Source of the DNA: an uncultured Saprospiraceae bacterium
Lineage (GTDB): Bacteria > Bacteroidota > Bacteroidia > Chitinophagales > Saprospiraceae
Length of the DNA: 64,000 nucleotides
Assembly: GCA_938028705.1 (NCBI GenBank)
Contig: CALIZI010000229.1
Coordinates: forward strand, 1 to 64,000
Direction: 5' to 3'
This document shows, piece by piece, positions 1 to 64,000 of this stretch; position 1 is the stretch's first letter, and every line of letters begins with the position of its first letter. The notes beneath the pieces are model-generated. The model was given only the letters and a program-made list of their open reading frames with translations. It did no database searches and was not told the DNA's origin. The position numbers and the translations under genes were made by a program.

Positions 1-2
1 AA

Positions 3-116
3 GAATTGCAGGAACTAATTCTGCAATTTTCCAAACATGCTGTCTATGAAAAAAGACAAAAAAGGCAAAACATGAAAGAAAAACTCCGTAATTTCAATGA
101 ACTTAGGGCATCATAA
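3..116 (+). CDS. 3' end of an unidentified gene (partial)
   Basis: An open frame enters from the left edge in frame 3 and stops with TAA, giving 37 residues rich in Lys, Arg and Gln with no hydrophobic segment. It is followed by a palindrome and T-rich stretch that could end transcription. The fragment is too short to assign a family. It is called a gene end only because the frame is open to the edge and a terminator-like element follows. Confidence 0.4.
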   Translation, partial: ELQELILQFSKHAVYEKRQKRQNMKEKLRNFNELRAS

Positions 117-135
117 GCCTTAGCTTGACGCTAAT

Positions 136-165
136 CCGATAGCTATCGGGATAGTTATCGGGATT
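136..165. terminator. Palindrome and T-run after the partial gene
   Basis: A perfect 14-bp palindrome (CCGATAGCTATCGG) is followed by a second half-copy of the same word (GTTATCGGGAT) and five T residues. This suits a rho-independent terminator for the partial gene upstream. The rest of 117-409 is AT-rich with no gene seen. Confidence 0.45.
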
Positions 166-409
166 TTTATCAAATAATTATAAAATTAAATTAATCAAAT
201 GTTTTTTAATTTTAATAAAAGTAAAATACCTGATAATCAATTACTTACGATATAAAACCGAAGATCCCAGTTACCGAATTTCCAAAATTTCCAAAGTCCA
301 GATGTAATGTTGTAACTTGTAATTCGTTGATTTGTGATTCGTTTTTTTAATGAAAAAATTACCTTATTTTAGTCCAAACTTGAATATTACGCATATTAAT
401 TTATTTAAA

Positions 410-958
410 ATGAATATTAGAAAATATTTTTATAAAATAAAAAATAATATTTTAAATTTTAATTTATTCCTTATTCTACTCATTTTCTTTATGATATCTT
501 GCGAAAATACCAACAAGTCAACAAGTCTCGAAATCTATCATCTTCCACCCGATGCTATTGTCGAGCGAGATGTAAATATGTCAGGAGCTTATGCCCAACA
601 AAGAGACGATTTTTTTGCCGTCAAAAACTTCGACTCTGCCAACGACACCCACAAAAACCAAATCGACAACTTCGTTGTACAGCGGCTCAAAGCAGACCCC
701 TACCTCACCGACAACAAAAACGTCCAGTGGACGATGACCTTCTTCAAATACGGTGATGGCATCGACGAAAACACCAAACACCAATACGATTCCGACTACG
801 CCATACACACCCTCTTTGCACAACACAAAGAAATCGCATACTATACTTTCGACAACCTAAAAGGCTACCGCGAAACCCTGTTTTGGGAAAACTTCGAGGA
901 CGACATATATGATGATAAAAAAAGAAAAATCATACAAGATTATTTCGATAAACACTAA
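410..958 (+). CDS. Small lipoprotein of unknown function
   Basis: The start was moved from 350 to the ATG at 410 because it places a lipoprotein signal at the N-terminus: basic residues, a hydrophobic run (LFLILLIFFM), then lipobox ISC with the acylated Cys near residue 32. The mature part is hydrophilic, rich in Asp, Asn and Lys, and resembles no family I recognise. T6SSiii clusters encode a lipoprotein (TssQ) in their envelope complex, and muramidase effectors need a periplasmic immunity protein. Either role would fit the context, but no sequence signature supports one over the other. Confidence 0.65.
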   Translation: MNIRKYFYKIKNNILNFNLFLILLIFFMISCENTNKSTSLEIYHLPPDAIVERDVNMSGAYAQQRDDFFAVKNFDSANDTHKNQIDNFVVQRLKADPYLTDNKNVQWTMTFFKYGDGIDENTKHQYDSDYAIHTLFAQHKEIAYYTFDNLKGYRETLFWENFEDDIYDDKKRKIIQDYFDKH

Positions 959-1072
959 TCCTACAAATGAATACTCCTACTTGCCTTGCATTTTGAAAAT
1001 GCAAGGCAAGTCACCCAACTTTCAGCATTACATCCCGATAAGCGATAGTTCTTTAATTATCAAATCGAAAAA

Positions 1073-1244
1073 CGAGGTCTTTTTTATGGTAAAAACGCCT
1101 TAGCTTGGCATCCTATCACATTGCTTCCAATCTGTGTTGTCTTTGTACGATACGAGGTCAGTGCCTTACAGTTTTCAAGTAACTAATTTGTGCCTTACCC
1201 CTCGCTAAATATGCGGATACGCAGAATATTACGCTTGACATACC
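1073..1244. repeat. Dispersed ~170-bp intergenic element, copy A
   Basis: This begins at CGAGGTC plus a T-run and continues through AAAACGC, CATCCTA, TGCTTCCA, CGATACGAGGTCA, TACAGTTTTCAAGTA, TGTGCCTTAC, CTCGCTAAATATG and GGATACGCAGAA to GACATACC. The same landmarks recur in the same order at 3344-3520 and 11724-11880. No conserved reading frame links the copies. It could be a miniature mobile element or a structured RNA. Confidence 0.75.
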
Positions 1245-1331
1245 CCCATTAACCATTAACCGTTAATCATTAACCATTAATCATTGTTAATCATTGGCAT
1301 AATCCATAAAAAATAAATACCTTCACGACTG

Positions 1332-1363
1332 TTAACATTCATTCATAAACAAGAATACATAAA
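1332..1363 (+). promoter_or_regulatory. Degenerate copy of the T6SS upstream dyad motif
   Basis: TTAACAT is followed at fixed spacing by AAGAATACATAAA. In the better copies upstream of hcp and vgrG genes the layout is TTTACAT, then GAAT beginning 21 bases after the first T, then GTATAAG. Here GAAT also begins 21 bases in, but the right half is imperfect. It lies 12 bases before the sigma-region-2-like gene, so it could serve as its promoter or operator. Confidence 0.4.
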
Positions 1364-1374
1364 CAGAAGACAAA

Positions 1375-1626
1375 TTGTCATTGTGGAATACCATACGTGC
1401 AGACGAAGCCAAAGGCATTGAGGAGATATACCGCATAGCCTACTACGCCATTGTCAATCAGCTCAAAGAGCAAGGCAAGACCGAAACACAGGCACGTGCG
1501 TATTTTCAGCAGGCGGTAGTCTTTCTGGCAGAACAAGTCAAAGTAAATGACTTTGACCCTGAGATGGATGTTACACTTTATTTATCAACGGTCATTCAAG
1601 GATTCATAAAGCGTAATAAAAAGTGA
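1375..1626 (+). CDS. Sigma-region-2-like small protein
   Basis: This 83-residue protein starts at a TTG; a second in-frame TTG lies two codons later and no ATG is available. LWNTIRADEAKGIEEIYR followed by YLSTVIQGFIKRNKK resembles region 2 of ECF sigma factors (helix 2.1 and the basic end of region 2.4), but region 4 is absent. It overlaps the full-length sigma gene by four bases (GTGA), so the two are probably translationally coupled. It may modulate the full sigma factor or be an evolutionary remnant. The resemblance is by eye only. Confidence 0.55.
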   Translation: MSLWNTIRADEAKGIEEIYRIAYYAIVNQLKEQGKTETQARAYFQQAVVFLAEQVKVNDFDPEMDVTLYLSTVIQGFIKRNKK

Positions 1627-2363
1627 TAGAGCAGTATCTTATCGGCGAATTGCGAGGCACCAAACTCAAAGAGTTTGAACAACAATTGTACGCCTACACC
1701 CTACCCGATGATCTAGTCATTATCACCTCCTTCAACTTTGAAAGCCAAAGTGCCATTGACATCCTCAAAACCATTTCAAAAACACAAGACCGACTCAAAA
1801 AACAGGATTTCTTTTTCATCGGTCAGCTCAAAAGACGCGAACGTAAAGCACAAACCAGACTATACGACAAGCTATACCCCAAAATCAGAAATCATATCCT
1901 CAAAAACAGTGGCAACGAAGACGATGTACATGACTTCACCCAAGAAGTGATTATTAAACTATACGACAAACTTAAAGGCGACACCAATAAAATCACCACA
2001 CTAGAGGGCTTTGCCTATGGTATCTTGCGAAATATTTGGCTCAAAGAACTCGAAAGAAGAAAACGAATCGGTGAAAAAAACGTAGAATACGGTAGCCAGC
2101 AAGACACCTCAACCGACCCCGACGAGGGCTACGAAGATGACGACGCAGAACAACGCACCCGCATACTACGCGAGTGCATGGACATGCTCAAACCCGACCA
2201 AAAAGACTTTTTGGAATACTACGACCTCCAAAGTCACAACATCAAAGAAACCGCCCTACACTTTCAGCTTGACGAAGTCAGCGTAAGAGTAAGGGCAAAC
2301 AGATGCAGAAAATACCTCAGAAAAAAACTCATAGAACACCCCGAATACGACCAATACTTTTAA
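1623..2363 (+). CDS. ECF-type sigma factor with an extra N-terminal adaptor
   Basis: A 246-residue protein starting at GTG. Residues ~80-155 look like sigma region 2 (LYPKIRNHI, DVHDFTQEVIIKLYDKL, FAYGILRNIWLKELERRKR) and ~190-240 like region 4 with a helix-turn-helix (MLKPDQKDFLEYYDL, IKETALHFQLDEVSVRVRANR). The first ~60 residues are not usual for ECF factors and begin IEQYLIGEL...FEQQL, a motif typical of the N-terminus of Bacteroidota anti-sigma proteins. The next gene, an Hcp fusion, begins with the same motif. The likely role is transcription of the T6SS genes downstream. Confidence 0.8.
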   Translation: MIEQYLIGELRGTKLKEFEQQLYAYTLPDDLVIITSFNFESQSAIDILKTISKTQDRLKKQDFFFIGQLKRRERKAQTRLYDKLYPKIRNHILKNSGNEDDVHDFTQEVIIKLYDKLKGDTNKITTLEGFAYGILRNIWLKELERRKRIGEKNVEYGSQQDTSTDPDEGYEDDDAEQRTRILRECMDMLKPDQKDFLEYYDLQSHNIKETALHFQLDEVSVRVRANRCRKYLRKKLIEHPEYDQYF

Positions 2364-2591
2364 AAGTTCATAGTTCATAGTCAATGGTTCACAGTCAATA
2401 ATTAAAACACAACACAATATTAATAAATTCATTCATTCAAAATTCACTCATTCACTCATTGATTACCATTATCGCATTCTAACATTAAAGCATTACAACA
2501 TTGATAACGATTCATTCATTCAAAATTCAAAAATTCATTCATTCAAAAAATATTATCACATTCTAACATTAAAGCATTACAACATTAAAAA
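2364..2591. repeat. Low-complexity leader with a duplicated 35-bp word
   Basis: The gap before the Hcp fusion is built from short repeated words (TTCATAGTCAATGG, ATTCATTCATTCAAAATTCA). A 35-bp segment at 2468-2502 recurs at 2552-2586 with one mismatch and contains TCTAACATTAAAGCATTAC. The second copy ends just before the start codon. No promoter consensus is evident. Confidence 0.7.
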
Positions 2592-3293
2592 ATGTCTGAC
2601 CAACAAGTAAATATAGACGACTACATCAAAGGCAGAATGGACGCTCCTGCTGCTGCGGCATTTGAATCACAAATGGCGGGCAACCCTGCGCTTGCCGGTG
2701 AAGTTCAAGGTCAGTCCCAAGTGATGAATGCACTTGAAGAAGCCGGTAATCAGGAAGTTAAAAGTCAGATAGCAGCCGTCAGTCAGGCTGCACAAACCCA
2801 AGCCAAACCTCAAAAAGAAGATACACCCGCCCCGAAAAAAGACAAACCAAAGAAAGCAACCAAAACAAAATCCGGTTCAGCCGCCGTCATCAAAATCATT
2901 TTCAGAGTCGATGGTAAAGAAGCTGAAGTTATCCGCCTATCCTACAATTTCATGCAATACACCGACCAAATCGGACAACTTGCCAGCGAAGTCACAGGCG
3001 GTCTCATTCACGTCTCCCTCGGCTCCCTCGGCGACCCTTCACGTTTTGCATGGGCAGTCACCTCCGACATGAAAAAATCCGGCGAAATCGAGTTCATCGG
3101 TTCCCACGGCAAAACCCTCAAAACCCTCAAATTCGAGGATGCCTACTGCGTCGCTTACACCGAAGAATACGAAGCCTTCACCGGAGGCAACTCCGGCATA
3201 GTCACCATCAAAGACGGCGCAACAGAACACCTCACCCTCTCTGCAAGAAAAATCTCCATCAACGGAGAATCACACGAAAATACTTGGACCTAA
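2592..3293 (+). CDS. Hcp/TssD tube protein fused to an anti-sigma-like N-terminus
   Basis: Residues ~97-233 form a complete Hcp-type domain that aligns along its length with the two shorter Hcp proteins downstream (FRVDGKEAEV, GWAVTSDMKK-type AWAVTSDMKKSGEIEF, KTLKTLKFEDAYCVAYTE.YEAFTGG, and a C-terminal HENTW). About 96 extra residues precede it. The first 35 (IDDYIKGRMDAPAAAAFES...NPALAGEV) match the helical N-terminus common in Bacteroidota anti-sigma proteins, followed by a Gln/Ala stretch and a Lys/Pro linker. It sits directly downstream of a sigma factor gene. The fusion could let tube assembly or secretion report on sigma activity. The Hcp call is firm; the regulatory role is inference. 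Confidence 0.88.
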   Translation: MSDQQVNIDDYIKGRMDAPAAAAFESQMAGNPALAGEVQGQSQVMNALEEAGNQEVKSQIAAVSQAAQTQAKPQKEDTPAPKKDKPKKATKTKSGSAAVIKIIFRVDGKEAEVIRLSYNFMQYTDQIGQLASEVTGGLIHVSLGSLGDPSRFAWAVTSDMKKSGEIEFIGSHGKTLKTLKFEDAYCVAYTEEYEAFTGGNSGIVTIKDGATEHLTLSARKISINGESHENTWT

Positions 3294-3343
3294 GCAGTGT
3301 TGTGGTGTTGAAGTGTTGAGGTGTTGAAGTTTGTCGAACTAAT

Positions 3344-3520
3344 GCGGTATTTTTTTTATTTTAAAAACGCTTTTGTTTCGCATCCTAGCACAACGCTTCC
3401 AGTTTCTACCTTGCGTCTGTGCGATACGACATTCACGCCTTATCGTTTTCACGTCCTTCTTTCAGTTCATTACTCCCACGCTAAATAGGTGGATACACAG
3501 AATCTCTCTCCCGACATACC
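3344..3520. repeat. Dispersed ~170-bp intergenic element, copy B
   Basis: This copy is diverged but collinear with copies A and C: AAAAACGCTTT, GCATCCTAGCACAACGCTTCC, TGCGATACGA, TTCA landmarks, GCTAAATAGGTGGATACACAGAA, then GACATACC. It is bracketed by complementary runs of TGTTGAAG-type words (3296-3335) and CAACAC-type words (3523-3582), which could pair with each other and present the element in a loop. Confidence 0.7.
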
Positions 3521-3600
3521 AACACGTCAGCACTACAACACATCAACACATCAACACCACAACACCACAACACTTCAACACACTTTCTCCAAAATTCACT

Positions 3601-4137
3601 GTTAACATCATGCCTACAATAGGTATGTATAGGTGTAAGTAAAACAGAAAGCTGTTACCGTTCCTGACTTATTGAAAAAGACATTTTAGTATAAAAAACA
3701 GCATGATACTAATGAGTTGATAAATAAAATAATCAACATTACGAATCTATATTTTTTTTGTATAAAAGTGTTTACATTTTAAAAAAGAAAGGAATATATA
3801 AGTGAAAATACAACAGAAAGCTGTTAGCATTCTTGACTTTATTGAAAAGACATTTTAGTATAAAAAACAGCCGGATACTAATGAGTTGATAAATGAAATA
3901 CTCAACATTACGAATCCATAATTTTTTTATAAAAAAGTGTTTACATCATCCAAATAAAAAGAATGTATAAGTGAAAATAAGACAGAAAGCTGTTATCATT
4001 CTCCAATCATTAAAAAAAATACTTATTGCAAAATAATTCGAGTATAATTAGTTGATAATGAAATAGAAAATCAAAATTATAACTCAACAAAATTTTCCAA
4101 AAGTGTTTACATTTTTAACCCAAAGAGAATGTATAAG
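3601..4137 (+). promoter_or_regulatory. Tandem array of ~168-bp regulatory units before hcp
   Basis: Four evenly spaced copies of a motif start at about 3602, 3771, 3940 and 4106. Each has TTTACA (TTAACA in the first), exactly 20 bases, then TATAAG or TATAGG. The three units between them also share ACAGAAAGCTGTTA, GACATTTTAGTATAAAAAACAG and ACTAATGAGTTGATAAAT, decaying in the last. TACAT and ATGTA within the motif are inverted half-sites about 21 bp apart, two helical turns. The last copy lies 53 bases upstream of the hcp start. It is probably a multi-site operator or array of promoters. Confidence 0.75.
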
Positions 4138-4189
4138 TGGAATGTCAATTATAACAAATCATATTTTTAAACTAATAAATTAAGTACTC

Positions 4190-4615
4190 ATGGCTTCAAT
4201 TATTAAGGCAACATTCAAAGTGGACGGACAAGAATCCGAAGTAGTAGGATTATCTTACTCATTTGACCAAAACGTAGATAACATCGGACAACCTGCCGGT
4301 GAAGTTCGCGGTGGAATCATCAAAGTAATTGTAGGTTCACTCGGTAGCGAAAAACGCTTCGGTTGGGCAGTCACTTCCGACATGAAGAAGGACGGCGAAA
4401 TCGAATTTACCGATGCCAATGGCAAAACCCTCAAAACCCTCAAATTCAAAGAAGCGTACTGTGTAGGTTACACTGAAGACTACGAAGCCTTTACAGGCGG
4501 AAGAGATGCAGGTAACGTCAACATCAAGGACGGTGCGAAAGAACACCTTACTCTATCTTGCAAAGAGATTTCGGTAGCAGGTGAGAAGCACGAAAACACT
4601 TGGTTAGACGCTTAA
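4190..4615 (+). CDS. tssD: T6SS tube protein Hcp/TssD
   Basis: This 141-residue protein is the usual Bacteroidota TssD length. It starts MASIIKATFKVDGQESEV and carries GLSYSFDQNVDNIGQ, GWAVTSDMKKDGEIEF and a C-terminal KHENTWLDA. Hexameric rings of Hcp stack into the inner tube expelled by the contractile sheath. It is nearly identical to the next gene, differing at only a few positions (for example KVIVGS versus NVCVGS), so it is a recent duplicate. The motif array upstream suggests strong or tightly controlled expression. Confidence 0.95.
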   Translation: MASIIKATFKVDGQESEVVGLSYSFDQNVDNIGQPAGEVRGGIIKVIVGSLGSEKRFGWAVTSDMKKDGEIEFTDANGKTLKTLKFKEAYCVGYTEDYEAFTGGRDAGNVNIKDGAKEHLTLSCKEISVAGEKHENTWLDA

Positions 4616-4654
4616 TCAACAAGCAGTTCAATTCAATTCAAAACTTCACCGACA

Positions 4655-4781
4655 CTCTCTTATAGATTGGGAGTACGGAAAGAAGAAAAATCAATTACAT
4701 ATCAGGCAGCTTTTGTTGCCTGATATGTAAACAACCCCGAAAATAAAGATTTTCAAACACCCGAAATAACTCATAAGAGAG
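4655..4781. terminator. Nested dyad between the two hcp genes
   Basis: An inner perfect 14-bp stem (TTACATATCAGGCA with its complement, 4695-4708 and 4717-4730, 8-base loop) lies inside an outer pair CTCTCTTAT (4655-4663) and ATAAGAGAG (4773-4781). No T-run follows the inner stem, so it may act as a processing or partial-termination structure controlling the ratio of the two hcp messages rather than a simple terminator. Confidence 0.55.
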
Positions 4782-4856
4782 AGGGGGATGAAACCTGATT
4801 TCAAACCTCTATTCTGATTTTTCACAATATTTTTCAGACCATTAAAATAAATTATC

Positions 4857-5282
4857 ATGGCTTCAATTATTAAAGCGACATTCAAAGTGGACGGACAAGA
4901 ATCCGAAGTAGTAGGATTATCTTATTCATTTGACCAAAACGTAGATAACATCGGACAACCTGCAGGTGAAGTTCGCGGTGGCATCATCAACGTATGTGTT
5001 GGTTCACTCGGTAGCGAAAAACGCTTCGGTTGGGCGGTTACTTCTGACATGAAGAAAGACGGCGAAATCGAATTTACCGATGCCAACGGCAAAACCCTCA
5101 AAACCCTCAAATTCAAAGAAGCCTACTGTGTAGGTTATACTGAAGACTACGAAGCCTTCTCGGGTGGAAAAGACGCAGGTAACGTCAATATCAAAGACGG
5201 TGCAAAAGAACACCTTACCTTATCTTGCAAAGAGATTTCGGTAGCCGGCGAAAAGCACGAAAACACTTGGTTGGATGCTTAA
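4857..5282 (+). CDS. tssD: T6SS tube protein Hcp/TssD, duplicate copy
   Basis: A 141-residue near-copy of the preceding tube protein with the same start and the same C-terminal HENTWLDA. Differences cluster at NVCVGS and FSGGKDAG. It is followed by a strong terminator, so the hcp pair ends here. Two nearly identical Hcp proteins plus the fused one give this system three tube subunits, which may co-assemble or be expressed under different conditions. Confidence 0.95.
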   Translation: MASIIKATFKVDGQESEVVGLSYSFDQNVDNIGQPAGEVRGGIINVCVGSLGSEKRFGWAVTSDMKKDGEIEFTDANGKTLKTLKFKEAYCVGYTEDYEAFSGGKDAGNVNIKDGAKEHLTLSCKEISVAGEKHENTWLDA

Positions 5283-5307
5283 TAAGTATCTCATACAAGT
5301 CTAAAAT

Positions 5308-5341
5308 AAAAGCCACAGCCGGAATTTCGGTTGTGGCTTTT
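5308..5341 (+). terminator. Rho-independent terminator after hcp
   Basis: AAAAGCCACA, then G, CCG, a GAATTT loop, CGG, T, and TGTGGCTTTT form a long stem with one internal mismatch, ending in T residues. It lies 26 bases after the hcp stop codon. Confidence 0.85.
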
Positions 5342-5644
5342 AAATTATCTGAATATCAAATCCATTTTCTTACCAAAGGAATAATTCAAAAACAAACTCG
5401 CTCTGACACTGCACTCTGATACACCACAACTATACAAAATGATACAATAAATTACCCTAAATTTTGCTACTGGATATTTTAAGGTAAAAAAGTATTGTAA
5501 ATTAAAATACATAGATACTTAAAATATACTTTTAAAATAAATTAACCCATATCATTCTACTATACAGTATCTGAACTTCCTGTCAAGAACTTTTTTTGAT
5601 TTTGATTGCGATTCTAATTTTGATTTATTCCATTATTCAAAATT
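5342..5644. other. AT-rich gap before the first vgrG
   Basis: About 300 bases with no credible gene. There is no copy of the TTTACAT-type dyad found upstream of the other two vgrG genes, so this vgrG is probably controlled differently. No clear TAnnTTTG element is visible. Confidence 0.5.
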
Positions 5645-7642
5645 ATGGCAACAGCAATAACAAACATTTCTGTAGGGTCCAAAACAATAGACCCCTACCA
5701 CGTTTCTGTTCAACAAAGAACCGACTCCCACCATCAATTTGAAATTGCCGTTTCTTCCGAAAAAATAGAGGGAGAAAACAGCTTTTCTATTGACAAATCT
5801 ATCTCCTACATCGGTGAACCTATTGAGATTACTATACAGTCCGGTGAGAATACCTTCAACTTTAAAGGGATTATCACAACGGTTAATCTAGATAGAACTC
5901 ATGCCGGCGATAGTCTAGTTATTCTTTCCGGTTATAGCCCAACCTATATGCTGGAAGACGGTGTAGGTATTAAGTCCTATTCAGGAAAAACTATCGCAGC
6001 GATTGTTCAGGAAATATTAGACCAATATCCGGTCAATCTACTCAATCCTATCATAGACCCAAAATATAAAAAAGTCATTCCTTATATTGTTCGATACAAA
6101 GAGACGAATTACCAATTTCTGCGCCGCCTTGCCACTACTTATGGTGAATGGTTTTATTATGATGGTCGGTCGGTTATTTTTGGAAAACTACCCAATCCCG
6201 ATAATATAGAACTCACATTAGGCAAAGATTTAAACTCCTTTGATTATGGTGCCAGTATGCGTCCATATAAGTCAACAGAAATATTTTATGACTATAAAAC
6301 AAACAGAACACTCGAAAAATCAACAGCAAATTTCAAACCGATTGGCTTAGATAAATATGGGAAAAAAGCTCTAAGTGCTGCGGATAATATTTTCCCGAAT
6401 CAACCTGTTAACACTGTTCGGAATGATACTCAAGACGACGCTCACCTCAAACATTTGGTAGAGGTACAGAAGGCAGCTGTCATAAGTAATATCACATTTT
6501 TCAATGGGCAAAGTCAAAACCCGGGTATTACGGTTGGCAGTAGAATTGGAGCAACTGCCACCAAAAAAGTAGGAAACAAAAATATCTCTGACCTTATCGG
6601 AAGATTTCGGATACTTAGCGTTAATCATCAGGTTAGCTCCGATAAAAATTACACCAACAGTTTTAAATCTATGCCGGTAGCATTATCTGCCCCACCGAGT
6701 GCAGGTGGCGGTGGAACTCACAATAAGATGAAAAACTATCCAAGCAATCTTACAAAAAGCACAGGGGCATTCAGTCCATATGGTGACGAAACTGACGCTC
6801 CGTCTCCGTCAGATGATACTACACCAGATCCCCGTCCAGAACCAGCTCCAACAATAGCAGTTGTCATGGACAATAATGATCCGGAATGTCTGGGTAGAGT
6901 TCGTGTGCAATTCAAATGGCATAAGGAAGGTGAGATGTCTCTTTGGATACGTCAGGTAACACTTTATGCGGGTCTTGAACGAGGGGTTTATTTCGTTCCC
7001 GAGATTGGTGATGAAGTATATGTGGATTTTGAGGATAACGATACTAAAAGACCTTATATGCTAGGTGCAGTTTATAGCCAGGAGACAGCACCGGAGTTTT
7101 TCGATGCCGATAATAATATCAAATCCATCAAAACCCGTGGCGGTCACTTGATTAAGTTTTCGGATGAGGAAGAAGCGGAGAGCATTACCATCACAGATAA
7201 AAACGGCAATCATATCATCATAAATACGGCAGAGAATTGTATAAATGTCAACGCAGGAGCAGATATAACCGTTAATGCCGGAGGCAATATGACCTTCGAA
7301 GCTGGTGGGAATATGAAGTTCGAGGCTGGAGGGAATGTCAATTGGGGTGTTTGTGGTAGCATTAAAAGAAACGTTGGGGTTAGTGTTGCTACAAAAGCAG
7401 GAGCTAGTTTTGAAGTTATTGCTGCAAGTAAGGCACATATTATTGGGCAAGGCAACGTGTTACTCAACTCAGGCGCATCAGTATTGTTCCTTTTACCTCC
7501 GGGCATCGCGAATATGGCGGCGATTATCTCGGCAGGTGTTACGAGCGGTATATACACCCCTGTCATTGGTGGTTTAGCCACACAGATTTTAGGAGGAAAA
7601 ATAGTGAAAGTAAATGGGGCCGAAGTAGCCGTTAATTCTTAG
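5645..7642 (+). CDS. vgrG: T6SS spike protein VgrG/TssI, island 1
   Basis: A 665-residue spike protein. Residues ~1-345 are gp27-like (KTIDPYHVSVQQRTDSHHQFEI, PYIVRYKETNYQFLRRLA.TYGEWFYYDG). An OB domain follows (AVVMDNNDPECLGRVRVQFKW, GVYFVPEIGDEVYVDFE), then a beta-helix of short repeats (VNAGGNMTFEAGGN). It differs from the other two VgrGs in two ways. A Ser/Gly/Pro/Asp-rich linker of ~45 residues lies before the OB domain, and after ~600 there is a hydrophobic Gly/Ala/Ile-rich tail (LFLLPPGIANMAAIISAGV). Codon use is more AT-rich than in island 2. The tail could be tip packing or a membrane-active extension. Confidence 0.95.
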   Translation: MATAITNISVGSKTIDPYHVSVQQRTDSHHQFEIAVSSEKIEGENSFSIDKSISYIGEPIEITIQSGENTFNFKGIITTVNLDRTHAGDSLVILSGYSPTYMLEDGVGIKSYSGKTIAAIVQEILDQYPVNLLNPIIDPKYKKVIPYIVRYKETNYQFLRRLATTYGEWFYYDGRSVIFGKLPNPDNIELTLGKDLNSFDYGASMRPYKSTEIFYDYKTNRTLEKSTANFKPIGLDKYGKKALSAADNIFPNQPVNTVRNDTQDDAHLKHLVEVQKAAVISNITFFNGQSQNPGITVGSRIGATATKKVGNKNISDLIGRFRILSVNHQVSSDKNYTNSFKSMPVALSAPPSAGGGGTHNKMKNYPSNLTKSTGAFSPYGDETDAPSPSDDTTPDPRPEPAPTIAVVMDNNDPECLGRVRVQFKWHKEGEMSLWIRQVTLYAGLERGVYFVPEIGDEVYVDFEDNDTKRPYMLGAVYSQETAPEFFDADNNIKSIKTRGGHLIKFSDEEEAESITITDKNGNHIIINTAENCINVNAGADITVNAGGNMTFEAGGNMKFEAGGNVNWGVCGSIKRNVGVSVATKAGASFEVIAASKAHIIGQGNVLLNSGASVLFLLPPGIANMAAIISAGVTSGIYTPVIGGLATQILGGKIVKVNGAEVAVNS

Positions 7643-7677
7643 AGATTTTTTTCAAGTCAATAAACTCTGGGGAGCAG

Positions 7678-7714
7678 GATTTTGGAATAATGTAATTACC
7701 TGATTACCAAAATC
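7678..7714 (+). terminator. Hairpin after vgrG1
   Basis: GATTTTGG and CCAAAATC form an 8-bp stem over a 21-base loop between vgrG1 and the next gene, with partial extension outward. No strong T-run follows, so it may be an RNA-processing or weak attenuation site within the island. Confidence 0.3.
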
Positions 7715-7748
7715 TTGTTTCCCAAAATCAATCTACAAAATAATCATC

Positions 7749-8369
7749 ATGCAAACCAATACCACAGATATAAAATTACCAACAAAAAAACAAAACCAAA
7801 CAAAGATATCGTCATTCACCATTGATAATTTTAACTACTCTCAATATGAGCTACCAAAGCCGGAAGATAGAGACTTCTTCGAGCAGCTTTGCATTCCGAA
7901 GATTATAAAAGGAGAACCTATAGGTGATTTATGGAAATCGCTTTTTTTTATAGAAAAAACACAAAAGCAAAATACCGATTTTGTATTTATAGAAAATACC
8001 GGAATAGCAATGAGTCAAAAAGCAGTAGATGCGCTATATCCTTTAATAAAAGATGAAACAGAGATACTTCCATTAAAAACACTACCCGACAATCCATACT
8101 TTCTTGTTAATGCGCTGAATCCGCCGGATGCGCTGGACGAAAAAAAAGCAATTTTTCAATATTCGGCAGTCAGTAAAACTAAAATTGGTATTGAAAAATT
8201 TGTTTTCGATACCGAAAAAGTGAAAAACAGACATTTTTTCAAAATAAAAGGGTTTTGGTATTACAGGTGCATTTCAGATGAATTTCGGGCTGTGTGTAAA
8301 AAACATCATCTAAAGGGCTTGGATTATAGAAATCTATTTGGAGAGCAAAATAAAATACAAACATTATGA
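7749..8369 (+). CDS. Imm11/DUF1629-like protein, island 1
   Basis: A 206-residue soluble protein. The C-terminal half follows the Imm11 (DUF1629) pattern: ILPLKTLPDNPYFLVNALNP, a DALDEKKAIFQYS segment, KIGIEKFVFD, then HFFKIKGFWYY..ISDEFRAVCKKHHLKGLD. The first ~25 residues are polar and probably disordered. It overlaps the next gene by four bases (ATGA), so the two are translationally coupled. Imm11 proteins are usually annotated as immunity proteins. Here the gene lies between a VgrG and its tip gene, the usual place for T6SS adaptors, so an adaptor role should be considered. Confidence 0.65.
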   Translation: MQTNTTDIKLPTKKQNQTKISSFTIDNFNYSQYELPKPEDRDFFEQLCIPKIIKGEPIGDLWKSLFFIEKTQKQNTDFVFIENTGIAMSQKAVDALYPLIKDETEILPLKTLPDNPYFLVNALNPPDALDEKKAIFQYSAVSKTKIGIEKFVFDTEKVKNRHFFKIKGFWYYRCISDEFRAVCKKHHLKGLDYRNLFGEQNKIQTL

Positions 8370-9034
8370 ACCATGAAATTCTTATACCTACTCAGGTATC
8401 CATTAGAGAAATAACTCCCTTGCTTGCAGACAAACAAAGGGTTTACGCCAACACAATCACAGGACAACTAAGCCCTGAGATTACCTTGAATATATTGAAT
8501 TATAAACATAAGGAAATAGCTTCTTACAAAGGACAAAAAGCTGAATGTCTCCTTGAAATAATTGATGCAGAATTTCGTCCATTAGCTCCCGACAGCGAAG
8601 AACCTGTAACTCCTGATTTAATGGAACTTAAATATCTTGGTTATCATTCAGGTGCTGATTTCTTTCCGACACCCCACGAAGCTGTACAAAAAGACGGCAA
8701 AATTGATAAACAACTTCACCAAGTATTATTGGAGGAAAACATGGCAAATTACGGAGAACATGGATTTGGTTTAAATGCTTCTGATAATCAACCTGTCATG
8801 CAAACGACTGATGGTTGTGTATTATTAGTTAATAAGTATCTGTACAAGGATTTATTAATGAAAACGAGAAAAGGAACTTGGCTGACAGCTAAAATTAATA
8901 AGGTCAAGCTATTATCCATTGCCGAAATCTCCAAACACACACCCCAACCATTAGCAATAAATAGGCTGGAAGAACAAGAAAAATTAGCAAAAGTCTCAAA
9001 GCCAAGAAGACGAAAAGTATTTGGTCTGTTTTGA
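8366..9034 (+). CDS. Uncharacterised partner of the Imm11-like protein, island 1
   Basis: A 222-residue protein with no signal peptide or membrane segment and no family I recognise. It has a close relative at 12718-13389. Shared features are an N-terminal NHE(I/V)LIP, a central DAEF.P segment with Pro/Asp/Glu, (Y/F)KY(L/M)GY, the segment YGE.GFGL...DNQP, (L/F)LVNK(Y/F)LYKD and a basic tail ending RK.FG(L/V)F. It always follows an Imm11-like gene, suggesting a two-protein unit that handles spike or effector loading. The function is unknown. Confidence 0.7.
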   Translation: MNHEILIPTQVSIREITPLLADKQRVYANTITGQLSPEITLNILNYKHKEIASYKGQKAECLLEIIDAEFRPLAPDSEEPVTPDLMELKYLGYHSGADFFPTPHEAVQKDGKIDKQLHQVLLEENMANYGEHGFGLNASDNQPVMQTTDGCVLLVNKYLYKDLLMKTRKGTWLTAKINKVKLLSIAEISKHTPQPLAINRLEEQEKLAKVSKPRRRKVFGLF

Positions 9035-9088
9035 CCCTATCTATATCTATCATCATATAAAAATATTTTATTCCTAAATTTAAAAAAT

Positions 9089-9427
9089 ATGACAACTACA
9101 ATATTTATTAGTACTCATGATGTATCATTTCATGACGCTCATGGGTCAATAGCTACCGCAAAAGATGTTAAAGCAGGAGAAAATATAATTCCTTTTCCTC
9201 GTTGTCTTAGATGTGGAACTTGTGTACCAACACTAGCGAAATGGGAAGGAACGGCTTTAAATGAATTCGACAAAGATCAATATCTTTTGACTAAGGATTC
9301 CTTTTTCTTGTGTACTAAAGGTGGCGGAACAGCTACTTTTTTTGATACAGGACAGGAAAAAATAATTATAAAAGGAAAGCCTGCAGTAGTCACCGGAGCG
9401 AAAATTATATGCACTATGGCACGTTAA
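9089..9427 (+). CDS. PAAR-like (DUF4280-type) spike tip protein, island 1
   Basis: A 112-residue protein with the Cys pattern CLRCGTCVPT, then SFFLCTKGGGTATFFDTGQ. The N-terminal domains of the two effectors at 13454 and 16673 share CxP(T/L), an acidic or Trp-containing segment, S(F/Y)F.C or SCINC, a glycine pair and a GQ. Such PAAR-like domains cap the VgrG spike. This copy has no C-terminal extension, so it is either a bare tip or one whose cargo is supplied in trans. Confidence 0.75.
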   Translation: MTTTIFISTHDVSFHDAHGSIATAKDVKAGENIIPFPRCLRCGTCVPTLAKWEGTALNEFDKDQYLLTKDSFFLCTKGGGTATFFDTGQEKIIIKGKPAVVTGAKIICTMAR

Positions 9428-9570
9428 ATCATAACGTATATAACTCAAATTTCGGATAGATCCGTACTTGTGAAAGTTTCAAATAATTATTTATTTAAAA
9501 TTATTTCCACCCTAAACACCTCATTATCAACAGCTTAATTTACGCTCAACTTAAATTTAAGCCTAAAGGT

Positions 9571-9603
9571 GTTTACATTTCCACAATAAAAAGAATGTAT
9601 AGG
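9571..9603 (+). promoter_or_regulatory. Upstream dyad motif before vgrG2
   Basis: GTTTACATTT, then AAAAAGAATGTATAGG, has TTTACA and TATAGG exactly 20 bases apart, as in the array before hcp. TACATT and AATGTA are perfect inverted half-sites. It lies 114 bases upstream of vgrG2. The remainder of the 9428-9716 gap is AT-rich with nothing else recognised. Confidence 0.65.
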
Positions 9604-9716
9604 AAATTCCAGGCATCAAGTATTTAAATCCCAAATATTGATATTACCCACACCTGATTTCATCTTATTGAAATTTGTTTTTTAAATTTTGGTGCTTGTA
9701 TTAAAAAAATACAATT

Positions 9717-11573
9717 ATGGCAACAGCAAAAGCAAATATCATTGTAGGTGGCAAAAAAATAGACCCCTACCACGTATCTGTCCAACAGAGATGCGACTGG
9801 CATCATCAATTTGAGATTGCCGTTTCTAGCGAAAAAATCGAAGGACCCAACAGTCTCAACATTGACAAATCTGTAGAGTACGTTGGAGAATCTGCGGAAA
9901 TTTCCATACAATGTGCAGATGGTAATTTTCAGTTCAAAGGACTGATTACGGGCGTTCACATTGACCGCAGCTATACGGCAGACAACCTGATTATCCTTTC
10001 AGGATACAGCCCCACCTACCTGCTTGAGGATGGCGAAGGCACTAAATCCTACGAGGAAAAAGACCTTGCTGCCATTGCCAATGAGATATTGAGTACGTAT
10101 CCGGCTAACTTACTCAACGCCAATATTTCGCCCCAATACACCACGCCCATACCTTACGTCGTGCGTTACAAAGAAACCAACTATCAGTTTCTTTCCCGCC
10201 TTGCTGCCGCCTATGGCGAGTGGTTATTTTACGATGGTCAATCTATGATTTTCGGCAAACTCCCCAATCCCGAAAGCATCACCGTTACATTGGGTAAAGA
10301 TTTGGCATCCTTTGATTATGGTGTCAACATGCGCCCGTCCAAATTCAAATACCAATTTTACAACTATCAGGAAAACCGGACTTTGGAAAACACCTCCACA
10401 AGTTTCAAACCCGGCTGGCTGGACAACTACGGCAAAAAAGCCCTCGACGCTGCCGACAGTCTTTTCCCCTCCGAACCCCTCAATCCTACTTGGCAAAACA
10501 CGCCCAAAGATGCGGTTATCAAACACTTGGTGGAAGCCCGAAAGTCCTCTGTTCTCAGCGATAGCACCTTTTTCAAGGGGCAAAGCACCCACGCAGGAGT
10601 CAGCGTAGGCGGCAAAATACTCGCCAAAGGCATCAACAAAACAGGCGGAAAAAACGTAACGGGTGTCATTGGCAATTTCCGCGTTACTTCCGTCACGCAC
10701 CACCTTGATGCCAACAAAAATTACAGCAATAACTTTGAGGCAATACCTGTAACCGTCACCGCACCTCCGGTCAACAAAAACGCCTTCAAACCCGAAGCCG
10801 AATCACAAGTTGCGGTAGTCAAAGACAATAATGACCCCGACCAACTCGGCAGAATACGGGTACAATTCAAATGGCAAACAGGCAACGAAATGACCCCGTG
10901 GATACGCCAAGCCACCAACCATGCAAGCAGCGACAGAGGCATATACTTTGTTCCCGAAATCGGTGACGAGGTATATATGGATTTTGAGCAGGGCAATCCC
11001 GACCGCCCATACATGACAGGTGCAAAGCATCATGCCAAAACCAAACCCGAATTTTTTGATGCCGACAATAACCTCAAATCCATCAAAACCCGTAGCGGAC
11101 ACAACATCCTGTTCAACGATGAAACGGGCGGCGAAACCATTACCATTACAGACAGAAACGGCAATCAAATTCTCATTGATACCGTAGGCAACAATATGAC
11201 CGTCACTGCACTCGAAACCATGAATTTCAATGCAAAAAATATGAATTTCGAGGTCGGTGAAAATGTCAATTGGAACGTAGGACTGGACGAAAACAAAACT
11301 ATCGGGCAAAACAAATCCACCAATATAGGCAACAGCATGGAAGCCATTGCCGGCAACGTAGTAGATATGGTCGGACAAAACCAAGCCAATTTCACAGCCG
11401 GTATGGGCAACAGCCTAAACCTTGCTGCAAGCGGCACAGCGGACCTCTCCGCGACCAATCACGTTGGAGTGGCATCAAGCGGTTCTATCTCCCGCCAAGC
11501 CGGAAGCGGCATCAGCGACGATAGCAGCGGACCCATCAAAATATGTGGTCCCGATGTAGGTATCAATTGCTAA
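9717..11573 (+). CDS. vgrG: T6SS spike protein VgrG/TssI, island 2
   Basis: A 618-residue VgrG. It has a gp27-like N-terminal half (KKIDPYHVSVQQRCDWHHQFEI, YVVRYKETNYQFLSRLAAAYGEW), an OB domain (AVVKDNNDPDQLGRIRVQFKW, GIYFVPEIGDEVYMDFEQGN) and a C-terminal beta-helix of short N/G/M repeats ending in a Ser/Gly-rich, disordered-looking tail. It is much closer to VgrG3 than to VgrG1. VgrG trimers sit at the end of the Hcp tube, and their tip binds PAAR proteins. A dyad motif upstream links its control to hcp. Confidence 0.96.
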   Translation: MATAKANIIVGGKKIDPYHVSVQQRCDWHHQFEIAVSSEKIEGPNSLNIDKSVEYVGESAEISIQCADGNFQFKGLITGVHIDRSYTADNLIILSGYSPTYLLEDGEGTKSYEEKDLAAIANEILSTYPANLLNANISPQYTTPIPYVVRYKETNYQFLSRLAAAYGEWLFYDGQSMIFGKLPNPESITVTLGKDLASFDYGVNMRPSKFKYQFYNYQENRTLENTSTSFKPGWLDNYGKKALDAADSLFPSEPLNPTWQNTPKDAVIKHLVEARKSSVLSDSTFFKGQSTHAGVSVGGKILAKGINKTGGKNVTGVIGNFRVTSVTHHLDANKNYSNNFEAIPVTVTAPPVNKNAFKPEAESQVAVVKDNNDPDQLGRIRVQFKWQTGNEMTPWIRQATNHASSDRGIYFVPEIGDEVYMDFEQGNPDRPYMTGAKHHAKTKPEFFDADNNLKSIKTRSGHNILFNDETGGETITITDRNGNQILIDTVGNNMTVTALETMNFNAKNMNFEVGENVNWNVGLDENKTIGQNKSTNIGNSMEAIAGNVVDMVGQNQANFTAGMGNSLNLAASGTADLSATNHVGVASSGSISRQAGSGISDDSSGPIKICGPDVGINC

Positions 11574-11723
11574 ATGTAGAGCGGTGCTTCCAGCCCGCTC
11601 CCACATAACATTCAACTTGTGCAATTAATTGAAAATCAGTATTTTAATACAATTGTTCCTAACTATCATCAATAAATAATTTTATTAATTTACTGATTTT
11701 CAATAAATAAATAAACGATATAA

Positions 11724-11880
11724 CGAGGTCTTTTTTTTGTATTAAAAACGCTTTAGCTTAACATCGTAGCACGGTGCTTCCAGCCCGTGTTCTCTCTAAG
11801 CGATACGAGGTCAGAGCATTACAGTTTTCAAGTACCTATACCTGTGCCTTACTCACTCGCTAAATATGTGGATAGCAGAA
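11724..11880. repeat. Dispersed ~170-bp intergenic element, copy C
   Basis: This copy is very close to copy A: CGAGGTC plus T-run, TATTAAAAACGCTTTAGCTT, GTGCTTCCAG, GCGATACGAGGTCAGAGC, TTACAGTTTTCAAGTACCTA, TGTGCCTTACTC, CTCGCTAAATATGTGGAT, GCAGAA. A stray fragment of it (GGTGCTTCCAGCCCG) also occurs at 11584-11598. The rest of 11574-11972 holds CACGAATCAACGAAT-type short-word repeats and no gene. Confidence 0.75.
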
Positions 11881-11972
11881 GGTTGCTTACGAGTTACGAA
11901 TCACGAATCAACGAATCACGAGTTACGAATTAACGAACAAACAAATCACAAACAAACAAAATAAGAAGTACC

Positions 11973-12644
11973 ATGCACACCAAGACTATTAAGAAATCAG
12001 CGAATACCCGCAACCAACACATACAAATGAAAGTATGGGCATGCACCATTGATACCTTCAACTATTCGGAGTATCAAATCATCAATGCAAAAGACCGCGA
12101 ATTTTTCGATAAAATTTGCATTCCCGAAATCATCAAAGGCAAGCCTTTAGAAGATTTGTGGAAGCCGGTCATCTTTATGAAAAAAAGACAACGCAAGCAT
12201 ACCGATTTTACAATTATCGGCGGCGCGGGCATTGCCATGAGTCAAAAAGCAGTAGAAGCCCTCAAGCCACTCATTCAACAAAGTGTAGAGATACTGCCGC
12301 TCAAAACTATGGCAAGAGAACCCTTCTTTTTTGTCAATGTCCTCGAATCTTTGGATGCTTTGGACGAGGAGAAAAGCGTTTTCCGCTATTCATCTGTCAG
12401 CAAAACCAAAATCGGGATTGAAAAATTTGCCTTTGACCCTAAGAAAATCAACGGCAAACACATTTTTAAAATCAAAGGCTTCTGGTACAATACTTTTCTT
12501 TCTGACGAATTTCGGCAAGCATGTAAAAAACATAATTTAGAAGGGTTAGCCCTTACTCGCGATAAATTACTTTGGAAACATACACATACTATAAAAAATA
12601 ATAATGCAGAAGGGCAGGAAGACGATATATGGGGTGATATTTAG
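11973..12644 (+). CDS. Imm11/DUF1629-like protein, island 2
   Basis: A 223-residue paralogue of the protein at 7749. It has the same core: PLIQQSVEILPLKTM, FFFVNVLESLDALDEEKSVF, SSVSKTKIGIEKFAFD, IFKIKGFWY and SDEFRQACKKHNLEGL. It has a polar N-terminus and an acidic C-terminal tail (EGQEDDIWGDI) that its relatives lack. It is followed by the partner gene at 12718 and then the GH19-type effector. A cytosolic protein cannot be a classical immunity factor against a wall hydrolase, which favours an adaptor or chaperone role. That is inference. Confidence 0.65.
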   Translation: MHTKTIKKSANTRNQHIQMKVWACTIDTFNYSEYQIINAKDREFFDKICIPEIIKGKPLEDLWKPVIFMKKRQRKHTDFTIIGGAGIAMSQKAVEALKPLIQQSVEILPLKTMAREPFFFVNVLESLDALDEEKSVFRYSSVSKTKIGIEKFAFDPKKINGKHIFKIKGFWYNTFLSDEFRQACKKHNLEGLALTRDKLLWKHTHTIKNNNAEGQEDDIWGDI

Positions 12645-12717
12645 GTGAAGCTTGTCAACCTATTTTATGGACTAACATATTTACTCATTCACTAATTCAG
12701 TCATTCACTCATTGTAT

Positions 12718-13389
12718 ATGAAAAATCACGAAGTCCTCATACCGCCAAAAGTCTTCATCAGCGAAGTCAATCCGCTACTTGCTGATGATACTCGCGTATA
12801 TGCCAGCGCACTCAAAGGACGATTTGGCGATACCATCACTTTCAATATCACCGAGCGTATGGGAAAGGAAGTTGCCGCATGGGAAGGGCAACAAGCCGAG
12901 TGTTTGTTTGAGATTATTGATGCAGAGTTTACACCACCGCCACCACCCGACAGTGAAGAAATCCCTGACCCCGAACTCATCGAATTTAAATACATGGGCT
13001 ATCGCAATAGCTGTCATTTTTTCCCCATTCCCGAAGCAGCAAAAGAGAATGGAAAATTAGACCGCCAACGCTACCGACTGGCTATGGACGAACAATTTGC
13101 CGACTACGGTGAGGAAGGCTTCGGCTTACAACCTTTTGATAATCAACCCATTTTAAAAACAGCCAACGGCTATTCTTTTTTAGTCAATAAATTTTTATAT
13201 AAAGATATTTTAAAAAAAATACGAAAGGGAACGTGGGTCATGGCAAAAATCAATGAAGTGGAATTGCTCTCCATTGCAGAGCCTTTTGAGCGAGCAGCCA
13301 TGCCTGTACCCGAAGACCGTATAGCAGAACAACAGCAACAAGCCGAAGCGATGAAAGTGCCGAAGCGGAAGCGGTTTGGGGTGTTTTAA
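12718..13389 (+). CDS. Uncharacterised partner of the Imm11-like protein, island 2
   Basis: A 223-residue paralogue of the protein at 8366. The ATG at 12718 was preferred to the TTG at 12712 because it matches the start of the paralogue (MKNHEVLIP versus MNHEILIP). Conserved segments are IIDAEFTPP, FKYMGYRNS, YGEEGFGLQ, LVNKFLYKDILKKIRKGTW and the terminal KRKRFGVF. There is no signal peptide. It sits between an Imm11-like gene and the effector at 13454, the same relative order as in island 1. Confidence 0.7.
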   Translation: MKNHEVLIPPKVFISEVNPLLADDTRVYASALKGRFGDTITFNITERMGKEVAAWEGQQAECLFEIIDAEFTPPPPPDSEEIPDPELIEFKYMGYRNSCHFFPIPEAAKENGKLDRQRYRLAMDEQFADYGEEGFGLQPFDNQPILKTANGYSFLVNKFLYKDILKKIRKGTWVMAKINEVELLSIAEPFERAAMPVPEDRIAEQQQQAEAMKVPKRKRFGVF

Positions 13390-13453
13390 TTTTCAAACAC
13401 GGTTGACTATCAAATAATCGGATACTTAGACGATAGCTGACCGCAAATTTTTC

Positions 13454-14482
13454 ATGATGCCTGAAGGAAAACTGATAGCCGTCCAAGGTGCAACAATCTC
13501 CTGTCGAAACTCGACGGTACTTGGTATGCCCACCTCAAATATTCTAATCAGCACCAGTGATGTAGAGACCTGCTGTTGCGAAAATTCTATCCTGACCATC
13601 AATGATGACGGTGTAGGCATAAATATAAGACCATTTCAGGGTTGCCGCCTGACATCCAACAAAAGATGCCGTCCGACCCCAATGGTAGCCGGAGGTACGG
13701 GATGGCGAAAGTATGCCCAGCCTTTTGCTGATATAGATGAGGAAATCCTGACCGAAGATTCCTATTTTGTCTGTGCCATCGGAATGAATATAGTGAAAAT
13801 TTCAGACCCCGGACAAGAGGATTTGAGGGTGGGCGATGAGCTTTGTGACAGTGAATTTTATGACTTTATTCAAGCAGCAGACGAAGCTTTCGGCCCCTTA
13901 TCGGACGAGCAACTCGAAAATATCAAAACGATTATTGATACATTTATAAGATTAGGAGACGGGGATGTTAATAAATTAGCTTATATTTTGACCACTGTTC
14001 GACACGAAAGCGGTTTTTATAGCATTCGCGAGCAGACAAGATTCTGGGCAGGCGAAACGAATATCTCCGACGAGTTGGCAAGAGCCCGTCTGGGTAATGC
14101 CAGATACGCAAGAGTTGATCCGGTGACCGGACAGGCTTACTACGGACGGGGATTTGTACAACTCACATGGAAAGATAATTATGAAACAATGTCTGCTTGG
14201 TTGTCCAACGAATATAACAGAGAAATAGATTTGGTTAATAATCCTGATTTGATGTTGACCAATCCTGAATACGCCGCAGCAGCCACAGTATATGGTATGA
14301 TGGAAGGGTCTTATGCAGGTGATGGAAATGGACTTGATTATTACATTAATAGTGAAAATACAAACAATCCCGATTTTGTGGGAGCAAGATATACCGTCAA
14401 CGTTCAAGATAAAGCACATGAGATCGCTGGAAATACAGAGATTTTACTGGAAGAATATCAAGAACTCCAACTTCTGCCCTAA
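13454..14482 (+). CDS. PAAR-like tip fused to a GH19-like peptidoglycan hydrolase (T6SS effector)
   Basis: A 342-residue protein. Residues ~1-125 are PAAR-like, with scattered Cys pairs, RCRPTPM, LTEDSYFVC and DPGQ, matching the small tip protein of island 1. Residues ~150-330 resemble chitinase/lysozyme family GH19: YILTTVRHESGF with a likely catalytic Glu, RFWAGE, YYGRGFVQLTWKDNYE, and PDLML.NPEYAAAATVYGMMEG. Injected into the periplasm of a target, it would cleave wall glycans. No gene with a signal peptide follows, so the immunity protein is not adjacent. The start is one of two adjacent ATGs. Confidence 0.85.
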   Translation: MMPEGKLIAVQGATISCRNSTVLGMPTSNILISTSDVETCCCENSILTINDDGVGINIRPFQGCRLTSNKRCRPTPMVAGGTGWRKYAQPFADIDEEILTEDSYFVCAIGMNIVKISDPGQEDLRVGDELCDSEFYDFIQAADEAFGPLSDEQLENIKTIIDTFIRLGDGDVNKLAYILTTVRHESGFYSIREQTRFWAGETNISDELARARLGNARYARVDPVTGQAYYGRGFVQLTWKDNYETMSAWLSNEYNREIDLVNNPDLMLTNPEYAAAATVYGMMEGSYAGDGNGLDYYINSENTNNPDFVGARYTVNVQDKAHEIAGNTEILLEEYQELQLLP

Positions 14483-14496
14483 ATCAAAACAACAAT

Positions 14497-14559
14497 ATGA
14501 GTGGCATAACAGCAATATTTACCAGCACACACGACATTGACAGGCGAAGAAGCCAGTGA
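14497..14559 (+). pseudogene. Truncated start of a PAAR-like gene
   Basis: A 20-codon frame reads MSGITAIFTSTHDID and then diverges to a stop. The first residues match the start of the island 1 tip protein (TTTIFISTHDV). It begins 14 bases after the GH19 effector stop. It is best read as the remnant of a second PAAR-like gene lost by deletion or recombination. No gene fills the gap from 14560 to 14842. Confidence 0.55.
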
Positions 14560-14689
14560 CTTGTTGCTAGTTGTCTCGGTGCTACCTTTAAGTTATTAAT
14601 TTCCCGCTTCGTTCCTAATTTTCCAGAACAAAAAAAATGAGTTTCAGAGATATTTCTTCTCCAATATTGAGAAAAAAATTATAGTATCT

Positions 14690-14721
14690 GTTTACATTTC
14701 AAAATAAAAAGAATGTAAAGG
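14690..14721 (+). promoter_or_regulatory. Upstream dyad motif before vgrG3
   Basis: GTTTACATTT, then AAAAAGAATGTAAAGG. TACATT and AATGTA are again inverted half-sites, here with the right half one base closer (19 rather than 20 bases between TTTACA and TAAAGG). It lies about 120 bases before the vgrG3 start, the same distance as at vgrG2. Confidence 0.6.
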
Positions 14722-14842
14722 TAAAATCCTAAGTATAAACATATCAGATTCCAAAATCAAATTGACTGATAACCACGTCCGGTTTCGCTCTTTAGAGCTC
14801 ATAAATTTGCATTTTGGTGTTTGTATCAAAAAAAATATTGTT

Positions 14843-16663
14843 ATGGCAACAGCAAAAGCAAGCGTTATTGTCGGCGGCAAAAAAATAGACCCGTACCACT
14901 TATCTGTCCAACAGAGATGCGATTGGCATCACAGGTTTGAAATTACCGTTTCTACCGAAAAAATCGAAAGCATAAACAGCCTCAATGTTGACAGTTCGGT
15001 GAGCTACGTCGGTCAAACGGCTGATTTATCCATTGATTGTGCCGGCGGTACATTCAAGTTTAAAGGCTTGATTACCGGTGTGCATATCGACAGGTCTTAT
15101 ACCGGCGATACCTTCGTAGTGCTTTCCGGCTATAGCCCCACTTACCTGCTCGAAGACGGTACAGGCGTGAAATCTTACGAAGAAAAAGACCTCTCTGCTA
15201 TTGCCAACGAAATACTCGGCACCTATCCCGCCAATTTAATCAATCCCAATGTCTCGCCACAATACACCACACCTATACCTTACGTGGTGCGTTACAAAGA
15301 AACCAATTATCAGTTCCTTGCGCGTCTTGCTGCGATTTACGGTGAATGGTTTTACTACGATGGTGAAGGATTGGTATTCGGTAAATTGCCCAATCCCGGA
15401 AGTGTGACAGTCACTTTGGGTAAGGATTTAGACTCCTTTGACTATGGTGTACAAATGCGTCCGTCGAAATTCAAATATCAATTTTACAATTACCTCGAAA
15501 ATCGCATGGTGGAGAATACCTCAACGAGCTTCAAGCCCGGTTGGTTGGATAATTACGGTAAAAAAGCCCTCGATGCGGCAGACGGCATGTTCCCCAACGA
15601 ACCCACCAACCCCGTATGGCACGATGCGCCCAACGATGCACTTATCAGACACTTAGCCGAAGTACAAAGAGGTTCGATATTGAGCGATACCGCATTTTTC
15701 AAAGGACAAAGCACCCACGCAGGCATCAAGCCGGGCGGACGCATACAAGCCAAAGGCATCAACAAAATCGGTAAAGCAAATGTACTCGGAATGATTGGCA
15801 ATTTCCGAATAACAGCCGTCACGCATCACTTGGATGCCAATAAAGATTATCGCAATACCTTCGAGGCAGTTCCTGTTACCGTCACCGTTCCGTCTGTGAA
15901 CAGACATGTCGTGAAACCGGAAGCGGAATCGCAAGTCGCAGTGGTCAAAGAAAATAACGACCCCGACAAACTCGGACGCATACGGGTACAGTTCAAATGG
16001 CAAACAGGCAATGAAATGAGTCCTTGGATTCGCCAAATTACCAACCATGCAAGTGGTGACAGAGGTATCTATTTTGTACCCGAAATCGGCGACGAAGTCT
16101 ATATGGATTTTGAACAAGGCAATCCTGACCGCCCCTATATGGTAGGCGCGAAATATCACGCCAATACGCCACCCGAATTTTTTGACCCTGACAATAATTT
16201 GAAATCCATAAAAACCCGTAGCGGACACACCATCTTGCTCAATGACGAAGCAGGAGCGGAGACGATAACCATTAAAGATAAAAATGGTAATCAGATATTA
16301 ATAGATACCGAAGGGAATAATATGACAATTACGGCATTGGAGACCATGACGCTGAATGCCAAGAATATGACGATTAATGTGGGGGAAAGTATGACGACTA
16401 ATGTGGGAGAGAATATGACTACAACGGTAGGTAAAAATATCAATAAAAGTGCGGGAGAAAATATGTCTGATTCTGCCGGAAAATCAATCAGTAAACAGGC
16501 AGGAGAGAATATAGGTATGACTGCCCAAAACTCCATTAATGCCACGGCTATGTCCGAAACTTTAATTAAGGGGAAAAGCAAAGTACAGGTAGGAGGACGC
16601 GATATTCGTGTCAATGGAGGAAGTACGATCAGAATTAAATCAATGGATACAGATGTACATTAA
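14843..16663 (+). CDS. vgrG: T6SS spike protein VgrG/TssI, island 3
   Basis: The start was set at the ATG at 14843 rather than 14762 because MATAKASVIVGGKKIDPYH matches the starts of the other VgrGs. This gives 606 residues: a gp27-like half (HLSVQQRCDWHHRFEITV), an OB domain (KENNDPDKLGRIRVQFKW, FVPEIGDEVYMDFEQGN) and a regular beta-helix needle of 8-9-residue repeats (NVGESMTTNVGENMTTTVGK). The stop is nine bases before the Hint-nuclease effector gene, so the two are in one operon and the spike is probably dedicated to that effector. Confidence 0.96.
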   Translation: MATAKASVIVGGKKIDPYHLSVQQRCDWHHRFEITVSTEKIESINSLNVDSSVSYVGQTADLSIDCAGGTFKFKGLITGVHIDRSYTGDTFVVLSGYSPTYLLEDGTGVKSYEEKDLSAIANEILGTYPANLINPNVSPQYTTPIPYVVRYKETNYQFLARLAAIYGEWFYYDGEGLVFGKLPNPGSVTVTLGKDLDSFDYGVQMRPSKFKYQFYNYLENRMVENTSTSFKPGWLDNYGKKALDAADGMFPNEPTNPVWHDAPNDALIRHLAEVQRGSILSDTAFFKGQSTHAGIKPGGRIQAKGINKIGKANVLGMIGNFRITAVTHHLDANKDYRNTFEAVPVTVTVPSVNRHVVKPEAESQVAVVKENNDPDKLGRIRVQFKWQTGNEMSPWIRQITNHASGDRGIYFVPEIGDEVYMDFEQGNPDRPYMVGAKYHANTPPEFFDPDNNLKSIKTRSGHTILLNDEAGAETITIKDKNGNQILIDTEGNNMTITALETMTLNAKNMTINVGESMTTNVGENMTTTVGKNINKSAGENMSDSAGKSISKQAGENIGMTAQNSINATAMSETLIKGKSKVQVGGRDIRVNGGSTIRIKSMDTDVH

Positions 16664-16672
16664 TCAATAGTT

Positions 16673-18319
16673 ATGTCAGAACCATTAGCATATGTAGTAA
16701 CAGGTGCGCTCATTAATTGCGACCAAGGGGCTGCCGTCCTACCTTTTTTATGCACCAGTAATCTCTCTACGAAAGTGGGTGGAATATTGGCTTCAACTGA
16801 ACTGGACAAAGCTCCGGTAGTTAATATACCAAGCTTTGTTATGTGCCAAGTTGACCTCAAACCTTGCACACCACTTACAATGGTAAGTGAATGGCAAGAT
16901 ACAGGCGAAGAGTTCTCTACTGTAAATGGATTAGACCCCTTACTATTCAAAAGTTGTATTAACTGTACTAAAGGCGGTAAAATCAGTTTTCTCACTACCG
17001 GGCAACTGCCCTTGTCACAATTGGACCCTACCGGAGAGTTAGAAAAACAGATTAATGAAATCAACGAAGAGGCTGATAAAATGAAAGAGGAATACGAGCT
17101 TGCAGAAGAGGCTGTGGGGGCACCGGGTTTCTGGGAAAGTTTGATTCCTCTTTGGGGTAGTGGGCGAGAAACCGTGAATGCCTACCAGCAAAAGAAATAT
17201 GGATGGATGGTATTCCATGGTCTCATGACAGTAGCCGACGTTGCAGGCGGATTTCTGATAAAAGGATTATTTAAAGCAGGTGCAAAGGGAGTTGGAGCAA
17301 CCATAGGAAAAGAAGCATTGGAAAAACTCGTGCAGGGTTTTACGAAAAAATTTGCGACGATGATGGCTGCCAAACAACTTCTAGTAAAAACAGCCAAGGA
17401 AGCCTTTGAGCAGACTTTCAAAAAAATCGCAGCAATTGACGGTATCTGCCTTGTTAAAGCCTGTTTTGTGGAAGGTACTGAAATTGCTACCGAAGACGGA
17501 ATTAAGAAAATCGAGGATATTAAAAACGGAGATTTGGTATGGGCATATAGTCCTGAAACCGAAGAGACAGGATTAAAAGAAGTGGTACAAATTATTCAGA
17601 ATGAAGTAGATACAACCATTGAACTACTCATTAACGATGAAATTATTGAAACCACCTCTCCACACCCTTTCTATACCAGAACAGGATGGAAAAAGGCAAA
17701 ACATCTGACGACCGAAGACCAAATAAAAACCAAAAATGATGAGTGGGGACTTATCAAATCCATTTCTATTATAAAGAAAAGGAAAAAAGTATATAACTTT
17801 GAGGTCAAAGATTGGCATACTTATTTTGTGGGTACTTGGCAATGGTTGGTTCATAATGCAAGGGCTTGTTTATATGCAGCATTTAAGAACGGAGAACAAT
17901 GGGCAATAAATATTATGCGGGGAATTAACTACAACCGTAAAATTAATCAGGAGATGTTGGAACTTGCCGGTGATAAGGGGGTACAGTATTTTTCCGAAAC
18001 GTGGCTGAAAGAAGGTGGCAAACTTGTGGCGAGAGTTGACGGGTACATTCCAGGTAAGGCTATCATAGAACGGAAAGCTACTAACCTCGGTGAAATTACC
18101 ATCGAGACCGCTAAAAGTTATATCAACCAACTGGCTACCAAATACGCCCCCGGTGCCGCAATTGCCAACCCTGCCAAAGGAACTGCGTTGGCAGGTCAAC
18201 AATTTTTACAGGTTGATACCATTGGTAATGTTTCACAAGAAGTCCTTGATTATGCAGCAAAAAAAGGCGTTACTATTGTAGAATCATCCGACGAAATATT
18301 CAAAGCAATTGGTTTATAA
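16673..18319 (+). CDS. PAAR-like / Hint / PD-(D/E)xK-type nuclease effector
   Basis: A 548-residue polymorphic toxin. Residues 1-~111 are a DUF4280/PAAR-like tip (ALINCDQGA, VVNIPSFVMC, CTPLT, CINCTKGGKISF). Residues ~112-260 are helical with a small hydrophobic patch. A Hint autoprocessing domain runs from Cys264 (CFVEGTEIATEDG, KNGDLVWAY, TTSPHPFYT) to HTYFVG..QWLVHNA near residue 396. The C-terminal ~150 residues carry RVDGYIPGK and IIERKAT, consistent with the D...ExK core of restriction-type nucleases. Hint cleavage would release the nuclease in the target cell. The next gene starts immediately after the stop. Confidence 0.87.
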   Translation: MSEPLAYVVTGALINCDQGAAVLPFLCTSNLSTKVGGILASTELDKAPVVNIPSFVMCQVDLKPCTPLTMVSEWQDTGEEFSTVNGLDPLLFKSCINCTKGGKISFLTTGQLPLSQLDPTGELEKQINEINEEADKMKEEYELAEEAVGAPGFWESLIPLWGSGRETVNAYQQKKYGWMVFHGLMTVADVAGGFLIKGLFKAGAKGVGATIGKEALEKLVQGFTKKFATMMAAKQLLVKTAKEAFEQTFKKIAAIDGICLVKACFVEGTEIATEDGIKKIEDIKNGDLVWAYSPETEETGLKEVVQIIQNEVDTTIELLINDEIIETTSPHPFYTRTGWKKAKHLTTEDQIKTKNDEWGLIKSISIIKKRKKVYNFEVKDWHTYFVGTWQWLVHNARACLYAAFKNGEQWAINIMRGINYNRKINQEMLELAGDKGVQYFSETWLKEGGKLVARVDGYIPGKAIIERKATNLGEITIETAKSYINQLATKYAPGAAIANPAKGTALAGQQFLQVDTIGNVSQEVLDYAAKKGVTIVESSDEIFKAIGL

Positions 18320-18937
18320 ATGAATTATACGTATAAATATCTTCAGTACAACGATACCTTGCTTACCATTCTTGACGAGCAAGACACTAAAGACAATTAT
18401 GCGCTTTACGTAAAGCGCAAAGTCTCAAAAAAAGATTGGCAAAGCCACAGCATATCTATGCAAACATGGGCGCAATATGCCCATGATAACAAGTTGTATT
18501 ACCCCGTAACAGTGTTCGACGAAGATGATATGCCGCATTGCTTTATCTCCTTTTCTCCACAGTTTATCGAAGTCAAATTTTTGGATGAAAGAATGTTTTG
18601 GTATGTATCTATGAACTACAAACGCATGCCAGACAATAAAATATTTCTTTGCGAAGTATGGGTAAGAAGATACATGCATGAAAAAGATAAACCATTGCAC
18701 GATCTGGAAAAAGATTGGCATCTGATATTTACAGAGAAAGGAAAATTTACGGTAATTACCACAGAAGTCATACGCGAACCCACTGTCAAGATGCTTACCG
18801 AAGAAAAAGAAGCCGCACACAAAGTTAATATCTCGCAGAATTGGCTCAACGAACCCAAATTTGGTGAATACGCCTACCTTTGTGATTTCAAACAAATATT
18901 GAAAGAAGGAGACCTGTTGAAAGATATGGAATTATAA
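18320..18937 (+). CDS. Candidate immunity protein for the nuclease effector
   Basis: A 205-residue cytosolic protein whose ATG directly follows the toxin stop codon and whose own stop directly abuts the next start. It is rich in aromatic and acidic residues (WYVSMNYKRMPD, EVWVRRYMHEKDK), as many nuclease inhibitors are. No family was recognised. Position and spacing are the main evidence for immunity: a nuclease made in the producer must be neutralised, and this is the first gene after it. Confidence 0.6.
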   Translation: MNYTYKYLQYNDTLLTILDEQDTKDNYALYVKRKVSKKDWQSHSISMQTWAQYAHDNKLYYPVTVFDEDDMPHCFISFSPQFIEVKFLDERMFWYVSMNYKRMPDNKIFLCEVWVRRYMHEKDKPLHDLEKDWHLIFTEKGKFTVITTEVIREPTVKMLTEEKEAAHKVNISQNWLNEPKFGEYAYLCDFKQILKEGDLLKDMEL

Positions 18938-19615
18938 ATGAAAATCTGGAAACTCATACCTACAAAACCCAAAACAGTTGGCTATTTATACATGAATAAT
19001 GCTAATGAAGCTCAATACTATCTGGACTTCTTGAGTAAACAATTATTTCAAGCGAAAAAAATAATTGATGAATGGCAACCAACCTTTTTATGCAACCTAC
19101 ATGAAGTTGATGTAGGTAGAATCTACCAAGCCAGTCAAGAATTTTGGGTGTTCAATGAAAAAGCACGGACTGCACTTGCTCCCTTATTGAATGATCAGTT
19201 GGAATACCTGCCATTTTTGATTAAAGAAACCCTCCACGAAAGATTCACAAAGAGGCAACTCAAACTCCGAAAAGCCACCATTGATGCCATACTTCAAATG
19301 ATACATCCCGAACAACAATATGTAGCCAATATACTCAACATCAAAACCTCCGAAATTATAAATGCCCAACAATCAGAATACGATTACGACGAAGAAGACG
19401 ATATCATTTACGGTGTAGAAAAACTCGCCTTCCATCCCGAAAAAATCCAAAACGTCCACCTCTTCAAAATCCAAAACCCCGGAATTTATTTCAAGTCTGC
19501 TACATTTGTCTCCGACCAATTCAAAACCCTCGTCGAACAACACCAACTCACCGGACTCACCTTCTCCGAACACCCCGAAGACGAAGGCGGCAATCTCATC
19601 TGGCAAAGCCAATAA
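18938..19615 (+). CDS. Imm11/DUF1629-like protein, island 3
   Basis: A 225-residue protein with the Imm11-type C-terminus: GVEKLAFHPEKIQNVHLFKI, then FVSDQFKTLVEQHQLTGLTF. The middle (LLNDQLEYLPFLIKETLH) corresponds to the ILPLK region of the island 1 and 2 relatives but is more diverged, with an added acidic stretch (YDYDEEDD). Unlike the other islands it lies after the effector and no partner-family gene follows. It may be a second immunity protein or the island's adaptor in a different order. Confidence 0.6.
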   Translation: MKIWKLIPTKPKTVGYLYMNNANEAQYYLDFLSKQLFQAKKIIDEWQPTFLCNLHEVDVGRIYQASQEFWVFNEKARTALAPLLNDQLEYLPFLIKETLHERFTKRQLKLRKATIDAILQMIHPEQQYVANILNIKTSEIINAQQSEYDYDEEDDIIYGVEKLAFHPEKIQNVHLFKIQNPGIYFKSATFVSDQFKTLVEQHQLTGLTFSEHPEDEGGNLIWQSQ

Positions 19616-19686
19616 ACTTGCAAAAACCAAAACAAACCCTTAACTTAGCCATATAAAAAACAATTCAGCAATCTGACAATCAAAAC

Positions 19687-20190
19687 ATGCCCACATACTA
19701 CCCGCTACCGTTTCCATTCGACAAAGTCCTCGCCAAAGAAGAGCGGCTCAAAACCGAGTCTCTTGAAGCTTCTATACGCGACAATATCCGCTTCTGCATC
19801 ATGACCCGCATAGGCGAATTTGCTTATGATAAAACCCTCGGTTTCGAGATGTGGGAACATGACAAAAAAGTATTTTACCACGAAAAAGAACCCTATTATG
19901 AAGAAGAAGTAGAGATAGTCTATAAAGGATTAATGGAAAACTCCGCTGCCCGGAAAGACTTTACCAAAGCCCTCAAAACACTCGTCACCAACAACGAAAT
20001 ACGGCTCGAACACATAGAAGCCTCCTTCCAATTCAAGGAAATAGGCGATAATGACAGCTTGGGGTCGGTCTATCAGCGACGCATCGAAATCGTCATCAAA
20101 GGCAGAATAAAAAGCACCGGACGACAACTCAATCCACCGTTCATTATGGAAATTTTATACTCGCCTTTTATGATTGAAAGTAATATGTGA
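19687..20190 (+). CDS. tssE: T6SS baseplate protein TssE (gp25-like)
   Basis: A 167-residue protein with the gp25-type pattern SIRDNIRFCIMTRIGEFAYDKTLGFEMWEHD near residue 30, followed by the helix-strand segment FTKALKTLVTNNEIRLEHI and IKGRI near the end. TssE/gp25 forms part of the baseplate wedge that joins sheath and spike. It precedes tssF, but the 417-base AT-rich gap between them suggests a separate promoter for tssF. Confidence 0.85.
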   Translation: MPTYYPLPFPFDKVLAKEERLKTESLEASIRDNIRFCIMTRIGEFAYDKTLGFEMWEHDKKVFYHEKEPYYEEEVEIVYKGLMENSAARKDFTKALKTLVTNNEIRLEHIEASFQFKEIGDNDSLGSVYQRRIEIVIKGRIKSTGRQLNPPFIMEILYSPFMIESNM

Positions 20191-20607
20191 GTTAGTGATT
20201 AGTTGTGTTCAAATTACTGATGAAACTCGCGTTCAACTGCGGACTGCCGACTGAAAGACTGTGGACACGTTACCGCGTAACGTCAGTAAATTAACCCTTT
20301 TTCGCAATCCGATATTTTATTTTTTACAAAATAGCACATTATAAATATTTATTTTTCTATATTTGACATAGAAAAAATAAAACACATGATAAAATAAAAT
20401 TTATTATAAAATAAATTCATTTATATAAAAATAATTTATTAATTTAATATTAAAATAATTATTTTATACTAAATTAATTTTCAATTTATTAAAAATAATA
20501 AAATTAAAAATATTCGTCCTGCGTACTATCGACACTTTTACATTTTAAATTTATTATTCTACATTTTACATTAAAAAAACCTCCGTCAATCGTCAGCCGT
20601 TTAGAAC
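20191..20607. other. AT-rich gap between tssE and tssF
   Basis: No gene seen. ACGTTAC-CGC-GTAACGT at 20267-20283 is a perfect short hairpin that could end the tssE message. From 20310 to 20520 the DNA is almost pure A/T with repeated TTATTAAT-type words. A weak TTTACAT lies near 20537 without a good partner half-site. Confidence 0.5.
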
Positions 20608-22497
20608 ATGTCAAAAACAAAACAAGATATAGTCACTTCATTATTGAGACAAGCCGGATACTATTGGGATAAAGACAATGAGGATACCGTCTCGCCGATA
20701 GACCCCGATACTTATGACCCTGCCGTTGATAAAATATTCAAAGCCAATGCCGTAGAACTCGAAAAACTCTATGCCGAGATAGGCGTATCGCAGCAACGGG
20801 TCATTACGGGCTTGTCGCGTACACTCGTGCCGGACAGTTCCCTGCTGCCCTTCCCTGCCGTTACGGTGGCACAACTCAACACCACATTTGCCCGTATCGA
20901 AATCACGCCCGAAGACAGCTTTATGATTTCCGGTCAGGATGACGTTGGCAACAAACACGATTACTATTTTACTGCCCTTTTTGAACATCAGTTTCCGAGT
21001 TGCAAAATCAAATATGCCGTTACCAATTCGGAGGCAATCAAAATGGAAGGCGATATCGAAGCCATAAAAAGCAAAAATCCGCCGCCAACTTACAAAGACA
21101 CCAAACACCTGTGGATTGGCTTGGATATTAACAAAAGCATAGACCCCGACGACCACCTCATGTTTTTTTTAGGCAACAGAATTGTCGATGAATTTGACCG
21201 CGACTACGCCGTATTTTGTGCAACCGACGACAAGTATAAAACCACTTGGAAAATCAACGGTGAGGACAAGCTCGAATTAGCTGTTTACAAAGGACTTGAA
21301 CACTTTTTGGAGGATGCCGTCAATGCCGAAGGCAAAAGAGATGCCACCACCAATCTGCTCAATGCCCTCAAAGTACCTTATGCCTACGAGCAACAAATAT
21401 TTACCCGCTTCAAAGGCAGTTTTCTGACGATCAAAAACCTGCCCGAAGACATTGAACAGTACAAACGCCCCCTCCCGCCGCTTGATGAAGATGTAGATTT
21501 TGAGCTACCCGCAAGAGAGCCTTTATTATGGATCAAATTGACATTTCAGTTGCCCATCAACAATAAATTTTTCTTCAAAAATCGACTACACGTCAACTGC
21601 ATTCCCTTGCTCAATCGCAAACTCATTCAGCGCAATCTCTCCAAATCCGATTTTGACCGCATCCTCCTGCCCATGCCTACGCAAGATTACTTCTTGGCTG
21701 TCAATAAGATATGGGATGAAACCGAAGAAACAGGCTACGAGAGGGTGGACATCCTAAACCCCGACGACCAATACGGCTCATACATCGTGCGTACAGGCGA
21801 TAGCGTCCGCCGCTTCAACAAACACGATGCCTCCAAGCAGATTTATCGTCTGCTCGAAACCATACAAGAGGAGCATACCTCCTTCAAAGAAGGCGGCATT
21901 AATCGCTTGAAAGAAGATTTTGATGTGATAGACAAAGCCATGAATCGCATCAAAAAGGAAATGTACGACGATTATTACCAAAAAGGACTGCGAACCGACT
22001 ATTTTGCCATTGCCAATTTCCGTTCTACGGCACTCGCGCTGTACTACAATTATTGGGAAACACAAGGCGATGCGCTCAATCATTTCAGAGACAAAACCGA
22101 GCTTGATGTACGGGCAATTGACGTGCGGGGCATCAAAGGCAAAACCATTTTACCGATACAGGAAGGCAGAGGAGAACTCCGCGAAGAAGATTATATCAAC
22201 TTGCTCAAAGAAGCCATTTTATCCAGAAATAAAATTATCACAAAAGGAGATATTGAACAATATTTTCATCGCTACAAAGACAGCGTTGAGGTCATAAAAA
22301 TTAGCCGCGAGCTGTCTATCAATCAGGAATCACAGGAATACGAGCGTGTCATTTTGGTACAATTGAGACTACTCCGAAAAACAAAAAAAGCCAAAGAAGT
22401 TGAAGCCTTTATGACCGCCCGATTACAAAATGAACTCAACGCCATGACGACATTTTTTACACCCATTAAAATAAAATTTGTTGATAATAATGGTTAA
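20608..22497 (+). CDS. tssF: T6SS baseplate protein TssF
   Basis: A 629-residue soluble protein, the usual length for TssF, located between TssE and TssG genes as in other T6SS clusters. Visible features are the helical N-terminus with DPAVDKIFKANAVELEKLYAEI, LVPDSSLLPFPAVTVAQL typical of the N-terminal region of baseplate proteins, and a central LPINNKFFFKNRLHVNCIPLLNR matching the TssF segment that describes conserved names and strands of the wedge. TssF and TssG form the wedge around the spike. The assignment rests on length, order and these segments. Confidence 0.82.
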   Translation: MSKTKQDIVTSLLRQAGYYWDKDNEDTVSPIDPDTYDPAVDKIFKANAVELEKLYAEIGVSQQRVITGLSRTLVPDSSLLPFPAVTVAQLNTTFARIEITPEDSFMISGQDDVGNKHDYYFTALFEHQFPSCKIKYAVTNSEAIKMEGDIEAIKSKNPPPTYKDTKHLWIGLDINKSIDPDDHLMFFLGNRIVDEFDRDYAVFCATDDKYKTTWKINGEDKLELAVYKGLEHFLEDAVNAEGKRDATTNLLNALKVPYAYEQQIFTRFKGSFLTIKNLPEDIEQYKRPLPPLDEDVDFELPAREPLLWIKLTFQLPINNKFFFKNRLHVNCIPLLNRKLIQRNLSKSDFDRILLPMPTQDYFLAVNKIWDETEETGYERVDILNPDDQYGSYIVRTGDSVRRFNKHDASKQIYRLLETIQEEHTSFKEGGINRLKEDFDVIDKAMNRIKKEMYDDYYQKGLRTDYFAIANFRSTALALYYNYWETQGDALNHFRDKTELDVRAIDVRGIKGKTILPIQEGRGELREEDYINLLKEAILSRNKIITKGDIEQYFHRYKDSVEVIKISRELSINQESQEYERVILVQLRLLRKTKKAKEVEAFMTARLQNELNAMTTFFTPIKIKFVDNNG

Positions 22498-22660
22498 TGG
22501 TTAATGGTGAACGGTTAATTACTAACGCGAGTAATATTTTTGTATGGCAAAAATTGACCATTAACAATTAACAATTAACCATTAACAATTAACCGTTAAT
22601 CATTAACCATTAATCATTAACCATTAACCATTAACCATTAACCATTAACCATTAAAAACA
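22498..22660. repeat. TTAACCA-word repeat able to fold back
   Basis: A run of GGTTAATGG words (22490-22530) is followed by long runs of the complementary CCATTAACCATTAAC and ACAATTAACC words (22555-22655). The two halves can pair over a central spacer. Similar heptamer-like words appear at 1249-1290. A weak relative of the dyad motif (ATAACAT, then ATGTAATAA) lies at 22664-22696, just before tssG. Confidence 0.7.
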
Positions 22661-22722
22661 TTGATAACATTTCCGACAATTCAACCATGTAATAATGAAA
22701 CCATGGAACAATTATTTTACAG

Positions 22723-23760
22723 ATGACAAAAACAAACCTACAATCACTACTTAAAACCATCTCGGTCAAATTGGAGACCGACATTCTATTTGAGTGTTTT
22801 GCGGGTTTGGTAGCGGACGGGCAATCATATACAACGGAGAATATACACATACTCCCTACCGAAAATTTTAGGCGAAGCTATCGCAATGACATCGCCAAAA
22901 TCAAAGAATTGCTGATAGAAGATGAACAAAATAACTACGAAGAAGAACTTATTTTAGAGATAGAAACCAGCCGAAACAGCATCTTAGATTATCTGCCCGA
23001 AGCCTTCTTCGAGCAAAAGCCCTTCAAGCTAAAAGACGAAACAAAAGAACAGTGGGAACGACGAATGCAAATCTATTGGGAAACACTGCCCAAAAGGGTA
23101 CAAAGTGCCGGAATATTTTTCCGCCCTTTAGAGGTCGAATACAATAAAGTCAGGGTATCGCGCGAGCGCAACGAGGTAGATTTGTTGCGGGATAAAAACC
23201 CTTTACTGGAAAAAATATGGCGACAATTTCCGATAGACACCCCTGCACAAAGGCGATTTGTAAGTACCCTACATTTGCTGACTTATGTGGTTGGTGATGA
23301 ACAAAAAACAAAATATTTAATTCAGTATGTATTGGCTAAAGAAATAGATTTGGAATTTGGCATCCGCGAAAAAACAGAACTCCCCGACGACCTCAAACCC
23401 GCAGTGGGAAAAGCCGGGATAGCTTTGGGATTCAACACCAATGTCGGGAGCGATATTTACGAGTATGCCACCACCTGCACCTTTACAGTAATGGAACTCG
23501 GAAAACGCGAATTTTTTGAATATCAGGATGCCAAAACCATACCCGGAAAGCTATTGGCAACTATCGAAAAATACTATTTTCCGCTAGATGTAGAAGTTAA
23601 TTTTAATTATGAAATCAGCACGAAGCCACAAATCAAAACACGAACAGACGGCACACAATATGAGGTATCCATTGACCAGTTTTATTTGAATGATGACCCG
23701 AAGGAAGGCGAAGGCTGTCTGGGCTTTAGTACCAGACTCGGAGAAGCTATTGAGATTTAA
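22723..23760 (+). CDS. tssG: T6SS baseplate protein TssG
   Basis: A 345-residue protein following tssF. The segment SILDYLPEAFFEQKPF corresponds to the LPE.LF motif expected of TssG-type proteins, and the C-terminus has CLGFSTRLGEAI. A conserved RVQSAGIFFRPLEVE block and LTYVVGDEQKTKYLIQYVLA lie in the middle. In Bacteroidota systems TssG is reported to contact the inner-membrane complex. There is no signal peptide. Confidence 0.75.
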   Translation: MTKTNLQSLLKTISVKLETDILFECFAGLVADGQSYTTENIHILPTENFRRSYRNDIAKIKELLIEDEQNNYEEELILEIETSRNSILDYLPEAFFEQKPFKLKDETKEQWERRMQIYWETLPKRVQSAGIFFRPLEVEYNKVRVSRERNEVDLLRDKNPLLEKIWRQFPIDTPAQRRFVSTLHLLTYVVGDEQKTKYLIQYVLAKEIDLEFGIREKTELPDDLKPAVGKAGIALGFNTNVGSDIYEYATTCTFTVMELGKREFFEYQDAKTIPGKLLATIEKYYFPLDVEVNFNYEISTKPQIKTRTDGTQYEVSIDQFYLNDDPKEGEGCLGFSTRLGEAIEI

Positions 23761-23834
23761 AGATACATCATAACTTGATAGTATTATATTTAAAATATTA
23801 ACAATGCGTTTTTATTTAAAATAGGAAATCTACG

Positions 23835-23899
23835 CTGATTTTGACCTAAAACTTGTCAGACATTTTAAAAATGTCTGACAAGTTTTAGGTCAAAATCAG
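23835..23899. terminator. Perfect 32-bp inverted repeat after tssG
   Basis: Two 32-base arms around a single central A contain CTGATTTTGACC, AAACTTGTCAGACATTTT and their exact complements. It lies 75 bases after the tssG stop and would form a very stable hairpin, though no T-run follows. It is probably a terminator or REP-like element. The rest of 23761-24183 is AT-rich with no gene. Confidence 0.75.
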
Positions 23900-24183
23900 A
23901 ACGCAAAAACTTTATTCATATAAAATATAAATTTAATTTAAAATTATTAATAAAATATAAATATTTTTTAATTAAAATTAATTTATAATATTTTTATTAT
24001 TGAAAATAAATAATTTATAAAATTAATTTATTATAAAATATTTTTTAAAAATAAAAATTTAAAATATCATTTCAGCTACATCCGTTTAATAATCAAGTAA
24101 GCAAGGTAGTGTTATAAGTTAATCACAAAATAAATTCCGAATACAAAGAACGACAGCACTACGAAACTACGAAACTAACAAAC

Positions 24184-25683
24184 ATGACCATAAACGAAAG
24201 CAGAATATACGGTGGATTACTCATTTTAGCCAGCCTTGTGGTGATTGCTTTAGTGGTAGCGTGGGCACCTCGCCCTCCTGTCACCAAATGCGACGGCTAC
24301 AATCTTAATTTTGCCATTAGTAAACAAATTCCGGGCACCGATGGTCAAATACAATCGGACACCTTTGATATAAACGAACCTATTATCATTAATAATGAAA
24401 CCATTGGTACGGAATCCATTGAGTGGATATTCAGTGAGCCGGGAAAAATTATAACCGGCAGTGCCTCCAACACCATAGGAGTCATACTTTCATACCCCAC
24501 AGAAGGTGAAAAAACCGTCAGTCTCCGCATCAACAACAGAGAAGAGTGTACTACTGAACCTTACGCTATTTTTATCAAACCCAAATGTAGCGATGGCATA
24601 CAAAATGGTAGTGAGGAAGGTATAGACTGTGGCGGTTATTGTCTGCCTTGTGATGATGATATTGTAAAAACTCCTCCCGTATCTCTGCCACCTGCACCTA
24701 CGCCAATTGTCAACTTACGCCAACCTACTTGTTCCGACGGCATACAGAATGGCGGAGAAACAGGTATAGATTGTGGCGGTATTAACTGTCAGCCCTGTCA
24801 ACAAAATGCTCCAATGCCTCAAGCTAATATCCAACACATCGGCGGAGAACTCAAATGTAATGAATACGTTAAGTTTGACTGTGGCATCCCAAACAGCTAC
24901 AATCCTGCATGGTCTTTCGATGATTTGAGGACAAGGCAGTTTTATGGTAAGCAAGTGACCCACAAATTCAAGAATAAGAATGCTTACACCATCAGAATAT
25001 ACATCAATAATCAGGTCGTAGGTAGTCGAACATTCAACATTGCCGACTGCCCTGATAATCCTTATTATGATGAAAATAATAATCAGGATATAACACCTCC
25101 CGCCAGCATTGACAGACCCAAGGCCAGACCCAATATAAAGGCATCAATTTCCATGTCACCAAACCCACGATGCGATGAAAAAATCATGTTCCGCTCCAAT
25201 GTACCACAAGGCACAGTGATTAGGTGGTTATTAGATAATAGAAATGATTATAGAGGCAATAATATCAGTTGTACCTTCCAAAGACCGGGCACACATACCA
25301 TGCAATTATATATAGGCAGTAATGCCACGCCCTCCGATACCAAGACATTTACCGTTGCTTGTGAAGGTGAAGCAACTTCGCCCACCACACCACTCGAAAT
25401 AGACTTAGGACTTAAAGAAGCACTACAAGACATTTCCGAACAAGGAAAGAGACCTATAACTGTGGTCACTAAAAGCGGTGGTCGTTATCAATCCATACTC
25501 CGCGATTCCCGTATGTGCAGTAAAGGACAAACCCTTGTAAGGGTCAATAATGTCAAAGAAAAAACACTAGATACCTATTTTGACAATCACCTGATGAAGG
25601 GTAAAGTCATCATTGATGAGGTCAGGGTAAAAATGAATGGCAATTGCATAGAAAAAATATATATTAATCATCATAAAAGATGA
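24184..25683 (+). CDS. Single-pass inner-membrane protein with PKD-like domains, T6SS-associated
   Basis: A 499-residue protein with one N-terminal membrane helix (YGGLLILASLVVIALVVA) and no cleavage site, so the rest is periplasmic. It has a PKD-like fold near 35-135 (EWIFSEPGKI), two copies of CSDG(I)QNG.E.GIDCGG..C.(P)C near 136 and 184, two more PKD-like units (PAWSFDDLRTRQF; MSPNPRCDEKIMF), and a C-terminal ~85-residue domain. That last domain is shared with the proteins at 54165 and 55657. It sits between tssG and clpV, so it is probably part of the trans-envelope complex. TssO or TssP equivalence is possible but unproven. Confidence 0.7.
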   Translation: MTINESRIYGGLLILASLVVIALVVAWAPRPPVTKCDGYNLNFAISKQIPGTDGQIQSDTFDINEPIIINNETIGTESIEWIFSEPGKIITGSASNTIGVILSYPTEGEKTVSLRINNREECTTEPYAIFIKPKCSDGIQNGSEEGIDCGGYCLPCDDDIVKTPPVSLPPAPTPIVNLRQPTCSDGIQNGGETGIDCGGINCQPCQQNAPMPQANIQHIGGELKCNEYVKFDCGIPNSYNPAWSFDDLRTRQFYGKQVTHKFKNKNAYTIRIYINNQVVGSRTFNIADCPDNPYYDENNNQDITPPASIDRPKARPNIKASISMSPNPRCDEKIMFRSNVPQGTVIRWLLDNRNDYRGNNISCTFQRPGTHTMQLYIGSNATPSDTKTFTVACEGEATSPTTPLEIDLGLKEALQDISEQGKRPITVVTKSGGRYQSILRDSRMCSKGQTLVRVNNVKEKTLDTYFDNHLMKGKVIIDEVRVKMNGNCIEKIYINHHKR

Positions 25684-25778
25684 GTAGCGAGTAACGAGTG
25701 CCGAGTAGCGAGTAGGTTTTAATATGAATCCACTCGCTATACTCGTAACTCGCAACTCGATACTCGTAACTCATAAAC
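25684..25778. repeat. CGAGTA-word repeat before clpV
   Basis: Words such as AGTAGCGAGTAACGAGT (25684-25715) are followed by complementary words CTCGTAACTCGCAACTCG (25741-25770). The latter end six bases before the clpV start codon. The halves can pair, leaving a loop with AATATGAATC. The same word family occurs near 46000, 46600 and 50455 beside other genes. Confidence 0.7.
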
Positions 25779-28280
25779 ATGGCACTCACTATTCAAAACT
25801 TCGACTTAGGCAGCAAACTTGCCGTAGAAATCGCACAAAAACTCGCTAAAGAACATGCTCACGCTACCTTCGGCGCATCGCATCTGATGATGGCATTGCT
25901 CAATGAGCGCGTTGGTATCACCAGCTTTCTCTCCTTGATGGATAAAGACCTCAGCTACCTCAAAGGTTGGGCGCAATATCGCATGGACGAATACCGCACC
26001 AAGGGCTTGCCCGACGACACGCCCGAAGCCGACGAAGATGCCCGAAAGGTACTCGACGTAGCCCGCACTTTCCAACTCATGTTCAATCAAGGACATATCA
26101 CGCCTGTTTGCATACTTGCGGCACTTACCCGTCCGGGTGTAGGCTTTCCGAAAGGTCAAATGGGCAGCCTCCGACTCACCGAAGACGAGTTGGTACAAGC
26201 CGTACTGAATGATGCTTCATTTGGTGAGGCAGTTGCCGGTAGTAATGGCAATACTAGCTCGTCTGCCCCCGCTTCTGCGCCTTCCGGCAAACATTCCGCC
26301 GAAAATACAAAGGCATTTTTGACCTATTGTATTGATAAAATTGCATTGGCAAAACAAGGTAAAATCGACCCCATTTTCGGACGCGATAAGGAGATTGGGC
26401 AAATGGAAAATATCCTTTGCCGACGCACCAAGCCCAATGTCATCATTACAGGTGAACCGGGCGTTGGAAAGACCGCTTTGGTTGATGGTTTTGCCCTCAA
26501 AATCGCTAACGGTGAGGTCAGTGAATATTTTAAAGAAGCTAAATTGTTTCAACTCGATATTGGCGCACTCGTAGCGGGTGCGGCGTATCGCGGCGAGGTA
26601 GAAGACCGTTTGAAAAAGATATTGACCGAAATCAAACGCATGGATAAATTGATTTTATTTATTGATGAAATCCACATGATTTTGGATAAAGACGGCGGCG
26701 CAAAAGGCATCGCCAATCTCCTCAAACCCGAACTTGCACGAGGCGAAATCAACGTCATCGGCGCGACGACGAACAAGGAATATCGTATTTACTTGGAAAA
26801 AGACGCAGCATTTAGCCGTCGCTTTGAAGTGATACGAGTGGAAGAACCGAGCGTACCGGGCGCGATTAAGATGATGAGTGGTTTGAAAAATTTGTTTGAA
26901 GACCACCATAATTTCAAAATCGAACACGAAGCCGTCAGCGAAACCGCCAAACTCGCCAAGCGATATTTCCCTCAACGCCGCTTGCCCGATTCTGCCATTG
27001 ATTTGATGGATAGAACCATGTCTTCCTTCCGAATTTTGGAGGACAATCTCGCGCCGCGACTCGAAAAAACCAAAGCCGCTTATGCCGAAATGCCCAAAGA
27101 CGCGGAGACAAAACAATGGGAAGAATTTTGGACGGAAGCCGTCAATACGCTCTCGCCACTCGCCCTCGAAACCATTGATGTAAAAGCCCCTGAACCACAA
27201 AGTGATGCCGCCACATGGACGGCGTACATTGATGAAGTATTCGTAGAATTGGACAAAGAAGCCGCCAAAAATCGGGAAGAAATCAGCACCGACGATGTAG
27301 GCGCAGTCGTGGCAGAAGCAACGGGCATTCCCATCGGCAAGCTGCAAGGCGACGAACAAAAGAAACTCCTTGAACTCGAAAACATCCTGACTTCCAAGGT
27401 GATAGGTCAAGACCATGCGGCGGAAATTATCTCGCGTGCCATCAAGCGCAGTCGCTCCGGCATGAAGGAAAAGGGCAAACCAATTGGCAGCTTCTTCCTC
27501 GTCGGACCAACGGGTACGGGTAAAACCGAACTTGCCAAAGCCATTACCGATGTCTTGTTTAATGATAAAAATAACCTCATACGTTTTGATATGTCGGAGT
27601 ACATGGAATCGCACTCGGTATCCATGCTCAAAGGCTCGCCTCCGGGCTACGTGGGTTACGAAAACGGCGGTATGTTGGTCAATAAATTGCGCGAGCAACC
27701 CTATGCGGTGGTTTTGTTTGATGAAATAGAAAAAGCGCATCCCGATGTATTCAAACTCTTCCTCCAAATCCTCGACGAAGGACACCTCACCGATACGCTC
27801 GACAAGAAAGCGAGTTTTGCCGATACGGTCATTATTTTCACCTCGAATGTAGAGAGCGAATGGGTCGTCAATGAGTTTGACAAAGGCGAAATGCCCGACG
27901 AAGACGAACTCAAAGAACGCATGATGGCAGGCAGACATTTCAAACCCGAATTTATCAATCGTCTGGATTCGGTGATACCATTTTCGCCCTTGTCGAAAGA
28001 TAATTTGGTCAAAATTCTGGACATCCAACTCCGTATTTTCTCCAAACTCCTCCACGAACAAAAAATGACCCTCGAAGTCAGCCCGGAAGCCAAGACTTTC
28101 TTGGTGGACAAAGGCTACTCCCCCGCCTTCGGTGCGCGTCCGATTAAGCGCGTAATTGACAGCTATTTAGGCGATAAAATCTCGGAATTGATTATCGTTG
28201 GGGAGATTCAGAAAGGGCAGCATATTTCGGTTGGCTTGGATGGGGAGGAGTTGACTTTTGCATCGGCAGACGTAGCGTAA
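25779..28280 (+). CDS. tssH: T6SS sheath-recycling ATPase ClpV/TssH
   Basis: An 833-residue AAA+ protein of the ClpB/ClpV type. It has an N-domain with Clp repeats (HAHATFGASHLMMALL), a first ATPase module with Walker A GEPGVGKT at ~225 and Walker B LILFIDEIH, and a middle region shorter than in ClpB. The second module has GPTGTGKT at ~576, VVLFDEIEKAHPDVF and a C-terminal GARPIKR sensor. ClpV unfolds contracted sheath for reuse. Its presence with TssE/F/G and VgrG marks a true T6SS rather than an extracellular contractile system. Confidence 0.95.
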   Translation: MALTIQNFDLGSKLAVEIAQKLAKEHAHATFGASHLMMALLNERVGITSFLSLMDKDLSYLKGWAQYRMDEYRTKGLPDDTPEADEDARKVLDVARTFQLMFNQGHITPVCILAALTRPGVGFPKGQMGSLRLTEDELVQAVLNDASFGEAVAGSNGNTSSSAPASAPSGKHSAENTKAFLTYCIDKIALAKQGKIDPIFGRDKEIGQMENILCRRTKPNVIITGEPGVGKTALVDGFALKIANGEVSEYFKEAKLFQLDIGALVAGAAYRGEVEDRLKKILTEIKRMDKLILFIDEIHMILDKDGGAKGIANLLKPELARGEINVIGATTNKEYRIYLEKDAAFSRRFEVIRVEEPSVPGAIKMMSGLKNLFEDHHNFKIEHEAVSETAKLAKRYFPQRRLPDSAIDLMDRTMSSFRILEDNLAPRLEKTKAAYAEMPKDAETKQWEEFWTEAVNTLSPLALETIDVKAPEPQSDAATWTAYIDEVFVELDKEAAKNREEISTDDVGAVVAEATGIPIGKLQGDEQKKLLELENILTSKVIGQDHAAEIISRAIKRSRSGMKEKGKPIGSFFLVGPTGTGKTELAKAITDVLFNDKNNLIRFDMSEYMESHSVSMLKGSPPGYVGYENGGMLVNKLREQPYAVVLFDEIEKAHPDVFKLFLQILDEGHLTDTLDKKASFADTVIIFTSNVESEWVVNEFDKGEMPDEDELKERMMAGRHFKPEFINRLDSVIPFSPLSKDNLVKILDIQLRIFSKLLHEQKMTLEVSPEAKTFLVDKGYSPAFGARPIKRVIDSYLGDKISELIIVGEIQKGQHISVGLDGEELTFASADVA

Positions 28281-28315
28281 CGCCTCCGGCTTGCGTATGT
28301 GTATGGAACGCGGAT
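28276..28315. repeat. REP-like element, copy 1
   Basis: CGTAACGCCTCCGGC, then TTGCGTATGTGTATGGAACG and CGGAT. Close copies lie at 34970-35005 and 35590-35636, in each case immediately after a coding region. Here its first bases overlap the clpV stop. Confidence 0.7.
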
Positions 28316-28426
28316 GGTGCAGATTTGACTGATTTTTTGCGATTTTTATATATGTTTTTTCTTTTTCATGAATAAAAAGTGTAATATTGTAAGATTTTTT
28401 ATATCTTTCAATTAAACAAAACAATA

Positions 28427-29224
28427 ATGAAAGGAAAACTATATAGATTTGCTTACCACGTAAGACAAAAAGCAAAAAACAGAGAACTAAGACCTTATCA
28501 AATGAGGGATGGTGTTGCGTTTTCAGAGTTGGCAAGTTTACTTTACAAGAAAGGTTTTGAATATGGGGGAATTTATCTAAATAAAAAACCATTAGAAGGT
28601 GAAAATAAGCATATAGATTTATCAATATTTAAAACAAATGATATCATCGTCTTATGTACTCGTCCTCCTTTACACGATCATAAAGATAAAACAGCTAAAA
28701 AAAGACTGGAACGAAGTCACACAAACTTGGAGGAAGAAATTTTCGAATTTCTTTTAAACTTTTTTGAGAGATGTATAAGAGAAAGAATCATATTGAAAGA
28801 GGAAGTTACAAAAAATTTTAGAGCGGGTTTTGAAAATAGGGGTGACACCGTTTACAAACAATTTAGTAATAAAAGTATTTTTGGAATCAGCACTAGTGCA
28901 ACTTACAAACGGTATAAAGATATTGAGTCTCTTGGTTGGGAAGATGTATCGGATTCAGAGAAATATCCAGCGAGAACTGCGGTATACTTTATTCATGCTA
29001 AAGAAATTTGGGAAAAAGGTCCTTCTTTATTAGTGTCATTTGGGATGGGAGGAGTAGAAACTTTGGCTTTGAATTATTTAATAAAACGAAGGTATTTAGA
29101 TTTATTAGATTCAAATTGCTTTGCGATGATTGAAATGTCTAACTTGATATTACCCAGAAATCCATTGACACTTGATTTTTTGGATGATTGGGAGTCTCAA
29201 TTAATTCTTAAATATGATTTTTGA
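28427..29224 (+). CDS. Hypothetical soluble protein
   Basis: A 265-residue protein rich in Lys, Glu and aromatic residues, with no signal peptide or membrane helix and no family I recognise. The N-terminal part has YQMRDGVAFSELASLL and DIIVLCTRPP. The C-terminal part has a striking LLVSFGMGGVETLALNYL that could be a nucleotide- or cofactor-binding loop. It is strongly AT-rich in codon use compared with clpV, which marks the beginning of an accessory stretch. It is not obviously part of the T6SS. Confidence 0.7.
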   Translation: MKGKLYRFAYHVRQKAKNRELRPYQMRDGVAFSELASLLYKKGFEYGGIYLNKKPLEGENKHIDLSIFKTNDIIVLCTRPPLHDHKDKTAKKRLERSHTNLEEEIFEFLLNFFERCIRERIILKEEVTKNFRAGFENRGDTVYKQFSNKSIFGISTSATYKRYKDIESLGWEDVSDSEKYPARTAVYFIHAKEIWEKGPSLLVSFGMGGVETLALNYLIKRRYLDLLDSNCFAMIEMSNLILPRNPLTLDFLDDWESQLILKYDF

Positions 29225-29660
29225 CGGTTGTTTTCAGTATTTTTTGATAAAAAAATGTGAATATGACAAAATCCCAATACTCTAATATTTTATTGCAAGA
29301 AAAACATTTTTCAGTATATTGTTTTAAATAAATAACAATAAACAAAATGTTATTTTTAATAAATCGTTTTTTTTGCCTAAAAAAGAATAGTTTTTGTTCC
29401 TAAAAAAAAATAAATTTAGAATTGTATTCAACTCAAAAACTCATTTAACTCTAAAATCGCAGCTACAAAAATATTGTATCTTTCGAAAAATGATCATTTT
29501 AATTCCTACTGAAATACAATATGTTCGTCGGTAAAAATCGTGTATTAACAGTATGTGATTTTTCTGTAAAAAGTCAAACTAATTCGTGATGAAATTTAGT
29601 TTTGAACTTGCTATCAATTTGTTTTCAGTGATTATTTACTATCAATTAAAATTAAATATT
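29225..29660. other. AT-rich gap with nothing recognised
   Basis: About 435 bases of A/T-rich DNA with homopolymer runs. A TATCTTTCG near 29477 is a poor match to the Bacteroidota TAnnTTTG element. No gene or hairpin of note was seen. Confidence 0.4.
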
Positions 29661-31181
29661 ATGAAAGATCAATGTTTGAAAATAAAAAATAGTGTTCTCC
29701 TATTTTGTCTTCTTGTTTTTATGCTTATCAATCTATCATGCCTAGATAAGCCTAATCAAGATTGGTCTAATGAATTTACGGGGCTGAAATGGGTAGCATA
29801 CAACCCTCCTTTGTCTAATCCAATCGAAGGAATTGAAGCAACAAAAGAATCAATTAAACGAGACTTATCAATTCTACGTCAGGCAGGATTTACAGGCTTG
29901 GTAACTTATAGTTGTAATGGAAATCTTGGAGAAAATTTTATCCAAATTGCACAAGAAGAAGAATTCCAAGGAATAATATTGGGAATATGGGATCCGCTAA
30001 ATGAAAAAGAACTAAAAATTGCTGTTGATGCCTCTAAATATTCAATTATTTCGGGTTACTGTGTTGGAAATGAAGGGTTATTTGTTAGGTATAATCTTGA
30101 CGAACTATCAGAAGCTATAAATAAATTACGTGAATTGACAAATAAGCCTGTAACAACAACGGAAGAAATAGATGACTACTCAAATGAGGATTTACTTGAT
30201 ATAGGGGATTGGATATTTCCCAATGCTCATCCCTATTTTCATAATGTTTTAGAGCCAAAAAGAGCTGTTGAATGGACACTAGGGGCGTTCAATCACTTGA
30301 AAAATAAGACTAAAAAATTTGTTATGTTTAAAGAAGTAGGATTTCCTACGTCTGGAAATGACGAGGCTAATTTGTCAGAGGAAAATCAAAAAGCGTATTA
30401 CAATGGGCTTAAAATTACAGATGTTGATTTTGTTTACTTTGAAGGATTTGATCAGCCTTGGAAAACTCATCTCCCTATAGAACCTCACTGGGGGCTTTTT
30501 AGGTCGGACGGTTCGCCAAAACGTTTAGCTGAACAAATGTTTAATTCAAGTGGTAAAGTAACTGCACAAAAGGTAGTATTAAAAAGAACAAATAATTCAC
30601 CTGCGAAACTTAGAGAAGAAACGGTATCGCCTTTTTATATATATCAGGATGCTGAATCGTTGGTAAATCATTTTAAACCAACAGGATATATGGGAGATAC
30701 AGGAGATATTTATATTGACGAAGCATACGAAAAAGAGCCTTATTCAGGTAAGACTTGTATTCAAATCAAATATTCAGCAAAAGGTACTGGACCTAATTCA
30801 TGTTATTATTCTCCTCCTTGCAAGTGGGCAGGAACTTATTGGCAGGAACCGCCGAATAACTGGGGCAAAAATGCTCTTTGGAAAGACAAAGGATTTGACC
30901 TCTCAAAATATAAACGGCTAAAGTTTTGGGCAAAATCAAACAGAAGAACTCGAATTGAATTTAAAGTAGGAGGCATAAATGAAAAATACGGTGATAGTTT
31001 ACATTTTCCCCGAAGTGTAAACGCTAAATTGACTGATCAATGGCAAGAATTTGAAATTGACCTTTCTGGTGCAGAAGAAGATTTAAGCTACATTATCGGT
31101 GGATTCGTGTGGGTGACAAACTGGACATATAATCCTAATGGAGTTGAATTCTACATTGATGAAATTCGGTTTGAGAAATGA
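29661..31181 (+). CDS. Lipoprotein with GH17-like TIM barrel and C-terminal beta-sandwich
   Basis: The start was moved from 29586 to the ATG at 29661, which gives a standard lipoprotein signal (LLFCLLVFMLINLSC). Residues ~38-320 resemble glycoside hydrolase family 17: GYCVGNEGLF supplies the likely acid/base Glu and KFVMFKEVGFPTSG the likely nucleophile, as in the GNE and ETGWP motifs of beta-1,3-glucanases. The last ~170 residues (YIDEAYEKEPYSGKTCIQI...LKFWAKS...YIDEIRFEK) look like a carbohydrate-binding beta-sandwich. The product is probably surface-anchored and degrades or binds beta-glucan. Confidence 0.75.
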   Translation: MKDQCLKIKNSVLLFCLLVFMLINLSCLDKPNQDWSNEFTGLKWVAYNPPLSNPIEGIEATKESIKRDLSILRQAGFTGLVTYSCNGNLGENFIQIAQEEEFQGIILGIWDPLNEKELKIAVDASKYSIISGYCVGNEGLFVRYNLDELSEAINKLRELTNKPVTTTEEIDDYSNEDLLDIGDWIFPNAHPYFHNVLEPKRAVEWTLGAFNHLKNKTKKFVMFKEVGFPTSGNDEANLSEENQKAYYNGLKITDVDFVYFEGFDQPWKTHLPIEPHWGLFRSDGSPKRLAEQMFNSSGKVTAQKVVLKRTNNSPAKLREETVSPFYIYQDAESLVNHFKPTGYMGDTGDIYIDEAYEKEPYSGKTCIQIKYSAKGTGPNSCYYSPPCKWAGTYWQEPPNNWGKNALWKDKGFDLSKYKRLKFWAKSNRRTRIEFKVGGINEKYGDSLHFPRSVNAKLTDQWQEFEIDLSGAEEDLSYIIGGFVWVTNWTYNPNGVEFYIDEIRFEK

Positions 31182-31318
31182 AAAACTGAAACTTGAAGAA
31201 AGTATTGAACAAGGCATAGCCGTTAATAGCTCTATAGGAGTATATTGCGGCTATGCTAACCTAAAAAATTGCAGCCTGTTTCATTTATTTTACACAAAAC
31301 ATTATAAAAAAAATAATT

Positions 31319-31888
31319 ATGAAAGTAATATATGTATATTTAGGAAGTCTAATCGCCTTAATTTGTATTCTTTTTTCATCTTGTGCTCGTGAAGGTGACA
31401 TTATTATTGAGAGAGATATTCGGGAGTATTGTCCAGACTGTTCTGATGTAATTACTTGGGAAAAATACGGAAGGTGGCGTCTAAAGGGAGTAGGATATGA
31501 TGGTGCTTTAGGCAACGGAATTCCGGTTCATTTAGAAAATACTTGTGGGTGGGAAATTTTTGGTGGTCACGCAGGTGGAATTGGTGATACTTACGAGGTT
31601 TTTTCTTGTGAGGGAGGTGTTAAATTTGCTTGGGCGTATGGACAGTTTTCATATTTTAGGGTGTCAGAGGGGTGGACGGGATCCACTTTAGAGGGAATAA
31701 AAATAGGAGATAACCTTGATACAGTGCTTGATACATATCCTGACATGGAGGTTACTTCTCCTGATTCGTCTGAATATTCGATACTTGAAACTCGTTACTA
31801 CTCGGATTCTACTACGTACACAGTAGCAAGGGTTAAAGCGAAATTCTCTACAAATCAAGAATTGGTAAAGTTAACTGTGAAAAAGTAG
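31319..31888 (+). CDS. Small lipoprotein of unknown function
   Basis: A 189-residue protein with lipobox FSSC at Cys22 after a hydrophobic run. The mature part has several Cys (EYCPDCSDV, NTCGWEIF, FSCEGG) that could form disulphides, Gly-rich strands and a C-terminal repeat-like beta region with VARVKAKFS. It follows the GH17-like gene on the same strand with a 137-base gap. No family was recognised. Confidence 0.65.
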   Translation: MKVIYVYLGSLIALICILFSSCAREGDIIIERDIREYCPDCSDVITWEKYGRWRLKGVGYDGALGNGIPVHLENTCGWEIFGGHAGGIGDTYEVFSCEGGVKFAWAYGQFSYFRVSEGWTGSTLEGIKIGDNLDTVLDTYPDMEVTSPDSSEYSILETRYYSDSTTYTVARVKAKFSTNQELVKLTVKK

Positions 31889-31950
31889 TTTTATAATCAT
31901 ATGCATTAGATTTATTCTTGCTTATTTGAACATTATTTAAAAATAAAATT

Positions 31951-32652
31951 ATGAAATGGATTATGTTATTTTTTCTATTTACGTTTTTCAATTGCAGCGT
32001 AAATTCTCAAAGAGATAGTCTTTCGATACTATATTGTGGTTATGATAATAGAAGAGTAATTAGTATGAACCAGTTAATTGATGAATGGAACAATCCAGAG
32101 TTTTCTAAGTTTAAAGTTTTTCAAGGGGGAACAATAGGTGTAATGAAAGTAAATAAGAATATTTTTACAAATGTGTCATATTCATATTCATTAGGTTCAA
32201 TTGATAATGAGGCTTTTGTTGAAGATAAAATAAATTTGAAACGCTATTCCTTTTCAGAGATGTCGTTAGAGGGGAGTGTAGGCTATAATTTAATTTTAGG
32301 ACGCTTAATAATATCTCCTGGTGTTGGTGGACAATGTACGGAGCATTATATTATAAAACGGGATTATCAAAGATCATCTTGTTCCGTAACAGGGACTATA
32401 GAAAGATGTGAGTACACCTTTGACGATGTTTCTTTAGGAGACAATAACTTGAATATTTATACAACTGGCTTCATTAATTTTTTGATTAAAGGAATATATA
32501 CCCATCTATATTTAAAACCATATTTCAGGTATCCTATTTTTCAATCAAATTTTAGTGAAGCCCTTAATTCTTCGGAAGAAACAAAATTAAGCACGGAGGC
32601 TATCTTTTATGGTATTGAAATAGGAATTGGAATTGGCACTCAAGACAATTAG
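31951..32652 (+). CDS. Probable outer-membrane beta-barrel protein
   Basis: A 233-residue protein with an N-terminal signal (MKWIMLFFLFTFFNCSVNSQ). The mature region has alternating hydrophobic strands such as SLEGSVGYNLILGRLIISPGVG, TGFINFLIKGIYTHLYLKPYFRY and a C-terminal AIFYGIEIGIGIGT, as in small eight-stranded barrels of Bacteroidota. It lies 62 bases after the previous lipoprotein gene, possibly in the same operon. The function is unknown. Confidence 0.6.
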   Translation: MKWIMLFFLFTFFNCSVNSQRDSLSILYCGYDNRRVISMNQLIDEWNNPEFSKFKVFQGGTIGVMKVNKNIFTNVSYSYSLGSIDNEAFVEDKINLKRYSFSEMSLEGSVGYNLILGRLIISPGVGGQCTEHYIIKRDYQRSSCSVTGTIERCEYTFDDVSLGDNNLNIYTTGFINFLIKGIYTHLYLKPYFRYPIFQSNFSEALNSSEETKLSTEAIFYGIEIGIGIGTQDN

Positions 32653-32890
32653 TGTTTTTATATAATGTAAAGTTTCATATTAATAGATTTAGAATTGTAA
32701 GAAACGAGTTTTGTAGTTGATTCCCAACAATTTTCCCCACATCTCATGCAAAATAAGGGCTTGAAAGCACATATTTTTATCGAATATTAAAAAATACGCA
32801 CACACAAATGAAACTGATTGAGTTTTCCTTTATCCATACCAGCTAACACCAAAAAACACTCATTATGCACTTCATATCAGCTCAACTTTG

Positions 32891-32926
32891 GTTGACAAGT
32901 CATCATTTTTTCGTATATTTGTCAAC
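32891..32926 (+). promoter_or_regulatory. Promoter with overlapping operator for the XRE-ImmA gene
   Basis: GTTGACAA at 32891 and its exact complement TTGTCAAC at 32919 form an inverted repeat that brackets a Bacteroidota-type promoter: TTG about 19 bases upstream of TATATTTG (32914-32921). The XRE protein encoded 20 bases downstream is the natural candidate repressor. Confidence 0.7.
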
Positions 32927-32940
32927 TAAAAGAAATAGGT

Positions 32941-33990
32941 ATGAAAAAAATAATTGCTTACAGGATAAAAAATGGCAGAAAGTTACGCTTACTTTCGCAG
33001 CAAGAAGTAGCTGACGAGCTTGGTGTGTCTAAGCAAATGGTCAGCAAATATGAAAAGGGTGTATCCGTTCCCGATAGCTCCAAACTCATTCGATTGGCGA
33101 GCTTGTTTGGGCAAAAAACAGACTACTTTTTCAGGGCTTATCAGGTAGAGTTGGGGGAAGTCAACTTTAGAAAAAAGTCAAAATTTTCCAGAAAACATCA
33201 GGATGCTTTAAAGGAACGCATTAAAATAAAATTGGAAAATTACCTTTGGTTGGAAGAAACCTTATCAATAGATTATTCATTTGATAATATCCTCGAAAAA
33301 GAAAAGATTAAGTCAATACAAGATATTGAAAAAGTAGTCGCAAAACTCCGCAAACACTGGGATATTGGTACCGACCCTGTTCATAATATTATTCAAATTT
33401 TAGAAGATAATCATATAAAAGTCATTGATTTGGATGATGTTGGGAGTGAGTTTGATGGATTGGCTTGTTTTGTCAATGACAAATATCCGGTTATCGTAGT
33501 CAATAATAGTTTTTCGGTAGAACGAAAAAGATTTACATTATTGCATGAGTTGGGGCATCTGTTGCTCAATCTGCCGGATGGCGCGATTGGTAGCAAAGAG
33601 GAATTTTGTGACAAGTTTGCTGCCGAATTTTTATTGCCAAAAAAAATAATTATTCAAGAATTTGGCGGAAAACGAAAGCATATTACACTGCCGGAATTAA
33701 TAGCCACTCAAAAAAAATACGGTATCAGTATCTTGGCAATAATTGAGAGATTAGCGGATGTTCAAATTTTATCACAAACACAATTGAAGGCTTTTTATCA
33801 AAAAATCAATTTTAATCCAAGCCTTAAAAAGGAAATCAATTTGTCGAGATTTGAAACACCGGAATTTTCTGACAGATATAAAAACTTGGTTTACAGGGCA
33901 GTATCAGAAGAAAGTATCAGTATCAGCAAAGCATCATCTTTATTGAACATAAATGTAAATACAGTAAGAGAAAACTTAAACATGCTCTAA
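32941..33990 (+). CDS. XRE regulator fused to an ImmA/IrrE-type metallopeptidase
   Basis: A 349-residue protein. The N-terminal helix-turn-helix (LSQQEVADELGVSKQMVSKYEKGVSVP) is followed by an ImmA/IrrE peptidase domain with the zinc motif LLHELGHLLL near residue 205 and a downstream FAAEFLLP. The C-terminal ~70 residues are helical and may include a second DNA- or partner-binding segment (SISKASSLLNINVNTVREN). Such proteins often repress an operon and cleave or control a regulator on stress. It begins a three-gene unit with a PIN protein and a coiled-coil protein. Confidence 0.88.
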   Translation: MKKIIAYRIKNGRKLRLLSQQEVADELGVSKQMVSKYEKGVSVPDSSKLIRLASLFGQKTDYFFRAYQVELGEVNFRKKSKFSRKHQDALKERIKIKLENYLWLEETLSIDYSFDNILEKEKIKSIQDIEKVVAKLRKHWDIGTDPVHNIIQILEDNHIKVIDLDDVGSEFDGLACFVNDKYPVIVVNNSFSVERKRFTLLHELGHLLLNLPDGAIGSKEEFCDKFAAEFLLPKKIIIQEFGGKRKHITLPELIATQKKYGISILAIIERLADVQILSQTQLKAFYQKINFNPSLKKEINLSRFETPEFSDRYKNLVYRAVSEESISISKASSLLNINVNTVRENLNML

Positions 33991-33994
33991 ACCA

Positions 33995-34513
33995 ATGAAG
34001 ATTCTCATAAACGATGCAAATATATTGATTGATTTGGTGAAGTTGGACTTGTTGGATAAATTTGCAAATCTCACACACGAACTACACACCACAGATTTTA
34101 TATTGGACGAGGTAAATCCTGACCAAAAAAGCCATATCATTCCAATCATAGATGCCGGAAAACTCAATTTGATTGTCACCACCGAAGTAGAAGATTTTGA
34201 AGGTATCGCTGATTTGTTGGAAAATTCGTCAGGCTTGAGTTTTGAGGATTGTTCGGCTTGGTATTATAGTCAAAAAATGGGCGGAACGCTGGTAACAGGA
34301 GATAGAAAACTAAGAAAAGCTGTGGAGAATGACGAAATAGAAGTCAGAGGAATTATCTTTATTCTTGACGAAATACTCAAACAAGGACTTATTCCTTTTG
34401 AAGGTGCGATAGAAAAAATTGAACTCCTATACCAACTCAATAACAGGCTTCCCAAGACAGCATATTCTGAAAGAACGGAACTTTGGAAAAATAATAAACA
34501 CGTTGGAGAATGA
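33995..34513 (+). CDS. PIN-like nuclease protein
   Basis: A 172-residue protein, four bases after the XRE-ImmA gene. PIN-type acidic residues are visible: IND near the start (LINDANILIDLVKL), LDEV at ~38, SFEDCSAWYYS at ~85 and VTGDRKLRKA at ~105. XRE-ImmA plus PIN pairs are commonly toxin-antitoxin-like, the PIN protein being an RNase. It overlaps the following gene by four bases, so all three are probably co-translated. Confidence 0.8.
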   Translation: MKILINDANILIDLVKLDLLDKFANLTHELHTTDFILDEVNPDQKSHIIPIIDAGKLNLIVTTEVEDFEGIADLLENSSGLSFEDCSAWYYSQKMGGTLVTGDRKLRKAVENDEIEVRGIIFILDEILKQGLIPFEGAIEKIELLYQLNNRLPKTAYSERTELWKNNKHVGE

Positions 34514-34968
34514 GCAAAGTAACTATAAGAGTTTTAGTACAGGAAGTCAACAAGACATTCGCGGTGGTCAATCAATATCGGGATATACACGAAAGTATAA
34601 CAACCCAATCCATATTTGAAAAAGTATTTGGGAAAAAATCAAAGAAATTATTGGCGCAATATGCGGAATTAGACAAGCAGAAAAAAATCGTACAAGAACG
34701 CTACGAATATCAAAAAACATTGGAATTGCGGAAGCCTGATGTAGCTCAATACCAAGCGTGGTATGATGCAGCCAAAAGCTATTTTGATGCCGTAATTGAA
34801 TTGGCGGTGATAAACGAGGGCATGAAGAAATTATTTGAATATAGTCTTTTTGAAGTAGCTCAGAATGTTGATGAGTTTAAGGAATTTAATGCCCGGATGC
34901 AAGAGAAAATAATGGAGATGAATGAGAAAATAAATATTTACAACCAATTATCGGATGATGTATTTTAA
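34510..34968 (+). CDS. Coiled-coil protein of unknown function in the XRE-PIN unit
   Basis: A 152-residue, mostly helical protein, very rich in Lys, Glu and Gln (LAQYAELDKQKKIVQERYEYQ, FNARMQEKIMEMNEKINIY). It has no signal peptide and no recognised family. Its start overlaps the PIN gene stop (ATGA), so it is part of the same transcript. It could be a third component that modulates the PIN protein. Confidence 0.65.
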   Translation: MSKVTIRVLVQEVNKTFAVVNQYRDIHESITTQSIFEKVFGKKSKKLLAQYAELDKQKKIVQERYEYQKTLELRKPDVAQYQAWYDAAKSYFDAVIELAVINEGMKKLFEYSLFEVAQNVDEFKEFNARMQEKIMEMNEKINIYNQLSDDVF

Positions 34969-34969
34969 A

Positions 34970-35083
34970 CGTCCTCCGGCTTGCGTATGCGTATGGAACG
35001 CGGATTGCTGATTCACGCAGAGTACGCAGAGGTCGCAGAGATTTTATAGTATTTCTCCGCGAACTCTGCGTTCTCTGCGTGAA
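34970..35083. repeat. REP-like element copy 2 joined to a TCTGCG inverted repeat
   Basis: CGTCCTCCGGCTTGCGTATG at 34970 is followed by CACGCAGAGTACGCAGAGG, TCGCAGAG and, after a short AT spacer, the complement GAACTCTGCG, TTCTCTGCGTGAA (to 35083). The second part is a long imperfect hairpin. Both parts reappear around 35590-35750. Confidence 0.7.
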
Positions 35084-35162
35084 ATAATAAATGTTAATAT
35101 TTTCCGAAATTTATGCCATTCGCAGTATATCAAAGAGATATTGGCACTTAAAATAAAAAATC

Positions 35163-35579
35163 ATGAGCAAAATAAAAATCCACCTAAAACAACATGCTCA
35201 AACGTCAATGCAATTAGAAAATGACGTATTGAAAATAATCATAGACCGACCTGTTGCAAAAGGCGGTGGAGGAGAAGGGCTGATGGGCGGACAGTACATG
35301 CTTACCGGAATCGGAGGTTGTTTTTGTAGCAATTTATTTGCAGCCGCACAAGCGAGAGATGTTGAAATTAAGGGTTTGACGATTGATATGACAGCGACTT
35401 TAAGCGATGACCTCCCGAAACGATTTACGGACTTAGATATGGATGTATCTTATGAATCGTGTTCGGATGAAAGTATATTTGAAAAATTGATGGTGATTGC
35501 AGAGAAAGGATGCCTTTCTATGAATACGGTCAAAAACAGCATGGCTATTCAAGTGAAGCATGCACAAAAGCAAGCCTGA
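35163..35579 (+). CDS. OsmC-family peroxide-response protein
   Basis: A 138-residue protein of OsmC/Ohr type. It has a Gly-rich GGGGEGLMGGQYMLTGIGGCFCSNLFAAA with the first redox Cys, then IDMTATLSDDLPKRFTDLDMDV and a second Cys in KGCLSMNTV. Length and the two-Cys layout fit the family, which reduces organic hydroperoxides using paired Cys. It is a single-gene unit flanked by repeats. Confidence 0.8.
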   Translation: MSKIKIHLKQHAQTSMQLENDVLKIIIDRPVAKGGGGEGLMGGQYMLTGIGGCFCSNLFAAAQARDVEIKGLTIDMTATLSDDLPKRFTDLDMDVSYESCSDESIFEKLMVIAEKGCLSMNTVKNSMAIQVKHAQKQA

Positions 35580-35589
35580 ATTTGCGAAA

Positions 35590-35636
35590 GTAGCCTAATG
35601 CCTCCGACTTGCGTATGCGTATAGAAACGCAGATTG
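35590..35636. repeat. REP-like element, copy 3
   Basis: TAGCCTAATGCCTCCGACTT, then GCGTATGCGTATAGAAACGC, is a diverged copy of the elements at 28276 and 34970. It lies 10 bases after the OsmC stop codon. Confidence 0.65.
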
Positions 35637-35646
35637 CATCAATTTT

Positions 35647-35792
35647 TTGGTTCTTTGACAATTTTTGCAAATAGTGTCTCACGCGGAGAACGCAGAGGTC
35701 GCAGAGAATTGATTATCAACACTCTGCGTTCTCTGCGAACTCTGCGTGAAAAGACCGTTTTATTGAATTTGCAAAAATTGTCAAAGAACCAA
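35647..35792. repeat. Nested inverted repeat
   Basis: Outer perfect 26-base arms (TTGGTTCTTTGACAATTTTT start at 35647, complement at 35767-35792) enclose a TCTGCG-type imperfect inverted repeat (CACGCGGAGAACGCAGAGG, TCGCAGAGA, then CTCTGCGTTCTCTGCGAAC). The inner element looks like an insertion into the loop of an older hairpin. Open frames crossing this region are artefacts of the repeat. Confidence 0.75.
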
Positions 35793-35901
35793 TTTTTTTG
35801 TGTACATTTTGCGACAAAAACATCGGATAGGAAAAACACAAAACTCTTTTCCAATGTTTATGTTACATTCACTTTAAATGACATTTTAAATCACAATACA
35901 A

Positions 35902-36465
35902 ATGAATGTAAACGAGTACGAAAAACAATTCGATGAAATTTTAGACGGAAAAAACACTGCATATCCTTATGACACTGACGAATATATAAATTACGTAAAG
36001 CTCAATAAAACAAGAATAAAGCGTTGGTCTAAAGTCGGCAAAATAGCACCTGATTTAGCCGAAACGATAAAAAATATTCAACACACCCAAAACTGGATTC
36101 TGATTACAGAACCCTGGTGTGGCGATGCAGCACACAGCCACGAATTTATAGTAAAAGCAGCCGCACTCAATCCTAACATCAGCCTGACCGTCAGAAATCG
36201 GGACACGCCCGACAGCGAAATTGACAAATACCTCACCAATGGCGGCAAATCCATTCCCAAACTCATCGTGCGAGATGCCAATGGTCAAGATTTATTTGAC
36301 TGGGGACCAAGACCCAAAGCAGCACAAAAACTGTACTTGACTCAAAGAGCCGATACCGCTATGAGTGAAGAAGATAAGAAAAAAAACCTCCAAAGCTGGT
36401 ACAACAAAGACAAAGGAACGACCATTCAACAAGAATTAAATGAGCTTTTAAAAGGGCAAACCTAA
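35902..36465 (+). CDS. Thioredoxin-like protein
   Basis: A 187-residue cytosolic protein. NWILITEPWCGDAAHSHEF around residue 65 resembles a thioredoxin active-site strand with a single Cys (PWCGD rather than CxxC), and KSIPKLIVRDANG supplies the cis-Pro loop. The C-terminus is charged and helical. A one-Cys site suggests a binding or monothiol role. It has its own upstream region and ends 40 bases before the converging cryptochrome gene. Confidence 0.75.
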   Translation: MNVNEYEKQFDEILDGKNTAYPYDTDEYINYVKLNKTRIKRWSKVGKIAPDLAETIKNIQHTQNWILITEPWCGDAAHSHEFIVKAAALNPNISLTVRNRDTPDSEIDKYLTNGGKSIPKLIVRDANGQDLFDWGPRPKAAQKLYLTQRADTAMSEEDKKKNLQSWYNKDKGTTIQQELNELLKGQT

Positions 36466-36504
36466 ACAACTACATCATTATTGGAGAAATAACTAATCAC
36501 CTAC

Positions 36505-37956
36505 CTACCGCCGCCACCGACTTGTACTCACCACTGCTTTCGGATAATCTGCGCCCAGTTTTACACATAAATCATCCTGTTCGGCGGCACTTAACATATC
36601 CGGTTCGTGTATCTTTTTGGAAGGTAAATCTGCGAGTTCGGGTAGCCAATGCTTGACGTATTCGCCTTGCGGGTCATAGCGTTTGGCTTGGGTGAGAATA
36701 TTGAAATAACGGTCTTCGCGCGGGTCGCTGCCTACGCCGGCTACGTAGTTCCAATTACCCCAATTGCTACACACATCATAATCAATCAACTGTGATTCAA
36801 AATACTCCGCCCCCAACTGCCAATTCACTTTCAAATCATGCACTAAGAAACTCGCTACATTCTGTCTGCCACGATTTGACATGAAACCTGTCAGGTTCAA
36901 TTCGCGCATATTCGCATCAATGAAAGGCACACCTGTACGCGCTTCTTTCCATATTCGGAATTTTGCCATATCATCCTCTAAATCAGCATTTTCATCGCCT
37001 TTAATACCACCTTTTTGAAAGATGGTATTACCATGTTTTTTGCCTGTCAAGCGGAAAAAATCACGCCACATCAATTCAAAAAACAGCCAATAAGTGGATT
37101 TATTTTTGATTTTTTGCTGTTCGTATTTTTTTAATTCTGCATAAATAATTTTCGGAGAAATACAACCCTGTGCCAGCCACGGAGACAATTTCGACGAGTA
37201 ATCTCCACCAATCAAACCATTGCGTGTTTCTTTATAATTTTCAATCAAACCTGTATCCCAAAGGTAGTAATTTAAGCGTTCCAAAGCAGCTTTTTCACCA
37301 CCTTTGAATGACAATACCGCTCGATTATCTTCTTTGAATTTTTTATGCCCAAAATCTTTTAAAGTCGGCATTTCGCCTACTTCCAAACTCGTTCGCATCG
37401 GATGTATGCGCGTAGGCGTGGGCAAAGGTTCGCGGACGGGAATGTATCGCTCTACCTCCTTTCTGAATTGCGTAAAAACATCCGGCGCATGAGCAATCGG
37501 AAAAGGCAAATCCTGTGTATAATACAGCATTTTCCCTCTGAAAAAGTGGATTTCCATACCCTCTCTCCAAAGGTTTTGTTCCAATTGATTTTGTACATAC
37601 AACTCCTCTTGCATCCGTTCCCGATTACAAAACACCCAATTGGCTTGCACCTCCTTTGCCAAGTCATAAATCACTTCTTCGGGCTTGCCTACACGCACGA
37701 TAAGGTCAGAACCCAACTCACGCAGCGAAGCCCGCAAATCTTCTACGCTCTCTATCGTAAATTTTGCCCGAAACTTACCCGTTTTTGCAAAGCCATACTT
37801 CGTTTTACCCTTAAAAACACGCTCATCAAACACAAAAACAGGGATAATCTCATCCCCACGCTCCAAAGCATAATCCAGTGCTTCATTATCGTGAATACGT
37901 AAATCCTGACGAAACCAAACAATAATTTTTTTATGCGGACGATTTTCTGTTTTCAT
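36505..37956 (-). CDS. Cryptochrome/photolyase, DASH type
   Basis: The start was set at 37956 (MKTENRPHKKIIVWFRQDL); the longer frame to 38232 adds 92 residues unlike the family. The 483-residue product has the N-terminal alpha/beta antenna domain (WFRQDLRIHDNEAL, FCNRERMQEE) and the FAD domain (SSKLSPWLAQGCISPK, FFELMWRDFFRL, GVPFIDANMREL, GFMSNRGRQNVASFLVHDL, DYDVCSNWGNWNYVAGVGSD segments). DASH proteins repair pyrimidine dimers, mainly in single-stranded DNA, using blue light. It is read convergently with the thioredoxin-like gene. Confidence 0.92.
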   Translation of the reverse strand: MKTENRPHKKIIVWFRQDLRIHDNEALDYALERGDEIIPVFVFDERVFKGKTKYGFAKTGKFRAKFTIESVEDLRASLRELGSDLIVRVGKPEEVIYDLAKEVQANWVFCNRERMQEELYVQNQLEQNLWREGMEIHFFRGKMLYYTQDLPFPIAHAPDVFTQFRKEVERYIPVREPLPTPTRIHPMRTSLEVGEMPTLKDFGHKKFKEDNRAVLSFKGGEKAALERLNYYLWDTGLIENYKETRNGLIGGDYSSKLSPWLAQGCISPKIIYAELKKYEQQKIKNKSTYWLFFELMWRDFFRLTGKKHGNTIFQKGGIKGDENADLEDDMAKFRIWKEARTGVPFIDANMRELNLTGFMSNRGRQNVASFLVHDLKVNWQLGAEYFESQLIDYDVCSNWGNWNYVAGVGSDPREDRYFNILTQAKRYDPQGEYVKHWLPELADLPSKKIHEPDMLSAAEQDDLCVKLGADYPKAVVSTSRWRR

Positions 37957-38121
37957 AATAAATAAACTGACAGGTAAGTAATTATAGAAGTAACAAGCAG
38001 CTTTTATTTTAGTTGAATAAAGGTACAAATTTCGCTCAATGTTTTCAGTGAAATTTGAAAACAACATGACATAATTTTTAAAGTCACTTTTATTCAATTT
38101 GGAATTTCGATACAAAAATGC

Positions 38122-38129
38122 TATATTTG
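38122..38129 (+). promoter_or_regulatory. TAnnTTTG promoter element close to a start codon
   Basis: TTTG, 20 bases, then TATATTTG, a good match to the Bacteroidota housekeeping promoter. The ATG of the next gene begins only four bases after the element, so the message would be leaderless or nearly so if this promoter and start are both used. Confidence 0.6.
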
Positions 38130-38133
38130 AATT

Positions 38134-38376
38134 ATGATAACAGCCAAAGTATATCAGGAAATTATAGATTTCATTGCCTTGGGAACAAGCCCCGAAGCGG
38201 TCATCAATTTCCGTCCTTCCGAAGCTACTCAAAATCGAGTGAAAGATTTGTTGTACAAGGAGAAAAATGATTTTTTAACAGATGAAGAACAAGCAGAATT
38301 TAATAATTATATTTACATCGAACATTTAATGCGACTTGCCAAAGCTCGCGCTCGCCAATTACAACAAGATGAGTAG
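38134..38376 (+). CDS. Small protein preceding an HNH nuclease
   Basis: An 80-residue helical protein (EIIDFIALGTSPEAVINFRPSE, FLTDEEQAEFNNYIYIEHLMRLA) ending in a basic-Gln stretch. It overlaps the HNH gene by eight bases, so the pair is co-translated. Small proteins of this type commonly accompany HNH proteins and may be regulators or antitoxins. No assignment was made beyond this. Confidence 0.7.
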   Translation: MITAKVYQEIIDFIALGTSPEAVINFRPSEATQNRVKDLLYKEKNDFLTDEEQAEFNNYIYIEHLMRLAKARARQLQQDE

Positions 38377-38797
38377 TTATATTTCTGCTGCCTACCGCCG
38401 AACCGTTCTAAAACGTTCTGCTTCTATCTGCGAATATTGCTTGATTCATGAGGAGGATGCTTTCTTTTCATTTGAAATAGACCACATTATTAGCGAAAAA
38501 CATAATGGTATTACGCATCCTGACAATCTCGCCCATACTTGTTTCTATTGCAATCGGTACAAAGGAAGTGATATTGGTTCTATTCTAATTCCTGATTCGG
38601 AATTTATTAGATTTTATAACCCCAGAACAGATATTTGGTCACAACACTTTCGCCTTGAAGGTGCCTTGATTATTCCACAAACAAAAATTGGAGAAGTAAC
38701 CGTAAAAATCTTTCAATTCAACCATGTTGATAGATTGATAGAGCGAAAATTACTCATTGAACTTGGACGATATCCGGGAATTATCTCAAACGCATAA
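38369..38797 (+). CDS. HNH endonuclease
   Basis: A 142-residue protein started at the ATG at 38369, which overlaps the end of the small upstream gene. The HNH core is complete: CEYC near residue 20, FEIDHIISEKHNG near 40, HPDNLAHTCFYCNRYKG near 54, with two CxxC-type pairs for a structural zinc. Such stand-alone nucleases are found in toxin-like and restriction contexts. Confidence 0.85.
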   Translation: MSSYISAAYRRTVLKRSASICEYCLIHEEDAFFSFEIDHIISEKHNGITHPDNLAHTCFYCNRYKGSDIGSILIPDSEFIRFYNPRTDIWSQHFRLEGALIIPQTKIGEVTVKIFQFNHVDRLIERKLLIELGRYPGIISNA

Positions 38798-38902
38798 ACA
38801 CCAAAAACCAACTCACCTGCATCTACCCATACGTAACTCGGACACTTGTACCGACGAATGACGGTATTCCTATCCGTACAATTTGAATCACTATATAAAA
38901 TT

Positions 38903-41900
38903 ATGAAAAGACTAGTTGCAATTTCCCTAACCCTTATCGCCATTGCCCTCACCACAATGGCACTCAGCCCCAACCGAATCGCCCCACTCAACGACCACAT
39001 CAAAAAACTCCTCACCCAACTCAAGGAGTTCAACGAACAAGGCCCCGAAGACCGCCTCTACGTACACACCGACAAGTCCATGTACAAGCCCGGTGAAACT
39101 GTTTGGTTCTCTGCCTATGTGCGTGATGCCAAGCTACTGCCTTCTGAAGTATCGGGCATCGTACACGCCGAATTGCTCAATCCCAAAGGCGGTATTGACC
39201 AACAAATCAAACTCATCGCCGATAATGGCGTAGCTAAGGGCGATTTTACGATAAATGATGCAGCAGTTGGCGGAATGTATAAATTAAAATGTTATACCAA
39301 TTGGCAAAAAAACGACCCTAATCCGGCTTTTTTTATGAAGGAAATACAAGTACAAAAAGTCGTCTTACCGCGCTTGAAAATGAAGTTGGATTTTGAACGC
39401 GAAGCCTATGGTTCGGGCGATGCGGTTACGGCTGATTTATCTTTAAATTCAAATGATAATAAAGCACTCGCCAATTATGATTTTAATTATACCGTACAAT
39501 TAGATGGCAGACAAATTCTCCAAGAAAAAGGGAATACAGATGCCAAAGGCGAAGCCAAAATACAATTCAACCTTCCCGCCAATCTCACTTCAAATGATGG
39601 TTTGCTCAATGTCCTCATTAATTATCAAGGCATGACCGAATCCATCTCACGTTCCGTTCCTATTGTGTTGAATACCATTGAATTAGCCCTTTATCCTGAA
39701 GGCGGTGATTTGGTATCGGGTTTACCTGCAAAAGTAGCTTTTAAGGCTTTGAACGAGTTTGGATTGCCGGCAGATATTGAAGGAATTGTGGTGGATAAAT
39801 CGGGTGCGACTGTCGCCAATTTGAAATCCTATCATCAGGGAATGGGCGCATTTGAAATTACCCCAAATTCAAATGAAAATTATACCGTAAAAATAACCAA
39901 ACCAATAGGTGTTACCGAAACTTATGAATTACCAAAATCTCTGAAAAAAGGCTACGCACTTAGTGTCAATGAAGTCACCGAACACAACCTCGTCATTGAT
40001 GCAAAAAGCAGTGAAAACGAAGAATTGTATGCAGTAGTCAACATTCGCGGTGAAAATTATTATTCAGGCGGAATAAATGCACGTCAGGGAAGTAATTTAC
40101 ATCGTATTCCACTCAAAAAAATGCCCGCAGGAGTCGCACAAATCACCTTGTTTGACAGCAAAGGTATCGCACGAGCCGAGCGTTTGACCTTCATCAATAA
40201 ACAGCAACAACTCAATATTGACATTAGCACTAATAAAGAAAAATATCGCCCCCGCGAAGAAGTCGAAATGACCATCAACGTGACCGACCAACGTGGCATC
40301 CCTATGCCCGCCGACCTCTCCGTAGCCGTTGCCGATGACCAACTCCTGACCTTTGCTGACGATAAATCTTCCAATATTTTATCATGGCTACTCATGGAAG
40401 CGGACTTGGCAGAAGAGGTGGAAGAACCCAATTTTTACTTTGACCCGAAAGAAGAAAAAGCCGACCTCGCATTGGATTATTTGCTGATGACTTCGGGGTG
40501 GCGACGATTTACTTGGGAGGATATTCGGGGAGATATTGCAGGAGCTAAATTTCCAGCGGAATCGAATAAAATTAGCGGAATTGTAGTAGGAATAGACGGC
40601 AAACCCGTACCAAATTCAGTAGTAAAAGTGGAAGGTCGAGACATTCAACAAATGACCAATGCTAAGGGTGAATTTACCTTAAAAAATGTCAAATTGTATG
40701 AGCCTGTTAATTTGATTGCGGAAAATATAGAAGAATTTAAAGGTGCAATTACAGTTAATCAATATCAAGATAATATTGCTCTAAGACCTGTGATTCAAGG
40801 AGTTGTAACTGATGAGGATGGCATTCCTTTGATTGGAGCTACTGTGCGTATAGAAGGTACACGCACAGGAACAATAACAGATATTGATGGTAATTATTCA
40901 TTACAAATTCCCGTAGCCACGGGAAAATTGACTGCATCTTATTTAGGTTATGAAAATGAGAGTATTGAATTAAGTAATAGTACTGATTTTGATTTTACAT
41001 TAAACGAAGGTGGAATGTTATTAGAGTCAGTTACGGTTTCGGGAGTAAGGCAGAGAAGACCTCGCCCACTCGCCGCCATGCGAGCCAGAGCACAAAATAA
41101 ACGTGCAGAACGAGCTATGGCAGATGATATGGATATGGTAATAGAAGCACCGAGAACAGCAGCACCACCTCCACCACCACCACCAAGTTTTGAAGATGAA
41201 GGACGAGAAGATGAAATATTCATACAAAGACCGGAAGCGATAGAAGAAGAAATAGAATTTGAAGACCAAGCGGCAGAAATGGAGGAAATCGAAAAACTTC
41301 CCGTAAGAAGCGTAGCCACCTTGACGGCTACTACCACAGCAATCGCAAAAAACAAAGAAGGAAAAGACGTCAGTTTCAGAGGCGCGAGAGAAGGCGATAA
41401 AATCGTATTTGTAGATGGCGTAAGAGTTCGTGGGCAAAAAGTTGAAGCCAAAAAAGAAAAGGCAGCAGATAAATCCACTCCTGTCATAAAAGGTTTTGCT
41501 AATGTGATGGATGCTCGAATCGCTCCGCCACCTCCGCCTCCACCTGCCCCCGTCCGCGTCCTCTACTACCGCCCCCGCGAGTTCCCGGCAGTCAAATACG
41601 AAAAACAACGCGGCACAACGGAGCGCACAGATTTCCGCAGTACGCTCTATTGGAATGGTCATGTAAAAGTGGATAGAACGGGTACAGCGACCCTCAAATT
41701 TTTCACTTCCGATGCGATTACCTCCTTCAATATCACCGCCGAAGGTATCGGCACAGACGGTACGGTAGGGCGTGCTACGCACAAATTTTTCGCACAATTG
41801 CCCTTTAGTATGAATGCCAAAATTCCGGTAGAAGTCGTGACGGGCGATAAGGTAAAAATCCCCTTGACTTTCGTGAATAATACCGATGAGGAAATACTCG

Positions 41901-43696
41901 GCGATTTGGATTTTACCATTCCCGATGGCTTTAAAAAAACGTCACAACTTCCTCAAAATCTGACACTTGCACCGCAAGCAACACGCACGAGTTATTTGGA
42001 GTTTTTGGTGGAAGAAGCCTGTGATAAGACCGAATTTGGCGTGGAATTATTGAGCAATGGTTTTGCGGATGCAGTGCGTCAGCCTATACGTTCAGTGTCG
42101 CGTGGATTCCCTGCGGGATTGGCATTTTCTAATCAGGAAATGGATGCGACTTACGAGGTTGATATTAATGATGTGGTCGATGGTTCGTTGGAAGTGACGC
42201 TGACGGCTTTCCCGGATTTGGCGGGTGAATTAATGTCGGGTTTGGAGTCGATGTTGCGCGAGCCGCATGGCTGTTTTGAGCAAACTTCTTCGGCGACTTA
42301 TCCGAATATTTTGGTCTTACAATATATGAATGAAAGCGACCAAATCAAGCCCGAAATTGCCGAGCGAGCAAAGAGTCTGATTGAAAGAGGTTATAAGCGT
42401 TTGACTTCTTTTGAATCAAAAAGTGGCGGTTTTGAATGGTTTGGAAAAGACCCTGCACACGAAGGTTTGACGGCTTATGGCTTGATGGAATTTACGGATA
42501 TGCAGCAAGTTTGGAATGGCGTGGATAGCGAAATGATTGACCGCACCGCCAAGTGGCTGATGAGCCGACGTGACGGTAAAGGCGAATTTGAACGCAACCC
42601 ACGCGCCCTACATACCTTTGGTCTGACGGACAATGCGACGATGAGTGCCTACATCACCTACGGCTTGACGGAAGCAAATTACGATGGATTGAAAAAGGAA
42701 ATTGATGCGGCATACAAACACGCACTTAGTTCTAAAAATCCTTACGCAATGGGTCTCGCAGCTAATATTTTATTGAATAAAAAAGATAAAAAACGAGGTG
42801 CAGAAGTGTTAGGAAAATTAATGAAATTGCAAGACGAAAATGGGGCATGGACACATAATGACCAACACAAATCCGGTCCGGGTTCGCAGGGAAATGCTTT
42901 GCGTATTGAGACGGCTTCACTCGCGTTGATGGCATTATTAAAACAGGAAAAACCCGATGTGCAGACGACTAAAAAAATCGCTGATTTCATTCGCAATTCA
43001 AAGGGCGGCTATGGCGGTTTTGGCAATACAAATAGTACGGTATTGGCTTTGCGCTCGCTGATTGCTTACACCAAATTTGCGAAGCAAACACAAGAAAGCG
43101 GTGAGGTCGAATTTTTAGTAAATAATAAAAAAGTCGCTACACAAAAATACGAAAAAGGGCATAAAGGGGAAATTCAAATTGCTGATTTACAAGAATTTAT
43201 AAAGGAAGGTACACAAGATTTGGCAGTACGATTTAAAGGTACAAAGAATGCCTTGCCTTATACTTTGGCGATTAATTGGAACACTACCCTACCCCACTCG
43301 AATGACGAATGTGTGATTGATTTGGACACCAAACTCAACACCAATCGCGCCCGCGTAGGCGAAACCGTCCGCCTAACGACTACGATTAAAAACAAAACCA
43401 AGGAAGGGCAAGCCATGACGCTCGGTATCGTCGGGCTACCCGCCGGATTGACCGCACAGCCCTGGCAATTGAAGGAGATTTTGGATAAGGAAATCGTAGA
43501 TTTTTATGAGATTATCGGAAATAATGTGGTCTTCTATTTCCGCGATATGGCTCCGTCGGAAACGCATACCATCAACTTGGATTTGAAGGCAGAAATGCCC
43601 GGTGAATTTGATGCGCCGGCATCGTCGGGTTATTTGTATTATACGAATGAATTTAAGGATTGGGATAATGTGGAGACGGTGGTAATTACAAAATAA
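38903..43696 (+). CDS. Alpha-2-macroglobulin family protein with inserted regulatory domains
   Basis: The start was set at the ATG at 38903 (MKRLVAISLTLIAIALTTMA), giving an export signal and 1597 residues. N-terminal macroglobulin domains (VHTDKSMYKPGETVWFSAYVRD; YRPREEVEMTINVTDQ) lead to the alpha-2-macroglobulin core SFNITAEGIGTDG.VG. The thioester loop is PHGCFEQTSS (GCxEQ type), followed by the alpha-toroid. Between the halves lie two CarboxypepD-regulatory-like domains (GKPVPNSVVKVEGRD; GIPLIGATVRIEGTRTGT) and two poly-Pro stretches. The family traps proteases at the cell surface. It ends at a bidirectional terminator. Confidence 0.9.
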   Translation: MKRLVAISLTLIAIALTTMALSPNRIAPLNDHIKKLLTQLKEFNEQGPEDRLYVHTDKSMYKPGETVWFSAYVRDAKLLPSEVSGIVHAELLNPKGGIDQQIKLIADNGVAKGDFTINDAAVGGMYKLKCYTNWQKNDPNPAFFMKEIQVQKVVLPRLKMKLDFEREAYGSGDAVTADLSLNSNDNKALANYDFNYTVQLDGRQILQEKGNTDAKGEAKIQFNLPANLTSNDGLLNVLINYQGMTESISRSVPIVLNTIELALYPEGGDLVSGLPAKVAFKALNEFGLPADIEGIVVDKSGATVANLKSYHQGMGAFEITPNSNENYTVKITKPIGVTETYELPKSLKKGYALSVNEVTEHNLVIDAKSSENEELYAVVNIRGENYYSGGINARQGSNLHRIPLKKMPAGVAQITLFDSKGIARAERLTFINKQQQLNIDISTNKEKYRPREEVEMTINVTDQRGIPMPADLSVAVADDQLLTFADDKSSNILSWLLMEADLAEEVEEPNFYFDPKEEKADLALDYLLMTSGWRRFTWEDIRGDIAGAKFPAESNKISGIVVGIDGKPVPNSVVKVEGRDIQQMTNAKGEFTLKNVKLYEPVNLIAENIEEFKGAITVNQYQDNIALRPVIQGVVTDEDGIPLIGATVRIEGTRTGTITDIDGNYSLQIPVATGKLTASYLGYENESIELSNSTDFDFTLNEGGMLLESVTVSGVRQRRPRPLAAMRARAQNKRAERAMADDMDMVIEAPRTAAPPPPPPPSFEDEGREDEIFIQRPEAIEEEIEFEDQAAEMEEIEKLPVRSVATLTATTTAIAKNKEGKDVSFRGAREGDKIVFVDGVRVRGQKVEAKKEKAADKSTPVIKGFANVMDARIAPPPPPPPAPVRVLYYRPREFPAVKYEKQRGTTERTDFRSTLYWNGHVKVDRTGTATLKFFTSDAITSFNITAEGIGTDGTVGRATHKFFAQLPFSMNAKIPVEVVTGDKVKIPLTFVNNTDEEILGDLDFTIPDGFKKTSQLPQNLTLAPQATRTSYLEFLVEEACDKTEFGVELLSNGFADAVRQPIRSVSRGFPAGLAFSNQEMDATYEVDINDVVDGSLEVTLTAFPDLAGELMSGLESMLREPHGCFEQTSSATYPNILVLQYMNESDQIKPEIAERAKSLIERGYKRLTSFESKSGGFEWFGKDPAHEGLTAYGLMEFTDMQQVWNGVDSEMIDRTAKWLMSRRDGKGEFERNPRALHTFGLTDNATMSAYITYGLTEANYDGLKKEIDAAYKHALSSKNPYAMGLAANILLNKKDKKRGAEVLGKLMKLQDENGAWTHNDQHKSGPGSQGNALRIETASLALMALLKQEKPDVQTTKKIADFIRNSKGGYGGFGNTNSTVLALRSLIAYTKFAKQTQESGEVEFLVNNKKVATQKYEKGHKGEIQIADLQEFIKEGTQDLAVRFKGTKNALPYTLAINWNTTLPHSNDECVIDLDTKLNTNRARVGETVRLTTTIKNKTKEGQAMTLGIVGLPAGLTAQPWQLKEILDKEIVDFYEIIGNNVVFYFRDMAPSETHTINLDLKAEMPGEFDAPASSGYLYYTNEFKDWDNVETVVITK

Positions 43697-43703
43697 AATT
43701 GAC

Positions 43704-43731
43704 GTAGAGACGCGATTAATCGCGTCTCTAC
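43704..43731. terminator. Bidirectional hairpin between converging genes
   Basis: GTAGAGACGCGATT and its exact complement form a perfect 28-base palindrome between the stop codons of the macroglobulin gene and the oppositely oriented PIN gene. Confidence 0.75.
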
Positions 43732-43742
43732 ATCATTATAAA

Positions 43743-44132
43743 TCATTGATATTTAGGATTTTGATAATTCAAATTAGCAATGTGGTCAAAATCTTTATCA
43801 TTATCAGAAATAAGCGTCATCCCCAAAGCAACGGCAGTTGCGGCTATAATGGCATCGGGAAGTTGTGTACGATATTGTTTGCGTATTTGAATGGTTTGGT
43901 TGGCAATATCTTCGTTAATAAAAATGATATTAGACCGACTGATAAAATCCACATAAATATCCAGATCAGATGGATTTGGTGGATTCCACGATAAGAGTTC
44001 TATCTTGGTAATCATAGATATATTTGACTCTACTGCAAGTATAGCATCCATATATTCAAGCCCTTGCACCGGAAATTCTTGGGTAAGATATTTAATTACT
44101 GCACAAGTATCTAAAAGAAATCTCGTTCCCAT
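43743..44132 (-). CDS. VapC-like PIN-domain toxin
   Basis: A 129-residue protein with PIN motifs: FLLDTCAVIKYL at the start, MITKIELLSW (second acidic residue), LPDAIIAATAVALGMTLISDNDKDF near the end. VapC-type toxins are Mg-dependent RNases that act on tRNA or rRNA. Its start lies within the end of the upstream ParS-like gene (22-base overlap), the layout of a toxin-antitoxin operon. Confidence 0.88.
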   Translation of the reverse strand: MGTRFLLDTCAVIKYLTQEFPVQGLEYMDAILAVESNISMITKIELLSWNPPNPSDLDIYVDFISRSNIIFINEDIANQTIQIRKQYRTQLPDAIIAATAVALGMTLISDNDKDFDHIANLNYQNPKYQ

Positions 44133-44608
44133 TCGGCTTTTAATTGTTGTAGTTGATTATCAATTTCTTTTTCTGTCATTGGAGTAACTTTTCCTCTCAA
44201 TGCAGGAATCCCTGTGGTTGGTTCTAAGGCTTTTTCAAGTGCCTTTCTAATCATCCCTATCCCCATAGCTGTATCCAATAAATCAAAAGGCACTTCGGCG
44301 GATAGATGTCCGTTTCTTTTATTCATCCATTCGTAAAAAGCATTTTTATCCTTAAAAATACGATAACCTTTTGAATACAAATTTGAAATGAGCAGGAGAT
44401 TGGAAGAAGGTAGTTTGGGAAGTCTTTTGCCCTCTTTCAAATCATCGGGCGAAACGCATATAAGGTTTAGAAGTGTTTCAAACGAAATTTTTGTGTGATT
44501 ACAAATTTCCTCTACATCACTCATTGCCAGTCCTTTGCGACCAATTTTTATTAAATCAATCGCATTAGGGGTTTTATCATGTAGAATACCTTTTACTGGT
44601 CGTGTCAT
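44111..44608 (-). CDS. Xre/MbcA/ParS-like antitoxin
   Basis: A 165-residue protein. The N-terminal half has a helix-turn-helix-like region (IKIGRKGLAMSDVEEICNHTKISFETLLNL). The middle has KAFYEWMNKRNGHLSAE-type features and FDLLDTAMGIGMIRKALEKAL, the signature of the DUF2384 C-terminus. A further ~40-residue tail (PMTEKEIDNQLQQLKAEWERDFF) is charged and helical and probably wraps the PIN toxin. ParS-type antitoxins normally pair with RES toxins, so the PIN partner here is unusual. Confidence 0.75.
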   Translation of the reverse strand: MTRPVKGILHDKTPNAIDLIKIGRKGLAMSDVEEICNHTKISFETLLNLICVSPDDLKEGKRLPKLPSSNLLLISNLYSKGYRIFKDKNAFYEWMNKRNGHLSAEVPFDLLDTAMGIGMIRKALEKALEPTTGIPALRGKVTPMTEKEIDNQLQQLKAEWERDFF

Positions 44609-44681
44609 ATTTTACATTTTGTTGAGACAAGTTAGTGTTTTTTAGTAAATCAAGCAAATAACGAATCCACCAATAACAAAA

Positions 44682-45167
44682 TTAACCTGCCAAGGCATAT
44701 TGCAAACTCATATCCGCATAATTATCTTTCTTTTTTTCAATTTTGATATAATCATTTTTCAGTTGTATTTGTAGCCATACTTTTGGGTCTATCTGAAATA
44801 ATTGCCCTAAAATCAGCGAAAGTTCTATACTGATAGTACGGTTGCCGGATAAGATTTTATTAAAATTGGAGGGTAAAATACCGATGTAGTTCGCAAATTT
44901 ATTTTGCTTGATATTCAGCTTATCTAAATACATTCTTAGGAAATCGCCTACTGTAATTATCTCATTATCTGTTATTTTTGCATCCAGATAATTTTTAATT
45001 GTATATTCCATACGAATGAGTTCTACCTGTCTTTTTTCTTCGGACGACATGGACTTTATTCTTGCATCCAAAATTTTTCGGTGTGCTTTGTATTCTTCTG
45101 AATCAAAATCCATAGGTTCTGTCAAAGCACCCGTAAATGGTGATTCCTTATCTATGTTATGCTTCAT
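44682..45167 (-). CDS. HigA-like XRE regulator
   Basis: A 161-residue protein. The C-terminal half is a helix-turn-helix of the HigA type: LRMYLDKLNIKQNKFANYIGILPSNFNKILSGNRTISIELSLILGQLFQIDPKVWLQIQLKND. The N-terminal half is acidic and helical. HigA antitoxins repress their own operon and bind a HigB RNase, but no HigB-like gene is adjacent; upstream there is only a 34-codon frame. Confidence 0.8.
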   Translation of the reverse strand: MKHNIDKESPFTGALTEPMDFDSEEYKAHRKILDARIKSMSSEEKRQVELIRMEYTIKNYLDAKITDNEIITVGDFLRMYLDKLNIKQNKFANYIGILPSNFNKILSGNRTISIELSLILGQLFQIDPKVWLQIQLKNDYIKIEKKKDNYADMSLQYALAG

Positions 45168-45261
45168 CTTTTTTTCTGTTTAGATATTCTTCAATTAGTT
45201 TTTTTTCACCAATAGGGAAGGTATTTATTTGGTTATCAAGTATATACATGGGATTTAGCAT
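45157..45261 (-). CDS. Mini-ORF overlapping the HigA-like gene
   Basis: A 34-codon frame starting MLNPMYILDNQINTFPIGEK and ending NRKKDEA. Its stop overlaps the HigA-like start by 11 bases. It could be a leader peptide or the remaining tail of a lost toxin. Its position and clean overlap suggest it is translated, but its length makes this uncertain. Confidence 0.45.
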   Translation of the reverse strand: MLNPMYILDNQINTFPIGEKKLIEEYLNRKKDEA

Positions 45262-45369
45262 TAGGTTTGTATAGTAAAATAAAAATACAAAAAAATTGTC
45301 AAAAATGTATAAGTTTTTGATTGAAAAAAATAACAAAACCAGATGCTTTGATAAAGCATATTCTAAATA

Positions 45370-45439
45370 AAAAATCGGTCAATTTCATTTGTAGGGGCAG
45401 GGCATGCCCTGCCCCTACAAATGAAATTGACCGATTTTT
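45370..45439 (-). terminator. Perfect 35-bp-arm hairpin ending the sigma operon
   Basis: The 70-base perfect palindrome contains AATCGGTCAATTTC and GTAGGGGCAGGGCA with exact complements and no loop. Read on the minus strand it follows the DUF4252 gene by eight bases and ends in a T-run, so it is a strong terminator of that operon. Confidence 0.8.
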
Positions 45440-45447
45440 ACTGGCTA

Positions 45448-45978
45448 TTATTTTGTTGTTGCAATGGGAATATCATGTTCATCGCTCAATATTCGGATGA
45501 CCTCACTGATGTCATTGACATGCAATCTCAACTTTAGACTGACCATTGTAAATGAATCCTCTTCTTGACTCAATAAAAAGAAATTCCTAATCAGACCATT
45601 TCTTTCTTTCACCATTACCTGTGTACGCATCGTGCCGTCGCGGATGTATAACAAAGGTTCATAATTTCTTCGCTTCAATTTTCGGGTCAGGCACTTGATG
45701 TCTTTGGCAGAGACGGGGTTGCTGTCTTCGATTTGCAAGACCCTGAGAAAGCGAATTTTCTTTGCCAATTTAAGGATTTCTTTCGTCTCCGGATCATCGG
45801 CAGCTTTACGACCTATCCATGCACCAAACCGAATTATCCAACCGGGCAAACTGATTTTGGTGGTGTTTTCTTCGTATTTATATTTATCGTAAAAATTGCT
45901 AATGGGCATATTTTGTGCGGCTGCCTGATTCATTCCCAAGAACAAAATAACCGCTATACAAGAACATGATTTTTTCAT
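45448..45978 (-). CDS. DUF4252-family exported protein
   Basis: A 176-residue protein with a signal peptide (MKKSCSCIAVILFLGMNQAAAQ). The mature part shows DUF4252 features: FYDKYKYEENTTKISLPGW, EILKLAKKIRFLRVLQIED, YEPLLYIRDGTMRTQVMVKE, IRNFFLLSQEEDSFTMVSLK. It is the last gene of the sigma / anti-sigma / DUF4252 / DUF4252 operon. Such proteins are typical downstream targets in Bacteroidota ECF systems. Their biochemical role is unknown. Confidence 0.85.
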   Translation of the reverse strand: MKKSCSCIAVILFLGMNQAAAQNMPISNFYDKYKYEENTTKISLPGWIIRFGAWIGRKAADDPETKEILKLAKKIRFLRVLQIEDSNPVSAKDIKCLTRKLKRRNYEPLLYIRDGTMRTQVMVKERNGLIRNFFLLSQEEDSFTMVSLKLRLHVNDISEVIRILSDEHDIPIATTK

Positions 45979-46065
45979 CGTATTGTTGTTTTTGAATTAA
46001 GTAATTCGGGTGACGGATTGCGAATTGTATAAACTCGCAACCCGTAACCCGCAACTCGTAACCCG

Positions 46066-46587
46066 CTAATTTTCAATCTTTTCGAGATGTTCTACACCGT
46101 CAATATCAAGTTGTTTGGCGAGTTGACTGATTTTATCCAAATCAATTTTTCCGAGAATACCGACCAAGACAAATTCCTCCGGGCTACCGACCAAAAGTAA
46201 GAGTTCACCAATGTCACCGTCAGCGTCATCCTTTATCCAAATTCTTACATTTTGTCCTTTATCACGGAAAGTCATCAGTAGTTCGAGATTCGAAGTGTTG
46301 ATGGATTTTGCGGCATCTTTGAAGTAGGTCATCGCGTTGGTTTCGGTACGTAATACTTTGATACCTTTAAGGTCTGATGCCATGTCGAGGAAGACTTCGG
46401 CTTCGGGGTCGTCGAGTTCTATATCAATTTTTGATACCATACTAAACATCTTTGAGCTGACATAAACGACCATAAAATCTTCGTTTTCCATGTATCGCTC
46501 AAAGTAAGTATCAATAGCATCTTGTGCGTGTAGCGGCTTGGCAAATAGCGCGAAAAATATTAAACTAAAAAAAATGATATGTTTCAT
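46066..46587 (-). CDS. DUF4252-family exported protein
   Basis: A 173-residue paralogue with signal peptide MKHIIFFSLIFFALFAKPLHAQ. Typical segments are YFERYMENEDFMVVYVSSKMF, DLKGIKVLRTET, LELLMTFRDKGQNVRIWIKDDADG and EFVLVGILGKIDLDKISQLAKQL. It is separated from the gene after it by CGAGTT-type short-word repeats (46606-46650 and 45990-46060), the same class found before clpV. Confidence 0.87.
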   Translation of the reverse strand: MKHIIFFSLIFFALFAKPLHAQDAIDTYFERYMENEDFMVVYVSSKMFSMVSKIDIELDDPEAEVFLDMASDLKGIKVLRTETNAMTYFKDAAKSINTSNLELLMTFRDKGQNVRIWIKDDADGDIGELLLLVGSPEEFVLVGILGKIDLDKISQLAKQLDIDGVEHLEKIEN

Positions 46588-46703
46588 AATAATAATTTTG
46601 AGTTGCGAGTTGGCGAGTTACGAGTAGCGAGTTTGCTATTTCTTGTAATTCCAACTCGGGTTAATTGATTCAAGTAAAATCCAGATATATTTTAGAGAAA
46701 ATT

Positions 46704-47204
46704 CTATTTCTTCTGTCTAATGATGTCGGTTACTTCGTTAATTTTAATTAAACCTGCTGTTGTTTTTTCAGTGCCTTCATTCATTTTAGAAGATACCAGC
46801 ATGAGGGCTGCTTTGATTTGTTCGTAAGCCTCTTCTGCGTCTGCTGCTTCATCTAGTACGATATAATTAGGATTTTTTTGTTCGGGTAAAATGTAATATT
46901 CATAAGCCTGATAAGTCAAAAAACTTAGCGCGATTACCGCAGCTACACGCGCCATTACGCGATACATACGCACAACATACGGACGTTTTTCGGGTCTTGT
47001 TTTTTGTTGAATTTTTCGGTCAAATTCTTCTGAGGGCGCAATGCTTTTTTGTTGGTCATAAAATTGAAACAGAGGTTTGTATTGCACCAAATCTTCTGCA
47101 ATATTTTCCTGTTGAAAATAGCGGGCGAGTTGTGCTTCTTCCTGAAGGTTGGTTTCGCCTTCAAAGTATTTTTCTAATAATATTTTGATTTGCTGTTGGT
47201 TCAT
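46704..47204 (-). CDS. Anti-sigma factor
   Basis: The start was set at 47204 (MNQQQIKILLEKYFEGETN) rather than 47291, because this start begins the usual N-terminal anti-sigma motif (I.LLEKYFEGET...E.QLARYF). The 166-residue product has one membrane helix (RVMARVAAVIALSFLTYQAYEYY, near residue 85) and a short periplasmic tail. It would hold the sigma factor encoded immediately upstream at the membrane until a signal arrives. The N-terminal motif resembles those on the T6SS sigma and Hcp fusion. Confidence 0.8.
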   Translation of the reverse strand: MNQQQIKILLEKYFEGETNLQEEAQLARYFQQENIAEDLVQYKPLFQFYDQQKSIAPSEEFDRKIQQKTRPEKRPYVVRMYRVMARVAAVIALSFLTYQAYEYYILPEQKNPNYIVLDEAADAEEAYEQIKAALMLVSSKMNEGTEKTTAGLIKINEVTDIIRQKK

Positions 47205-47303
47205 AATTTTTATAATTACCTGTAAAACAAGGACTTCGGCGTACTCAAAATATACGCGAGTAACGGGCTGGATGCCGTCATTCGTCGGCACAAGAGCACC
47301 GTT

Positions 47304-47819
47304 CTAAGTTTTAATGCCATAAGACTCTGCGCTAATGAGTTGCTTTCTGACCTGCTTTCTGGCACGATGCAGATTGACCTTTACTTGGTCTATCGGGATG
47401 TCGAGTACAAAAGCGATTTCTTTGTAAGTCATGCCTTCGATGTCTCGCATTTGGATGACCATACGTTGTTTTTCGGGGAGGTTTTGGATGAATGTTTCGA
47501 TGTGTCGTATGGTATCATCTATTTCTGTTTGTTGGTGTGGGTTAGCCTGTTGGTCTGTGGGGTTGATTTTCGTATCTAAGGCTACGTTTTGTCTGCTTTT
47601 TGCGCGTAGCTTGTCGATAGCGAGATTTTTGACCATACGCATACACCATGCGTCGGGATTCTCGAGATTTTTGAGGGAAGTTCGTTGTTCCCAAATCCGC
47701 AAAAATACTTCTTGTACAATATCCTCTGACTCCGCCGTATTGCCCGTGATACGTAGTGCAAAACGGTACAATTTGTCCTTCGTCGGAAGTATGCGATATG
47801 TGTATTCTTGCAGATTCAT
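47304..47819 (-). CDS. ECF sigma factor
   Basis: A 171-residue sigma-70-family protein. Region 2 is clear (LYRFALRITGNTAESEDIVQEVFLRIWEQR, NPDAWCMRMVKNLAIDKLR), as is region 4 (IQNLPEKQRMVIQMRDIEGMTYKEIAFVLDIPIDQVKVNLHRARKQVR). It is the first gene of an operon with an anti-sigma factor and two DUF4252 proteins, a common Bacteroidota arrangement. TAGCCTTG upstream on the minus strand (about 47858-47865) may be its promoter element. Confidence 0.95.
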   Translation of the reverse strand: MNLQEYTYRILPTKDKLYRFALRITGNTAESEDIVQEVFLRIWEQRTSLKNLENPDAWCMRMVKNLAIDKLRAKSRQNVALDTKINPTDQQANPHQQTEIDDTIRHIETFIQNLPEKQRMVIQMRDIEGMTYKEIAFVLDIPIDQVKVNLHRARKQVRKQLISAESYGIKT

Positions 47820-47902
47820 TACAACAACATGACGATTCAGAATTTGATTTGTTACAAGGCTATGTCAATTTTTTTTGTAAATTTTGTAAATGGGTATAAA
47901 AA

Positions 47903-47936
47903 AAGCGGCCAAATTTCATAAAAAATTTGACCGCTT
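47903..47936 (-). terminator. Terminator of the ABC transporter gene
   Basis: AAGCGGCCAAATTT and AAATTTGACCGCTT pair with one mismatch. Read on the minus strand, the hairpin is followed by seven T residues, as expected for a rho-independent terminator 100 bases after the ABC gene. Confidence 0.85.
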
Positions 47937-48035
47937 GGTTATCAATAAATTAATTTGTTCATTACATTATCAAAACCTTTATTATGTTTTTAGTCAATTG
48001 AAAAAGTATAAACCCAAGTTGAATATACGCTTGTG

Positions 48036-50450
48036 CTATCTTCCATAAATCAAATCTCCGGGCGACTTCGAGAGGATCGTGCGTATGGTGAAGCGCGAAA
48101 CCAGAGTCGTCACGACTGCAAGAATGATCAATGTAATTAGCGTATTAAGATGCCATAAATTAAAATATGAAACACCTTCCTCTCCTACCACTCTATCTGC
48201 CAGCAGGAGGTCGGCACCATAACCAAACATGGCAGCTATCAGCAATGAAAATACAAGACTGACCACCAAAAACCGTAGAATGATACGAAAATATATGCTT
48301 TGTGCTTCGCCATTGCTCAGACCAAATGCCTTGAGTGTACCAATGTTCATTTTGACTTTGGAGAGGTGCATTTTGAGTAAATTAAAAATGAATAAACTGA
48401 TACTCGTCGCACCAAAACCCACCAATAGCCACGCCACGATTTTTGTAATTTTACTTAAAAAATTAAAATTTTCTTTTTCCTTGATTTGGGCAATATCTAC
48501 CTCAATGGGATTAATCGCTCCCATGCGTGCAGGATTGTAATACAGGCTATCAGCAAAGGTGCGTACTTGTGCTAAGTCATTGAAATAGAGCGAAATATGA
48601 TCGTAAGAAATCTTATCCCTAAGCTGTGTTGGTTCATAGTGATATATGCGTTGAATATTTTTTGGTGCATTTTTGAATTGCGGAGATTTTTGTATTGCCG
48701 TCCATATTTCATTGGTGGCAGCACCGCGAAGAGCGGGGTAAAAAGTAATGGCAATATCGTAACCTTCGGCATGAGACATGGTATGTTCGCCTTTGATTTC
48801 GTATTCGGGTTCGTTGGATTGGTATTGCGGATTTGCTTTGAAAAATTGACCGATGGCAGCAAGAGCGGCTTCTGCATTTTCGCGCTTGCCACGCACCAAG
48901 AGGTGAATATCTCTTGCATTGCGAATATCAAAGGTACTTTCGATTCGTTGCCCAACAGTTTTATAAAAATCCAGCGTATAAACCATCAGATTTCTACCCG
49001 GAATTTCTTTGACCACTGCACGTATAGGAACGGGTACGCGAAGCATCACGTCCTCATTTCGGGCAGTGTCTATCACGCTGACTGCCATGTTGATAAAAGC
49101 GGCATCTTGGGGCATATCCAAATTATCAAGCATACGTTTGGCGACAATAAGGCTGAGGTCTTGATTGTCGGACATAGCAGTGTCACCATGTAGGCGATTT
49201 TTGTCTTGCAGAAGTTCGCTGACCAAAGGGTTTTGCTTATCAGTAAATAGTACGCTGCGTCCTTTTGTGCGGATGGTTTTATTGTCTGCTACATTCCAAA
49301 ATCGTAGCGGATACTGCACATTGGCAGAGACATTTTCGTAGTCAAATTCGTTGGCAAGTCGCGGGTTATTCAATCGCTCGGAGATGCGCCCTGCATTGCC
49401 ACTTTCACGCCAGGGGATGCTGATGCTGACCCATTTGACAAAGGCATTATTCATTTTTTTATTTAGGTAATTGAGACTGCCATTCGCAAAACCTATCGCC
49501 ATAAAAGTAAGGGCAAGTATGGTCGTCAATATCCAAAAATTGATGCGGCGTTTGCCTGCCAATGCCTTACCTTCTTTTTTGAAAAATAATGAATCGTAAG
49601 TCTGATTACTCGTGGTATCAGCAAGGGCAGATGTGGTATTTTCTACGGTTTTTTGTTGGGGTGTTTTGTATAAATCCGATAAGCGGTTTCTGAACTCCGC
49701 AGTATTGGTTTGCCATGTTTTTTTATTGAAAATATTTTGCGGAAGTATTTCCCCGTAGCCTTCGGGCGATTTGGTGATGACAATGATTTTGTCGGCGTGT
49801 TGTACGGCAAGGTCAATATCGTGAGAAACGATAATGGCAGCAGATTTTTGACCGATATTTTGTTTCAGAATACGTAGGAGTTCGTTGGCATTTTCTTCAT
49901 CGAGATTGCCTGTGGGTTCGTCGCCGAAAATGACGGTGAAGTCATTATTGATGGCTCTGACAAAGGCGAGGCGTTGGCGTTGTCCGCCGGAGAGATTGAC
50001 GGCAAGGGTATCGGCATTGAGTTCTTGGTTGGTTAGTCCGACTTGGTCGGCGAGTTGTTTTGCACCTGCAACGGCTTCATCTTGTCTCACGTTTTGCTTA
50101 ATCATCTGCGAGAGGCAAACGTTCTCATAAGCCGTAAAGTTTTCCATGAGGTTGGTCTCTTGGAAGATAAAACTGAAGTGTTTTTTACGGACACGTGCAA
50201 TTTCCACAGGGTCGTTTTTTTTCCATAATTCACTGAATTTTAGCGCATTATCAGCAAAGTGAACTTCACCGGAAGCCAATGTATTGTTCATCAGGGCAAG
50301 GGTCTCTATGAGGGTGCTTTTGCCAGAGCCGGATACGCCAAGCAGGAACACAAGTTCGCCTTGGGGAATGTCTAATTCCTTAATGTTGAGTACCGTTCTG
50401 CCTTTGTTGTAGGCACAGGCAAGGTCGCGTATTTGGAATAGGGGATTCAT
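48036..50450 (-). CDS. MacB-like ABC transporter (fused ATPase and FtsX-type permease)
   Basis: The start was set at 50450 (MNPLFQIRDLACAYNKG), giving 804 residues. The N-terminal ATPase has GVSGSGKS near residue 37, LSGGQRQRLAFVRA and VIFGDEPTGNLDEE. A first membrane helix (FWILTTILALTFMAIGFANG) is followed by a ~350-residue periplasmic part and three C-terminal helices (IVAWLLVGFGATSISLFIF; LRFLVVSLVFSLLIAAMFGYG; TLITLIILAVVTTLVS). The MacB fold transmits ATP energy to periplasmic work rather than moving a substrate through the membrane. It lies after tssR in the same direction, so a T6SS link is possible but not shown. Confidence 0.88.
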   Translation of the reverse strand: MNPLFQIRDLACAYNKGRTVLNIKELDIPQGELVFLLGVSGSGKSTLIETLALMNNTLASGEVHFADNALKFSELWKKNDPVEIARVRKKHFSFIFQETNLMENFTAYENVCLSQMIKQNVRQDEAVAGAKQLADQVGLTNQELNADTLAVNLSGGQRQRLAFVRAINNDFTVIFGDEPTGNLDEENANELLRILKQNIGQKSAAIIVSHDIDLAVQHADKIIVITKSPEGYGEILPQNIFNKKTWQTNTAEFRNRLSDLYKTPQQKTVENTTSALADTTSNQTYDSLFFKKEGKALAGKRRINFWILTTILALTFMAIGFANGSLNYLNKKMNNAFVKWVSISIPWRESGNAGRISERLNNPRLANEFDYENVSANVQYPLRFWNVADNKTIRTKGRSVLFTDKQNPLVSELLQDKNRLHGDTAMSDNQDLSLIVAKRMLDNLDMPQDAAFINMAVSVIDTARNEDVMLRVPVPIRAVVKEIPGRNLMVYTLDFYKTVGQRIESTFDIRNARDIHLLVRGKRENAEAALAAIGQFFKANPQYQSNEPEYEIKGEHTMSHAEGYDIAITFYPALRGAATNEIWTAIQKSPQFKNAPKNIQRIYHYEPTQLRDKISYDHISLYFNDLAQVRTFADSLYYNPARMGAINPIEVDIAQIKEKENFNFLSKITKIVAWLLVGFGATSISLFIFNLLKMHLSKVKMNIGTLKAFGLSNGEAQSIYFRIILRFLVVSLVFSLLIAAMFGYGADLLLADRVVGEEGVSYFNLWHLNTLITLIILAVVTTLVSRFTIRTILSKSPGDLIYGR

Positions 50451-50869
50451 AGTAGTGACGAGTAAGCGAGTGGCGAGTTGTCGAATTAACGAGGGTATCG
50501 AGTGATTTGTATTCAACTTTTTCCGACCATTTAAACGATAAGTAAGGTGCGGTGACAATACGCCAATCAGGGGTTATACTTTTATTTATATTTTAAGTGT
50601 GTGGATGAAATGCTGTGCTTTGGTTATTAGTCAATGGTCGATAGTCTATAATTGATGGTTCCTTTTTCAAACTATACATCAGCACGATTTATAAAGCAAT
50701 TTTTTGTAATAAAAATACTTCTTTTGATTATCATACTGACTACTTTAATTATCAAATAAATAATTTTCAAATTATTAAAAAAAAATATTTTAAATATAAT
50801 TTTTATTAATTATTTGACAACTAAAGTAGTCAGTACATATAAGGCAGCTAAAGCAGCCTGTACTATTTG
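50451..50869. other. Gap between tssR and the ABC transporter gene
   Basis: No gene seen. CGAGTAAGCGAGTGGCGAGT-type words lie beside the ABC start (50459-50510). TACTGACTAC with its imperfect complement (50745 and 50825) brackets a 70-base pure A/T stretch and could form a large stem after tssR. Confidence 0.45.
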
Positions 50870-53224
50870 TTAAGGCAATACTTCTTGTGGTACCCAGTAG
50901 TAGGTTTGGTCTCTGGAGCGGAAGAAGTAGTCGGGGTTCCCGACCACTTTTTGCATGGTTTGTAGTTTTTTGTCCATGTAAAAAAAGATGTCTTGTATTT
51001 CTTCGTCGCTTACTTTTCTTCTATCTTCAAGTTCGGCTATGGTGTATTTGCTGAGTAGCTCACTGGTGGTGGGCAAACCGGTAACAATTTCAAGCACTTC
51101 TGCAGGGGTTTTGTTGGCAATTTCCTGCTTGGCTTCCGTACCGTAATATCCGATAAGGATTTGTTTGTAGGCATTAATGATTTCTTCTCTAAGTTCGCTG
51201 GGTGTATTACCTACATCCACTAATTTTTCGAGTTCTTTTTCCAATTCGTTAAACTCTTGACGTGTCAGGAATATGACATGCTTGAAGATAGGATATTCCA
51301 ATTTGTCCACTTGCAAAGGCGCGTAGGCTTCTACAAATAGTTGGTAGTCCATATCTCTGATTTTTCGGAGTGTAGCAGGGTCAATATCAGGAATTTCTTT
51401 GAGGAAATATTCCAATATGGCTTCGTTGATGCCGGGCTTGCAATCTATGTATATTTTACAATCAAGGTCACGAAGGAGTCGCTCATGTTGTTTCTCAAAT
51501 GAGGTGAGCATAGTTCTGATTTCCTCTTCGAGTTCTTCCTGCGACATGGCTCCGCCTTTGTCGGAATAGGTCAATGAGCCGGGCAAAAGACTTTCGATGG
51601 GATAGCGAAGGCGGAAGGTGTTGCCACTATCCTCGTACAGTGTAGGGCGTATGCCGGATCTGCCGGAGGACTCTACGATAAATTCTTTGGTTTGATTGAT
51701 AAATTCATTATAAATACGTCCCGGTAATCCCTTGACATTACGGGTTTGGAAAGAGATAAACCCACATTCGGTATCTTTCATGCGTTGGATAATATCGGTA
51801 CTGTTGGTATTCAAGGAACTACCTGCATCACCTATAAGTACGATGATATTGGTTTGTTTCGGGTTGAGGGTTCTAGTGGCTTTTCGGATGCCTTCGTAAA
51901 GGTCAGTGGGATCATCATTGTCTTGAGACAAGTCGGTTTTGTCTCTGTAATTTTTGAGAGATTGAATGACAGAGGAATGCTTGGAGGTAAGAGAATAACT
52001 ATCTACTACGCCCTCTCCGCTTTTACCGTAAATGACCGTACCTATTTTGTATTTTTTGTCAGAATTTTTGAATAAATTGATACTGTTTTGAATGGCATTG
52101 ATGATAGGCACAAAGAAGGAATGGTTACTTTGTGTACCATCAATAACGAATACTATATTGATGTTTTGTTTTTTGTCTCTGACAGTATTGTACTGTGCTT
52201 CGAGGTTGGCATGTTCCTCTGCTGAAAGGACTTTAAGGTTGCTTTTGCTATATACATCGGTGATCGCTCCGGTTTTGTAAATCTTGTTGTCGAGTTTGCT
52301 GATGACAGGCATACGCTTCCATGATGAGGGATAGCCCACTTCATATTTATCTTTATCCCATAATATTTTTTCATACTGTGCAGTTGTACCTGTTTTGAAG
52401 GCTAAAGCACCTTGATAATTATTAAATAAACTCGCCTTGACGTTTTGCCTTCTTCTTTCAGTGGCGGCACTTTGGTCATCATTGGGTTCTATACAAAGAC
52501 GCTGTGACCATACCTGAGCATTTTTCTCTGATATCCAGCCTTTTATGACTTCCTGTGCGCCTGCGGAACGAGATAATTTATTGGAAATTCCTACAAGATA
52601 TTTGTTATTTTCTTGTTTGAACACATATAAAAATTCAAATAATCTGACATCGTTGTCATTTTCGGTATTGGCTTCGACGGTAGGCGAATTGTAGAGGGTT
52701 AATTGCTTGTCAGTAGATTTCCCTCTGACCATATCGGCGATGCTATGCCCAACGAGTGCTTTGATGGTAAATTCCGTTTGTTTATTGACCAACGAATTGT
52801 TCCAAAGCAACAGTCTATCCTTGTCAGCCCAACCATAATAGTCGGCTTTTTTCATATTGACCTTACGCGAAACATTTGAAGATATTATGCTGGGGTCATA
52901 CTTAATGAGTTCCACCCGCGTATCGGTCTCGCCAATGACGTAAAAGTTTTCCATGAAATTTATGGTTTTACTTTTAGTATCGCTATTGGCGGAGGTATAA
53001 GTGATATTGTTGTCTCTGTCTGAATGTACCACCCAATCGTTTCTTGGTCCGGCGGCGTTAAGTTTGTTTTGGACACCGTTGGTACCACTACCGGTAGGTT
53101 TCATAAATTGTGTAGGGATCTGTACAATTTTTGCTCTTTTAGGTTTTTGTGCTTGCACGGTAGTTATACTAAGTGCTAAAATACATGCGAGTAGTGCGGA
53201 TATTTTCAGAATAAGGTATTTCAT
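50870..53224 (-). CDS. tssR: T6SS envelope protein TssR
   Basis: The start was set at 53224 (MKYLILKISALLACILALSITTVQAQ), giving a signal peptide and 784 residues. A von Willebrand A-like domain lies near residues 360-540 (INIVFVIDGTQSNHSFFVPII with a DGT.S metal-site variant, IIVLIGDAGSS, CGFISFQTRN). The N-terminal part is beta-rich with SWxR-type wall-domain features (WISEKNAQVW), and the C-terminal ~230 residues are helical. This architecture and length match TssR, a component specific to Bacteroidota T6SSiii that helps span the envelope. It sits in an operon with other envelope proteins. Confidence 0.85.
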   Translation of the reverse strand: MKYLILKISALLACILALSITTVQAQKPKRAKIVQIPTQFMKPTGSGTNGVQNKLNAAGPRNDWVVHSDRDNNITYTSANSDTKSKTINFMENFYVIGETDTRVELIKYDPSIISSNVSRKVNMKKADYYGWADKDRLLLWNNSLVNKQTEFTIKALVGHSIADMVRGKSTDKQLTLYNSPTVEANTENDNDVRLFEFLYVFKQENNKYLVGISNKLSRSAGAQEVIKGWISEKNAQVWSQRLCIEPNDDQSAATERRRQNVKASLFNNYQGALAFKTGTTAQYEKILWDKDKYEVGYPSSWKRMPVISKLDNKIYKTGAITDVYSKSNLKVLSAEEHANLEAQYNTVRDKKQNINIVFVIDGTQSNHSFFVPIINAIQNSINLFKNSDKKYKIGTVIYGKSGEGVVDSYSLTSKHSSVIQSLKNYRDKTDLSQDNDDPTDLYEGIRKATRTLNPKQTNIIVLIGDAGSSLNTNSTDIIQRMKDTECGFISFQTRNVKGLPGRIYNEFINQTKEFIVESSGRSGIRPTLYEDSGNTFRLRYPIESLLPGSLTYSDKGGAMSQEELEEEIRTMLTSFEKQHERLLRDLDCKIYIDCKPGINEAILEYFLKEIPDIDPATLRKIRDMDYQLFVEAYAPLQVDKLEYPIFKHVIFLTRQEFNELEKELEKLVDVGNTPSELREEIINAYKQILIGYYGTEAKQEIANKTPAEVLEIVTGLPTTSELLSKYTIAELEDRRKVSDEEIQDIFFYMDKKLQTMQKVVGNPDYFFRSRDQTYYWVPQEVLP

Positions 53225-53484
53225 AACTGCTCTTGATTTGTTAATGATCATTGTAAATCATTAGGGGATTGCTGTTAATTAATTTCGTTTATGTGAATAT
53301 ATCGGATAATGGAAAAACTAGGTAATTAGTTAATCAGGAAAAATACATTGAGATTATTTATAAAATATAATTACAATTTAAAACCTGATTTCCAAATTTC
53401 TGTTTTTCCTCAAAAACTTGCTTATACTACTTTACAACAAAATCGGTGTATGAAATGCGCTAATGTGTGTGGATGAAGCGTCAT

Positions 53485-54105
53485 TTATACAGGAATGATG
53501 TTGTAGGTAATTTTCATTTTTACCTGATTGGCAGCATATTGCAAAGTTTCTTTAATTTTATTGAGTTTGAGTTTATCGTCTTGATTGTTGTTGATATACA
53601 AGTTGACGGTTATATTTTCTTCAAAGCCAAGGGTTTGTGCAAATTCATTGGATAGCATGGCTATCATGGCTCCGGCTTTTTTTTCTAAGGAGGAAGCGTA
53701 CCTATTGGTCACGAAAAAGTGAAAGCTGACTTGCCCGTTGACTTCAAAAACATCGTCGTAGAGTACTTCGCGTATGAGTTTCTTCTCGGCAAATTTGTTG
53801 CTCGGAAGCGGGGTGTCATTTTCGAGCAGGTTGTTGAGCAATTTGCTGACATCTTCGGGTTCGGTCGTGGTACGCGGACTTTCACCATTGCTGGCGTAGA
53901 GTATCAGTCGTCCATTGTCTTCAGCTATTTTTGTGGCTCGTTGTTCTATCAGTTCTATTTGTTTTTGCGATAAGCCATCGGTGGGTGTAGGACGACTATT
54001 ATCGACATAAATAAAATCGAAGGTCTTGTAAGCCTCGCCTGCCTGTGCTTGTAACAAAGGTGTACATACTGTATGTAAAAATAATGCCAAGATTATATGT
54101 TTCAT
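53485..54105 (-). CDS. Exported protein of unknown function in the T6SS envelope operon
   Basis: The start was set at 54105 (MKHIILALFLHTVCTPLLQAQ), a clear signal peptide; the longer frame to 54156 lacks one at the N-terminus. The 206-residue product has FIYVDNSRPTPTDGLSQKQIELIEQ, then a region like the second half of a VWA-type fold (GRLILYASNGESPR; YDDVFEVNGQVSFHFFVTNRY). It lies between tssR and the rod-like membrane protein, all in one direction, and probably acts in the periplasm. Confidence 0.7.
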   Translation of the reverse strand: MKHIILALFLHTVCTPLLQAQAGEAYKTFDFIYVDNSRPTPTDGLSQKQIELIEQRATKIAEDNGRLILYASNGESPRTTTEPEDVSKLLNNLLENDTPLPSNKFAEKKLIREVLYDDVFEVNGQVSFHFFVTNRYASSLEKKAGAMIAMLSNEFAQTLGFEENITVNLYINNNQDDKLKLNKIKETLQYAANQVKMKITYNIIPV

Positions 54106-54164
54106 GGTGCGATGTGTTTTATAGTTCATAGTTGATGGTTCATGGTGTTTTAGCACTTCACTAA

Positions 54165-55361
54165 TTATTGTTCATAAATAGTAATCAGCGTGACTATGCC
54201 ATTTTCTTGGGTAATTTGCACTTTATCAATTCTTTTTTGTTTTTCGGGAATGGTAATATCCTGACAATAATTGTACAATTTTTCGGATGTTGTTGTACTG
54301 TTATTGACGATATTGACCGGAGTATTGTCGTCGGCTATTTTGATAATTTTATCATAGTCGTTTCCAAGATTTTTGTTGCGAATGATGGCATCAAGCGATG
54401 TTTTGATGGTTCTTTCATTATCTTGTTTTTGGTTAGCAAATCTTAATTTCTCTTCTTCGGCTTCGCGTTTTTTTCTGGCTTCTTCGGCTATGGCTGCCAG
54501 TCTTTCTTTTTCGGCTTGGGCTGCTTTATCGCGTTCTATTTGTGCTAATTTATCCTTTTCTGCTTGCACTTTTCTTTCTTCTTCCAATTTTGCCAACCTT
54601 TCTTTTTCTAATTCCGCTTTTTTCTCACGTTCTATTTTTGCCAATCTATCGCGTTCAGCTTGCGCTAATTTATCCTTTTCTAATTGGGCTAATCTGTCTT
54701 TTTCGGCTTGCGCTTGTCTTTCCTTTGTTAATTGAGTTTGTCGGTCGCGTTCTAATTGAGCTAATCTGTCACGCTCCGATTGCGCTTGTCGGTCTATCTC
54801 CAATTGCGCTAACCTGTCTTTCTCGGCTTGCGCTTGTCTTTCTTTATTTAATTGAGCTTGTCGGTCGCGTTCTAATTGGGCTAATCTGTCACGCTCGGTT
54901 TGGGCTTGTCGGTCTATCTCCAATTGGGCTAACCTGTCTTTCTCGGCTTGCGCTTGTCTTTCTTTATTTAATTGAGCTTGTTGGTCGCGTTCTATTTGGG
55001 CTAATCTGTCGCGCTCCGATTGGGCTTGTCGGTTCAATTCCGCTTGTCGTATATCACGTTCTATTTGTGTTTTTTTGTCTTTTTCCGCTTGCGCTTGTTG
55101 TGCTAACTTCTCTTGTCTTTCTTTTTCTATTTGTGCTAATCTATCTCGCTCGGCTTGCGCTTCGGTTTCTATTTCTTCTTGCTTTATTCTTTGTTCTTCT
55201 TGGTCATTAATAGCCTTTGTATTCACTTTTTGAGGTACTTGTAAAGGCTTGGTTGCAATAGGCTTTGACGCAACGGTTTCCAGCGCACATTTTTTATATA
55301 CAATAAAAGAAAGCACAATAAGTGCAATACTAATCATTATAATTGTTATAGTCCTGTCCAT
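54165..55361 (-). CDS. Single-pass inner-membrane coiled-coil rod, T6SS-associated
   Basis: A 398-residue protein. One N-terminal helix (ITIIMISIALIVLSFIVY) anchors it. Residues ~55-305 are an almost unbroken charged helix of RLAQLERDRQAQ-type units with 40-residue repeats. The last ~85 residues form a domain (YDKIIKIADDNTPVNIV, KRIDKVQI.., ending IYEQ) shared with the proteins at 55657 and 24184. Its topology resembles the reported TssO/TssP class of Bacteroidota T6SS but it is longer. A ~250-residue single helix would measure roughly 35 nm, enough to span the periplasm. Confidence 0.75.
   Translation of the reverse strand: MDRTITIIMISIALIVLSFIVYKKCALETVASKPIATKPLQVPQKVNTKAINDQEEQRIKQEEIETEAQAERDRLAQIEKERQEKLAQQAQAEKDKKTQIERDIRQAELNRQAQSERDRLAQIERDQQAQLNKERQAQAEKDRLAQLEIDRQAQTERDRLAQLERDRQAQLNKERQAQAEKDRLAQLEIDRQAQSERDRLAQLERDRQTQLTKERQAQAEKDRLAQLEKDKLAQAERDRLAKIEREKKAELEKERLAKLEEERKVQAEKDKLAQIERDKAAQAEKERLAAIAEEARKKREAEEEKLRFANQKQDNERTIKTSLDAIIRNKNLGNDYDKIIKIADDNTPVNIVNNSTTTSEKLYNYCQDITIPEKQKRIDKVQITQENGIVTLITIYEQ
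54720..55080. repeat. 120-bp tandem repeats in the rod protein gene
   Basis: Three successive units of about 120 bases share CGGTCGCGTTCTAATTG, CTGTCACGCTC, TCGGTCTATCTCCAATTG and CTTTCTCGGCTTGCGCTTGT. They encode the 40-residue coiled-coil repeats. Units differ by a few bases, so copy number could change by recombination and alter rod length. Confidence 0.8.
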
Positions 55362-55656
55362 CTGTTGAGTCTTATTGTAATATTTTCAATAGGTTTATAA
55401 CCCATTGGAGAAGAATGAAAATGCAATTTTTTTTGGTCGCACTGAAATATAGCCGTTTTTTAATTAACCAAAATTATTTTATAATTTATTTATTATTAAA
55501 AACTAATTATTTATAAATATTTTTTATTATAAAATGATTTAAAATGCCCTTATTTCAGTAGAACCTTTTTTAATAAAAATATTTTTTGAAATAATTTAAT
55601 TAAAAAATATGTTATGATAGTAAAATTAAATCATTAATCACGAATTACTACCACCA

Positions 55657-56916
55657 CTACTGTTCTGTAATTTTTAATCCTGTGGCTTTACCGCTGGCAT
55701 CCTTGCCCAATACTTGAACATTTCTGATGCGTTGTCCACCTTGTATATTTAAATTATTATAATAATCGTGAAATGATTTTTCAATTTGTATGCCACTCTT
55801 TACAATCTGTACGGTCATTTCTTCATCAGCTATATTGGGCAATAAATCATTATAATAAATATTTGTCTTTTGTTCGCTGTTTGTACTTATTGCAATTTCC
55901 TGAAATTTATTTTTTAAGTTCGTTGCCAAATCTACTGTCGGTGCCGGTAAAATGGTCGAAGGTGGTGAAGTTACTATATCATCAGCTACTCTTTCATTAC
56001 CTGCAACTACAGGAGGTGGTGGAGGTGGAGTCACTATTTGTGCCGGAGCGATACTTATATTCCTAGTTGCTACATTTCTGCCTGTACCATTGACCGACAG
56101 CGTGACCCTGTAATTGCCTGCGTAATTATATACATGTGCGGGGTTGCGCTCCTGCGAAGTATAGTTATCGCCAAAGTTCCAAAGCCAGCTCGTTGCATTG
56201 GGTGTTTGGTCATTAAAATATACCATTTCGCCTGCTCGTGCATTGGGATTACGAATGCCGAATGTAGCGATATTCGTTGAGCCTCCCGTATTTATCGGTA
56301 TCGGTTTTTTACAATCTTTTACTGTAACGGTCAAGGTAGAGGTCAGTTCCCCTTCGCCATTGAGCATACGTTTGACGGTGTATGTGCCGGGATTTTTGTA
56401 GGTATGACGCGGATTGGGCAATACAGATGTATTGGCATCGCCAAAATCCCACCACCATGCGGAAGCGTCTTGTGTATTGTCATTAAATTCAAGAACATCC
56501 GATACGCAAGCCTCTTTTTTTGATACAGATATTTCGCCCGATACAATTGTAATATCATCGTATATATCTTCATTTACGGTCGTATCTGTCACCTCGACTA
56601 CGAGTTTATATCTACAGCCTTCATTTATCCTGACCTCCACGTCCTGTTCTCCCGCTTTTTTGAAGGTAAATGTAGGCGCAGGTTCTTTGGACTTTTGCCC
56701 GTCTTTTGTGTGCCATTGATAGGTAGAATTTTCGGGTAATTTGCCAAGTGCTGCTACCGAAAAATGTACTTGCTCGCCTATCTCATAGCTTGTTTGTGCT
56801 GTCTTTATGCTTACATCAGTCGGGCATACCGGCTTTTTCTTAAATACGGCTATGCCAATGAAAATCAAGGCAATCAATGCCACTGCCATAATCGCCATGA
56901 CGATGTTTCTATCCAT
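55657..56916 (-). CDS. Single-pass inner-membrane protein with PKD domains, T6SS-associated
   Basis: A 419-residue protein with one N-terminal helix (VMAIMAVALIALIFIGIAVF) and a periplasmic part. Three PKD-like units follow: the first near 35-110, then WWWDFGDANTSVLPNPRHTYKNPGTYTV and WLWNFGDNYTSQERNPAHVYNYAGNYRV. A Pro-rich linker (PPPPPPVV) leads to the C-terminal ~85-residue domain (YYNDLLPNIADEEMTVQIV, GQRIRNVQVLGKD, LKITEQ). N-terminus and C-terminal domain match the neighbouring rod protein, so the two are divergent paralogues with different spacers. Confidence 0.78.
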   Translation of the reverse strand: MDRNIVMAIMAVALIALIFIGIAVFKKKPVCPTDVSIKTAQTSYEIGEQVHFSVAALGKLPENSTYQWHTKDGQKSKEPAPTFTFKKAGEQDVEVRINEGCRYKLVVEVTDTTVNEDIYDDITIVSGEISVSKKEACVSDVLEFNDNTQDASAWWWDFGDANTSVLPNPRHTYKNPGTYTVKRMLNGEGELTSTLTVTVKDCKKPIPINTGGSTNIATFGIRNPNARAGEMVYFNDQTPNATSWLWNFGDNYTSQERNPAHVYNYAGNYRVTLSVNGTGRNVATRNISIAPAQIVTPPPPPPVVAGNERVADDIVTSPPSTILPAPTVDLATNLKNKFQEIAISTNSEQKTNIYYNDLLPNIADEEMTVQIVKSGIQIEKSFHDYYNNLNIQGGQRIRNVQVLGKDASGKATGLKITEQ

Positions 56917-57103
56917 TTTTTATATTATTTTAATTAGGCAATGGTCGATAGTCCACAGTCGATAGATAAAATTGTTTTATGTAAAAAACAATTTTAAGGA
57001 TTAACCGGACAAAATTCGGACATTATCCAAAATTCAAAAGAAATAGCTTATAAGTATATCCCTGATTGATGTAGAAAAGTAAACACCAATTGTTGTCTAA
57101 TTT

Positions 57104-58819
57104 TTATAATTTGAATGATAAACCTATATTTAGTCCGAAATTGGAATATCCTGCACCTCCGTTGAGCGGCGAATTGTACTCGCCTTTTCCTTCACTGTTA
57201 ATCAGGTCGGTAATTCTGTAACCGTCTGTATTGCCGCTGCTCAGGCTACCGGAGGTATATTGACCGCCTAAGAGTACAGACATTTTATCCGAAAGGCTAA
57301 AGGTCACACCTATTCTTCCTAACAGACCAATATGGGAGGAAAAGTCTATTTTATCATCCATGCTGACTGCTTCTATATCTGTACCGAGATTCAGAGTAGG
57401 ATCTTGAAACATGCGGACATTACCCCGATTTAATGTATCGTTATGAATAGGATTTGCATTGGTATTATCGTAACCATAATTCACACCATCAGCACTATAA
57501 TATATAGCTTCATAATCAATTGTACCACCACCAAAAGTGCTTTTTGCCGAAGAGGATAGATTGTACAAAATACCTAGATTGGCGAATACGCCAATTTTAT
57601 CGTTTATATCCGTTTTAAATTTCAATAATAAAGGAATACCTATATTAGTGACGGTATATTCTTCGGTGAGGTTGGCAATGCTTACAACTCTTTCGTAATC
57701 CTGCCCGGATACACCATTGTACGCATCAGACCAGTATCTGGCTTCAAAATTATTGACATCAAATTTGCCCCCCATACGATTGAATAAGATACCCGCACCG
57801 ATGCCTATATTATTGGTAAAAAAGTAATCCACCTCTGCCCCAAAACTAATGCCCGAACCGCCACTTCCGGCAATGGCATTTTCCGTCACACCACGATTGA
57901 TGCCATAATCAAATTCGACTCCTCCTGCATCGAAGCTGCTTCTGCCAAGTCCGGCAATGAGGTCAATATAAAGACCTCTGCCGTCTTTATCTTTCTCCTC
58001 AATGCTTATATTGACCTTTGCTTCAATGCATGCTTTTTTGGTGTCACATACTTTATAGGTAAATTGGTCACTTGTGGCTTCCGTAATTTCATTTGCGGTG
58101 TATGTCCACCTACCATTGGCATTGGTTTTTAGTGTACCTTTTGAAGGTCCACTGACTTTGGTGTAGGTCAGTTTATCTCCATCAGAATCTTTACAGCTAT
58201 CGTTAAGATTAATACTTATGGTTTCGCCGGATTTTACTTTTATATCAATGTTTTTGGCTATCGGTGCTTCATTTTCCGGTATCGGTGGTTTTATGGGTTC
58301 AGTGGTCAAATTAGAGATTTTTACATAGTTCAGTTCTCTGTCCATTTCAAGGTTGAGTGTCACGTCAGATGTTTTGAGGTAGTAACCGCCCTTTTCCTTC
58401 TTAGCTCTGAATTGTCGCTCCATAAATACTTTGGCTTTGCGCTTATCCAATTCGCTATAATCTGCCTGTAATTTGGAGACTTTTATAGTCATACCCTGTC
58501 CATAGCGTTCCATGAGATCGGCGGTATATTGGTCAATGTTTTGCTCTTTGAGTTCTCCTCCACCGTCTTCTGTTCTTTGAATAGCAACCTCGTCGGTTAT
58601 CTTCGCGCCTTCCACAAAGAGGTCTTTGAATGCCTGTACTTTCTCCGGCGAATATTCCGTGCCGCCCAATTCGGTGAGTTCGCAATTGTTGATATAATTT
58701 TCGATGAGTTCGTCAATTTGGTCGGCTACCTTACGACGTTCCTGCCAGTCCAGTTTTTGTGCAGAAACGACATTGAATATAAGTATAAATGACGATATAA
58801 AAAATAATGTCTTTTTCAT
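57104..58819 (-). CDS. Outer-membrane beta-barrel protein with an Ig-like domain
   Basis: A 571-residue protein with signal peptide MKKTLFFISSFILIFNVVSAQ. Residues ~22-170 are helical and resemble a periplasmic cup. Residues ~185-290 form a cadherin/Ig-like fold (IDIKVKSGETISINLNDSCKDSDGDKLTYTKVSG; SDQFTYKVCDTKKACIEAKV). From ~295 a barrel follows (GLYIDLIAGLGRSSF; ISFGAEVDYFFTNNIGIGAGI; ending FGLNIGLSFKL). It is the first gene of the operon encoding the inner-membrane rod proteins and TssR, and could be the outer-membrane anchor of the T6SS envelope complex. Confidence 0.75.
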   Translation of the reverse strand: MKKTLFFISSFILIFNVVSAQKLDWQERRKVADQIDELIENYINNCELTELGGTEYSPEKVQAFKDLFVEGAKITDEVAIQRTEDGGGELKEQNIDQYTADLMERYGQGMTIKVSKLQADYSELDKRKAKVFMERQFRAKKEKGGYYLKTSDVTLNLEMDRELNYVKISNLTTEPIKPPIPENEAPIAKNIDIKVKSGETISINLNDSCKDSDGDKLTYTKVSGPSKGTLKTNANGRWTYTANEITEATSDQFTYKVCDTKKACIEAKVNISIEEKDKDGRGLYIDLIAGLGRSSFDAGGVEFDYGINRGVTENAIAGSGGSGISFGAEVDYFFTNNIGIGAGILFNRMGGKFDVNNFEARYWSDAYNGVSGQDYERVVSIANLTEEYTVTNIGIPLLLKFKTDINDKIGVFANLGILYNLSSSAKSTFGGGTIDYEAIYYSADGVNYGYDNTNANPIHNDTLNRGNVRMFQDPTLNLGTDIEAVSMDDKIDFSSHIGLLGRIGVTFSLSDKMSVLLGGQYTSGSLSSGNTDGYRITDLINSEGKGEYNSPLNGGAGYSNFGLNIGLSFKL

Positions 58820-58952
58820 ATTTTTGTTTTCGATTGGTGATTTGTTTTTACCACTAAGGACACGAAGTACACGAAAGTCGAACTAACGCAAAAGAGAACT
58901 AAGTTTGTCTAAAAAACTCGTTATCAAATACTTGTGTGTCTTAGTGTTAGTT

Positions 58953-61628
58953 TTATTTTATAATAATTTTTTCAGTCAGCAAAATACCTTGGTTGCCCGT
59001 AATGCGAACAAAATACATCCCGCTGTTGAGTTGAGATATTGCTACCGGAACACGCTCTACGAAATTGAGTTTATCGAATTGCCGATAATATACCTCTCGT
59101 CCGAGTGCATCGTAGAGGTGGATGTCTAAGGCTTTGTCGTCATTGCCCGTCAGTTCCAACTGAAATGTACCGTCATTGGGGTTGGGAATGACTTGTAGAT
59201 GGAGGTCACCGTAGTCAACAGGCTCTTCGGGGATGATTTTCATAAAGGGGTCGTCGGCATAGTATAGTTTTTGGGTACAATCCATACTATCTTTTACAAT
59301 GACCCAATAGTAGTAGTTGTCAGTATCCAAACCACTTGATACATAATTTTGATAGACTTCTCCTACCAGTTCTTCGGGGCATAAAGTTATTTTATCTTCT
59401 CTGCCCCATTGGTAGGAATCAAAGTCGTTGCGGTTGCAGAAGAGGGTGTTGGTTTGTCCGATGCGGAGGATTTTGGTGTTGGGGTCAGAGGTATTGCTCC
59501 ATGTAGGTGATTCAGATATTTGATTACTGCAAGTACCTAATGCGTAAGTCAAAACTACATTGGTCGTTCCTCCAGTATTCATAAGCTCTAATGCAGCACA
59601 TCCATCCTCATTTTCCACTCCGTCAAGGCTACCATTTACTGACCAAGTATAGGTATAATCCGGCAATGGATTTTCTACACTTACTGTAATCACCTGACGG
59701 TCATCGCAAAGCCCTTGAAGAGAAGGGGTATAACTAATTGTAGGTGCTTGGAGTATGGCTAATGTAAGGGTTACTTCACTAACCTCATGACAACCTGTAT
59801 TATCAAATTCTAATCTTGCAAATACTATGGTATCACCGGAAGTATAAGGGCTTGGTATTGGATCATTGCCCGATTCGGCATTAGCCATAGTCGTGTGGTA
59901 GGTTACGCTGCTGACTCCCTGTTGCCCACCTACGTCTGCATCTGCTTGAGTTAAATTAAACTCTCCCATACCGGAATTATTATTATCACAAGATGTAACA
60001 TTTGCATTGGAGGCAGTTGGTGGGGTGATGTTTTGGACTACAGTTGCACTACCAATAGCCGTACAGCCATTTGCATTATCCGTAATTGTCACCATGTATG
60101 TTCCCGGCATATCAACACCTAAAGTTGCTCCTGTATTTCCATTTCCCCAATCGTAACCCGGTGTTCCCGTAACCGTTGAGCCTGATGCGTTGAGTGTGAC
60201 AGTGGTTCTGTCACAAGTGAGGGTATCTGGTGTAGGTATTATTGGGGTCGGGTCTATTGTGGATTCGCCTATCTCTACACTTGTTGTTCCCATACAACCG
60301 TTATTATCTGTAACTGTCAGGGAGTAAGTATTGGGAGTTGTCACATCTATCATTTCTCCACTTACACCTGTACTCCATGAGTACGTATAATTGGGAACTC
60401 CTCCACTTGCGCTTCCCATTAGGGTTATTTCAGTTTGTGTACAGGTAAGTGTAAGGCTGCTTGGACTTATTGTAGGAACGGGCATTGGTGATCCTGTCAC
60501 CATGACTGTTGCTGTATCTGTACATCCGTTATCATTACGAGTTACAGTAAGCGTGTATAGACCTATTGCAGATACATCAATAGACATTCCTGTACCCGTA
60601 AAGTTATTTGGTCCTGTCCAACTATAATCTACATCCTGCGTGCCTGAACCTCCTGTTAATGTTACGGGTTGATTATTACAAGCGAGTGTACCACTTGCTG
60701 TGGCTGTGACGTTGACTGGTGGGAGTGTATTTTCGTTTATTATAACTTGTTTTGTGGTGGAGCACATATTTTCATCCGTAACCATTACTGTGTAAGTACC
60801 GGATGCTGTTATTTGTGTGCTGCTAGGGTCGTTCATTCCCCCTATATTATTCCAGTCATAAGTATAAGTACCTTGTCCATTAACTACTGCTTCTGCCGTA
60901 ATGGTATTTAAGTCACAAGTAATTGTTGTTTCGTTAGGGGTTAAATTTATATTAAACATAGGTACTAGGTTGACATTTAAAGTCACCTCTTTTACCGAGA
61001 AACAACCATTACCATTCACAGCTTCTAATCTGGAATAAATAATTCCGCCTGATGTTGAATAAGGTAGAGAAGTATCTATATTCAGCATACCCGCGTCTGC
61101 TTGTGCCTGTGTTTCGTGAAAAGTGACTAAATGCCCCGCATCACCATTATCCGCTATTCCATTTCCATTTCCATCATTATCAATATCATTACGAAGTTCA
61201 GATAAGTCAAAGAATCCCATATTGGCATCATTACCACAAACAGTAAGCATGACAGGATTGGCTACGGGTGGAGTTGTATTTTCTGTCATTTGGAAGTTAC
61301 ATGAACATGGGTCAAGTCCACTGTTGCTTACATAATTAAATAATATCATATAGTTGCCCGACATTGTTGCTCCTTCTATGTCGAACTCTGCATTATTAAT
61401 ATTCGGAATTACTCCCATTTCTTCTGTACCATCTGGATAAACCAAATCAAAATTGAGTACACTTGAGCCACCATTCACAGTTGCAATCAACATATCTTCA
61501 TTGCAGGTTAATTCATTTGCTGTGATGATTACACCACAACAGGCTTGTCCTCTTACCTGATGACAAATCAGCATAAAAAAGAGGCATAATACATTGCATT
61601 TTAATATAAATCGTAAATGAATATTCAT
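58953..61628 (-). CDS. Type IX-secreted SprB-repeat protein
   Basis: An 891-residue protein with a signal peptide (LFFMLICHQVRGQ). Multiple SprB/PKD-like repeats follow (VTITDNANGCTAIGSATV, TLTCTQTEITLMGSASGG, YSWSTGVSG), along with two copies of a segment with VTSCDNN.GMGEFNL.QADADV or ICGNDANMGFFDLSEL. The C-terminal ~75 residues are a type A sorting domain (IPNPNDGTFQLELTG, IHLYDALGREVYY, ISQLNSGMYFVRITGNQG), the signal for the type IX secretion system. It is probably a surface adhesin or a soluble secreted protein. Confidence 0.92.
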   Translation of the reverse strand: MNIHLRFILKCNVLCLFFMLICHQVRGQACCGVIITANELTCNEDMLIATVNGGSSVLNFDLVYPDGTEEMGVIPNINNAEFDIEGATMSGNYMILFNYVSNSGLDPCSCNFQMTENTTPPVANPVMLTVCGNDANMGFFDLSELRNDIDNDGNGNGIADNGDAGHLVTFHETQAQADAGMLNIDTSLPYSTSGGIIYSRLEAVNGNGCFSVKEVTLNVNLVPMFNINLTPNETTITCDLNTITAEAVVNGQGTYTYDWNNIGGMNDPSSTQITASGTYTVMVTDENMCSTTKQVIINENTLPPVNVTATASGTLACNNQPVTLTGGSGTQDVDYSWTGPNNFTGTGMSIDVSAIGLYTLTVTRNDNGCTDTATVMVTGSPMPVPTISPSSLTLTCTQTEITLMGSASGGVPNYTYSWSTGVSGEMIDVTTPNTYSLTVTDNNGCMGTTSVEIGESTIDPTPIIPTPDTLTCDRTTVTLNASGSTVTGTPGYDWGNGNTGATLGVDMPGTYMVTITDNANGCTAIGSATVVQNITPPTASNANVTSCDNNNSGMGEFNLTQADADVGGQQGVSSVTYHTTMANAESGNDPIPSPYTSGDTIVFARLEFDNTGCHEVSEVTLTLAILQAPTISYTPSLQGLCDDRQVITVSVENPLPDYTYTWSVNGSLDGVENEDGCAALELMNTGGTTNVVLTYALGTCSNQISESPTWSNTSDPNTKILRIGQTNTLFCNRNDFDSYQWGREDKITLCPEELVGEVYQNYVSSGLDTDNYYYWVIVKDSMDCTQKLYYADDPFMKIIPEEPVDYGDLHLQVIPNPNDGTFQLELTGNDDKALDIHLYDALGREVYYRQFDKLNFVERVPVAISQLNSGMYFVRITGNQGILLTEKIIIK

Positions 61629-61682
61629 AATTTAACTTTTGAAGTTTAACATTTTTTATAAGTATAAAAAAAATAAAGTGAG

Positions 61683-61690
61683 TACCTTTG
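61683..61690 (+). promoter_or_regulatory. TAnnTTTG promoter element
   Basis: TACCTTTG, 32 bases upstream of the lipoprotein start at 61722, matches the Bacteroidota minus-7 element. No convincing upstream TTG is visible. Confidence 0.5.
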
Positions 61691-61721
61691 CAAAAAATAA
61701 TTTATTTTAATCAAAAATATT

Positions 61722-62291
61722 ATGAAAAAACAAATTTTAACAACACTCGCTTTATCTTTAAGTTTAATACTGACATTAAATTGCTGTAAGAAAGATGACG
61801 AAAATACTTCAAATGAATTTCCCATTAAGTTAGTAATGACAGGTATTGAGAATCAAAGTGATGCTTTACTTAGGACAATAGATGGTGATACTTCCGCTCC
61901 CTCTTTGGGTATAACACAGGAATTATCTGATTTCATGAATGATGTTGATAAATGGGCACCAAAGGAAATTAATTTAGTAAATGATAGTTTAAGTCAATTT
62001 ACTGCTAGTGAATTTGGTGAATTTTATCAACAATTCGAATTAGATAGTATCCCGTATCAAGTTGTTGGACAGTCTTACACTTTTGTTAAAACTGATAATA
62101 ATCGAATCACAGAAGCTATGGGAAACAACGAAAAGTTATCTATTCCTTATCAAGCTCTTTTAAAAAGAGGTACAACAAATGGTGGAAAAATCCACATACC
62201 TACTAGCTTCGAGACCTTTCTGATTAATGACTTTTTTTCCGGTGATTCCTTAGTCTATATCACCTACGATGTCGTCTATGAAGTAGAATAA
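61722..62291 (+). CDS. Lipoprotein of unknown function
   Basis: A 189-residue protein with a lipoprotein signal (ILTTLALSLSLILTLNCC, lipobox LNC). The mature part begins KKDDENTS and has SLGITQELSDFMNDVDKWAPKEINL, QVVGQSYTFVKTDNNRI and a C-terminal SLVYITYDVVYEV. No family was recognised. It is a single-gene unit with its own promoter element and terminator. Confidence 0.75.
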   Translation: MKKQILTTLALSLSLILTLNCCKKDDENTSNEFPIKLVMTGIENQSDALLRTIDGDTSAPSLGITQELSDFMNDVDKWAPKEINLVNDSLSQFTASEFGEFYQQFELDSIPYQVVGQSYTFVKTDNNRITEAMGNNEKLSIPYQALLKRGTTNGGKIHIPTSFETFLINDFFSGDSLVYITYDVVYEVE

Positions 62292-62323
62292 TCAGAACTC
62301 TTCTTAATATATCAAAAAACACC

Positions 62324-62357
62324 AAAACGGCGAACCCAAAAAGTTCGTCGTTTTTTT
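62324..62357 (+). terminator. Rho-independent terminator
   Basis: AAAACGGCGAAC, a CCAAAAA loop, then GTTCGTCGTTTT with one G-T pair and seven T residues in all. It lies 33 bases after the lipoprotein stop codon. Confidence 0.9.
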
Positions 62358-62750
62358 GTATAAAAATTTCAAAAAATACAATATCAAGTAAATATTGACT
62401 ATAAAAATGATAGCCAAAACAGGTAGTGAATAGTATCAGGACAAGTATGTTGGGGTCTTCGCTACGTTCAAGAAGTATGTGTATATCGGGTTATCATAAA
62501 GATAAACAAGGATATTTGTGCGCTAAATTAATCATTTGTTTTAATATTACAAAATTTTTAGGTAAAAAAAATCAATATTTGTAATAATGTAGAGGAGAGT
62601 GACGAGAAAAGAGAGGAGCGAACGGTTTAGGACAACATTATATTAGCACCATATAAAATGTCACATATCACGTTATTTTCGTAAGACTTTATAAGTATTT
62701 ATGGTTTGTTTTGTACTGATAATTAACATTTTCTATCCATTGATACCTGT
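62358..62750. other. Gap before the CotH gene
   Basis: About 390 bases with no gene and no clear promoter. There is no sign of a repeat from elsewhere in the window. Confidence 0.4.
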
Positions 62751-64000
62751 ATGAAGAAAACCCTCACTAAGCTGTTTTTGATGACGATGTGCTGTATGAC
62801 TATGGCGCATGCTCAGAGTCTGGAACCCGTTGCTTTTTCGGTAGAAAGAGGTTTTTATTCAACTCCTTTTACCTTAGCATTAGCCGTAAGCGATACATCA
62901 GCAATCATCAAATATACACTGAATGGCTCCGGTCCGACTCTACAGCATGGCAATACGTATCACACGCCTCTGAATATAACCGGTTCCACCGTTGTACGGG
63001 CTTTTGCATTGACGGATTCTGATACTACACACATCGTCACACATTCCTATATTTTCATTAAAGATATTTTTCATCAGCAAGGTACACCTGTGGGCTATAC
63101 TAATAATTGGGGAAAGTATCCGGCAGACTATGAGGTAAACCCCGATATTGCCAATGCCCCACAGTACGCTTCCATGATAAGGGAGAGTTTTAATGAATTT
63201 CCTACCTTGTCGCTGACCCTCAACTCCGAATATTTATTCGATGACAGCATCGGGATTTATACCAATTCTGAGGAGCGTGGCATAGATTGGGAGCGAGCTA
63301 CTTCAGTGGAAATGATATTTGCCGACGGCACACCGGGATTTCACGAAAATGCAGGTTTACGAATTATGGGCGGTATCACACGCAATCCCAAGCATTATAA
63401 AAAACACAGTCTGCGCTTATTATTTAAGTCACAATATGGTGCAAAAAAACTGGAATATCCCCTATTCGGAGAAGGTGGAACGGACAAACACAACACATTG
63501 GTACTTAGGATGGTGGGGCAATTTAATGTCAACGACCATCGCCCATATCAATGCGAAAAAACGCAGATTGCCAAAGACCAGTTTGCCCGCGAATTGCAGC
63601 TCAAAATGGGACATCCCGCAGCACGCGGACGTTTTGTACATGTCTTTTTGAATGGTTTGTATTGGGGCATGTACAACCTCACTGAACGACCTGATGCGGC
63701 TTATATGGAAGAATATTTTGGTGGTGACAAGGAAGATTATGATGCCCTCAATTCATTGGAACCTGTGGACGGAGACTCTCTGGCATGGTACAAAATAGTA
63801 GAACTCGCCGACAATGGACTTACATCAGATTCTGCTTATCAAAATATTCAACAATACCTTGACCTCGATAATTTTTTCGATTATATGATACTCAATCATT
63901 GGGGAATCAATTTGGATTGGGATTATCATAACTGGTATGCCGCAAGAAAAAGAGAGGATGGCGCAACATTCAAATTTTTCAGTTGGGATGCTGAATTTAT
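62751..64000 (+). CDS. CotH-kinase-family protein with a chitobiase-like N-terminal module (partial)
   Basis: The frame opens with a signal peptide (MKKTLTKLFLMTMCCMTMAHAQ) and runs off the right edge. Residues ~25-100 resemble the chitobiase/hexosaminidase C-terminal type module (IIKYTLNGSGPT, YHTPLNITGSTVVRAFA). From ~150 it matches the CotH family: GLRIMGGITRN, KHSLRLLFKSQYG, LVLRMVGQFN, TQIAKDQFARELQLKMG, HVFLNGLYWGMYNLTERPD, and NHWGINLDWDYHNWY. CotH proteins are atypical kinases of surface or secreted proteins. In Bacteroidota this combination usually ends with a sorting domain, not visible here. Confidence 0.88.
   Translation, partial: MKKTLTKLFLMTMCCMTMAHAQSLEPVAFSVERGFYSTPFTLALAVSDTSAIIKYTLNGSGPTLQHGNTYHTPLNITGSTVVRAFALTDSDTTHIVTHSYIFIKDIFHQQGTPVGYTNNWGKYPADYEVNPDIANAPQYASMIRESFNEFPTLSLTLNSEYLFDDSIGIYTNSEERGIDWERATSVEMIFADGTPGFHENAGLRIMGGITRNPKHYKKHSLRLLFKSQYGAKKLEYPLFGEGGTDKHNTLVLRMVGQFNVNDHRPYQCEKTQIAKDQFARELQLKMGHPAARGRFVHVFLNGLYWGMYNLTERPDAAYMEEYFGGDKEDYDALNSLEPVDGDSLAWYKIVELADNGLTSDSAYQNIQQYLDLDNFFDYMILNHWGINLDWDYHNWYAARKREDGATFKFFSWDAEF

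Follow-up and report, generated by a model that had tools for sequence, protein, structure and literature searches.

To our knowledge, how a cell senses that its T6SS has fired and that its parts need restocking is an open question. The locus described here holds a candidate for such a gauge. It lies at the start of contig C229 in the 8.0-Mb genome of an uncultured Saprospiraceae bacterium, of which a stretch of 64,000 nucleotides, hereafter the window, was analysed. Positions 1375-3293 comprise three genes on the + strand: ORF1, the sigma factor gene ORF2, and the Hcp fusion gene ORF3 (Table 1). A preliminary description of this stretch had given its frames and coordinates correctly, as the reading of the ORFs confirmed, and had placed the fusion behind an ECF sigma gene, which also holds; but it counted two genes instead of three, having missed the separate 83-aa ORF1 (1375-1626), and the sigma gene begins only at 1623. 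The GTG start of ORF2 overlaps the stop codon of ORF1, and ORF3 (2592-3293) is a single unbroken frame of 233 residues. The segment between the sigma and fusion genes (2364-2591) is built of short CATTCATTCA-type repeats, which are missing from the related genomes G001 and G299, where the two genes overlap.

Table 1. Features of the regulatory operon and of the T6SS genes downstream, in window coordinates.
Feature	Position	Strand	Evidence
ORF1, stand-alone sigma-region-2-like, 83 aa, TTG start	1375..1626	+	hhalign, TIGR02937, pN/pS
ORF2, ECF-type sigma factor, 246 aa, GTG start	1623..2363	+	Pfam, TIGR02937, Foldseek
ORF3 residues 1-69, anti-sigma module	2592..2798	+	NF052375, hhalign, gene order of homologues, AF2
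ORF3 residues 70-97, Lys/Pro/Thr-rich linker	2799..2882	+	Low pLDDT, no secondary structure
ORF3 residues 98-233, TssD/Hcp tube domain and stop	2883..3293	+	PF17642, PDB fold match
Promoter-like motif CTGTTAACAT-N-GAATACATAAACAG, 8 nt before ORF1	1329..1366	+	PWM 27, in training set
Four promoter-like motif copies (3599, 3768, 3937, 4103), about 168 nt apart, before hcp	3599..4140	+	PWM 35-43
hcp/TssD, stand-alone, 141 aa	4190..4615	+	PF17642, 1.1e-32
Second hcp/TssD, 141 aa	4857..5282	+	PF17642, 7.2e-33
VgrG	5645..7642	+	Phage_base_V, 2.2e-22; Phage_GPD, 3.4e-15
Promoter-like motif before second vgrG	9569..9606	+	PWM 39.4
VgrG	9717..11573	+	Phage_base_V, 3.6e-22
Promoter-like motif, spacer 1 nt shorter, before third vgrG	14688..14724	+	PWM 36.8, untrained
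VgrG	14762..16663	+	Phage_base_V, 3.4e-22

In the C-terminal part of ORF3, the Pfam TssD family PF17642 matches residues 100-233 with an E-value of 1.6e-30 and covers model positions 3-128 of 128, bearing out the earlier statement that the Hcp domain is complete. The AF2 models, built on six sequences, are of low confidence (pLDDT 64 and 69); that of ORF3, with a mean pLDDT of 64, consists of three helices, a disordered linker, and an Hcp barrel. The closest PDB fold for its Hcp part is F. johnsoniae Hcp1 (6bdc; E 3.5e-10, TM 0.81 by target), and B. fragilis Hcps are also found among the PDB matches. By its complete PF17642 domain, ORF3 belongs to the Bacteroidota TssD/Hcp proteins, with putative formation of hexamers and tubes.

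The N-terminal part had been described as anti-sigma-like, and several lines of evidence agree with that description. The NCBIfam model NF052375, named 'anti-sigma factor', matches residues 10-90 (E 1.6e-4); the score of 21.7 bits lies below the whole-protein cut-off of 100, as would be anticipated for a fusion, and only the N-terminal part matches. The same model matches three of the four module relatives that were scanned, two of them clearly and one weakly. The profile-profile comparison, which had been proposed as a check on the idea, gave clear similarity between the ORF3 module and 20 sigma-adjacent module proteins (hhalign probability 99.3 over 64 columns). A profile made from six fusion N-termini located the module in 95 of the 299 genomes of the order, where its homologues make up a large family, mostly of membrane-anchored proteins, within Chitinophagales. 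An ECF sigma gene lies directly upstream of 24 of the 27 non-fusion module genes that were fetched when a strict test is applied. Of the three that fail it, one overlaps its sigma gene, one has a sigma-like gene in divergent orientation, and one has its sigma gene farther upstream, so that inspection raises the count to 26 of the 27. Positions I8, D9, K13-G14-R15-M16, F24, M28, L34, A35, and V38 are invariant among the fusion modules, in which AF2 places helices at residues 8-12, 18-30, and 32-69. A coincidence of short motifs as the source of the anti-sigma likeness is ruled out by the profile search and the gene order. On homology, gene order, and the NCBIfam match, the N-terminus of ORF3 is thus a genuine anti-sigma module.

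ORF3 differs from its relatives in what follows this module. Most non-fusion relatives carry a hydrophobic segment at about residues 80-110 and then a variable C-terminal domain, such as TPR, trypsin-like, or WG repeats. We looked for a transmembrane segment and an extracytoplasmic sensor in ORF3 by hydropathy and encountered neither: the peak hydropathy is 0.8, compared with about 2 or more in most relatives, and the linker and Hcp domain occupy the position of the hydrophobic segment. The linker (residues 70-97) has a pLDDT of about 31-45 and no secondary structure in the AF2 model. ORF3 therefore shares with the membrane-anchored anti-sigma factors of Chitinophagales the N-terminal module and the place behind an ECF sigma gene, but as judged from its sequence it is a soluble variant and departs from the classical, membrane-bound form of the NF052375-like anti-sigma factors.

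Six genomes from two families (G000, G299, G300, G301, G302, and G001) share the order of ORF1, sigma gene, and Hcp fusion, with gene overlaps of the ATGA/GTGA type in several of the six operons. Of five other genomes of the genus, four (G299-G302) have all three genes, the fusion of G301 being cut by the contig end; the fifth, the 69% complete G303, gave no match. In G001, which belongs to another family, the sigma factor is about 50% and the fusion 33% identical, the two genes overlap by ATGA, and an ORF1 homologue lies upstream (L064, 5259-5498). An assembly artefact as the source of the fusion is ruled out by its presence in six genomes. Purifying selection acts on each of the three genes (pN/pS 0.10-0.49; 0.18 for the Hcp part). 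Among 395 genomes drawn across the phylum, the module was found on a TssD in this genome only, and ordinary TssDs in those genomes align only from about profile position 86-119 onward. Hcps fused to toxic domains are known as specialised effectors (PMC13323088), and ORF3 resembles them in having an extra domain on Hcp; it might accordingly be a modified tube subunit or cargo carrier, whose N-terminal region is a passenger or adaptor that has lost its role in sigma binding. We give this reading very little credence, because the supposed passenger is an anti-sigma module that immediately follows a sigma gene in all six genomes, with invariant positions, and because Pfam and NCBIfam returned no toxin family match to the N-terminal region. 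Compared with the effector extensions, the extra domain of ORF3 is N-terminal and apparently regulatory instead of a toxin.

ORF2 qualifies as an ECF sigma factor, as it contains sigma regions 2 and 4 without region 3 (Sigma70_r2, 8e-8; r4_2, 9.7e-6) and matches the sigma70-ECF model TIGR02937 with an E-value of 3.8e-18. Foldseek with its low-confidence model retrieved ECF sigma factors, including those in the sigmaE-RseA and BldN-RsbN complexes. ORF2 has an N-terminal extension of about 60 residues, the first 22 of which resemble the start of the anti-sigma module (residues 2-22 against the anti-sigma set, hhalign probability 95.2). This copy of the first helices of the module on the sigma factor (IEQYLIGELRGTKLKEFEQQL; 1623-1690 in the window and 6206-6270 in L064) occurs in each of the six genomes, perhaps as the remnant of a former anti-sigma joined to a second sigma factor, or perhaps as a self-inhibitory arm.

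ORF1 aligns to the ECF sigma set over 74 columns with an hhalign probability of 96.8, matches TIGR02937 weakly (E 0.062), and gave no useful match in a Pfam scan. Its start codon is TTG in five genus members and ATG in G001. A chance reading frame is ruled out, since ORF1 is conserved across the six genomes and its pN/pS stays below 0.5 (0.23-0.49). As a sigma look-alike, ORF1 recalls the PhyR-NepR-EcfG partner switch (PMC8999054) and could, speculatively, compete for the anti-sigma module as a decoy in the manner of PhyR/NepR, although it differs from PhyR in having no receiver domain.

The connection between this sigma factor and the T6SS comes from a promoter-like motif common to the sigma operon and the T6SS genes, which the preliminary description had overlooked and which a motif search uncovered. 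The consensus, STGTTWACAT-N16-ATRTAWARGTG, occurs ahead of the sigma operon, hcp, vgrG, and tssBC, both in this genome and in related ones. Upstream of hcp there are three exact copies of TTTACAT-N19-TATAAGTG, and none occurred in 100 shuffles. A PWM derived from nine sites, six in the window and three before an hcp of G300, gives scores of 27-43 at seven sites in the window, each of them ahead of the sigma operon, hcp, or vgrG, whereas the rest of the window never exceeds 9 and the shuffle maximum is 11.9. The fourfold repetition at 3599-4140 has the appearance of tandem promoters, perhaps for high output, and three copies likewise precede the G300 hcp. Because of its spacing and its position just upstream of the near-leaderless ORF1, the motif fits a promoter. 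The Bacteroidota housekeeping promoter consensus includes TAnnTTTG, which the motif lacks, and identification with that promoter is ruled out.

Sites outside the training set extend the pattern. They lie 7-13 nt before ORF1 in G299, G300, and G302, and about 4 nt before it in G001, where the site is weak (score 14); in G301 the -35 half is the only clear one, and before the sigma operons the -10 half is degenerate. Untrained sites also precede vgrG (G302 at 9613 and 14644, G300 C238, G000 C256 at 10172, and the window at 14688) and hcp (G302, and two in G001), and another lies upstream, by 240 nt, of the tssB-like/tssC operon in G000 C256, whose TssC is assigned by Pfam (2.2e-96) and whose tssB is named from position and length, with no family match. 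With at most one mismatch, seven genomes contain 17 sites genome-wide, 14 of them before hcp or vgrG, 7 of which had served to derive the motif; the other three precede a small conserved gene of the C256 T6SS cluster, a hydrolase-like gene next to the sigma operon of G300, and an unassigned gene. These genome-wide searches used two spacers, of which the version one base shorter captures sites of the 14688 type. At two mismatches the search was swamped by background, and at three the counts did not rise above the control in most genomes.

A few genes other than hcp, vgrG, and tssBC lie behind the motif. It precedes by 32-42 nt the gene of a conserved protein of about 71 residues (MAKAYRFDDSKPPMG...) at G000:C256:1406 (L116) and G302:C3:11293 (L097), the G000 copy being located inside the T6SS vgrG cluster. 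In G300, the hydrolase-like gene just before the sigma operon (L078, 2077-2793) has no Pfam match and the motif 68 nt upstream, and is a possible effector. In L090 (G302:C105), the motif lies 66 nt before the gene of a 206-aa protein resembling a peptidoglycan amidase by eye, possibly a T6SS effector outside the main clusters.

The shared motif, which also precedes the operon of the sigma factor itself, supports a link of ORF2 to the T6SS. We infer that ORF2 reads the motif because the motif precedes its own operon, a habit that is common but not universal among ECF sigma factors. It is conceivable on this account that the sigma gene merely adjoins the T6SS without controlling it and that another sigma factor reads the shared motif. 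We regard this as highly improbable, considering that the motif at one mismatch or fewer is concentrated at T6SS genes genome-wide, that five genomes have it 4-13 nt upstream of the operon, and that sigma factor and motif co-occur in two families.

The T6SS genes downstream of the operon comprise two stand-alone hcp genes and three vgrG islands, which carry DUF4280/PAAR-like, chitinase-like, and HINT proteins together with Imm11-type immunity candidates, and a ClpB/ClpV-type ATPase is encoded at 25779. At 13454-14482 and 16673-18319, DUF4280 (PAAR-like) is joined to a chitinase-like domain in the first protein and to a pretoxin-HINT domain in the second; both are likely effectors of the T6SS, and candidate immunity genes lie close by.

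Taken together, a probably self-activating, T6SS-dedicated sigma factor with its anti-sigma placed on a tube subunit is well supported by the sequence comparisons. ORF2 would transcribe the operon that encodes it together with the consumable T6SS parts, namely hcp, vgrG with its effectors, and tssBC. ORF3 would be the anti-sigma of ORF2, with a tube subunit replacing the membrane anchor and extracytoplasmic domain of its relatives. As long as the fusion is free in the cytoplasm, its module would hold the sigma factor; once the Hcp domain has been taken up into Hcp rings and the tube assembled and fired, burial or ejection of the module would free the sigma factor and the spent parts would be replaced. 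Since the restraining module rides on the tube subunit, the state of the tube would set the amount of free anti-sigma, and we favour release on assembly or firing because the regulon consists of the parts that firing uses up. We infer that the module binds ORF2, that the fusion enters tubes, and that the sigma factor is thereby freed instead of held. On balance, we lean towards ORF1-3 being a T6SS-dedicated regulatory operon in which a tube-borne anti-sigma frees the sigma factor on assembly or firing. A tentative elaboration, more doubtful than probable, is that the tube subunit itself is the anti-sigma, so that each shot removes repressor and counts the firing, the parts are re-made, and the ORF1 decoy tunes the threshold.

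The same sequence evidence would serve a negative inventory sensor, in which a build-up of unfired Hcp stabilises the fusion or displays it on free rings, the sigma factor is held, and firing dilutes the repressor. In V. cholerae, Hcp represses its own T6SS by binding the activator VasH, high Hcp levels repressing expression (Manera et al. 2021, as cited in the review PMC10482370). There too, a regulator of T6SS transcription reads the intracellular Hcp level directly; the difference is that plain Hcp binds a sigma54 activator, whereas here the module is covalently attached to a dedicated Hcp beside an ECF sigma factor. Mixed Hcp rings are possible, given the B. fragilis Hcp2-Hcp3 heterohexamer (PDB 9vne). 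The sequence does not set the sign of the effect, and firing lowers repression in both the inventory and the release models, which differ mainly in whether assembled, unfired Hcp represses. We consider an inventory sensor rather unlikely.

The Hcp domain of the fusion is more diverged than the stand-alone Hcps, with 66% identity to its neighbours and 35% or less in G001, in a comparison that disregards the G302 fusion row, which was read out of frame. Such divergence is equally compatible with a minor or terminal ring subunit and with one that does not assemble, and the diverged domain might stay out of tubes. If every subunit carried an N-terminal domain of about 95 residues, this could also collide with the sheath or take up too much room in the lumen of the tube. 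The faster divergence, strong in G001, would suit a constitutive soluble anti-sigma, whose Hcp domain is a mere hexameric scaffold or stabiliser without any link to the state of the tube, and a hexamer would trap the sigma factor effectively. However, the Hcp domain has stayed complete, purifying selection acts on it, and the regulon motif is located before precisely those genes that encode the product mimicked by the fusion, all of which makes a constitutive anti-sigma quite improbable in our assessment.

The logic of tube-dependent release recalls other secretion machines. In the flagellum, the anti-sigma FlgM is coupled to export by the flagellar machine, and its partner sigma28 controls the genes of that machine. 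The same holds for BtrA-BtrS in the Bordetella T3SS, where the anti-sigma is tied to export by the sigma-controlled machine (PMC10732220). FlgM and BtrA are free substrates of flagellar and T3SS export, whereas the anti-sigma here is fused to the building block of the T6SS tube, with putative export. The comparison of ORF3 with FlgM is a fair lead as a functional analogy, and no homology is claimed. An ECF sigma factor dedicated to the T6SS is known from Xanthomonas citri, where EcfK-PknS resembles the present case in that dedication but relies on kinase activation and has no Hcp fusion (PMC13147305, PMC8999054). Our search of the open-licence literature for an anti-sigma/Hcp fusion found nothing relevant, and the Bacteroidota T6SS literature found describes the parts and reports no such regulator. 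The earlier remark that no T6SS was known to be so regulated stands with respect to the fusion, but feedback from the Hcp level is known from VasH (PMC10482370).

The candidate restocking gauge would be a single gene, which places an anti-sigma domain on a tube subunit beside the gene of a sigma factor. ORF3 and ORF2 offer a directly testable switch for contractile injection, of a FlgM-like or an inventory-like kind, and their arrangement suggests that the cell ties the making of its spear parts to the state of its spears.
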